From Opitutus sp. GAS368 (GTDB lineage: Bacteria > Verrucomicrobiota > Verrucomicrobiia > Opitutales > Opitutaceae), in contig CAMBUJ010000014.1 of the NCBI GenBank assembly GCA_945871005.1, positions 1 through 35,793 on the forward strand: a stretch of DNA of 35,793 bases. Reading direction: 5' to 3'. Of the stretch, positions 1-35,793 are shown piece after piece. Under the pieces are notes generated by a model that was not told the DNA's origin, did no database searches, and saw only the letters and a program-made list of their open reading frames with translations. Numbering within the stretch: the first letter of the stretch is position 1; each line of letters begins with the position of its first letter. A program made the position numbers and the translations under genes.

Positions 1-1970
<1,970 letters not shown>

Positions 1971-2113
1971 AATTAAGCGGCTAAGCTACAAGCACCGGTG
2001 AAATTTGCGCAGTGGGTGTTAACCTAAAACGGGGCGATCGCCCGCGCCGGAGCGCCGCTTCGGGTAGCTTCAGACCCTATTTCGCAGTGGCCTCCAAGGG
2101 CGTTTAATCAGGA
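1971..2113. promoter_or_regulatory. Divergent intergenic region (NRPS / glycosyltransferase)
   Basis: This 143-bp gap lies between two divergently transcribed genes and must hold promoters for one or both. I see no convincing -35/-10 pair, operator palindrome or Shine-Dalgarno sequence. The role is inferred from position only. Confidence 0.4.
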
Positions 2114-3637
2114 ATGAGATTCGGCCTCGCCTGTATTCGCGCCGCCGCCGCTGGACCGGAGTTGCCGGCCACGACGGCCAGCAGCAAGCAAGCGGCACCG
2201 CGGCGCTGGCCAATCGGGCTGCTGGGAGTGCCCTTTGAAAACATCACCCAGCAGGAGGCCGTCGACCGGATCGAGGCGATGATCGCCAGCGGCCGCCCCC
2301 ATTACGTGGTCACGGCCAACGTGGACTTTCTGGTGCAGGCGCGGCGCGATGTGGAATTGCGCCGGATCTTGCTGGCGGCCGATTTGGTGTTGTGCGACGG
2401 CACGCCCTTGCTGTGGGCCTCGCGCTGGCTCGGCAACCCCCTGCCAGAGCGAGTGGCCGGTTCGGATGTAACCCCGCGCATCATTGCCGCAGCGGCGCGC
2501 AAGGGTCAGCGGCTGTTCCTGCTGGGGGCTCAACCCGGCGTTGCGGCCGCGGCGGCCGCCCGCCTGCAGCACCAACATCCCCACTTGGTGATCGCCGGCC
2601 ATTACTCGCCGCCCTTCGGCAAGCTCCTGGATATGGATTTCGGGGAAATTGCTGCGCGGGTGGGCGCGGCCCGCCCGGACCTTCTGCTGGTTTCTTTTGG
2701 GTGCCCCAAGCAGGAGAAATGGATGGCCAAACACTACCACCAACTCGGGGTTCCGGTGCTGATTGGGGTGGGCGCCACCCTTGATTTTATCGCAGGTCGG
2801 GTCAAACGGGCCCCCGCCCTGATGCAGCGGACGGGCACTGAATGCGTTTATCGGCTGGCCCAGGAACCGCGGCGCCTGTTTGGCCGGTACGCGGGAGATC
2901 TCATCCATTTTGTGCCCGCGATTGCACGCCAATGCCTTTACCTGCGCGGGCGGCGGCAGCAGGCGGCCCCACTGGAGCTCATCGCGTCGCCCCAAGCGGC
3001 GTCTTGGCAGGAAGTGTGGCTCCAAGGCGACTTAAGTGCCCCCGAGTTAAACCGCATGGCAGGGGCGGTTGAGGCCGCCCTCGGGGTCGCCGCGCATTGC
3101 CGGCTCGACCTTTCGGGAGTGCGCTTCCTCGACAGTACGGGCGCGGCCCTGCTGGTGCAGTGGCACCGCCGCCTGCACGAGCAGGGCAAACAGCTCCGCA
3201 TTCTCAACCCCAGTGCCGCTGTGCAGGGAACCCTCCAAGTGCTGCAACTCAGCGTTTTTTTTAACCTCACCGCGCACGCCGACTGGGGCACGCCCGCTTT
3301 AGCTGGCGAAACACCCACCGAGGCGGTGATTCCGCCCTACCCTGGCGGCCACACCCTGGCCTGGCAGGGTGAAATCACCACCACCAACGCGGAAGCGGTC
3401 TGGACCCTGAGCGTGCGCTACCTAAACGCAGGCGGTGCGCCCCCCCGCAACACCCACTTGATTAACATCGCCCGGGTTCAGTTCATCGACAGTGCCGGCG
3501 CCGAGTTGATGGGGCGATTGCAGCGTTGGGCCGGCAACCAGGGCCAGCGACTACGCTTTATCGGCCCCCGCCCCGACGTGCGCAACGTCTTGGAAATGGC
3601 CGGACTGGCCCGGTTGTTAAATGGCGCCCCAAGCTAG
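2114..3637 (+). CDS. WecG/TagA/CpsF glycosyltransferase fused to two STAS domains
   Basis: Residues about 33-265 are a WecG/TagA/CpsF (GT26) glycosyltransferase, a family that adds a second sugar (often ManNAc-type) to an undecaprenyl-linked glycan at the inner face of the membrane. Motifs seen are 'VTANVDFLVQA' (T67), 'LCDGTPLLW' (D95), 'RVAGSD', 'FGCPKQEKWM', 'GVGATLDFIAG' and the C-terminal 'YRLAQEPRRLFGRY' segment. The T67/D95 spacing of 28 equals the T37/D65 catalytic pair of the characterised Thermoanaerobacter TagA. Residues about 298-385 and 412-505 are two STAS-like domains with cores 'LDLSGVRFLDSTGAALL' and 'INIARVQFIDSAGAELM'. Family members are normally about 240-260 residues, so the tail doubles the length. 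It sits 60 bp ahead of two two-component pairs and upstream of polysaccharide export genes. The fusion is in one uninterrupted frame. Confidence 0.9.
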   Translation: MRFGLACIRAAAAGPELPATTASSKQAAPRRWPIGLLGVPFENITQQEAVDRIEAMIASGRPHYVVTANVDFLVQARRDVELRRILLAADLVLCDGTPLLWASRWLGNPLPERVAGSDVTPRIIAAAARKGQRLFLLGAQPGVAAAAAARLQHQHPHLVIAGHYSPPFGKLLDMDFGEIAARVGAARPDLLLVSFGCPKQEKWMAKHYHQLGVPVLIGVGATLDFIAGRVKRAPALMQRTGTECVYRLAQEPRRLFGRYAGDLIHFVPAIARQCLYLRGRRQQAAPLELIASPQAASWQEVWLQGDLSAPELNRMAGAVEAALGVAAHCRLDLSGVRFLDSTGAALLVQWHRRLHEQGKQLRILNPSAAVQGTLQVLQLSVFFNLTAHADWGTPALAGETPTEAVIPPYPGGHTLAWQGEITTTNAEAVWTLSVRYLNAGGAPPRNTHLINIARVQFIDSAGAELMGRLQRWAGNQGQRLRFIGPRPDVRNVLEMAGLARLLNGAPS

Positions 3638-3675
3638 CCCCCGGCCCACCAACCCCACCACCCCATCGCCCCCAG

Positions 3676-3697
3676 CCGCTCACAACCGCTCACAACC
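3676..3697 (+). repeat. Tandem 10-bp repeat abutting a start codon
   Basis: Two perfect copies of ccgctcacaa (3676-3685 and 3686-3695) lie directly before the ATG at 3698 with only 'cc' between. They occupy the place of a ribosome-binding site. The function is unknown and the repeat may be replication slippage. Confidence 0.5.
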
Positions 3698-4810
3698 ATG
3701 CCCTCCGCACCTCCCACGCGCATCCACATCCTCATGCTCGAGGATGATCCCGCGCACGCCGAACTCGCCCGGCGGGCCCTGATCGATGCCGGAATTTCAG
3801 TCCTGATCATCCGGGTGGAAACCCGCGCCGATTTCCAGCGCCAGTTGAGCGAATCCACCCCCGACCTCATTCTTTCGGATTACAGCTTGCCGACCTTCGA
3901 CGGCCTGGAGGCGCTCCGGCTCGTGCAGGTCAGCGCACCGGACATTCCGTTTATTTTCGTGACCGGCACGATGGGTGAGGAGGTCGCCATCGAGACGCTG
4001 AAAACCGGGGCAACCGACTATGTTCTAAAAAAACACCTGGCCCGGCTCGGCACCTCGGTGCGGCGCGCGTTGCGCGAAGCCTCTGAACGCCGCGAGCGTC
4101 ATGAAGCCGAACAAAAACTCCTTCAATCCAACGAACAACTGCGCGCACTCAGCGCGCACCTTCAGCAGGTGCGCGAGGACGAGCGCATTCGCATCGCGCG
4201 CCAGGTGCACGATGAGCTGGGCCAGGCCCTCACCGGGCTGAAGTTGGACCTCTCCTGGCTGGTCAACGACCTGGTCAAAACCAACCCGGCACTCAGTCAA
4301 AAGGTGCAGGCCCTGACCGAGCGCATCGACGCGACCATCCAAACGGTGCGCCAAATCAGCACCGAGCTACGCCCGGGGGTACTCGACAATCTGGGCCTGG
4401 TCGCGGCCATCGAGTGGCAAGCCCATGATTTCCAGCTGCGCACCGGGGTGCGTTGTACCACCACCAACATGGTGGACGAGGTGATGTGGGGGGAGGATTT
4501 CTCCACCACCTTTTTTCGGATTTTCCAGGAAACGCTCACCAACATCATCCGCCATGCCGAAGCCAGCGCCGTCGAGGTGGTCATGGCCGTCGATGCCGGA
4601 CGTTTCGTGCTGATCGTGCGCGACAACGGCAAGGGCATCACCGCTGCAGCCATCGCCAGCACCAAATCAATCGGCCTGGTGGGCATCCGGGAACGCGCCG
4701 CCTTGCTCGGCGGGCTCGCGGTTTTTTCCGGCGGGCCTGGGTTGGGAACCATTGTCACCGTCAGCATTCCGCTCAGCTCGGCCGAACCCCTCGGGGATAA
4801 AACACCATGA
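3698..4810 (+). CDS. Cytoplasmic REC-HisKA_3 hybrid histidine kinase (NarX/DesK-type)
   Basis: An N-terminal receiver domain (about 9-125) has an acidic pocket 'LEDD', phospho-acceptor D61 in 'LILSDYSLP', T89 and a lysine in 'YVLKK'. A coiled segment (about 125-160) follows, then a HisKA_3 dimerisation/phosphoacceptor helix with H171 in 'ARQVHDELGQ' and a HATPase_c domain ('FQETLTNIIRHAEA', 'VRDNGKGI', 'SIGLVGIRERA'). There is no membrane segment or PAS/HAMP input, so the receiver itself is probably the input and the kinase takes its signal from another phosphorelay. The stop overlaps the start of the LuxR-family regulator (ATGA), making that regulator the likely partner. The 370-residue length fits the domain count. 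Confidence 0.92.
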   Translation: MPSAPPTRIHILMLEDDPAHAELARRALIDAGISVLIIRVETRADFQRQLSESTPDLILSDYSLPTFDGLEALRLVQVSAPDIPFIFVTGTMGEEVAIETLKTGATDYVLKKHLARLGTSVRRALREASERRERHEAEQKLLQSNEQLRALSAHLQQVREDERIRIARQVHDELGQALTGLKLDLSWLVNDLVKTNPALSQKVQALTERIDATIQTVRQISTELRPGVLDNLGLVAAIEWQAHDFQLRTGVRCTTTNMVDEVMWGEDFSTTFFRIFQETLTNIIRHAEASAVEVVMAVDAGRFVLIVRDNGKGITAAAIASTKSIGLVGIRERAALLGGLAVFSGGPGLGTIVTVSIPLSSAEPLGDKTP

Positions 4811-5436
4811 GAATCCTGATCGCCGATGATCACGCCGTGGTGCGGCAAGGCCTTAAGCAAATCCTCGCGGCCGAGTTCAAGCAGGCCGTTTTCGGTGAGG
4901 CGAGTACGGGCCAGCAGGCCATCGAGCTGGCCTGGCGTGAACTTTGGGACGTGCTGGTGCTCGACATCACCATGCCCGGGCAAAACGGCCTGGATGTGCT
5001 CAAGGCGATCAGGAAATCGCGGCCACGCCTGCCGGTTTTGGTACTGAGCATGCACCCGGAGGATCAGTTCGCGGTGCGTCTGTTGAAAATCGGCGCGGCG
5101 GGCTACATGACCAAAGAGAGCGCTCCGGCCGAGTTGGTGGGCGCGGTGAAAAAGGTCCTCAACGGCGGCCGCTACGTCAGTTCCGCCTTGGCCGAAAAAA
5201 TGGCCGTCTTTCTCGCCATGGACGTGCAGACCGCTCCCCACGAGCGCCTTTCGGACCGGGAGTTCGTCGTGCTCCGCCTGATCGCCTCGGGCAAAACCGT
5301 CAGTGAGATCGCGGTGGAACTGTCGTTGAGCGTCAAGACGGTCAGCACCTACCGCACGCGCATTTTGGAGAAAATGGGGATGCGCCACAGCGCCGAATTA
5401 ACCCACTACGCGATTCAAAACCAGTTGGTGAAGTGA
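4807..5436 (+). CDS. NarL/FixJ-family response regulator
   Basis: A DNA-binding two-component response regulator of 209 residues. The receiver domain covers about 1-120 with acidic pair 'ADDH', phospho-acceptor D53 ('LVLDITMPGQNG'), S81 and K103 ('YMTKES'). A LuxR-type helix-turn-helix covers about 148-205 ('LSDREFVVLRLIASGKTVSEI', 'LSVKTVSTYRTRILEKM'). It overlaps the upstream HisKA_3 kinase gene by four bases, the usual translationally coupled arrangement for a cognate pair. The targets are not visible here; the polysaccharide genes downstream are the obvious candidates, which is inference. Confidence 0.95.
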   Translation: MRILIADDHAVVRQGLKQILAAEFKQAVFGEASTGQQAIELAWRELWDVLVLDITMPGQNGLDVLKAIRKSRPRLPVLVLSMHPEDQFAVRLLKIGAAGYMTKESAPAELVGAVKKVLNGGRYVSSALAEKMAVFLAMDVQTAPHERLSDREFVVLRLIASGKTVSEIAVELSLSVKTVSTYRTRILEKMGMRHSAELTHYAIQNQLVK

Positions 5437-5547
5437 AGCCGCCCCACGGCGCATCCCAGCGGTAATTGGGGCCCAAACCCTACTTAAGGGGCGGCCCCAT
5501 GCGCGTAAGCTGAGCGCGCCCCCACACCCGTCTGAATCCGCCTCCCT

Positions 5548-6738
5548 ATGACCACCGCCGCCACTCCCCTCTCGGAAACCCGTTACCGCCGACTTTTCGA
5601 AACGGCCTACGACGGCATTGTCATCATTGACCCGGAGACGCGGCACATCGTCGATGTTAACCCCTACCTGCTCGCCCTGCTCGGCTACAGCCACGCTGAG
5701 TTTATCGGCAAGGAGTTGTTTGCCCACGGGATGCCGGAACACGCCGCCGCCAGTCAGGCGGCCTTTCTGGAGCTCCAGGCGGTCGGCTATGTGCGCTACG
5801 AAGACTTGCCGTTGCGTGCCAAGGACGGGCGGCGCGTCGAGGTGGAGTTTGTCTGTAACCGCTACCAGGAGGGCGAGCGCCAGGTCATCCAGTGCAACAT
5901 CCGCGACATCACCGCGCGCAAAAAAACCGAGGCGGCCGTGCGCGACCTGCAGGAGCAACTCACCCGCTACACCGTGGATTTGGAAAACACCGTCCAGTTC
6001 CGCACTTCCGAGCTGCGCCTGAGCGTCGCCCAATTGGAGAGCTTCGCCCACTCCATCTCCCACGACCTGCGCGCCCCCTTGCGGACCCTGCAAGGGTTTT
6101 CCCAACTCCTGCTGGAGGAGCACTCCGACCAGCTCAACCGGCAGGGGCAGGATTACGCCCGCTTCATTCAAACGGCGGCGCGCACCATGGATCACTTACT
6201 GGCCGATTTGCTCGCGCTTAGTCGTATCCAGCAGGACAAAATCGAGCTGACCCCGGTATCGCTCGAAACCCAGATTGATGAGGCGCTTGCGGTCTGTGAA
6301 GCCCCGATCCAGCAGAGCCAGGCCCGAATTGAAATCGTCAAGCCGCTCAGCGTGGTGCTGGCGCACCCCCTGACCCTGCAACGGGTCTTGGCCAACCTGA
6401 TTGGCAACTCACTAAAGTTCGTCCGCGGCCATCCGCCACTGGTGCGCATCCGCGCCGAGGATCGCCCGGGCGGGTTTGTTCGCATCTGGATCGAGGACAA
6501 CGGCGTTGGCATTCCACTGGAATTTCAGGAGCGCATTTTTAGCGTTTTCAAACGCCTGCACACCAGTGCGTACAGCGGCAGCGGACTTGGCCTGGCGGTG
6601 GTCAAAAAAGGGGTGGAGCGCATGGGGGGCCGGGTGGGATTGGTCTCGGCTCCCGCCCAAGGCAGCCGCTTTTGGCTGGAACTCTGCCGGGCCCAGCCGG
6701 CGTTTGAGGTCAACCGCGCACTCAAAAGTCCGCCATGA
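5548..6738 (+). CDS. PAS-domain sensor histidine kinase
   Basis: A soluble sensor kinase of 396 residues. A PAS domain covers about 10-125 ('YRRLFETAYDGIVIID', 'YLLALLGYSHAEFIGK', ending 'NIRDITARKKTE'). A coiled-coil linker (about 125-160) and a HisKA domain with H172 in 'SISHDLRAPLRTLQGF' follow. The HATPase_c domain has an N-box 'LANLIGNSLKF' (N287), G1 'IEDNGVGIP', F-box 'FSVFKRLH' and G2 'GSGLGLA'. It belongs to the phytochrome-like HisKA group. No transmembrane segment is present, so it senses a cytoplasmic or small diffusible signal. The last four bases overlap the next gene, a single-domain receiver. Confidence 0.94.
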   Translation: MTTAATPLSETRYRRLFETAYDGIVIIDPETRHIVDVNPYLLALLGYSHAEFIGKELFAHGMPEHAAASQAAFLELQAVGYVRYEDLPLRAKDGRRVEVEFVCNRYQEGERQVIQCNIRDITARKKTEAAVRDLQEQLTRYTVDLENTVQFRTSELRLSVAQLESFAHSISHDLRAPLRTLQGFSQLLLEEHSDQLNRQGQDYARFIQTAARTMDHLLADLLALSRIQQDKIELTPVSLETQIDEALAVCEAPIQQSQARIEIVKPLSVVLAHPLTLQRVLANLIGNSLKFVRGHPPLVRIRAEDRPGGFVRIWIEDNGVGIPLEFQERIFSVFKRLHTSAYSGSGLGLAVVKKGVERMGGRVGLVSAPAQGSRFWLELCRAQPAFEVNRALKSPP

Positions 6739-7172
6739 ACAACGCCGAACCGGTGGTCCTCATTGCCGACGACGGTCAAACCGACCAGGGCGAGTTGCGT
6801 TCGGTTTTTCAAGGTGCCGGGTTTAGCCAGCCGCTCCAATTTGCCCGCGGTGGGGACGACGCGATGGCCTACCTGCGCGGGGACGGGGATTATCGCAACC
6901 GCGCCCAATTCCCCCTCCCGTGTATCCTCGTCCTCGACGTGGAGATGTTGCGGAAAAACGGCCATGACGTCCTCGCCTGGCAGGAGGGCCAACCCGGACA
7001 AACCCGCCTCCCCGTTTACTTACTCAGTGCGGCCAGCCGCCCCGAAGACATCGAGCGGGCCTACGATTTGGGGGCCCACGCCTATCTGGTAAAACCCTGC
7101 ACCCTGGATGCACTCGACCAGATGGCCAAACAGCTCTTCAGCTGGCTAAAAACGAACCGCCTCGCCGCGTGA
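6735..7172 (+). CDS. Single-domain response regulator (CheY/Rcp1-like)
   Basis: A stand-alone receiver domain of 145 residues with no output domain. Landmarks are 'ADDGQTDQGEL' (acidic pocket), D68 in 'CILVLDVEMLRKNG', S98 in 'YLLSAA' and K110 in 'AYLVKPCTLDAL'. The insert between beta-3 and the phosphorylation loop resembles Rcp1-type receivers paired with phytochrome-like kinases, matching the kinase just upstream (ATGA overlap). It probably shuttles phosphate to another protein or acts by protein contact. The REC-fronted kinase at 3698 is a conceivable downstream partner, which is speculation. Confidence 0.9.
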   Translation: MNNAEPVVLIADDGQTDQGELRSVFQGAGFSQPLQFARGGDDAMAYLRGDGDYRNRAQFPLPCILVLDVEMLRKNGHDVLAWQEGQPGQTRLPVYLLSAASRPEDIERAYDLGAHAYLVKPCTLDALDQMAKQLFSWLKTNRLAA

Positions 7173-7407
7173 CTTCGGCCCCTGGGGACTAAAGGCAGGG
7201 GCGCAGCCTGCGATGGCGTTTTTTCCCCACGTGGCGCCGCCCGCCCCCATGGCCCCACTGCCCCCCCCTGCCTGCCTCCACCCCCCAGGAATGGAGCGAA
7301 TTTCAGCCCTGAAGTAGGTTCCCACCCAATTAGCCAACCGAGGCACTCGGCGTAAGTTGGCGACTTGTTAAAAGAGCCGTTTTTTCACCGTCAAAACACC
7401 TAGCGCT
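7173..7407 (+). promoter_or_regulatory. Leader of polysaccharide export genes
   Basis: The 235-bp gap has a C-tract-rich first half and a more balanced second half. The latter contains a small hairpin (ccgag-gca-ctcgg, about 7338-7350) nested between ccaa and ttgg. No Shine-Dalgarno precedes the ATG at 7408. A promoter for the export genes most likely lies here by position. Confidence 0.3.
7178..7202 (+). terminator. Stem-loop after receiver gene
   Basis: A 7-bp perfect stem (gcccctg / caggggc, 7178-7184 and 7196-7202) begins six bases after the stop at 7172. A T6 run lies about 17 bases further on, not immediately after the stem. It is a possible weak intrinsic terminator that would separate the signalling genes from the export genes. 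Confidence 0.4.
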
Positions 7408-10341
7408 ATGCACGACCACCCCGAATCCCTCCGCCCGCGCCCCTTGTCCGCCTCCGCCGCTGCCGAGCCACCCATTGCTGGCACGCCGTTCGACTTCACC
7501 CCCCTGGCTGGTGCGGTTTTTCTGCGTTGGCGGCAACTGCTGGTGGCCGGCCTGCTTTGCGGGCTAACCGCGGGGCTCGCGGCGTGGGCGTTTTTCCGCC
7601 CCAGCTACGCCGCTGCCGTGCAGCTGAGTCGTTACGAGTCGCCGCTTTCAACCGATGACTACCACCCCCAGACCTATGATACCGGGATGCTTTTGGGGTT
7701 AATCTCGGCCCCCGACACCTTGCAAAAGTCTCGGGCCAGCGCCGCCCCGTCACTCGCGGGCGGCCCGCTGCCCGGTCGACTCGTTCTTACCATGGACCGG
7801 AATAGCACCTTGATCACGGTAACGGCCTCCAGCCCGACCCCGGCCGAAGCGGTGACCCTGGCCAACCTCATCGGCGAGCAGTCCGTCAAATTCACGCAAA
7901 CGCTCCAGCAAAGCGAGGCCCAGGAGGCGACCGCGCAGCTCGAACGGCAACTGGCGGACAACGAGGCAGACCGAATTCAGATTCGCCAGCGGCTTGCGTT
8001 GATTGAAAACCAGCGGGCGCAGGCCGAATTGGCGCCCATGCCCTCGCAAGCCAGTGCCGATAACCCGGCCGTCCAGCCCCTGCCCCAGCCGCGGATCACC
8101 CGCCTGTACGACCGGGTGCAGGCGGCGCGCGACCAACTCGATGAGCTCCAAACGCGCTTCACCGAAGCCCATCCGCTGGTCCGAGAACAAAAGATCCGCC
8201 TAGCGGGGCTAACCGCCCAGTTGCCCAACGCCTCGCCTACGCTAACCAACCCAGGCTCGACCGAGTCCACCGCCCTCACTGGGGCGCTGCGCGCGGGCGC
8301 CACCTCCGCCCAACTCAGTTCGGGCTACGAGGCGTTGGCGATGACCCTCGGGGTGCTGGAGAATCGGCACACCGCGCTGGTTAATCGCCAGCGCTCCATT
8401 CACCCCTTCCTGCAAACGCCCCCAGGTTCCCTTCGCCTGCTTGCTCCCGCCAACCTGGGCAACGTGACCCCAAATCACTCGGCCCCCTTGATCGCAGCCC
8501 TTTCTCTGCTTGGTGGGCTCGTCGGCGTCATCGCCCTGGGGTGCTTCATTGCCCTGCGCGAACTCCTCGACGACCGCATCAAGACCGGCACCGATTTGGC
8601 CCGGATCACCGGCCTGCCACTGTTGGGCACGGTGACCGATCTCGACGAGCTGACGCCGGCGGACAAAGCCCATTGGGCGCTGCGCAGTTGGACTGCGCTG
8701 CGTGGCCAACTCAGCATTACCCCGGGGCAAGGGGTGGTGTGCGGGTTCACCTCGGCCAGCGGAGGCGAAGGACGCTCCACCTGGATCGAACTGCTGGCCG
8801 GTTCAGCCCGGCAGTGCGGACTCAATGTGCTGATTGTTTCGGCCGACACGGCGACGGGGATCGTCACCGAAATCAACACCCCAGCGAAAACGGGGGGAAG
8901 TCTGGCCGGGCCGAGTTGGGGTTCGCCGGAATACACCGCCATGGTCGTGGCCAACCCAGCTCGGTTGGTGGAATCGGGAAGCCTGGCCCAGGGTTGGCCG
9001 GCTGACAGCCTCCCCTTGCCGCGCGAATGGATCTGGGACTTGGAGCGGCGCAACCAGTGGCAACGCGCCCTGCACACCTGGCGCAACGAGGACAACCTGG
9101 TTGTATTCGTGGACCTACCTGCGATGACCTCGCCGGAAACCCTGCTGTTGGTCGAAAAAATGCCCAATCTGGTCTGGCTCGCCGAAAGCCACAAAAGCGA
9201 GGCCGGCGAAACCATCGAGCATCTTGAAAACCTGCGCCACGCCCGCTGCCACCTGGTCGGGACGGTTCTCAACCGCACCCCCACTGCCGCACGCAAACCC
9301 CGGTTTGCCCGCTGGGTTGGTCGTCGATCGCTCCTGCTCGCAACCGCCTTCGGTCTGGCTGGGGCGCCAGCTTCAGCGCAACCGTCGGCATCGGGCGAGC
9401 CCGCCGGCTTAAAACCGGTGCCCCAGACTGCCGCCTTCGCCGTGCTCGACACCACTCCCCGAGCCCCCTGGCAACAGCGCTTCACCCTCGGGCCGGGTGA
9501 CCAGCTCCAAGTTAATGTGTTCGGACAGGCTGAACCCACCGCCACCTCCCTGCTGATCGGGCCCGACGGCCGAGTCAGTTACCTCGAGGCCCAAAACCTC
9601 ATGGCCGCCGGTTTAACCGTGGACGAACTCCGCTCGGAGTTAAACCGTGAGCTCGGCAAATTCCGCAACAGCCCTGAAATTGTTGTCCGTCCCGCCGCTT
9701 ATCGCAGCAAACGCTACTACGTACTCGGGGCGGTGGTAAAAAAGGGCGCCTTTCCCCTGAACCGCCCGCTCACGATCATCGAAGCAGTTGCCCAGGCCCA
9801 GGGGCTGGAAACGCGAGTGATTGACCGCAGTCTCGTCATGCAGGCCGACTTGCCGAACAGTTTCATCTCCCGTCAGGGCCGACACCTTCCAGTCGATTTC
9901 AAGAAGCTCTTCACTGAGGGCGATCTGAGCCAAAACGTCGGGATCGAGCCCGACGATTACCTTTACTTTCCGTCCTCCGAGCGGGTGCAAATTTACGTGC
10001 TGGGCGAAGTGCGTTTCCCCGGCGGCTTAATCTCCGCAGGGCGCACCGGCACGTTGGAAGCCATCGCCATTCGCGGGGGGTTCTCGGAGCGGGCCTGGCC
10101 CAAACGCCTGTTGGTCATCCGAGGCTCCCTCAAAAGTCCGCAAACTTTTATCGTCAACGCCAACGACATCCTTGCCGCCAAAAGCCCCGACTTCCAACTG
10201 CAACCCAAGGACATCGTTTATGTCGGCAGTCGCCCCTGGTATAAGGCCGAAGAGCTGCTCGACCTCGCCGCGACCGCCTTCGTCCAATCGGCCGTGGTCA
10301 CCAAGACCGGCCTGAGTGTCACCCCGATTGGAACCCGGTAA
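7408..10341 (+). CDS. Fusion: Wzz-type co-polymerase + degenerate BY-kinase-like domain + OPX (Wza-like) exporter
   Basis: A single 977-residue frame. Residues 44-62 are TM1, 65-355 a periplasmic Wzz-like region with coiled coil (about 165-205 and 230-270), and 359-383 TM2. Residues about 425-625 are a cytosolic P-loop domain like the kinase part of bacterial tyrosine autokinases. Its Walker A is 'SASGGEGRST', with Arg where Lys is expected. A Walker A'-like 'IVSADTATG' and B-like 'VVFVDLPAM' follow, and no tyrosine cluster is seen. Residues 631-657 look like a signal peptide: basic 'PRFARWVGRR', hydrophobic 'SLLLATAFGLAGA', then 'ASA' before Q658. Residues about 690-977 are an OPX protein ('FTLGPGDQLQVNVFG', poly-export plus two SLBB-like units). 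The nearest upstream in-frame Met to the signal-like segment is M585, so a separate ATG-started OPX is not evident. It probably controls chain length and export of a surface polysaccharide. Confidence 0.88.
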   Translation: MHDHPESLRPRPLSASAAAEPPIAGTPFDFTPLAGAVFLRWRQLLVAGLLCGLTAGLAAWAFFRPSYAAAVQLSRYESPLSTDDYHPQTYDTGMLLGLISAPDTLQKSRASAAPSLAGGPLPGRLVLTMDRNSTLITVTASSPTPAEAVTLANLIGEQSVKFTQTLQQSEAQEATAQLERQLADNEADRIQIRQRLALIENQRAQAELAPMPSQASADNPAVQPLPQPRITRLYDRVQAARDQLDELQTRFTEAHPLVREQKIRLAGLTAQLPNASPTLTNPGSTESTALTGALRAGATSAQLSSGYEALAMTLGVLENRHTALVNRQRSIHPFLQTPPGSLRLLAPANLGNVTPNHSAPLIAALSLLGGLVGVIALGCFIALRELLDDRIKTGTDLARITGLPLLGTVTDLDELTPADKAHWALRSWTALRGQLSITPGQGVVCGFTSASGGEGRSTWIELLAGSARQCGLNVLIVSADTATGIVTEINTPAKTGGSLAGPSWGSPEYTAMVVANPARLVESGSLAQGWPADSLPLPREWIWDLERRNQWQRALHTWRNEDNLVVFVDLPAMTSPETLLLVEKMPNLVWLAESHKSEAGETIEHLENLRHARCHLVGTVLNRTPTAARKPRFARWVGRRSLLLATAFGLAGAPASAQPSASGEPAGLKPVPQTAAFAVLDTTPRAPWQQRFTLGPGDQLQVNVFGQAEPTATSLLIGPDGRVSYLEAQNLMAAGLTVDELRSELNRELGKFRNSPEIVVRPAAYRSKRYYVLGAVVKKGAFPLNRPLTIIEAVAQAQGLETRVIDRSLVMQADLPNSFISRQGRHLPVDFKKLFTEGDLSQNVGIEPDDYLYFPSSERVQIYVLGEVRFPGGLISAGRTGTLEAIAIRGGFSERAWPKRLLVIRGSLKSPQTFIVNANDILAAKSPDFQLQPKDIVYVGSRPWYKAEELLDLAATAFVQSAVVTKTGLSVTPIGTR

Positions 10342-10528
10342 CCCAAATATCCCGCTCCGCTGCCTCCGCCTTGGTCGGTCTTCAGGGTGGGCCGGCCCAT
10401 CGGCAGGCTTGAGTCGTTCAGGGGGGCGGTGCCGCAACCGCGTTAGGCCCCGGCTCCCTGCGTCAACCGCCCCTTCTTAGCCGACCCTCACGTTCCCACG
10501 CCAACGGCAAAGCCCGTCCACGATAATC

Positions 10529-11722
10529 ATGAAACCACTCTGCCTCTCTGTGTCATCCAATTGCCGGCCCAATCTAGGCCTCCTTTCGCCAAGCCCGACT
10601 AGGGCAGCGGGCGTCCGCTTACCCCGGTGGCTCCGCTTGCTGCGAGACGCCGCGCAAATCGGGTCTGGGCGCGGTGGCACCGGCTTGCTCCTGCTACTGG
10701 TTCTGGCGGGCTGCGCCAGCCCTCCCAAGCCCAGACCGGCCCCGGTCAGCGCGAACCTCGTCAGTGCCCCCGCCTCACCCCGCCTGGACGCGCAACTTCT
10801 CCAAATCCCTCCGGATGCCTTCACACTCGGCCCGGGCGATCGGCTGGAGATCGAATTTATCGGCGACACCACCAGCCGCAGCAGTTGCGAGGTCGGACCC
10901 GACGGAAAGATCTATTTTAATCTCCTCCCCGGAATTGATGTGTGGGGCCTCACTTTGGCGCAGACGAAAAGCCTGATCACGACCCGATCCACCCAGTTCA
11001 TGAGGGAAACGCCCAATGTCGCCATCAACCTACTCGAAGTGGCCAGCAAGCGGGTCTGGGTGCTCGGCAGTGTCAACCAACCTGGGATCTACCCGATGTT
11101 CGGACCGACGACCTTGCTGGCGGCCTTAGCCGAAGCAGGAGGGCCGACCACCGCCGAGGAGGGCAATAACCCCATGGCCTCGCGCAGTGTGTCGGCCGAT
11201 CTGCGCCGCAGTTTTGTGCTTCGGCGCGGCGAAATCTTGCCCGTGGATTTGGAGCGCTTGGTCCTCCATGGCGATGTTTCCCAAAATATCTACCTGCGTC
11301 CAGGGGACTTCGTCTACTTGCCCGCAGCGACGGCGCAGACCGTGCATGTGCTGGGAGCGGTCGGTCTACCTGGGGCGGTCTATTCGGGTGATGGCATCAC
11401 GCTGATCCAGACCATTGCCAGCGCCGGCGGGACCATCAAGGACGCCTATTCGAGCCACGTCGCCATCGTCCGCGGCTCACTCACGCAGCCGACCATTTCC
11501 ATTGTGGACTACAAAGCCATGCTCAAGGGCACCGCTCCGGACGTGGTGCTGGAACCCCACGACATCGTCTACATTCCCTACACCCCCTACCGGACACTCG
11601 GGCGCTACATGGACCTGATCCTGCGCACCTTTGTCCAGACGGTGGGCGTGAACGAAGGCGCGCATGCGGTTGATTCCAATGCCGGCTCGGTCGGCGTCAA
11701 CGTCCAGGTCAATCCACGCTAG
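10529..11722 (+). CDS. OPX/Wza-like polysaccharide export lipoprotein
   Basis: An outer-membrane channel protein for polysaccharide export. 'GLLLLLVLAGC' with Cys62 is a lipobox, so the mature protein is a lipoprotein. Residues about 98-170 form the poly-export domain ('FTLGPGDRLEIEFIG', 'VGPDGKIYFNLL'), followed by two SLBB-like units ('VWVLGSVNQPGIYPMF', 'VHVLGAVGLPGAVYSG') and a C-terminal amphipathic helix ('MDLILRTFVQTVGV'). It is a clear paralogue of the C-terminal third of the preceding fusion (compare 'GDVSQNIYLRPGDFVYLP' with 'GDLSQNVGIEPDDYLYFP'). The 50-residue stretch before the hydrophobic core is long for a lipoprotein signal, so the true start may be an internal TTG (for example near 10637). 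The gap to the previous gene is 187 bp. Confidence 0.92.
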   Translation: MKPLCLSVSSNCRPNLGLLSPSPTRAAGVRLPRWLRLLRDAAQIGSGRGGTGLLLLLVLAGCASPPKPRPAPVSANLVSAPASPRLDAQLLQIPPDAFTLGPGDRLEIEFIGDTTSRSSCEVGPDGKIYFNLLPGIDVWGLTLAQTKSLITTRSTQFMRETPNVAINLLEVASKRVWVLGSVNQPGIYPMFGPTTLLAALAEAGGPTTAEEGNNPMASRSVSADLRRSFVLRRGEILPVDLERLVLHGDVSQNIYLRPGDFVYLPAATAQTVHVLGAVGLPGAVYSGDGITLIQTIASAGGTIKDAYSSHVAIVRGSLTQPTISIVDYKAMLKGTAPDVVLEPHDIVYIPYTPYRTLGRYMDLILRTFVQTVGVNEGAHAVDSNAGSVGVNVQVNPR

Positions 11723-11757
11723 TCGGCCAACAGCCCACTAGCCGATAGGTAAGAACC

Positions 11758-11810
11758 TGCTTGCAGGCGAAAACGGTCCACCGGGCCGCGCGAGCCACCG
11801 CCTGCAAGCA
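11758..11810. repeat. 12-bp perfect inverted repeat downstream of the OPX gene
   Basis: Arms 11758-11769 (tgcttgcaggcg) and 11799-11810 (cgcctgcaagca) are exact reverse complements with a 29-bp G+C-rich loop. It starts 36 bases after the OPX stop and ends 69 bases before the acyltransferase start. No T-tract follows, so it could be an mRNA-stabilising stem, a processing site or an operator rather than an intrinsic terminator. Confidence 0.65.
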
Positions 11811-11879
11811 CGGTCTTCGCTTAAAGTGTCGCGCCCTTAAGGCCTCCCGCTCAACCGCCAGCCCAATCCCGACCGGCCC

Positions 11880-13010
11880 ATGAACACTCCATCCCTCTAC
11901 CTCGACGAAGGAAAAATGCCCGCCCGGCCGGGTGCGGTGCCCAGTCTTGATGGACTGCGGGCGGTCAGCATTGGCCTGGTACTCTTGGCCCATTTTGTGA
12001 GCAACAAGTTCCCCGGCGGACTCGGGGTGTATATTTTTTTCCTGATCAGCGGATTCCTCATCACCCGACTTCTGTTCGTTGAACTCAAAACCACCGGACG
12101 TATTTCCCTGCCGCTGTTTTATGCGCGCCGAATCCTTCGGCTCTACCCGGTCATCATCCTGTTCACACTGCTCGTCCTCGGATTGGCGATCATCACGGGG
12201 CGCCCGTACAACCTGATCGAACCCGCCTCGGCGCTCGGGTATTTTGCCAACTATTGGTACGCGTATCTCGAAAGCCATAACATCGCCCCACAGCTGCCGT
12301 TCGCGATGTTCTGGTCACTCTCGATCGAGGAGCATTTCTACATCCTGTTCCCCCTCAGTTTTCTGCTTCTGCACGGGCGACCGGAACGATTACTCCAAGT
12401 GCTCGCAGGGCTTTCGGTGACCTGTCTCGGCCTGCGCTTGTTGGGCGCGTGGTGGCAGCCAGAAGACTTGGGGTCCATGCGTTTTTACGCCGAGACCCAG
12501 TACCGCCTCGATTCAATCGGCTACGGGGTGATGCTCGCGATTGCCTGCGAAACCGCGCGAGGGAGGCGGTTATTGCTGGAGTTGGCGCGGCCGGCCTGGG
12601 TGGCGGGCGCGCTCACGGTCATTTTCGCCTGTCTGCTCATCCGTGACCCCTGGTTTCGCGAAACGCTCCGCTACACCCTGCTTGGCGGGGCGATCAGCGT
12701 GGTCCTCGCTGCGGTTTTATTTGGCCCGGGCTACAACCGAGTTCATCGCCTGCTCAACACCGCCGGGCTGCGGTGGGTGGGGAGGCTGAGTTACTCACTC
12801 TATGTGTGGCATGCCGGGGTCGCCTTTTTCCTGCCCTCGGAGAACTGGCCTATTTGGCAACATGCAACGCTTGGCCTAGGGCTGAGTTTCCTTATCGCCG
12901 CGGTGTCCTACTACGCGGTGGAGCAACCCTGCCTTTCCTTTCGCAAACACTTCCGCACGCCCCACCCGATCGAGCCCGCCCCGGGGTTCGCCCCAGGCGT
13001 TTCAATTTAG
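11880..13010 (+). CDS. Acyltransferase-3 family membrane O-acyltransferase
   Basis: A polytopic inner-membrane enzyme (about ten hydrophobic segments) of the acyltransferase-3/OafA family, which transfers acetyl or other acyl groups to surface sugars. Diagnostic features are 'SLDGLRAVSIGLVLLAHF' near the N-terminus with H38, 'FYARRILRLYP', 'FWSLSIEEHFYILFPL' and the late 'LSYSLYVWHAGVAFFLP'. The 376-residue length matches the core domain without an SGNH extension. Its position after the two exporter genes suggests it decorates the polysaccharide they export; the acyl donor and acceptor cannot be read from sequence. Confidence 0.93.
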   Translation: MNTPSLYLDEGKMPARPGAVPSLDGLRAVSIGLVLLAHFVSNKFPGGLGVYIFFLISGFLITRLLFVELKTTGRISLPLFYARRILRLYPVIILFTLLVLGLAIITGRPYNLIEPASALGYFANYWYAYLESHNIAPQLPFAMFWSLSIEEHFYILFPLSFLLLHGRPERLLQVLAGLSVTCLGLRLLGAWWQPEDLGSMRFYAETQYRLDSIGYGVMLAIACETARGRRLLLELARPAWVAGALTVIFACLLIRDPWFRETLRYTLLGGAISVVLAAVLFGPGYNRVHRLLNTAGLRWVGRLSYSLYVWHAGVAFFLPSENWPIWQHATLGLGLSFLIAAVSYYAVEQPCLSFRKHFRTPHPIEPAPGFAPGVSI

Positions 13011-13234
13011 TCCGCAGTAGTTTCGTCGCCCACATCAAGCCGCCGGGGCCAGCCCATTTCAAATGGAGCTCGAGCCTAAAACAGTAGCGCCGACTTCCAG
13101 TCTGCTCCCGCGCCAAAGGCAGCCAGGACGCCGGCCCGACTGCCCCCCCCTGGGGCGGCTGTCGGAGAAACACTGACGCAGGAATCGGAAGCCCCCCGAC
13201 AGTCGGCAATTGGGAAACCCGCTATGGTCGGGGG
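13011..13234 (+). promoter_or_regulatory. Intergenic region upstream of the GH9 gene
   Basis: A 224-bp gap. It contains ccattt-c-aaatgg (about 13057-13069) and an imperfect G+C-rich hairpin around 13136-13168 (ccgac...gcccc / ggggc...gtcgg). The latter could end the acyltransferase transcript. A promoter for the GH9 gene is expected but none is obvious. Confidence 0.3.
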
Positions 13235-16200
13235 ATGAATCCCTTCATACGCCTCCCGAGGTTGCTCGCCCTAGCCGCCTCTTTTGTCCTCTCAGTTGGT
13301 TTCGCCGCCAGCGCCACCGCCCAACCCACCGTTAACGTCGTAGCCACCGATGCGTTCGCCACCATCGGGACCACCGATTACGCGACGCTTTCCTTCACTC
13401 GCACCGGGTCCACCGCTTCAGCGTTAACCGTCAACTACGCCCTCGGCGGAACGGCGATCAAATGGAATGACTACTGCCGCATCCAGGGCGACATGCCCGT
13501 GGCGGTGACGATCCCGGCCGGAGCCGCGTCCACCACCATGACGATTGTCGCCCGGGCCAATACGACCGGGGCCAATCCGGCAACGGCCACCTTCACCCTT
13601 TCGGCCAGTTCCAGCTACCGGATTGGCGCCCAAAAAACCGCCCTCCTCACGCTACTGGCAACCAGTTCACCTCCACCGACCCTTCCCGTGGTCACGCTCA
13701 GCGCGACTGACGCCACTGCGGTGATCGGCACCACCGACACCGGAAAGATTACCGTCACCCGAACCGGCGCCACCACGGCGGCGCTAACCGTCAACTATGT
13801 ACTCAGCGGCACGGCCGTCCCCGTAACGGACTACCGCCTGCCCGGCGGGACCATGCCGGTCTCGGTCACCCTCCCTGTTGGCGCCAGCTCGACCACCCTG
13901 ACGATCCAAGCGGTCGCCAACAGCACCAACGCCAACCCGGAAACGGCCCGTTTCACCCTCGCTGCGAATTCCGCTTACACCCTCGGCACCGCCACCGCGG
14001 CCACAATCACGATCACCGCGGTTGCCTCCACCCCGCCGCCTCCCACCGGTCTGCCGGTCGTCACCGTGACCGCGACCGACGCCATCGCAGTGATCGGCAC
14101 GACCGATTACGCGGTACTCACCTTCGCGCGCACCGGAGCCACCACGAATGCGTTGACGGTTAACTACGCCCTCGGCGGCACCGCCATTAAATGGAACGAC
14201 TACTGCCGCATCCAAGGCGACATGCCCGTGGCCGTGACGATCCCCGCCGGGGCCGCCACCACCACCATGACCCTGATCGCGCGCGCCAACACCACCAACG
14301 CGAACCCGGAAACGGCCACCTTCACTCTGTCGGCCAATTCCGCCTACTCCGTGGGCACCCCGGCCACCGCGACCATCACCCTGCTCGCCACCGCCCCAGC
14401 CCCGACGCCCACCCCCACGCCGACTCCGCCCACGGTGACGGTCGTCGCCTCGGATGCCTCCGCCGCCATCGGCAGCGTGGACACCGCCGCATTCACCTTC
14501 ACCCGCACCGGCGCCACCACCAGTGCGTTAACGGTTAACTATACCCTCGGCGGCACCGCCGTGGCGTTGACCGATTACCGTCTCGTCTCCGGCACCATGC
14601 CGGTCTCCGTGACGATTCCCGCCGGCGCCGCCTCGGCCACCCTGACGATCCAGGCCCTCGCCAACAGCACCAACGCCAACCCGGAAACGATCGTCCTCTC
14701 CCTCGCCGCCAACGCCGCCTACACCCTAGGCAGCGCCAGCAGCGCCACTGCGACCATCGCCCAGGTAACACCCCCTCCGACGCCCGCCCCGACTCCGCCC
14801 ACGGTGACGGTCGTCGCCTCGGATGCCTCCGCCGCCATCGGCAGCGTGGACACCGCCGCGTTCACCTTCACCCGCACCGGGGACACCACCACCGCGTTGA
14901 CGGTTAACTACACCCTCGGCGGCACCGCCGTGGCGTTGACCGATTACCGTCTCGTCTCCGGCACCATGCCGGTCTCGGTGACGATCCCCGCTGGCGCCGC
15001 CTCGGCCACCCTGACGATTCAGGCCCTGGCCAACAGCACCAACGCCAACCCGGAAACGATCGTACTCACCCTCGCGGCCAACGCCGAATACACCTTGGGC
15101 AGCGCCAGCAGCGCCACCGCCACCATCGCCCAGGTGACCCCAACCCCGACTCCGACGCCCACCCCGACCCCGACGCCGGTGCCGCCCCCCGTCGTGCTAA
15201 ACGAATTGGATTACACCGGTCTGATCATGCCCAAGGTGGGGGACAACGCCCTGCGTGTACTCGCCCCCTCCTGGCTCGAGTTGCGCAAACTCACCTCCAA
15301 GGCGCCCGACCCGGCCACCGTCACGACTTGGAATTTCGTTAACTCCTCCGGCGTGCTCTCCGCCCCCGCAACCTCGCAGTTCACGGTCACCGTCGACGGC
15401 AAAACCGTTTCAGTCCTGTCCGTGGGCTTTAAGCGCCGCGCCTTCTCCGCCGACCTGGATGTGCGCGACCTGCGCATCGACAACGCGCTCTACCTCCAGC
15501 TGGCCTCGCCGGTCGCCGAAGGCCAGACCGTCGTCGTCACCAACCCCAGCGCCCAGCTCTGGCCCGCCACCGATAAATACTCGGTGACCACCGATCCGCT
15601 GCGCTACAGTCCGGCGATCCACGTTAATCAGGAGGGTTACGTACCTACCCTCCCCAAGAAAGCCATGGTGGGTTACTACCTGGGCAACCTTGGCGAGCTG
15701 CCGGCCACCGGCTTGACGAGTTTCACCATAAAAAACGCCACGACTGGGGCGACCGCCTACCAAGGCACGCTGACCGCCCGCCGCGATGTCGGTTACACCT
15801 ATTCGCCGCTGCCCTATCAGAATGTGCTGCAAGCCGATTTCAGCGCGCTGACCACGCCCGGCGAATATTACCTACTGGTACCCGGCCTCGGTGCCTCGCT
15901 GCCGTTCCTCATCGATGACGGCATCGCCATGAACTGGCTGCGCACCTACTCGCTCGGTCTTTATCATCAACGCTGCGGCAAATCCAACGCCCTGCCCTTC
16001 ACCCGCTTCACCCACGAGGCCTGTCACGTGGCCAAAGCCGAAGTGCCTTCGCCGCAGTCCTCCTACGCCTTCACCTGGACGACGATCGCCTCGAAGAGCG
16101 CGCCCAGTGCCCACCAAACCGCCCCTCAGCTCGCCAGCGAAGCCTCCCAGCTCTACCCCTTCGTCAACAAGGGCACGATCGACGTCTCAGGCGGTCACCA

Positions 16201-18229
16201 TGACGCCGGCGATTACAGCAAGTACACCACCGACGTGGCCTCCCTCGTGCACATCCTGATGTTCACCGCCGACAACATGCCCTCCGGCAACCTCGACAAC
16301 CTCGGTATCCCCGAGAGCGGCGACGGCATCAGCGACATCATGCAGGAGGCCAAACAGGAGTCCGACTTCTTGGCTAAACTCCAGGACGCCGACGGTGGGT
16401 TCTACTTCATCGTCTACCCCAAGACGCGTGAATACGAAGGCGGGCTCTCCGGTGCCGCTCCGGGCGACACCCAGGTGGTTTGGCCGAAAAACACCTCGGC
16501 TACCGCCGCCTGCGTCGGCGCCCTGGCCCAATGCGCTTCCTCGCCGAAGTTCAAGCAGGCCTATCCGGCCACGGCCGCTGCGTATCTGCAAAAAGCCCAG
16601 CTCGGCTGGACCTTCCTCACCAACGCCATCGCCAAATACGGCCTGACCGGTTCCTACCAGAAGATCACCTTCTACGGGGACGAATTCGCCCACATGGACG
16701 AGTTATCCTGGGCTGCTTGTGAGCTGTATCTGGCCACCGGTGACGTGAAATATCAGCAGCAGCTCTTCGCCTGGTTCCCCAACCCCAACGATTACGCGAC
16801 CTATCGCTGGAGCTGGATCCGCATGGCCGAGTCCTATGGTAACGCCATCCGCAGCTACGCCTTCGCCGCCCGCTCGGGCCGCCTGGCTGCCAGCCAGCTC
16901 GACTCCGCCTACCTCGCCAAGTGCAACACCGAGATCATCGGCGCCGCCGACAAGGAACTCCTGTCCTCCACCCAAAGCGCCTACGGCTCCGCCTTCGCCG
17001 CCGAGAACAAAGCCTACCGGGCGGCCGGCTGGTATTTCTCGATGGATCAAGCCGCCGACATGGCGGTCGCCTACCAGATCAACCCCAAGCCCGAATACCT
17101 CGATGCGCTCGTGAGCAACTTGAACTATGAGGGCGGCACCAATCCGGTGAACGCCACCTGCGTGACCGGCCTCGGCCTCAAACGCCAGCACACCGTGGTC
17201 AACCAGTTCGCCCGCGCCGACGCCCGCCAGCTGGCCCCCACCGGCATCCCCATCGGCAACATCCAGGGCGGCTTCGACTACCTCGCGCTCTACGCCAACG
17301 AACTGAGCAGCCTGACGTTCCCCTCCGACGGGGCCACCTCAGCGCCCTATCCGTTCTACGACCGCTGGTCCGACACCTGGAACGTTTCCACCGAGTTCAT
17401 CACCGTGAACCAGGCCCGCAGCGTCCTGTCGGCCAGCGCGCTAGTCGGTCAAACCACCGCCAAGAACACCCCATGGACCTCGGGCACCGCCGTCATTGCC
17501 GTGCCCACCGGGATCGTGCCCCTGGCCGTACCCACCACCCTGAGCGTCTCGACGCCTGGGATGGACCTGAACACCGCCCGCATCGTCTGGGAAGGCCGCG
17601 ACCAGCAGCCCGCCTTCGGCCCCACCTATGCCTTCGTTCCCAAGAACAACGGCACCCAGTGGGTCGAGGTGGAGATCAACTGGCCGGACGGCCGCCGCGT
17701 CTTCGGCTCGGCCAGCTTCACCGCCAACAGCGCGGTGGTGAACTGGGTCAATGGGGCCCTGCCCGCCGGGGCGGTGGCGAGTGCCGACGGCGGCGACGCC
17801 TGGACCTGGGTGACCAGCAACCCCGCGCCCTACTCCGCCCCGGCGGTGCACCAGAGCACCGTGGCGGCCGGGATCCATGGGCATGGCTTTGAGTCCGCGA
17901 CAGCCACCTTGTTGGTCGGCACCACCGACAAGCTGTTTGCCTACGTCTACCTCGATCCCGCAAATCCCCCGTCCACGGTCATGCTGATGTGGACCGACAG
18001 CACCGGCAACAGCGCCCACCGCGCCTACTGGGGTGCGAACCTAATACCGTGGGGCACTAACGGCACCGCCAGCCAGTTCCCGATGGGAGCACTGCCTGCG
18101 CTCGGCCAATGGGTGCGACTGGAAGTACCCGCCAGTTCGGTCGGACTGGCCGGCGCCACCGTTCAGGGCATGCGCTTCACCCTCTACGGCGGGCGCGCCA
18201 GTTGGGACGTGAGCGGTAAGTCCAACTAA
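13235..18229 (+). CDS. Secreted multidomain glycoside hydrolase family 9 enzyme with five Calx-beta-like repeats
   Basis: A 1664-residue exported endoglucanase-type enzyme. The signal peptide covers 1-29 (hydrophobic core, 'ASATA' then Q). Five Calx-beta-like modules cover about 31-143, 150-266, 273-389, 400-515 and 523-634, separated by Pro/Thr-rich linkers. A beta-rich module (about 650-785) and a CelD_N-type Ig module ('IHVNQEGY', about 790-890) follow. The GH9 catalytic domain has 'GGHHDAGDYSKY' (D990, and D993 as predicted base), 'GLGLKRQHT' (H1319) and 'DTWNVSTEFITVNQ' (E1387 as predicted acid). After about 1430 there is an Ig-like module and a C-terminal galactose-binding-like module. 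GH9 enzymes hydrolyse beta-1,4-glucans (cellulose, sometimes xyloglucan or chitosan). No dockerin or sorting tag is visible. It ends just before a strong terminator. Confidence 0.93.
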   Translation: MNPFIRLPRLLALAASFVLSVGFAASATAQPTVNVVATDAFATIGTTDYATLSFTRTGSTASALTVNYALGGTAIKWNDYCRIQGDMPVAVTIPAGAASTTMTIVARANTTGANPATATFTLSASSSYRIGAQKTALLTLLATSSPPPTLPVVTLSATDATAVIGTTDTGKITVTRTGATTAALTVNYVLSGTAVPVTDYRLPGGTMPVSVTLPVGASSTTLTIQAVANSTNANPETARFTLAANSAYTLGTATAATITITAVASTPPPPTGLPVVTVTATDAIAVIGTTDYAVLTFARTGATTNALTVNYALGGTAIKWNDYCRIQGDMPVAVTIPAGAATTTMTLIARANTTNANPETATFTLSANSAYSVGTPATATITLLATAPAPTPTPTPTPPTVTVVASDASAAIGSVDTAAFTFTRTGATTSALTVNYTLGGTAVALTDYRLVSGTMPVSVTIPAGAASATLTIQALANSTNANPETIVLSLAANAAYTLGSASSATATIAQVTPPPTPAPTPPTVTVVASDASAAIGSVDTAAFTFTRTGDTTTALTVNYTLGGTAVALTDYRLVSGTMPVSVTIPAGAASATLTIQALANSTNANPETIVLTLAANAEYTLGSASSATATIAQVTPTPTPTPTPTPTPVPPPVVLNELDYTGLIMPKVGDNALRVLAPSWLELRKLTSKAPDPATVTTWNFVNSSGVLSAPATSQFTVTVDGKTVSVLSVGFKRRAFSADLDVRDLRIDNALYLQLASPVAEGQTVVVTNPSAQLWPATDKYSVTTDPLRYSPAIHVNQEGYVPTLPKKAMVGYYLGNLGELPATGLTSFTIKNATTGATAYQGTLTARRDVGYTYSPLPYQNVLQADFSALTTPGEYYLLVPGLGASLPFLIDDGIAMNWLRTYSLGLYHQRCGKSNALPFTRFTHEACHVAKAEVPSPQSSYAFTWTTIASKSAPSAHQTAPQLASEASQLYPFVNKGTIDVSGGHHDAGDYSKYTTDVASLVHILMFTADNMPSGNLDNLGIPESGDGISDIMQEAKQESDFLAKLQDADGGFYFIVYPKTREYEGGLSGAAPGDTQVVWPKNTSATAACVGALAQCASSPKFKQAYPATAAAYLQKAQLGWTFLTNAIAKYGLTGSYQKITFYGDEFAHMDELSWAACELYLATGDVKYQQQLFAWFPNPNDYATYRWSWIRMAESYGNAIRSYAFAARSGRLAASQLDSAYLAKCNTEIIGAADKELLSSTQSAYGSAFAAENKAYRAAGWYFSMDQAADMAVAYQINPKPEYLDALVSNLNYEGGTNPVNATCVTGLGLKRQHTVVNQFARADARQLAPTGIPIGNIQGGFDYLALYANELSSLTFPSDGATSAPYPFYDRWSDTWNVSTEFITVNQARSVLSASALVGQTTAKNTPWTSGTAVIAVPTGIVPLAVPTTLSVSTPGMDLNTARIVWEGRDQQPAFGPTYAFVPKNNGTQWVEVEINWPDGRRVFGSASFTANSAVVNWVNGALPAGAVASADGGDAWTWVTSNPAPYSAPAVHQSTVAAGIHGHGFESATATLLVGTTDKLFAYVYLDPANPPSTVMLMWTDSTGNSAHRAYWGANLIPWGTNGTASQFPMGALPALGQWVRLEVPASSVGLAGATVQGMRFTLYGGRASWDVSGKSN
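14431..15139 (+). repeat. Near-identical tandem 369-bp Calx-beta coding repeats
   Basis: Two copies of a 123-codon unit begin at 14431 and 14800 and are almost identical at nucleotide level, including synonymous positions. Earlier modules at about 13328 and 14052 form a second, more diverged pair sharing 'KWNDYCRIQGDMPVAVTIPAGA'. This implies recent duplication or gene conversion inside the GH9 gene. Confidence 0.85.
15139..15192 (+). repeat. Pro/Thr linker low-complexity repeat
   Basis: About 54 bp of imperfect (ccgacncc)n-type sequence encode a Thr-Pro linker between the last Calx-beta module and the rest of the GH9 protein. Shorter versions occur at about 14398-14430 and 14769-14799. Confidence 0.75.
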
Positions 18230-18271
18230 GCGAGCCGCCACGACGCAGGCCGTCACTCGCCACCATCAAAT

Positions 18272-18310
18272 AAAAAAGGCGGGGCCCCACCGAGGAGCCC
18301 CGCCTTTTTC
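18272..18310. terminator. Bidirectional intrinsic terminator between GH9 gene and glgB
   Basis: A perfect 13-bp stem (18273-18285 and 18297-18309) has an 11-base loop. The stem has a G+C-rich core flanked by A5 on the left and T5 on the right, so the RNA from either strand ends in a U tract. It lies 43 bp after the GH9 stop and 31 bp from the glgB stop. Confidence 0.92.
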
Positions 18311-18340
18311 ATGCCGCCAACACCCACTCGGCGAGAGGAC

Positions 18341-20560
18341 TTAGCCCTCCGCGGTCCACTTGAACATCATCGTGCTCAGGGGCGGAACCTTCAGCAGCAG
18401 GCTGTGGGGGAAGCCATCGCAGGCAATGTCCTCGGCCAAGCGACCGCCCTCATTGCCCACGCCGGTGCCGCCGTAGTAATCACTGTTGGTATTGAGGACT
18501 TCCTTCCACCAACCGCCACGCGGCACACCGATGCGGAAATCGGCGCGCAACACCGGGGTGAAATGTCCGACCACCGCGAAGAAGGTGCGCTCGGTTTCAT
18601 CGGTGCGCAGGTAGGTAACCACGCTGGCCCCGCCGTCGTGGGCGTTGATCCAACGGAAGCCGCGCCAGTCGAGATCGTGCTCACCGAGCACAGGTTCGCT
18701 GGTGTAAAGTCGGTTGAGGTCGCGAACGAGAAGGCGAACCCCGTCGTGGTCCTTATACTGGAGGAGATTCCAGTCGAGACTGCCGGCATAGGCCCACTCG
18801 CTGGATTGGCCAAATTCACAGCCCATGAAGAGTAGTTTCTTGCCGGGCCAAGCCCACATATGGCCATAGAGGGCGCGCAAGGTGGCGGCCTTTTCGGAAA
18901 TATCCCAAGCACCCATCTTGCCGAGCATCGAGCCCTTCCCGTGCACGACTTCGTCGTGGGAAAACACGGTCATGAAGTTCTCCGAATACTGGTAAAGGGC
19001 GCCGAAGGTCAGGTCGTTGTGGTGCCACTTGCGATGCACGGGCTCCTTCTGGAAATACTTCAAGGTGTCGTGCATCCACCCCATGTTCCACTTGTAGTCG
19101 AAGCCAATGCCGCCGTGTTCGACCGGCTTGGAGATGCCGGCAAAAGCGGTCGATTCCTCGGCGATCATGAGCACGCCGGGATAATACTTGTGAACCAGCT
19201 CGTTGGTCTGGCGCAGGAAGTTGATGGCCTCGATGTTTTCACGACCGCCGTACTGGTTGGGGATCCACTCGCCTTCCTTGCGAGAGTAATCGAGGTACAG
19301 CATGGAGGCGACCGCGTCGACGCGCAGGCCGTCGAGGTGGTAGCGATCGAGCCAAGCGAGCGCGTTGGCGATGAGGAAGCAGCGCACCTCGTTGCGACCA
19401 AAATTAAAGATGAGGGTACCCCAGTCCATGTGCGCGCCCTGGCGCGGATCGGCGTGCTCGTAGAGGTGGGTGCCGTCAAACTCGGCCAACGCAAAGCTGT
19501 CGCGGGGGAAGTGGGCGGGGACCCAGTCGAGGATGATGCCGATGCCGCGTTGATGCAGGTGGTCGACGAAAAAAGAAAAGTCGTCCGGGGTGCCAAAGCG
19601 GTGCGTGGGGGCAAAGAAGCCGGTGACTTGGTAACCCCACGAGCCGTCGAAGGGGTGCTCAGCCAGCGGCATCACCTCGATGTGGGTGAAGCCCATATCG
19701 ACCACGTAATCGGCCAGCATGGGGGCGAGTTCACGGTACGAGAAGGGGCGATTACCATCCTCGACCTTACGTTTCCACGACCCCATGTGGACCTCGTAAA
19801 CCGAGACGGGACGGTCGATCCGCTTGGCATTTGCGGCCCGCGACTGCATCCAAGCATCGTCGCCCCAGCGGTGGGTGCGGGGATTGCAGACAATCGAGGC
19901 GTTGCCGGGAGGGGCCTCAAAGTAGGTGCCGTACGGATCGGTCTTGATTCGGATTAGAGCGGCCTGATCGAGCAACTCGTACTTGTAGAGTTCGCCCTCG
20001 CCCAGACCGGGAATGAACAACTCCCAGACCCCGGAAGCGCCGAGCGGACGCATCGGGTGATAGCGGCCGTCCCAGTGATTGAAGTTACCCACGACCGAAA
20101 CGCGGGCCGCACTGGGCGCCCAAACGGCGAAAGACACGCCGGGCACGCCGTCGATCACCCGCGGGTGCGAGCCGAGTTTTTCGTAGATGCGGTGTTCGTT
20201 ACCCTCGTTGAACAGGTAGAGGTCCTGCTCGCCGAGCGTGGGCAGGAATGAATACGGGTCGAAGAATTGGCGGATTTCGCCAGAGTGCAGCGTGGCGCGC
20301 AGTTGGTAGCGAAACACATCCTTACGCGAAGGGATGAAGACCTCGAAAAACCCCTCCTGAGCGAGCGACTCCATCTCGACGGCGGGAGCGTGCTTGTCCG
20401 CCAGATCGACCACCTCGCAGGCCCTAGCCTCGCGAATGAAAGCACGGACCAAAATCCCGGAACTGCGTCCTTTTTTGGCGGGGCGCATGCCCAGAAAATC
20501 ATGGGGGCAAGCGCAGCGGGCTTCGATGAAGGAGGCGAGTTCGACGGGAGTTAGTATCAC
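18341..20560 (-). CDS. glgB: 1,4-alpha-glucan branching enzyme GlgB (GH13)
   Basis: Introduces alpha-1,6 branches into glycogen by cutting and transferring alpha-1,4-glucan segments. The N-terminal beta-domain is followed by a CBM48 module ('FAVWAPSAARVSVVGNFNHWDG') and the GH13 barrel ('YEVHMGSWKRK', 'HIEVMPLAEHPFDGSWGYQV', 'GIGIILDWVPAHFP'). The nucleophile Asp is in 'DGLRVDAVASMLYLDYSRKEG', the acid Glu in 'MIAEESTA' and 'FSHDEVVHGKGS' follows. Nucleophile-to-acid spacing is 53 residues, as in E. coli GlgB (D405/E458). I place the start at GTG 20560 ('ILTPVELASFIEARCACPHD'); an in-frame TTG at 20632 would add 24 residues unlike the family. The enzyme is 739 residues, typical in size. ppc lies just upstream on the same strand; other glycogen genes are not in the window. 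Confidence 0.97.
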   Translation of the reverse strand: MILTPVELASFIEARCACPHDFLGMRPAKKGRSSGILVRAFIREARACEVVDLADKHAPAVEMESLAQEGFFEVFIPSRKDVFRYQLRATLHSGEIRQFFDPYSFLPTLGEQDLYLFNEGNEHRIYEKLGSHPRVIDGVPGVSFAVWAPSAARVSVVGNFNHWDGRYHPMRPLGASGVWELFIPGLGEGELYKYELLDQAALIRIKTDPYGTYFEAPPGNASIVCNPRTHRWGDDAWMQSRAANAKRIDRPVSVYEVHMGSWKRKVEDGNRPFSYRELAPMLADYVVDMGFTHIEVMPLAEHPFDGSWGYQVTGFFAPTHRFGTPDDFSFFVDHLHQRGIGIILDWVPAHFPRDSFALAEFDGTHLYEHADPRQGAHMDWGTLIFNFGRNEVRCFLIANALAWLDRYHLDGLRVDAVASMLYLDYSRKEGEWIPNQYGGRENIEAINFLRQTNELVHKYYPGVLMIAEESTAFAGISKPVEHGGIGFDYKWNMGWMHDTLKYFQKEPVHRKWHHNDLTFGALYQYSENFMTVFSHDEVVHGKGSMLGKMGAWDISEKAATLRALYGHMWAWPGKKLLFMGCEFGQSSEWAYAGSLDWNLLQYKDHDGVRLLVRDLNRLYTSEPVLGEHDLDWRGFRWINAHDGGASVVTYLRTDETERTFFAVVGHFTPVLRADFRIGVPRGGWWKEVLNTNSDYYGGTGVGNEGGRLAEDIACDGFPHSLLLKVPPLSTMMFKWTAEG

Positions 20561-20664
20561 GAGGGATTCAGGGTTTAGGCGATTATGGCTGGTTATGGCG
20601 ACCGCGTCCAGTGCGGCTTTGCGACGCCCCAATGAGGGGTTGGACGCAGGTTAGACCGACAAAC

Positions 20665-23454
20665 TCATCCGGTGTTCTTCAATCCACCGGAAATTCCGTT
20701 AATTGTTAGCTCGACCACGGCGCGAGTGGACTCGTCGTCGGCCTTGCTGAGCTTTCCGCTGCGCAGGCGCCGCATCATTTCAACCTGAAGGTAATTGAGC
20801 GGGTCGATGTAAGGGTTGCGCAGCTCGACCGACTTGAGCAGCACCGGCTCGCCGGCGAGGAGTTTTTTCTGCCCGGTGATCTCCAGAATCGCACGTTCAG
20901 TGCGGTTGAACTCATTCATGAGGATGCCGAAGATTCGGGCGCGAATCGCCTCGTCCTCCACTAAGCCGGCGTAAAGCGCGGCGATGCCCATGTCGGCCTT
21001 GCGCATGGTGAGTTGGGCGTTGTCGATGAGCGTCTGGAAAAACGGCCATTCGGCATGCAGGGTGCGGAGGAGTTTTTTGCCTTTGGGTCCGCTCTTGAGC
21101 ACGGCGTCGAGCGCCGAACCCAGGCCGTACCAGCCAGGGAAGTTGAACCGGCTCTGCATCCAAGAAAACACCCAGGGAATGGCGCGCAGATCATCGACGC
21201 TGGTGGTGTTGCGGCGGAACGTCGGGCGCGACCCGAACTTGAGATTGCTGATCTCGTCGATGGGAGTCGCCTGCTTCCAGAAGTGGAGAAACTCGGAATC
21301 TTTGTGGACAAGCTTCTCGTAGGCGGCGAAACCGGCGGCACTCATCGTTTCCATTGCGTCGGTCCACTCCGCCGGAGGAATGAAGGGGGCTTGGGCGGCA
21401 TGCGAACCGAGCAAAACGCCATAAGCCATCTGTTCGAGAATGCGGTGCGCCAAGTCGGTATCGTGATAGCGGGTCGATAGCACTTCGCCCTGTTCAGTCA
21501 CGCGGATACCGCCGTCGCGCAGGCCGATCGGCTGGGCGAGAATGGCCTTCGCGGCCGGGCCGCCGCCGCGAGCGATACTGCCGCCGCGACCGTGGAAAAG
21601 AGTCACGCGCACCGCGTGTTCGCGGCACACCGCGGTGATGGTCTCCTGCGCTTTGTAGAGCGCCCAATTGGCCGTGAGGTAGCCGCAATCCTTGTTCGAG
21701 TCGGAGTACCCAAGCATGACATGCTGGTGGTCTTCACCGGCCTCAAGCACCGGCGCGTAGGCAGGATGAGTGAAGAGCGTACCGAGCACCTCGGGGGCAC
21801 GGTTCAGGTCGTCGAGGGTCTCGAACAACGGGGCGATGGGCAAATTCGCCCCGGTGAGCTTCATCAGGTAAACCACCTCGAGAATGTCGGAAACGGCGTC
21901 CGTCATACTGATAATGTAAATACCGAGGGAGGCTGGACCGAATTTGTCCGCCGCCAGCGCGGCCACCCGCAGCGGGTCGACTACGTTGCGCGTGGGAGCT
22001 GAGAGTTTACTGAGCGCGGTCGCCCCGAGGTGGCGGGCTTTATCAATGGCTTCGGCGAGCAGCTCGCGCTTTTCGGATTCTGTTAATTTCACGTAATCCG
22101 CCCGGCCGATCAGCTCAGCGACGGCGGCCTCGTGGTGGCCGGAGTGCTGGCGCAAATCGAGGTGCGCGGCATGCAGCCCGAAAATATCGACCTGGTGGCG
22201 CAACTCTTGCAATTCGCCGCCGACGAGGAGTGCGCCGCGGCCGTGCTGCAGGCTCTCGTGGATGACATTGAGCGTCTCCGTGAGCGTCTCGGTTGGAAGA
22301 GCCGGCTCGTCGTCGGCGTTTTCCGGCATCAGCAAGGCCCCGTTGGGGAAACTGGCGCCTTCGTGGGCAAGGCGTTCACACAGGCCACCCAACAAGAGCC
22401 GATACGGCTCGTGGGGGTAACGCGCGGTGAGTTGCTCCATGTACTTGGACAGGTGCCGGCTCTCCTTAATCAGGCGACGCACCGACGGGGAAATGGTGTC
22501 ACGCAGGTCAGAGACCGTGAGGTTATGCAGTAAATTATAGACGCAATCGTGCATCTTTTTGACCGCCGTGCGCCGGTGCAGCGCGAGAATATCGGCCGTC
22601 ACCCGGGCGTTCACATTGGGGTTACCATCACGGTCGCCGCCGATCCAGGAGCCGAAGGTCAGCCAGCGGGACGGCGCGGTCACGCCGGGATAATGCAACT
22701 TGAGCGCCCGTTGCATGTCGGCATGCAAGCGGGGCAAGGTTTGATAAAGGGTGGAGTCGAGGTACCACAGTCCGGTACGCGCCTCGTCGGCCACCTCGGG
22801 GCGGGCGGTGCGGCTGCGATCGGTCAGCCACAGGCAGGCGATTTCCCTCTCTAGGCAGGCCGGATCGGCGAAGGCCAACCCGTTGACCTCGGGGTTGGCG
22901 CGGTTGCGCAACAGTTCGGCCAGGCTCTGGAGTTTGGCCAGCAGCGTGCGGCGCTTGGACTCGGTCGGGTGAGCCGTGAAAACCAGATCAATGGAAATCT
23001 GATCGACGAGCCGCTGCATGGCCGCGGTATCGACGCCGCGCTTTTTTAATTCGAGTACGCCCGCCTCAATCGATTCACGGATAGGCTGGCTGTCGGGTGA
23101 CTTGGAGTCGGCGCGCAAGCGGGCAGCGCGGCGGCGACGCAGAAGCAGGATGCGGAAATTTTCCTCGGCAATGTTGACCAACTCAAAATAGAGCGTGAAG
23201 GCCATCGCCTGGTTGAACGCCTCGCTGGCCGACAGGCCCGCAATAGCCGCACTGAGCGCCGGGGCGGCCTTGGCATCGCCCGTGCGCGCGGATTTCGACA
23301 AGGTGCGCAACCGCTCGACGGTCGCGAGCGTCTCGGCGCCCTCAAGCTGGGTGATCACCCGACCGAGCGCGCCCCCCAGGGTACGGATCTCAGTCCGGAG
23401 TTGGGTCAGTTCTTTGGGATCGGTCGAGGAGCGGGAAGCGGGAGTGCGGGCCAT
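20665..23454 (-). CDS. ppc: Phosphoenolpyruvate carboxylase
   Basis: Carboxylates phosphoenolpyruvate with bicarbonate to oxaloacetate, replenishing the TCA cycle. All hallmarks are present in order: 'DLVFTAHPTESKRRT' with catalytic His162, 'GSWIGGDRDGNPNV', 'GYSDSNKDCGYLTANWALY', 'FHGRGGSIARGGGP', 'AIPWVFSWMQSRFNFPGWYG' and the canonical C-terminus '...NGISGGLKNTG'. The 929-residue length is typical for bacterial PEPC. The ATG at 23454 has no Shine-Dalgarno. It ends about 100 bp before the preferred glgB start, so the two may be co-transcribed. The next gene upstream is divergent. Confidence 0.98.
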   Translation of the reverse strand: MARTPASRSSTDPKELTQLRTEIRTLGGALGRVITQLEGAETLATVERLRTLSKSARTGDAKAAPALSAAIAGLSASEAFNQAMAFTLYFELVNIAEENFRILLLRRRRAARLRADSKSPDSQPIRESIEAGVLELKKRGVDTAAMQRLVDQISIDLVFTAHPTESKRRTLLAKLQSLAELLRNRANPEVNGLAFADPACLEREIACLWLTDRSRTARPEVADEARTGLWYLDSTLYQTLPRLHADMQRALKLHYPGVTAPSRWLTFGSWIGGDRDGNPNVNARVTADILALHRRTAVKKMHDCVYNLLHNLTVSDLRDTISPSVRRLIKESRHLSKYMEQLTARYPHEPYRLLLGGLCERLAHEGASFPNGALLMPENADDEPALPTETLTETLNVIHESLQHGRGALLVGGELQELRHQVDIFGLHAAHLDLRQHSGHHEAAVAELIGRADYVKLTESEKRELLAEAIDKARHLGATALSKLSAPTRNVVDPLRVAALAADKFGPASLGIYIISMTDAVSDILEVVYLMKLTGANLPIAPLFETLDDLNRAPEVLGTLFTHPAYAPVLEAGEDHQHVMLGYSDSNKDCGYLTANWALYKAQETITAVCREHAVRVTLFHGRGGSIARGGGPAAKAILAQPIGLRDGGIRVTEQGEVLSTRYHDTDLAHRILEQMAYGVLLGSHAAQAPFIPPAEWTDAMETMSAAGFAAYEKLVHKDSEFLHFWKQATPIDEISNLKFGSRPTFRRNTTSVDDLRAIPWVFSWMQSRFNFPGWYGLGSALDAVLKSGPKGKKLLRTLHAEWPFFQTLIDNAQLTMRKADMGIAALYAGLVEDEAIRARIFGILMNEFNRTERAILEITGQKKLLAGEPVLLKSVELRNPYIDPLNYLQVEMMRRLRSGKLSKADDESTRAVVELTINGISGGLKNTG

Positions 23455-23628
23455 GTTGGGAATGAGCGGATACGGTTCGGTAAGTTGGGAGGGTTAAAGC
23501 GGACCTGAAAGCGAAAAGTGGGCCAAATCAGCTAAAACCTTGCACGAAACCCGAACGGTTTACCCGTTCGCCCACCTTGGCTCTGAGCTTGCTTGCGACC
23601 AAACGGACCGCCTTATTTGCCAGCCACC
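23455..23628. promoter_or_regulatory. Divergent region between ppc and the LptD-like gene
   Basis: A 174-bp region that must carry promoters for both directions. It contains a perfect 7-bp hairpin (cgaacgg / ccgttcg, 23552-23558 and 23564-23570) that may be an operator or leader stem. No clear -35/-10 is assigned. Confidence 0.4.
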
Positions 23629-25815
23629 GTGACCAGACGCCTACTCCCCGTCCTTTTTCTTATCAGCGCCAGCCTCCTGCGTGGAGCCGCGAGCCTGCCG
23701 CAAATCACCGCCAGCCACACCGACATCACCGATGCCGGAACCGTGTTCACCGGCAAAGCCCGCCTCGACTACGATGGCGCGGTCTTACTCGCCGACCGGA
23801 TTGCCTACGATCCAAAAACCCAGATCGCCCGCGCCTCCGGTCACGTCTCCTTTACTCGCGGCCCGCAGACCGTCGTCCCCTCCCGTGCCTCCAATCCGCG
23901 CGACCGGGCCAAAAAACCCCTCGCCCAAACTACGCCGCAGCGCCTCCTTGCCGACGAACTCACTTACAACCTGAGCGAGCGCACCTACACGGTGAAAAAC
24001 GTCCGCCTCGGTCAGGACCCCATTTACATCAGTGGGAGCAGCGTCGAGGGTGGCCCCGACAAAATCGTCATCCGTGACGCCGTCGTGAGTTTGTCTGAAC
24101 CCAGTTCGATCTCCCCGGCGTTGAAGGCATCCACGGTTACTTATATACCGGGCGACCAAATCCAGGCGAAAAGCGCACGCATCGGCATTGGCGGCACCCC
24201 GCTCATTCCGATGTCGGCGTTCAACCAATCGGTCAACGACCCGCTGCTCAGCCACATGAAAGCCCGCGTCGGCTACGGCTCGCGCCTAGGCGGAGAACTC
24301 GAATTGGGTCTGCTCGCCCCCATTACCCGAACCTTTAAGCTCGGTGGCGAACTCGACCTTTACACCAACCGCGGCGTCATGTTCGGCCCGGCCGCCGCCT
24401 ACGAACTGGACAACGCCAACACCACCCTGAAGGGATCCCTGCGCAGCGGTTTCATCAACGACAGCGGCAAGCGCGGCAAAGACATCCTCCGAAATCCCAT
24501 CCAAGCCAACCGCGAGTTCGTCGAATGGGAACATTACCAGACGCTCGGCGAAAACGTCACCCTGCTCGGTCAAGTCAACTACTGGTCGGACTCAGAGGTC
24601 ACCCGCGACTTCCGCCCCAAGGAGTTCGAGCTCAACCAGACGCCTGACAACTTTCTCGAAAGCTACTACACGGGAGACAACTACGTCGTCTCGGCCTTCA
24701 CCCGCTTTCAGCCCAACGACTACCATTTGGTGCAGCGCCGCCTGCCGGAATTTCGCTTCGACGGCTTACCGGTCGACGCCGGTGCCGGTATCTACCACCG
24801 CGTCAACGCCAGCCTGGCCGTACTCGAAGACACCTCGCTGAAAACGACGAGCAGTCCGGTTGACCAAGTCAACCGCGTCGACACTTACTACGGGCTGACC
24901 CGCCCGTTCACCCCGAACGAATGGTTCTCGATCAAGCCGGTGGCCGGCACCCGTTTCACCTACTACGACCGGGCCCAAGCCCCGCGCAGTGACTACGCCC
25001 GCGGCCTCGCCGAGGTCGGCTTCGACGCCGATGTCCAGGCCAGCTCCACCTACGCCTACAAAAACGAGCGCTGGGACATCGACGGGCTGCGCCATTTGGT
25101 CAAACCCTACGTCTCCTACCGCGCCATCGGTAACGCCGACCAAGGCTCCAACACCGCCATCCCCGCGATCGACCGCACCACTTTCGCCACCGGGCTGCAA
25201 CCGCTCGGCCTGGCCGACCGCCGCGACATCGACACCCTGGGCAAGACTAACACCCTGCGCCTCGGGGTAAACAACGCCCTGCAAACGCGCGACCGTCACT
25301 ACGCCTCACGCAACCTCGCTGAGCTCGATGTGGCCGGAGACTGGCGCTTCGACCGCACCACCGGCCAAGACAGCCTTTCGGCGATCCAGAGCCAGCTCAC
25401 CCTGACTCCCGCCAAGTGGTTCAGCTACGATGTCTACGCCAACGCCTCGCCCAACGACCTCACCATTGAGGAAATCAACACCGGCGTGACCTTCAAGGAC
25501 GCCGGTGTCTGGTCGGTGCGCGTCGGAACCAACGTACTCGAATCCAACCCGCAGGATTCCGCCACCCTCACCAACACCCAGGGCGGCATTGGTGAGTACA
25601 CCCTCGATGCGCACTACTTCATCAACGAGGTTTACGAGGCCATCTTGCGCCTGCGCTACGACGAGCTCGGCGGTCGCTTTACCTACAAGGGCATCACCCT
25701 GCGCCAGAACATCCGCAACCTCTGGTTCATCAACTACGCGCTCGCCTTCAGCGAAGGCGACTCACGTTCCGGCAGCACCAGCATCAAGGTCAGCGTCGAA
25801 CTGGCCAATTTCTAA
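23629..25815 (+). CDS. LptD/OstA-like LPS-assembly outer-membrane protein
   Basis: LptD with LptE forms the outer-membrane translocon that inserts LPS in the outer leaflet. The protein starts at GTG 23629 ('TRRLLPVLFLISASLLRGAAS' as signal peptide); an in-frame TTG at 23593 would add 12 residues before the signal. An OstA/LptA-like beta-jellyroll N-domain follows ('TVFTGKARLDYDGAVLLADRIAYD', 'LLADELTYNLSERTYTVKNV'). A long beta-barrel region then has alternating aromatic strands, including 'EWFSIKPVAGTRFTYYD' and 'HLVKPYVSYRAIGNADQ'. It ends in Phe ('VSVELANF'), the usual outer-membrane barrel C-terminus. No cysteine is present, unlike the disulfide-linked E. coli LptD. The 728-residue length is in family range. 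A generic OstA-like barrel is the alternative. Confidence 0.8.
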   Translation: MTRRLLPVLFLISASLLRGAASLPQITASHTDITDAGTVFTGKARLDYDGAVLLADRIAYDPKTQIARASGHVSFTRGPQTVVPSRASNPRDRAKKPLAQTTPQRLLADELTYNLSERTYTVKNVRLGQDPIYISGSSVEGGPDKIVIRDAVVSLSEPSSISPALKASTVTYIPGDQIQAKSARIGIGGTPLIPMSAFNQSVNDPLLSHMKARVGYGSRLGGELELGLLAPITRTFKLGGELDLYTNRGVMFGPAAAYELDNANTTLKGSLRSGFINDSGKRGKDILRNPIQANREFVEWEHYQTLGENVTLLGQVNYWSDSEVTRDFRPKEFELNQTPDNFLESYYTGDNYVVSAFTRFQPNDYHLVQRRLPEFRFDGLPVDAGAGIYHRVNASLAVLEDTSLKTTSSPVDQVNRVDTYYGLTRPFTPNEWFSIKPVAGTRFTYYDRAQAPRSDYARGLAEVGFDADVQASSTYAYKNERWDIDGLRHLVKPYVSYRAIGNADQGSNTAIPAIDRTTFATGLQPLGLADRRDIDTLGKTNTLRLGVNNALQTRDRHYASRNLAELDVAGDWRFDRTTGQDSLSAIQSQLTLTPAKWFSYDVYANASPNDLTIEEINTGVTFKDAGVWSVRVGTNVLESNPQDSATLTNTQGGIGEYTLDAHYFINEVYEAILRLRYDELGGRFTYKGITLRQNIRNLWFINYALAFSEGDSRSGSTSIKVSVELANF

Positions 25816-25848
25816 ACAAGTCACCGCCCAACGCTTGTCCCGCCGACC

Positions 25849-25889
25849 CAGGGGCGAGACACCCGCGCGCTGCGGGTATCTCGCCCCTG
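25849..25889 (+). terminator. Long stem-loop after the LptD-like gene
   Basis: An 18-bp stem with one mismatch (25849-25866 and 25872-25889) encloses a 5-base loop and is followed by cttcatttt. It starts 34 bases after the stop at 25815 and is very likely an intrinsic terminator or RNA-stabilising hairpin separating this gene from the methyltransferase at 25926. Confidence 0.8.
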
Positions 25890-25925
25890 CTTCATTTTAA
25901 CCGCCCGCCCCCCCTTTTTTTATTC

Positions 25926-27116
25926 ATGACCGATCGCCCTGCATCCGCTTCGCCCGCCGCCAGCCAAGGCCGGGTTTTCCTCACCCTGTTCGCCGCGCTG
26001 CGCCCCCACGTCACCACGGACCGCAACCTGCCCTCGCGTCTGCAACAACTGCTCGCCCGCGAAAAACGCTTCGGCAGCCGCGACCGCCGACTGTATCGCG
26101 AATTGCTCTACACCGCGCTGCGCCACTTGCCCTGGATCGACGCCCGCCTGGCCACCGCACCCGACGAGGCAATCCGCGCCACCGCCTGGCTTGCCACCGA
26201 CACACCGGCCACCCACGCCTTCCGCGTCCACTGGACCGCCGGATGGCCGGAAACCCCCGCGAGCGTCGCCGACAAAGCCCGCCACCTTCAGGCCGACCCC
26301 ACGGTGCTGTTACCTGAATGGTTCGCCGCGCACTGCCCGGCGGCTTTCAGCTCGCCCACGCTCGACACTCTGCACTCACGCGCCCCGCTGTGGATCCGCC
26401 TGCAAACCGACGACCCGGCCCCGGTGCTCGCCGAGTTCGCCACCCGCGGCTGGCCCGTGCGCCCCTCCCCGGTCCTGCCCGCCGCCCTCGAAGTCCTCAC
26501 CGAAGCCGATCTCACCACCACCGATGCCTACGCCCACGGCCTGATCGAGATTCAAGATCTCGGTTCGCAACTGCTGCTCGCCACCCTTGAGTCAGCCCCC
26601 ACCGGTCTGTGGCTCGACGCGTGTGCCGGTGCCGGCGGCAAGACCCTGCAACTCGCCCGCTTGATCGGCACCACCGGACGGGTGGACGCGTACGACATCC
26701 GCGCCAAAGCGCTCGACGAATTGGGCGCCCGCGCCGCCCGCGCCCGCATGGCCAACATTCGCATTCTCTCCGGCGCGCCCAGCGCGAGCTACGACGGCGT
26801 GCTGGTGGACGCCCCGTGCAGCGGCACCGGAACGTGGCGGCGCTCGCCCCACCTCAAATATTGCACCACTCCGGCTACGCTTAAGGAAGCGGCTGGGTTA
26901 CAACGCGAGTTGCTCGCCCGCCACTCGGCGCGGGTACGCGCCGGCGGCCTGCTCGTCTACGCCACCTGCTCACTCAGCCGCGAAGAAAACGAGGACGTAG
27001 TCGCGGCCTTTTTGGCCAATCACCCCGAGTTCACCGCCGCCGCGCCGGCGCGCACCCTGTTGCCCGCCGACCACAACACCGACGGCTACTTCGTCGCCCC
27101 GCTGCGCCGCGCCTGA
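25926..27116 (+). CDS. RsmB-like 16S rRNA m5C methyltransferase (NOL1/NOP2/Sun family)
   Basis: A SAM-dependent RNA cytosine-5 methyltransferase of 396 residues. Residues about 15-130 resemble the NusB/RsmB-like N-terminal helical domain ('REKRFGSRDRRLYRELLYTALR'). The Rossmann domain has the SAM motif 'LDACAGAGGKTLQLA' (about 230-244), 'DAYDIRAKALDELGARAARA', motif IV 'LVDAPCSGTGTWRRSPHLKY' (C298) and motif VI 'VYATCSLSREENEDVV' (C348). The two cysteines are the release/catalytic pair typical of RNA m5C enzymes. RsmB modifies C967 of 16S rRNA in E. coli; the exact target here is inference. A T-rich leader precedes the ATG. Confidence 0.9.
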   Translation: MTDRPASASPAASQGRVFLTLFAALRPHVTTDRNLPSRLQQLLAREKRFGSRDRRLYRELLYTALRHLPWIDARLATAPDEAIRATAWLATDTPATHAFRVHWTAGWPETPASVADKARHLQADPTVLLPEWFAAHCPAAFSSPTLDTLHSRAPLWIRLQTDDPAPVLAEFATRGWPVRPSPVLPAALEVLTEADLTTTDAYAHGLIEIQDLGSQLLLATLESAPTGLWLDACAGAGGKTLQLARLIGTTGRVDAYDIRAKALDELGARAARARMANIRILSGAPSASYDGVLVDAPCSGTGTWRRSPHLKYCTTPATLKEAAGLQRELLARHSARVRAGGLLVYATCSLSREENEDVVAAFLANHPEFTAAAPARTLLPADHNTDGYFVAPLRRA

Positions 27117-27584
27117 GTGCGGGGATAGCGGCCTAATGAGGCGGCTGGGTGGCATTGAACGTGAACTCAGGGAGGGATTATACTGGGTGCAGTAATATCC
27201 CCTCCGCTGGAGATAAAACTACCCTAAACGAAACGACTCCGTCCTCCCCCTACGCGCTCTAGACTCCGAACCTCCCGAGATCACGGAGCGATTTTGCTCC
27301 GTGATAGTGAAAGCCTGAACGCAACTAGCCGGTTGTTGTGGGGACACCCCCATTTTTGGGGAAAGCCCATCATCGGCATTTTTCAACAAAAGACACCTAG
27401 GCGGAAGAAGCGCACCAAGGCGGAACGACCTTCACCCTGCACCCGTTGCTTTGCCCTTGGCGCTTTGCGTTAAAACCCGGTATTCCGAGCAGACGAGAAG
27501 GTTTTATGCTATCCATCCAAGTCGTAGGTTACGGCCTGCTAGCCTCACCCTCCCTCCTTCACGCTCGCCCGCCCGCCTCTTACC
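27117..27584. other. 468-bp intergenic region with hairpins
   Basis: No convincing coding sequence. It contains an imperfect stem 27171-27205 (ggaggg...cctcc) that could terminate the methyltransferase transcript. A perfect 10-bp hairpin with an AT-rich loop follows (27280-27305, atcacggagc / gctccgtgat), then two mutually exclusive 5-bp pairings of tgggg/cccca at 27339-27361. Base composition is visibly less GC-rich than the flanking genes. A promoter for the small gene at 27585, or a small RNA, could be here. Confidence 0.5.
27280..27305. repeat. Perfect 10-bp hairpin in intergenic region
   Basis: Arms 27280-27289 and 27296-27305 are exact reverse complements with the 6-base loop gatttt. 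There is no adjacent T-tract on the + strand. The function is unknown; terminator, operator or part of an RNA gene are possible. Confidence 0.6.
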
Positions 27585-27908
27585 ATGATCGTCATTCGCC
27601 GCCTGGTCGACCGTCAGCGTGCCTACACCGGGATTTTCCTGCCGGGCGAAGCGCCGCAGATTTTCCCGACCACCGATTTCGAGCACGGGCGCATCCTGCA
27701 AATCTACAAGCAGGACAAAGCCTACGCGGGCGTGGTGAACGATTTCAGCGACGACTCGCCGCTCGCGCCCTCGCCTGCTCCCACGCCCAACCCGCCCAGC
27801 CCGGTACCAGCCAAGTCACCAGCGCCGGCGACCGCCTCAGCGCACCCGGGCCAGAAAAAACAGCCCGGCACCCAACATCGTCAGGCTCGGCAGAAGCGCC
27901 GCCCATAG
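27585..27908 (+). CDS. Small hypothetical protein, Pro/Ala-rich C-terminus
   Basis: A 107-residue frame from ATG 27585. The first about 62 residues look like a compact folded unit ('MIVIRRLVDRQRAYTGIFLP', 'DFEHGRILQIYKQDKAYAGV'). From about 60 on it is a Pro/Ala/Ser-rich, then Lys/Arg/Gln-rich tail. The last 72 bp overlap the 3' end of the LptF/LptG-family gene on the opposite strand, so the tail may be antisense-constrained or non-native. No signal peptide or membrane segment is present. I do not recognise the family. The N-terminal composition makes it more credible than a chance frame. Confidence 0.5.
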   Translation: MIVIRRLVDRQRAYTGIFLPGEAPQIFPTTDFEHGRILQIYKQDKAYAGVVNDFSDDSPLAPSPAPTPNPPSPVPAKSPAPATASAHPGQKKQPGTQHRQARQKRRP

Positions 27909-28949
27909 CACCGGTATCACGTCGCGCCCGCCGAGCATGGAACTGATTTTAAGCAGGATAAAATAAACGATAAACAGTCCGAGCGACTTGGATACACCCA
28001 CAGCCGGGTTAACCCGCACCCCGCTCACCGCGAACGGAATGGCCAACGCGATGATGATTAACGGCCCGAGGGTGTCCGCCAAAATACCGTAATAACGCAC
28101 CTGATAGGCCTTCAGCTTGGGGTTATCGTCGATGGAAAAAAACGCGATGATGCGCTGGAGTTGCGTGAAGGACAGATTCTGCGGCTTGGCATCAAAGATA
28201 AGCATGAGCGCGGGGTCCTCATCCCAGGTCGGCCGACGGAGTTCGGCGAACACCGTGGAGCGCTCCACCTCGCCATCCTCGGCGTTGATCGTCAGTTCGC
28301 GGCCGTCACGAAACACCCATCCACCCTTCACCGAATCCAGCCACGCCTCGCGGGCTAGTAAGCGAGTTTTTTCACGGCGTTGCCCATCGAGTTCCACCAC
28401 TGAAACGCCGTAGCCGCGACGGCTGAACTGGCTGTAGCGGTTAAAAAACCACATGCGCCCGGCTTTGCGGTTATCGAAGGCAATGGTCGGCTTCACGCCG
28501 AGGTGGTCGACGGTGAGATTTTTCGAGGCGTGCCGGTACTCGATGTCGTCGCGAATCGCCCGCGCCTCCTCCATCGACCAGGGAATGACCGTGGCGTTGA
28601 TGTACCAGGTCACCCCGCACAGGAGAACGCCCACCGCCCAAATACCGCGCGTAATACGAAACAGGCCGACGCCCGCCGCGCGCATCGCGGTGATCTCATT
28701 ATTACGGTGTAATTGTCCCAAGGTGTAGAGCAGCGAGACCAGCAGGGCCAAGGGCAGCACCACGGAAAGGTAACTGGGCAGCTTGATCATGTAATACACT
28801 GCCACGTCGGTGAAGCGCGCCCCGTGGGCGAGCAGATCACGGAAGTCCTCGAACATCGCCTGCATGAGCAGCAAGCCGAGGGTAGCGGCCAGCACGAGGC
28901 CGAGCATTTTCAGCCACTCGCGCAGAAGGTAGCGATCGATGAGATTCAA
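27837..28949 (-). CDS. LptF/LptG (YjgP/YjgQ) family LPS export permease
   Basis: An inner-membrane subunit of the LPS export ABC transporter LptB2FG, which extracts LPS and passes it to LptC/A/D. Topology fits: TM1 (about 15-35), TM2/TM3 (about 55-75 and 98-118), a periplasmic beta-jellyroll (about 120-260), then three C-terminal TMs ('LGPLIIIALAIPFAV', 'SLGLFIVYFILLKI', 'PVLWAALLPSLTMLGAGLFFL'). The conserved coupling segment 'LGQLHRNNEITAMRAAGVG' is clear. The 370-residue length is typical. Start is TTG 28949 ('NLIDRYLLREW'); an in-frame stop lies four codons upstream, so no earlier start is possible. F and G paralogues cannot be separated by eye. Confidence 0.92.
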   Translation of the reverse strand: MNLIDRYLLREWLKMLGLVLAATLGLLLMQAMFEDFRDLLAHGARFTDVAVYYMIKLPSYLSVVLPLALLVSLLYTLGQLHRNNEITAMRAAGVGLFRITRGIWAVGVLLCGVTWYINATVIPWSMEEARAIRDDIEYRHASKNLTVDHLGVKPTIAFDNRKAGRMWFFNRYSQFSRRGYGVSVVELDGQRREKTRLLAREAWLDSVKGGWVFRDGRELTINAEDGEVERSTVFAELRRPTWDEDPALMLIFDAKPQNLSFTQLQRIIAFFSIDDNPKLKAYQVRYYGILADTLGPLIIIALAIPFAVSGVRVNPAVGVSKSLGLFIVYFILLKISSMLGGRDVIPVLWAALLPSLTMLGAGLFFLARVR

Positions 28950-29135
28950 GGCCTGCGGTTATTGAACAGCGAAAACCGAAAAGCAAAGCGAGAACCGGGG
29001 CGGATTGGAATGAAGCGCGTGGATGCTCCCCCGCACGCCCGCTGGGTGCGGTTGGGCAAAACCAGAGTTGAATCCCGCCCACTCCCCGCATTGCCTCACA
29101 ACATACTGCGCCTCTTCACCCCAACCACTTACCCG

Positions 29136-30269
29136 ATGAATCCTGTTTTCCGTGCGATTGCGTTCGTCTGCCTGCTCGCCAATCCGCTCAACGTCCTGCA
29201 GTCCACCGCCGCCGAACCGATCAAGATTGGCGAGATTGCCTCGCTCACCGGTAAAGAGGCCGCCTTCGGCCAATCCTCCCATAAGGGCACCTTGCTCGCC
29301 ATTGAGGAGATCAACGCAGCCGATGGCGTGCTCGGGCGTCCGCTCAAGTTGATTACCGAGGATAACCAAACCAAAGCCGGCGAATCGGCCACCGCGGCGC
29401 GCAAGCTCATCTCCCGCGATCAGGTCGTAGCGTTGCTCGGCGAGGTCGCCTCCAGCCGCTCGCTGGAAATCGCCCCCATCGCCCAGAGTTCGAAGATCCC
29501 CATGGTCTCGCCCGCCTCGACCAACCCGAAGGTCACCGCCGTGGGCAGCTACGTTTTCCGCGTCTGCTTCATCGATCCGTTCCAGGGCACCGTGATGGCC
29601 AAGTTTGCCCGTGAAGACCTCGGCCTGCGCCGGGTAGCCCTACTCACCTCGGTTTCCTCCGCCTACAGCGTGGGGTTGTCCAAGTTTTTTAAGGAGCGCT
29701 TCCTCGCCGAGGGCGGGGAAATCGCGATCGAGCAGAAGTACTCCGAGGGCGACAAAGACTTCCGCGCCCAACTCACCGCCATCAAGGCCACCGGGGTCGG
29801 CGGCATTTTTATCCCCGGCTACTACAGCGAAGCGGCCCTGATCGCCAAGCAGGCCCGCGAACTGGGAATCACCGCGGCGCTGTTTGGCGGCGACGGCTGG
29901 GAGGCTCCGCAGCTCATGGCGATTGGCGGCACCGCCTTGGAGGGCTGCTATTACTCGACTCATTACTCGGCCGAAGACACCGCCCCCGCAGTCCAGAATT
30001 TCGTTAAAAACTACCAGGCCCGCTTCGGTGAAATGCCCGATGCGATGGCCGCGCTCGGCTACGACTCGGCCTTCGTGCTGGCCGACGCCATCAAACGCGC
30101 CGGAGGCACCGCGCCGGACGCCCTCCGCACGGCGCTCTCCGCCACCCGCGACTTCGTTGGGGTAACCGGGAAAACCACCATCGACGCGGACCGCAACGCC
30201 GCCAAATCCGCCGTGGTCGTCGCGATCAAATATGGGCGGATCAACTTCTTCAAATCGGTGGCGCCCTGA
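29136..30269 (+). CDS. livK: Branched-chain amino-acid-type ABC transporter substrate-binding protein (LivK-like)
   Basis: A periplasmic ligand-binding protein (Peripla_BP_6 family) of 377 residues that delivers substrate to the LivHMGF importer. The signal peptide is about 1-26 ('AIAFVCLLANPLNVLQSTAA'). The mature N-terminus 'EPIKIGEIASLTGKEAAFG' and 'AIEEINAADGVLGRPLKL' are typical, with two Rossmann-like lobes. I start at ATG 29136, which gives the signal peptide; the same frame is open upstream but that part is antisense to the LptF/LptG gene. The stop overlaps the permease start by one base (TGATG). The ligand may be a branched-chain amino acid, another amino acid or an amide; sequence alone does not settle it. 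Confidence 0.93.
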   Translation: MNPVFRAIAFVCLLANPLNVLQSTAAEPIKIGEIASLTGKEAAFGQSSHKGTLLAIEEINAADGVLGRPLKLITEDNQTKAGESATAARKLISRDQVVALLGEVASSRSLEIAPIAQSSKIPMVSPASTNPKVTAVGSYVFRVCFIDPFQGTVMAKFAREDLGLRRVALLTSVSSAYSVGLSKFFKERFLAEGGEIAIEQKYSEGDKDFRAQLTAIKATGVGGIFIPGYYSEAALIAKQARELGITAALFGGDGWEAPQLMAIGGTALEGCYYSTHYSAEDTAPAVQNFVKNYQARFGEMPDAMAALGYDSAFVLADAIKRAGGTAPDALRTALSATRDFVGVTGKTTIDADRNAAKSAVVVAIKYGRINFFKSVAP

Positions 30270-31162
30270 TGGAGTTTTTCCAACAGCTTCTCAACGCGCT
30301 TTCCCTCGGCGCGATATATGCGCTCATCGCGCTCGGCTTCACGATGGTTTACGGGGTGCTGCGGTTCATCAACTTCGCGCACTCCGATGTCTTCATGATC
30401 GGGGCGGTGGTGGGCAGCCTGCTGGGTAACCACCTGCCGCTGGGCACGTGGTGGGGCGGCCTGGTCTGCCTGCTCGGGGCGATGGCGGTCTGCGCCCTGT
30501 TGGGCGTGATCATCGAGCGGGTCGCCTACCGACCGCTGCGCAACTCCCCCCGGCTCAACGTCCTGATCACCGCCATCGGAGTGTCCCTGCTGATCGAATA
30601 CCTGTTTCAAAACGAACACGTTTTCGGTGCTGCCCCCCGCTCGTTCCCGGCGGTATTCCCCTCCATCGTCTGGCAATGGCAGGGCCTCACCCTGTCCAGC
30701 AGCCAGTTAATCGTGATCGGGGTCGCTCTCGTGTTGGTGGTCGCCCTCGAGCTGATTGTTTACCGCACCCGCATCGGCACCGCCATGCGGGCCGTCTCGC
30801 TTAATCCCCGCGCCGCCCAGTTGGTCGGGATCAACCCCAACGTGGTGGTGACCTTTACCTTCGCTCTCGGCTCGGCCCTGGCCGGAGCCGGTGGAGTGCT
30901 GTACGCACTCAACTACCAATCGGTCGAGCCGCTCATGGGGGTCATGCCCGGACTCAAGGCCTTCGTCGCCGCCGTGCTCGGCGGCATCGGCAGCATCCCC
31001 GGCGCCGCCCTCGGCGGCCTGCTGATTGGCGGCATCGAAACGTTTATCGGAGGCAGCCAGTTCTCCACCTACAAGGACGCCATCGCCTTCGCCTTGCTCA
31101 TCCTGATCTTGCTCTTCCGCCCCACCGGCTTGCTAGGCCGACGCATCCCCGAAAAAGTATGA
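30269..31162 (+). CDS. livH: ABC transporter permease LivH
   Basis: One of the two inner-membrane permeases of the importer, 297 residues with about eight hydrophobic helices. Family-specific stretches are 'ALGFTMVYGVLRFINFAHSD', 'NVLITAIGVSLLIEYLFQN', 'GTAMRAVSLNPRAAQLVGIN' and 'MPGLKAFVAAVLGGIGSIPGA'. The EAA-like loop sits in the last of these. It starts one base into the livK stop and its own stop overlaps livM by four bases, so it is translationally coupled on both sides. Confidence 0.96.
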   Translation: MEFFQQLLNALSLGAIYALIALGFTMVYGVLRFINFAHSDVFMIGAVVGSLLGNHLPLGTWWGGLVCLLGAMAVCALLGVIIERVAYRPLRNSPRLNVLITAIGVSLLIEYLFQNEHVFGAAPRSFPAVFPSIVWQWQGLTLSSSQLIVIGVALVLVVALELIVYRTRIGTAMRAVSLNPRAAQLVGINPNVVVTFTFALGSALAGAGGVLYALNYQSVEPLMGVMPGLKAFVAAVLGGIGSIPGAALGGLLIGGIETFIGGSQFSTYKDAIAFALLILILLFRPTGLLGRRIPEKV

Positions 31163-32109
31163 CGTCGCCCCGCTCCGGGCCCTCGTGGCCCCACCTCTTT
31201 CTCGGCGGCGCGTTGATCGCCTCCTTCCTGCTCGCCCGCCTGGTCACGGATCCCTACGCCAACGACGTCCTCACGACCATTGGCATTAATGTGATCCTCG
31301 CCGTCTCGCTCAATCTGGTGAACGGCCACACCGGCCAGTTTTCCCTTGGACATGCCGGCTTTATGTCGGTGGGAGCCTACCTTTCCGCGGCGATCACGCT
31401 TTTGCTCGGCCCGAGTCTGCTCGGCGAGGACGGCGGCGCACCTTGGGCGCAAAACGCACTCTTCTTCGGCGGTCTGCTCGTCGGCGCCCTGAGCGCCGCG
31501 CTCGTTGGCCTACTGGTCGGCATCCCTTCGCTGCGGCTGCGCGGCGACTACCTGGCGATTGTTACCCTTGGTTTCGGAGAGATCATCCGGGTGGTTTTCC
31601 AAAATATTGAACCGCTCGGCGGCGCCCTCGGCCTTAACGGTATCCCCAATTACACCACGGTGGGGTGGACATTCGCCTTCGCCGCGCTGGCGGTTTTCGT
31701 CGTCGGTTGCCTGATCAACTCGACCTACGGCCGCGGCTTTATCGCCACGCACGACGACGAAATCGCCGCCGAAGCCATGGGGCTGAACACCACGCGCTAC
31801 AAGGTGGTGGCCTTTGTGGTCGGCGCGTTTTTCGCCGGACTGGCGGGCGGGCTCTACGGCCACTTCAAAATGAGCATCACCGCCGCCGGCTTCGATTTCA
31901 CCAAAAGCATCGAGATCGTCGTCATGGTGATCCTCGGCGGCATGGGCAACACCCTCGGCGTGATCCTCGCCGCCATTCTGCTCACGCTCCTGCCCGAGGT
32001 GCTGCGCCCGATCGCCGAGTTCCGCATGATCCTCTACGCGGTGCTTTTGATCGTACTCATGCTGCTGCGCCCCCAAGGCTTGTTTAACTTCCGCCGCCGC
32101 TCCCGCTGA
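31159..32109 (+). CDS. livM: ABC transporter permease LivM
   Basis: The second permease subunit, 316 residues, pairing with LivH to form the channel. Seen are 'SLNLVNGHTGQFSLGHAGFM', 'GIPSLRLRGDYLAIVTLGFG', 'DEIAAEAMGLNTTRYKVVAF', 'VVMVILGGMGNTLGVILAA' and a C-terminal 'LLRPQGLF', all characteristic of LivM. It is coupled by ATGA to livH and by TGATG to livG. Confidence 0.96.
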   Translation: MTSPRSGPSWPHLFLGGALIASFLLARLVTDPYANDVLTTIGINVILAVSLNLVNGHTGQFSLGHAGFMSVGAYLSAAITLLLGPSLLGEDGGAPWAQNALFFGGLLVGALSAALVGLLVGIPSLRLRGDYLAIVTLGFGEIIRVVFQNIEPLGGALGLNGIPNYTTVGWTFAFAALAVFVVGCLINSTYGRGFIATHDDEIAAEAMGLNTTRYKVVAFVVGAFFAGLAGGLYGHFKMSITAAGFDFTKSIEIVVMVILGGMGNTLGVILAAILLTLLPEVLRPIAEFRMILYAVLLIVLMLLRPQGLFNFRRRSR

Positions 32110-32900
32110 TGTCCGCCCCGATCCTTCAACTCGACCAAGTCACCCTGCGCTTCGGCGGGCTCACCGCCGTCAACGCGGTCGATCTCCAGCTGCCCGCCGG
32201 GCAGCTCCACGGTATCATCGGCCCGAACGGCGCGGGCAAAACCACCCTGTTTAACCTGATCACCGGGGTTTACGCGCCCTCCTCCGGCGCCCTGAGTTTT
32301 GCCGGCAAAAACCTCGCCGGGCTGCGTCCCGACCAGATCACCGCGCTGGGCATCGCGCGCACCTTTCAAAACATCCGGCTGTTCCCCCAGTTGAGCGTTT
32401 TCGACAACGTGCGCGTCGCCTGCAACCTGCACCGAGCGAGTTCGCCGCTCCACACCCTGGTGCGCGGGCGCACCTTTCGCGCCGCCGAGGCCGCCGCCGC
32501 CGACCGCGTGAATGAACTGCTCGCACTCTTCAACTTGGAGCGCTTCCGCGATCAGCCCGCCACCTCCCTACCCTATGGCGAACAACGCCGCTTGGAAATC
32601 GTGCGCGCCCTCGCGACCCAACCGCGCTTGCTACTGCTTGACGAACCCGCCGCCGGCATGAATCCCTCGGAAAAAGTCGAACTCGTCCGGCTGATCCGCG
32701 AGATCCACCAGCGCTTCAATCTGACGATCTTACTCGTCGAGCACTCCATGCGCGTGGTCATGACCCTGTGCGAGCGGATCACGGTGTTGGATTACGGAGT
32801 AAAAATCGCCGAGGGCGCGCCGGCCGAGGTTCAAAAAGACCGCAAGGTCATCGAGGCCTATTTGGGTGAAGACCACACCAACAACTCCGCCCACCATTAA
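32109..32900 (+). CDS. livG: ABC transporter ATP-binding protein LivG
   Basis: An ATPase subunit of 263 residues. Walker A is 'GPNGAGKT' (38-45), Q-loop Q87 is in '[10 protein letters not shown]', the signature is the LivG-type '[11 protein letters not shown]' (from 154), Walker B is '[13 protein letters not shown]' (D178, E179) and the switch His is H212 in 'LLVEHSM'. The long insertion after the Q-loop and the C-terminal '[11 protein letters not shown]' are family features. All catalytic residues are intact. It is followed by a 126-bp gap before livF, unlike the tight upstream overlaps. Confidence 0.97.
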
Positions 32901-32927
32901 GAACGCCAACGCCCCAATTCATTGGCC

Positions 32928-32994
32928 CACGAAACACACGGAACACACAAAAACAAAACCACTCCGACTTTCGTGTTTTCTGCGTAGTTCGTGG
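32928..32994. repeat. Imperfect palindromic (REP/MITE-like) element between livG and livF
   Basis: Left arm cacgaaacacacggaacacac (from 32928) and right arm gtgttttctgcgtagttcgtgg (32973-32994) are imperfect reverse complements around an A-rich centre. The CACGAA...TTCGTGG pattern resembles dispersed palindromes I recall from Verrucomicrobia, Planctomycetes and other environmental genomes. That identification is from memory, not a search. It interrupts an otherwise tightly packed operon. Confidence 0.6.
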
Positions 32995-33026
32995 TTAAAA
33001 ACTCCTTCCGCGCCCTCGTCTAACCC

Positions 33027-33734
33027 ATGCTTTCCGTCACCGATCTTTCCGTCGCCTATGGTGCGATTCAGGCCGTCAACGGCATCTCTTTTGAGATTCC
33101 GCGCGGGGCCATCGTCACGCTCATCGGGGGCAACGGGGCCGGCAAGACCACCACCCTGCAGACCATCTCCGGTCTGATCCGCCCGCGAGCCGGCTCGATC
33201 CGGTTTAACGGCGAGGAGATCACCCGGCTTGCCCCCCACGAAATCGTCGCCCGCGGGCTTTGCCACGTGCCCGAGGGCCGGCTGGTGTTCGCCAACCTCT
33301 CGGTCGCCGAAAACCTCGCCCTCGGCGCCTACCTGCAAAAGGACAAAGCGGTGATCGAGCGCACCCGTGAGCACATTTTCACCCTCTTTCCGCGGCTCAA
33401 GGAACGCCTCAAGCAGGCAGCCGGCACGCTTTCGGGCGGTGAACAGCAGATGCTCGCCATTGGCCGCGCCCTGATGGGCCAGCCCACGTTTCTCATGCTC
33501 GACGAACCCTCGCTGGGCATCGCCCCCCGCCTCGTTTCCACGATCTTCGAGAAAATCGTGGAGATTAACCGCGTCGAGGGCCTGACCATCCTGCTAGTGG
33601 AGCAAAACGCCCACCTCGCCCTGGAAGTGTCCTCGCACGCCTACGTGTTGGAAACCGGCCAAAACAAAGTCTCGGGGCCGAGCGCCGAATTGCGCGATGA
33701 CCCGCGCCTCAAGGCCGCCTACCTTGGCGGCTAG
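33027..33734 (+). CDS. livF: ABC transporter ATP-binding protein LivF
   Basis: The second ATPase of the importer, 235 residues. Walker A is 'GGNGAGKT' (34-41), 'CHVPEGRLVFANLSVAENL' is the LivF-specific replacement of the Q-loop, the signature is 'LSGGEQQML' (from 135), Walker B is 'TFLMLDEPSLGIAP' (D159, E160) and the switch region is 'LLVEQNAH'. A 5-bp stem (ggcgc-aac-gcgcc, 33734-33746) begins at the last base of the stop codon and may help end the transcript. This completes a livKHMGF set. Confidence 0.97.
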   Translation: MLSVTDLSVAYGAIQAVNGISFEIPRGAIVTLIGGNGAGKTTTLQTISGLIRPRAGSIRFNGEEITRLAPHEIVARGLCHVPEGRLVFANLSVAENLALGAYLQKDKAVIERTREHIFTLFPRLKERLKQAAGTLSGGEQQMLAIGRALMGQPTFLMLDEPSLGIAPRLVSTIFEKIVEINRVEGLTILLVEQNAHLALEVSSHAYVLETGQNKVSGPSAELRDDPRLKAAYLGG

Positions 33735-33916
33735 GCGCAACGCGCCGCCTTGGCTCCCTCCATCGCGAGGGGAACGTTCCGTGTGGCTCTGAGCATGCGC
33801 GCAGGGCGGGCCGCCCGTTTACATCCGCTGGTACAGCTTCGGAATGAGAAACAATCTTGAGGCAGACCCAGTTTCCCTTTGCGCCAGCCGCGCATTTTTG
33901 AGCCGATCATAACCAC
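33735..33916 (+). promoter_or_regulatory. Leader region of trpA
   Basis: A 182-bp gap between livF and trpA. No trp-codon-rich leader peptide or convincing attenuator pair is seen. A promoter is expected here because the neighbouring transporter is functionally unrelated. Confidence 0.3.
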
Positions 33917-34720
33917 ATGGATCGCATTGCCACCGCCTTCTCCCGAGCCCGCGCCGAAAACCGCGCCGCCTTCGTCGCCTACCTCTGCGCCGGCGACCCC
34001 GATTTCGACAGTTCACTCGCCGCCTGCCGCGCCTTGATCGAAAGTGGCATCGACGTTCTCGAGTTGGGCGTCCCCTTCAGCGACCCGCTCGCCGACGGCC
34101 TGACCAACCAACTCGCCGCCCAACGCGCCCTCGCCGGCGGCATGACCGCCGCCCGCGTTTTCGAATTGGTGCGCCGCATCCGCGAATTCGCCCCAGCCAC
34201 GCCCATCGTGTTCTACACCTACTACAACCTGGTGTTTTCCAACGGAGTGGACGCCTACGTGCAGGCCGCCCGGACCGCCGGAGTCGACGGCATGCTCACC
34301 CTCGACTTGCCCCCCGAGGAGGCCGGCGAGGTCCAGGCCGCCTGCGCCCAGTACGGCATTAAAACCGTCTTCATCGTCGCCCCGACCACCCCCGAGGCTC
34401 GCCTAGCCAAAATCGGCGCCGCCGCCACCGGATTTATCTATTACGTTTCCCGCGAGGGCGTCACCGGAGTGCGCGACTCGGTTGCCGCCAACATCCCCGA
34501 GGCCGTCGCCGCGATCAAACGCCACACCGCCCTACCGGTGGTGGTGGGCTTCGGCATCGGCCAACGTTCCCATGTTGACGAGGTGGCCGCCCACGCCGAC
34601 GGCGTCGTGGTGGGCAGCGCCTTGGTTAACGTGATCCGCGATCATCTCGCCGACCGGGCGCAAATCGCCCCCGCCCTCGCCCGCCGCGCCACCGACTTGG
34701 TGGCCGGTACCCAGCGCTGA
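33917..34720 (+). CDS. trpA: Tryptophan synthase alpha subunit
   Basis: Cleaves indole-3-glycerol phosphate to indole and glyceraldehyde-3-phosphate and passes indole to TrpB. A 267-residue TIM barrel. Catalytic E49 and D60 fall in 'LELGVPFSDPLADG', the same numbers as in Salmonella TrpA. Further motifs are 'FYTYYNLVFSNGVDAYV', 'VDGMLTLDLPPEEA', 'IVAPTTPEARLAKI', 'GFIYYVSREGVTG' and 'GFGIGQRSHVDEV', then 'DGVVVGSALV'. The stretch after the second acid reads 'GLTNQLA' where many homologues have a Pro after the Gly. trpB is not adjacent, so the trp genes are at least partly scattered or trpA ends an operon elsewhere. Confidence 0.97.
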   Translation: MDRIATAFSRARAENRAAFVAYLCAGDPDFDSSLAACRALIESGIDVLELGVPFSDPLADGLTNQLAAQRALAGGMTAARVFELVRRIREFAPATPIVFYTYYNLVFSNGVDAYVQAARTAGVDGMLTLDLPPEEAGEVQAACAQYGIKTVFIVAPTTPEARLAKIGAAATGFIYYVSREGVTGVRDSVAANIPEAVAAIKRHTALPVVVGFGIGQRSHVDEVAAHADGVVVGSALVNVIRDHLADRAQIAPALARRATDLVAGTQR

Positions 34721-34762
34721 ACCGCGGCCACTCGCCCCGAGTTCGTCCACGCCGTTTTGCCC

Positions 34763-35665
34763 ATGTCAGCTGTTAAAAAAATCCTGATCATCGAGGATAA
34801 CCTGCTGCAGTATCGGGTGACCGAACGCATGCTGGCCAACGCGCGCATCGGCCAGTTCAACTCCGATTGGGCGCAGACTTACGAGGACGGACTGCGGCTT
34901 TTGCTCACAGGGGACTACGCGGCGTGTTTACTCGACTACCAACTCGGTGAGCAAAACGGCCTCGATCTGCTGCGGGCGGCTCGGGCCGAACGCTGCGAAA
35001 CCCCGGTAATTTTCCTCACCGCCGATTCCTCCGTTCAGGTCGACGAGGCCGCCATGGAGGCGGGGGCATTGGATTATCTGGTCAAAGGCGAAATCACCCC
35101 GCGCATGGTGGAGCGTTCCATCCGTTACACGATGAAACTCTCCCAAGCGATGCGCGAACTGCATTTGCTGGCCACTCGTGACGCGCTCACCGGGGTACTC
35201 AACCGCCGGGCATTCGACTCGATGCTGCGCGAGGAGGTGCTGCGATCCCGACGGTTCAACCACCCACTTTCTTTAGTGATCGTGGACCTGGACCACTTCA
35301 AGTCGATCAACGACACGCACGGCCATCCCGCTGGTGATGCGGCCTTGGTGGAGGCCGCCCGCCGGCTTGAGGCCGAGGTTCGCGGCATTGATCGAGTCGC
35401 TCGGATCGGAGGAGAGGAGTTCGCTATCATCCTGATGGAAACCCCGGAAAACGAAGCGATCATCGTCGCCCAACGTTTAGTCGCCAACATGAAGGCAACC
35501 CCCATCGGCGTCGCGCCGGGAGTAAATCTGACCGTGACGCTCAGCGCCGGGGTAAGCACGCTGCCCGTCGAAGCAAAAAACAATCTCACGCTGCTGGAGT
35601 CAGCAGACCGGGCACTTTATCAGGCCAAGCAGAGTGGCCGCGACCGCGCCGTGCTTGCCAGCTGA
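34763..35665 (+). CDS. Response regulator diguanylate cyclase (REC-GGDEF)
   Basis: A phosphorylation-controlled c-di-GMP synthase of 300 residues. The receiver domain (about 5-125) has 'IIEDN', phospho-acceptor D58 ('CLLDYQLGEQNG'), T86 and 'YLVKGE'. The GGDEF domain (about 135-298) has 'RDALTGVLNRRAFD', 'VDLDHFKSINDTHGHPAGD' and active-site 'GGEEF' (216-220). The inhibitory I-site RxxD (R207-D210) lies five residues before it, so product inhibition is likely. I start at ATG 34763; a TTG two codons earlier is less likely. c-di-GMP commonly drives exopolysaccharide output, so a link to the export genes in this window is plausible but not shown. Confidence 0.95.
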   Translation: MSAVKKILIIEDNLLQYRVTERMLANARIGQFNSDWAQTYEDGLRLLLTGDYAACLLDYQLGEQNGLDLLRAARAERCETPVIFLTADSSVQVDEAAMEAGALDYLVKGEITPRMVERSIRYTMKLSQAMRELHLLATRDALTGVLNRRAFDSMLREEVLRSRRFNHPLSLVIVDLDHFKSINDTHGHPAGDAALVEAARRLEAEVRGIDRVARIGGEEFAIILMETPENEAIIVAQRLVANMKATPIGVAPGVNLTVTLSAGVSTLPVEAKNNLTLLESADRALYQAKQSGRDRAVLAS

Positions 35666-35689
35666 GCGGCGGGCGACGAGCCTACCGCT

Positions 35690-35793
35690 ATGGCGTTAAC
35701 CGACTCATCGACAAGTTTGGCCGAGATCAAAAGCCGCGTGCTGGCTTTTGCCCAAGAACGCGACTGGGAGCAGTTTCATGCGCCGAAAAACCT
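35690..35793 (+). CDS. MazG-like nucleotide pyrophosphohydrolase, N-terminus (runs off right edge)
   Basis: The first 34 codons from ATG 35690 contain 'LAEIKSRVLAFAQERDWEQF' followed by 'HAPKN', the opening of the MazG-like (dCTPase/RS21-C6-type) pyrophosphohydrolase family, where 'F..ERDW.QFH.PKNL' is characteristic. The family hydrolyses (d)NTPs to (d)NMP and pyrophosphate for pool cleaning. The metal-binding EExxE motif would lie beyond the window. It begins 24 bp after the diguanylate cyclase gene on the same strand. Confidence 0.8.
   Translation, partial: MALTDSSTSLAEIKSRVLAFAQERDWEQFHAPKN

Follow-up and report, generated by a model that had tools for sequence, protein, structure and literature searches.

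The window analysed here, a stretch of 35,793 nucleotides from Opitutus sp. GAS368 (contig CAMBUJ010000014.1), contains a single open frame of 977 codons at 7408-10341, on the forward strand like all features described below, in which two proteins of polysaccharide export are joined: a co-polymerase (PCP) that resembles Wzc and carries a kinase-like domain is followed by a signal-like segment and then by a Wza-like exporter (OPX, here OPX1), an order that is also found in relatives. We consider that this fused PCP-OPX1 gene probably encodes a polyprotein (probability roughly 0.6), whose OPX half would be re-exported through Sec and freed by signal peptidase I, giving PCP and OPX1 in a 1:1 ratio. 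No description of a PCP-OPX fusion was found in the literature searched.

The fusion had initially been claimed from the letters of this sequence alone, and since the source assembly is a draft of 305 contigs, a missed stop codon or frameshift had to be considered. The fusion is real: 21 intact fused frames are present across 20 genomes (the source genome included), which span four families, and a stop or frameshift at the joint was found neither in the window nor in the 20 other intact frames. Independent genomes encode the same frame, for example G182, which consists of one contig (42% identity), and G002, which consists of three (71%); over 13 aligned fused proteins, identity to the window is 35–71%. 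This recurrence shows that the fusion is neither chance nor assembly error, and the reading as a sequencing artefact, to which we give practically no credence, was rejected on these grounds. The same domain order was thereby found, as had been sought, in other Verrucomicrobiota; it occurs in one lineage of this phylum, whereas the two halves are normally two proteins.

The fused joint itself occurs in 23 genomes. Those classed as fused by their joint, but not counted as intact, are G012 and G850, each split across two contigs, and G721, a fragment from the edge of a contig that has an in-frame TAG immediately upstream; G713 (with a stop inside OPX1) and G717 and G819 (both truncated where their contigs end) were not classed. 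Also outside the counts are G050 and G044, whose weak OPX matches (~28% identity) lie in separate frames, and seven weaker phylum-level matches (G391, G474, G549, G563, G573, G623 and G658), whose OPX frames of 339–403 codons are too short for a fusion.

The N-terminal half has the architecture of a PCP-2a protein, with two transmembrane helices around a periplasmic helical domain and then a cytoplasmic P-loop-type domain, in the kinase region of which the model is poor. Transmembrane helices TM1 (residues 42–62, 7531-7593) and TM2 (residues 359–387, 8482-8568) were placed by AlphaFold helices and hydrophobicity, and between them the periplasmic domain with its long helical arm (residues 63–358, 7594-8481) was recognised from the model and from Foldseek matches to Wzc, WzzE and KpsE. 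Helices 145–206 and 300–336 of the arm have pLDDT mostly >80, the periplasmic loops 209–227 and 276–303 have pLDDT <50, and the modelled arm helix is 62 residues long (~90 Å); over its full length the model has a mean pLDDT of 60.4 and a pTM of 0.30, being poor in the kinase domain and the joint (much of 449–684). Searched with Foldseek, this full-length model matches Wzc as it occurs in complex with Wza (chain 9r68_I; E 5.4e-12 over 587 columns), and a profile comparison by hhalign against seven Wzc-type kinases of related genomes aligned 392 columns with a probability of 99.0. NCBIfam gave weak PCP-type matches, below cut-off, in the N-terminal half, and no Pfam Wzz or kinase match was obtained in the 977-aa protein up to an E of 1.

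The cytoplasmic BY-kinase-like domain (residues 388–625, 8569-9282), modelled with low confidence and alignable by hhalign with Wzc paralogues as far as residue 481, is probably a pseudokinase, since both the Walker A Lys and the Tyr cluster are missing. Its degenerate Walker A motif, GGEGRST (residues 452–458, 8761-8781), aligns with the GEGKS of true Wzc-type paralogues; Lys is replaced by Arg (GR[ST]) in 22 of the 23 pieces covering the region, G545 has no recognisable Walker A motif, and the Lys-containing motif expected of a BY-kinase (GK[ST]) is absent. By inspection no Tyr-rich C-terminal tail is present either, the domain continuing straight into the joint. The Wzc-type paralogues, unlike the fused protein, carry YYY tails. 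The initial annotation had read residues 1–625 as Wzz plus a BY-kinase-like domain, of which the Wzc-like PCP is upheld by hhalign and Foldseek, whereas the active motifs of a kinase are not there.

The reading of residues 690–977 as an OPX is borne out by Pfam matches above gathering cut-offs to a Poly_export domain (residues 689–761, 9472-9690; PF02563, E 5.1e-15) followed by two SLBB domains (residues 768–853 and 862–906, 9709-10125; PF22461 and PF10531), by a Foldseek match of the full-length model to Wza (2w8h_A, E 5.5e-18) and by a match to Wza in sequence profile, the alignment extending to profile position 949. A C-terminal helix of ~26 residues and weak amphipathicity (about residues 945–970, 10240-10317; helix 288–313 of 320 in the AlphaFold model of OPX1) lies near the position of the Wza C-terminal helix, although Pfam Wza_C is unmatched. 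Downstream, at 10529-11722, a separate Wza-like protein, OPX2 (Pfam Poly_export and SLBB), has the lipobox LAGC (~10703-10714); a lipoprotein-like OPX2 is found downstream in 40 of the 40 loci examined, with a lipobox-like Cys in all 40 (32 by pattern, 8 by eye). Other neighbours identified by Pfam, and traced in relatives by tblastn, are a WecG/TagA/CpsF glycosyltransferase with two STAS stretches (2114-3637; matched in 11/22 fused regions), a response-regulator/histidine-kinase protein with a LuxR-type regulator (3698-5436; the pair matched in 17/22) and a GH9 family protein of 1664 aa (13235-18229; matched, often partly, in 14/22).

Between the two halves lies the signal-peptide-like segment RFARWVGRRSLLLATAFGLAGAPASA (residues 632–657, 9301-9378), with a predicted signal peptidase I site between A657 and Q658 (9376-9381) placed by its ASA-Q box. 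Type I signal boxes have small residues at -3 and -1, and the segment has these together with a basic n-region and a short hydrophobic core, so that the basic stretch, the core and the ASA before Q658 are present as had been claimed. In the fused protein the segment is internal, not N-terminal, and it sits where unfused OPX1 has its N-terminal signal; R635 and W636 are invariant in all 13 aligned fused proteins. A strict box of Ala followed by Gln, Glu or Asp, whose form, +1 condition and distance range were chosen after the sequences had been viewed, is found in 21 of 24 joints (the exceptions being G035, G375 and G545) as against 1 of 16 for TM1, searched over the same 19–30 range as the joints with a pattern that recognised no more than 16 proteins, the TM1 of the window itself not among them, and 4 of 19 for TM2, searched over 19–36. 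A looser box, lacking the +1 condition, was uninformative, as it also occurs in the TM1 of most proteins, for which reason the stricter one was adopted. For unfused OPX1 the figure is 14 of 16, in a control looser than the joint test because the box was accepted anywhere in 75 residues, and some of the boxes so accepted, as in G043 and G125, lie elsewhere than where the hydrophobic core ends. The core of the joint is short and weakly hydrophobic (mean dG19 4.3, n=24; TM2 −1.8 to 2.8, n=19, with the TM1 of G794 misplaced in this comparison at 16.9), but hydrophobicity does not cleanly separate signals from anchors: the segments of unfused OPX1 (−0.7 to 6.3) overlap TM2, and some joints are hydrophobic (0.19 in G126, 1.51 in G850). 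A signal peptidase I homologue is encoded in the Opitutus sp. GAS368 genome.

A separate OPX1 gene is found in 16 relatives, with the PCP gene just upstream in 15 of them and a gene order of PCP-OPX1-OPX2. Since these unfused OPX1 proteins mostly begin with a signal-peptide-like segment, the joint is most likely this signal, retained within the chain. Whether homologues are consistently encoded as two genes was also checked, and they are not: the OPX1 tree places the two-gene forms of these 16 genomes apart from the fused group, its 24 fused rows forming one side of one branch (support 95/89), and 23 genomes have the fused joint. In the PCP tree, which took in 13 of the 15 known unfused PCPs, these 13 rows form one group, G545 stands apart and the fused rows need two changes; the fusion in G545 may be a second, independent event. 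The change between the fused and split forms may have been fusion or fission.

In the cut polyprotein that we propose, TM1 and TM2 would enter the membrane as they do in Wzc, the pseudokinase would fold in the cytosol, and the internal signal segment would then direct the OPX half through Sec. Signal peptidase I would cut after A657, so that mature OPX1 would begin at Q658 and the pseudokinase would keep the former signal peptide, a third anchor in the membrane. One translation product would give PCP and OPX1 at a fixed 1:1 ratio, made side by side, an output that would match the octamer-on-octamer make-up of Wza-Wzc, and OPX2, a lipoprotein-like protein, would serve as the partner anchored in the outer membrane. 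The Arg in place of the Walker A Lys and the lack of a Tyr tail suggest that assembly of the PCP is not driven by phosphorylation cycles.

It is possible, though unlikely, that the chain is not cut, residues 632–657 being a third transmembrane helix and one chain, from the cytosol across the inner membrane to the periplasm, holding the ring of OPX1 on the PCP, possibly beneath an OPX2 ring in the outer membrane. The segment could act as an N-in anchor, some homologues having a more hydrophobic core, OPX2 could be the outer-membrane partner in all 40 loci, and the fixed 1:1 ratio fits Wza-Wzc as described in the available text of PMC12881504. The linker after the predicted site bears on both readings: that of the window, 27 residues to RAxWQ, could reach far, but it ranges among relatives from ~4 residues (G545, to the GPGD region) to ~50 (G004), with 13 in G823 and 14 in G850 to RAxWQ, and those of G545, G823 and G850 would be too short beside the 62-residue arm of the window's model if OPX1 docks on the arm tip like Wza on Wzc. 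Judged by this model, such variation would be easier to reconcile with a linker that is cut than with one that tethers, and the resemblance of the segment to the signal of unfused OPX1 also argues against an uncut chain. Were the chain nevertheless uncut, an inner-membrane-tethered OPX1 octamer under a lipidated OPX2 octamer in the outer membrane might form a permanent trans-envelope channel without a phosphorylation cycle, which we regard as doubtful.

A 4-base overlap between the PCP stop and a candidate OPX1 ATG was seen in 9 of the 13 unfused pairs measured, so that one small indel could have joined the genes, and the fusion could be a passive accident, cut like any signal peptide and with co-translation as its sole consequence; this is improbable given that the intact frame has been kept in 20 genomes of four families and that R635-W636 is invariant. 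The common overlap would also favour internal initiation, by which translation would additionally begin at a start codon within the gene and yield the OPX half, but this seems highly improbable. In the window such a start is ruled out, there being no in-frame ATG, GTG or TTG in residues 586–670. Among the 23 joints covered by the start-codon check (24 less G545), 11 use GTG for the conserved Val of AVLNR, which precedes the RW region by 14 residues; an internal start is conceivable in those relatives, and nearby ATG or GTG codons occur in others. Yet GTG makes up 0.19–0.53 of Val codons in the fused frames, so that its presence in 11 of the 23 is little more than codon use would predict, the n-region is without ATG, GTG or TTG in 6 joints, and an SD-like box lies upstream of one candidate start only, in G182.

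The cut polyprotein may be compared with several known systems. In E. coli, according to the available text of PMC12881504, Wza-Wzc is an octamer on an octamer, which makes the two 1:1 partners; little Wzc came down with Wza when the proteins were wild-type, and the Walker A mutation K540M stabilised the complex. Both halves of the fused protein match this system (PDB 9r64/9r68) by profile and fold, but what is encoded there by two genes is here encoded by one (PMC12881504). In Myxococcus xanthus, as far as the available text of PMC12004946 describes it, the PCP-2 protein EpsV likewise works with a kinase-like domain without catalytic motifs, EcpK, which is separate from the PCP, whereas here PCP, pseudokinase and OPX are in one chain. 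The Poly_export and SLBB domains are those of OPX structural classes 1–3 (PMC9603273) and of the D1D2/D1D2D2 OPX proteins with a beta-barrel partner (PMC9601211); the accessible parts of these two sources report type I signals for ~30% of class 3 OPX and contain no fused PCP, unlike the case described here. In E. coli, signal peptidase II matures Wza, and the kinase Wzc is active and bears a Tyr tail, whereas OPX1 has a type I-like internal signal and its kinase-like neighbour is a probable pseudokinase.

The cytochrome b/c1 polyprotein FbcH of Bradyrhizobium is encoded by one gene, the product being cleaved at an internal signal peptide to give two proteins of the envelope; it belongs to a respiratory complex, whereas the fused gene belongs to polysaccharide export. 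To our knowledge, there are few bacterial cases of an internal signal peptide splitting one product into an inner-membrane protein and a periplasmic or outer-membrane protein, and the fused PCP-OPX1, if cut, may join them. This natural fusion is evolutionary evidence for a close partnership of PCP and OPX1 in matched numbers, and of the two OPX proteins in tandem it singles out the one that goes with the PCP. Combined with the probable pseudokinase, it provides a system for asking whether the export of polymer depends on assembly and disassembly driven by phosphorylation.

The co-polymerase–exporter fusion is genuine, and other genomes conserve it. In the window it occupies a single open frame of 977 codons (7408-10341, + strand), and the initial annotation's reading of one polypeptide joining a Wzz/kinase-like co-polymerase (PCP) to a Wza-like polysaccharide exporter (OPX) is borne out by this frame together with fold matches to both Wza and Wzc. 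The exporter, OPX1, makes up the C-terminal third (Pfam Poly_export 689-761, SLBB 768-853 and 862-906). Judged from its sequence profile, the N-terminal part is a Wzc-like co-polymerase: its NCBIfam matches are weak and under cut-off, 392 columns were aligned at a probability of 99.0 with a profile of seven Wzc-type paralogues from related genomes, and its PDB profile matches include Wzc (E 7.5e-9) and PslE (E 4.9e-8). A full-length AlphaFold model built on 13 fused homologues (mean pLDDT 60.4, poor across much of 449-684) places two helices, 42-62 and 359-387, where TM1 and TM2 (the transmembrane segments) are expected, and forms the periplasmic arm from helices 145-206 and 300-336, mostly with pLDDT >80; as a single chain it was matched by Foldseek to Wza (2w8h_A, E 5.5e-18) and to the Wzc chain of a Wza-Wzc complex (9r68_I, E 5.4e-12). 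A second model, of residues 658-977 alone (40 sequences, mean pLDDT 83.7), best matches Wza (9r64_A, E 4.2e-22) and has a C-terminal helix of ~26 residues.

The same domain order, sought in other genomes as the initial annotation had proposed, was found as a fused joint in 23 genomes, that of the window included, with 21 intact frames in 20 of them (two in G759), and an artefact is barely credible. Homologues at E <= 1e-40 occur in 27 of 252 family genomes, comprising 20 fused, four two-gene (G333, G788, G860, G862) and three unclassed cases (G713, G717, G819); the order and phylum samples gave matches in 21/372 and 16/387 genomes, in sets that overlap. Beyond the family, fused forms were found in G090, G126 and G545, each from a different family. 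Identity to the window protein is 35-71% among 13 aligned fused proteins and reaches 84% over residues 596-977 in an Opitutaceae MAG contig, a match that points to Opitutaceae (Verrucomicrobiota) for the window as well. Within the genus (G000-G012) the locus is patchy, being present at E <= 1e-40 in 6 of 13 genomes. Genome G759 carries two diverged fused loci (L117, L118), each with its own second OPX; at 9.1 Mb and with 5% contamination, this large assembly may be a mixed bin. An in-frame stop by a contig edge immediately upstream of the fused joint in G721 (L129, 1-50) and a broken OPX1 frame in G713 (L131, 8283-9241) reflect either decay of the locus or assembly error.

Sixteen relatives encode OPX1 separately, with a PCP frame directly upstream in 15, the contig of G088 stopping before that point. 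These upstream frames are open for 657-1032 codons (429 in G788, truncated by the contig start). Of 13 measured pairs, nine show a 4-base overlap between the PCP stop and a candidate ATG for OPX1, and in the remaining four the nearest candidate starts lie between -1 and +5. Most separate OPX1 proteins begin with a signal-peptide-like segment, many with an A|Q or A|E end. When the OPX1 tree is rooted on OPX2, all 24 fused rows fall to one side of a single branch (95/89; 98% of 200 bootstrap trees). The PCP tree groups 22 fused rows together (99/98) and leaves G545 separate. One or two origins of the fusion are possible on these trees, with which the reverse direction, fission, is also compatible.

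We put at about 60% the probability that the OPX half would pass the membrane again via Sec and be cut after A657, giving PCP and OPX1 in a 1:1 ratio. The joint is a signal-peptide-like segment (residues 632-657, predicted site A657|Q658) in which R635 and W636 are invariant across 13 aligned fused proteins, and signal peptidase I is encoded in the genome (Peptidase_S26, E 1.8e-27). Applying the commonly known signal peptidase box rule and hydrophobicity scales, a strict box (-3 small, -1 Ala, +1 Q/E/D, 19-30 residues past the basic anchor, a range fixed after the sequences had been inspected) was present in 21/24 joints, 1/16 TM1 and 4/19 TM2 segments (TM2 range 19-36); unfused OPX1 had it in 14/16, by a looser test accepting any place within 75 residues ahead of the domain. 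By dG19 the joint core makes a weak membrane helix (mean 4.3, range 0.19-8.46, n=24), TM2 values being -1.8 to 2.8 (n=19); those of unfused OPX1 segments (-0.7 to 6.3) overlap both, and hydrophobicity therefore does not decide between signal and anchor.

A passive fusion, which would likewise be cut, is improbable. Somewhat more weight, though still doubtful, belongs to an uncut bridge in which PCP and OPX1 remain one chain. The distance from the predicted cut site to the RAxWQ motif runs from 13 residues (G823) to 50 (G004); the 27 residues of the window are compatible with such a bridge, but the short linkers of G545, G823 and G850 would argue against it on model and analogy, given the 62-residue arm helix, if OPX1 docks at the arm tip as Wza does. 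G545 has no RAxWQ motif and ~4 residues between its predicted site and the GPGD region. Separate initiation of the OPX half within the frame is very unlikely: the window protein has no in-frame ATG, GTG or TTG codon between residues 585 and 671, and none lies in the n-region of 6 of the 23 joints surveyed (G545 was not placeable). A GTG does stand at one conserved Val, 14 residues ahead of the RW region, in 11/23, and an SD-like box precedes only one candidate start, in G182.

In every one of the 40 loci studied (24 fused, 16 unfused) OPX1 is followed by a second exporter, OPX2, which in the window lies at 10529-11722 (+). A Cys in lipobox-like context precedes its domain in 40/40 (32 by pattern, 8 by eye, G545 weakest), and no lipobox was found at the OPX1 joint of the window; because of this, OPX2 looks like the lipoprotein, and OPX1 resembles an unlipidated partner that is fused with the PCP. 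Among 22 fused regions, of unequal length and some ended by contig edges, and 10 unfused regions, a kinase/LuxR regulator pair was matched in 17/22 versus 0/10, GH9 in 14/22 (often partially) versus 0/10, and a WecG-type glycosyltransferase in 11/22 versus 5/10. The window's GH9 protein (1664 aa, 13235-18229, +), located after the export genes, might act on the exported polymer. Its WecG/TagA/CpsF glycosyltransferase (2114-3637, +) bears two STAS stretches toward the C-terminal side, a combination that seems to recur, with matches extending over 480-500 residues in some relatives. An LptD-like protein lies at 23593-25815 (+; Pfam E 1e-9, TTG start). Six Wzy-like matches (five above cut-off) and two Wzx-like matches are on other contigs of the same genome. 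No report of a PCP-OPX fusion was found in the titles and abstracts that literature searches brought up, or by exact phrases; subscription papers or domain-architecture databases, outside this scope, may already catalogue it.

The BY-kinase-like domain initially proposed holds as a profile alignment to Wzc-type paralogues but is probably a pseudokinase: window E454-G455-R456-S457 aligns with their EGKS, and the Walker-A Lys is replaced by Arg in 22 of 23 pieces covering the region; in G545 no recognisable Walker-A motif was found. A clear P-loop is likewise absent from nine unfused PCPs inspected by eye. Several true paralogues end in a Tyr-rich tail, in place of which the fused chain leads straight into the signal segment. 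A pseudokinase PCP-2 system, EcpK with EpsV, is already known (PMC12004946), and PMC12881504 describes E. coli Walker-A K540M as a variant in which both the Wzc octamer and the ~360 A Wza-Wzc complex are stable. By analogy with K540M, Arg456 may favour a standing assembly.
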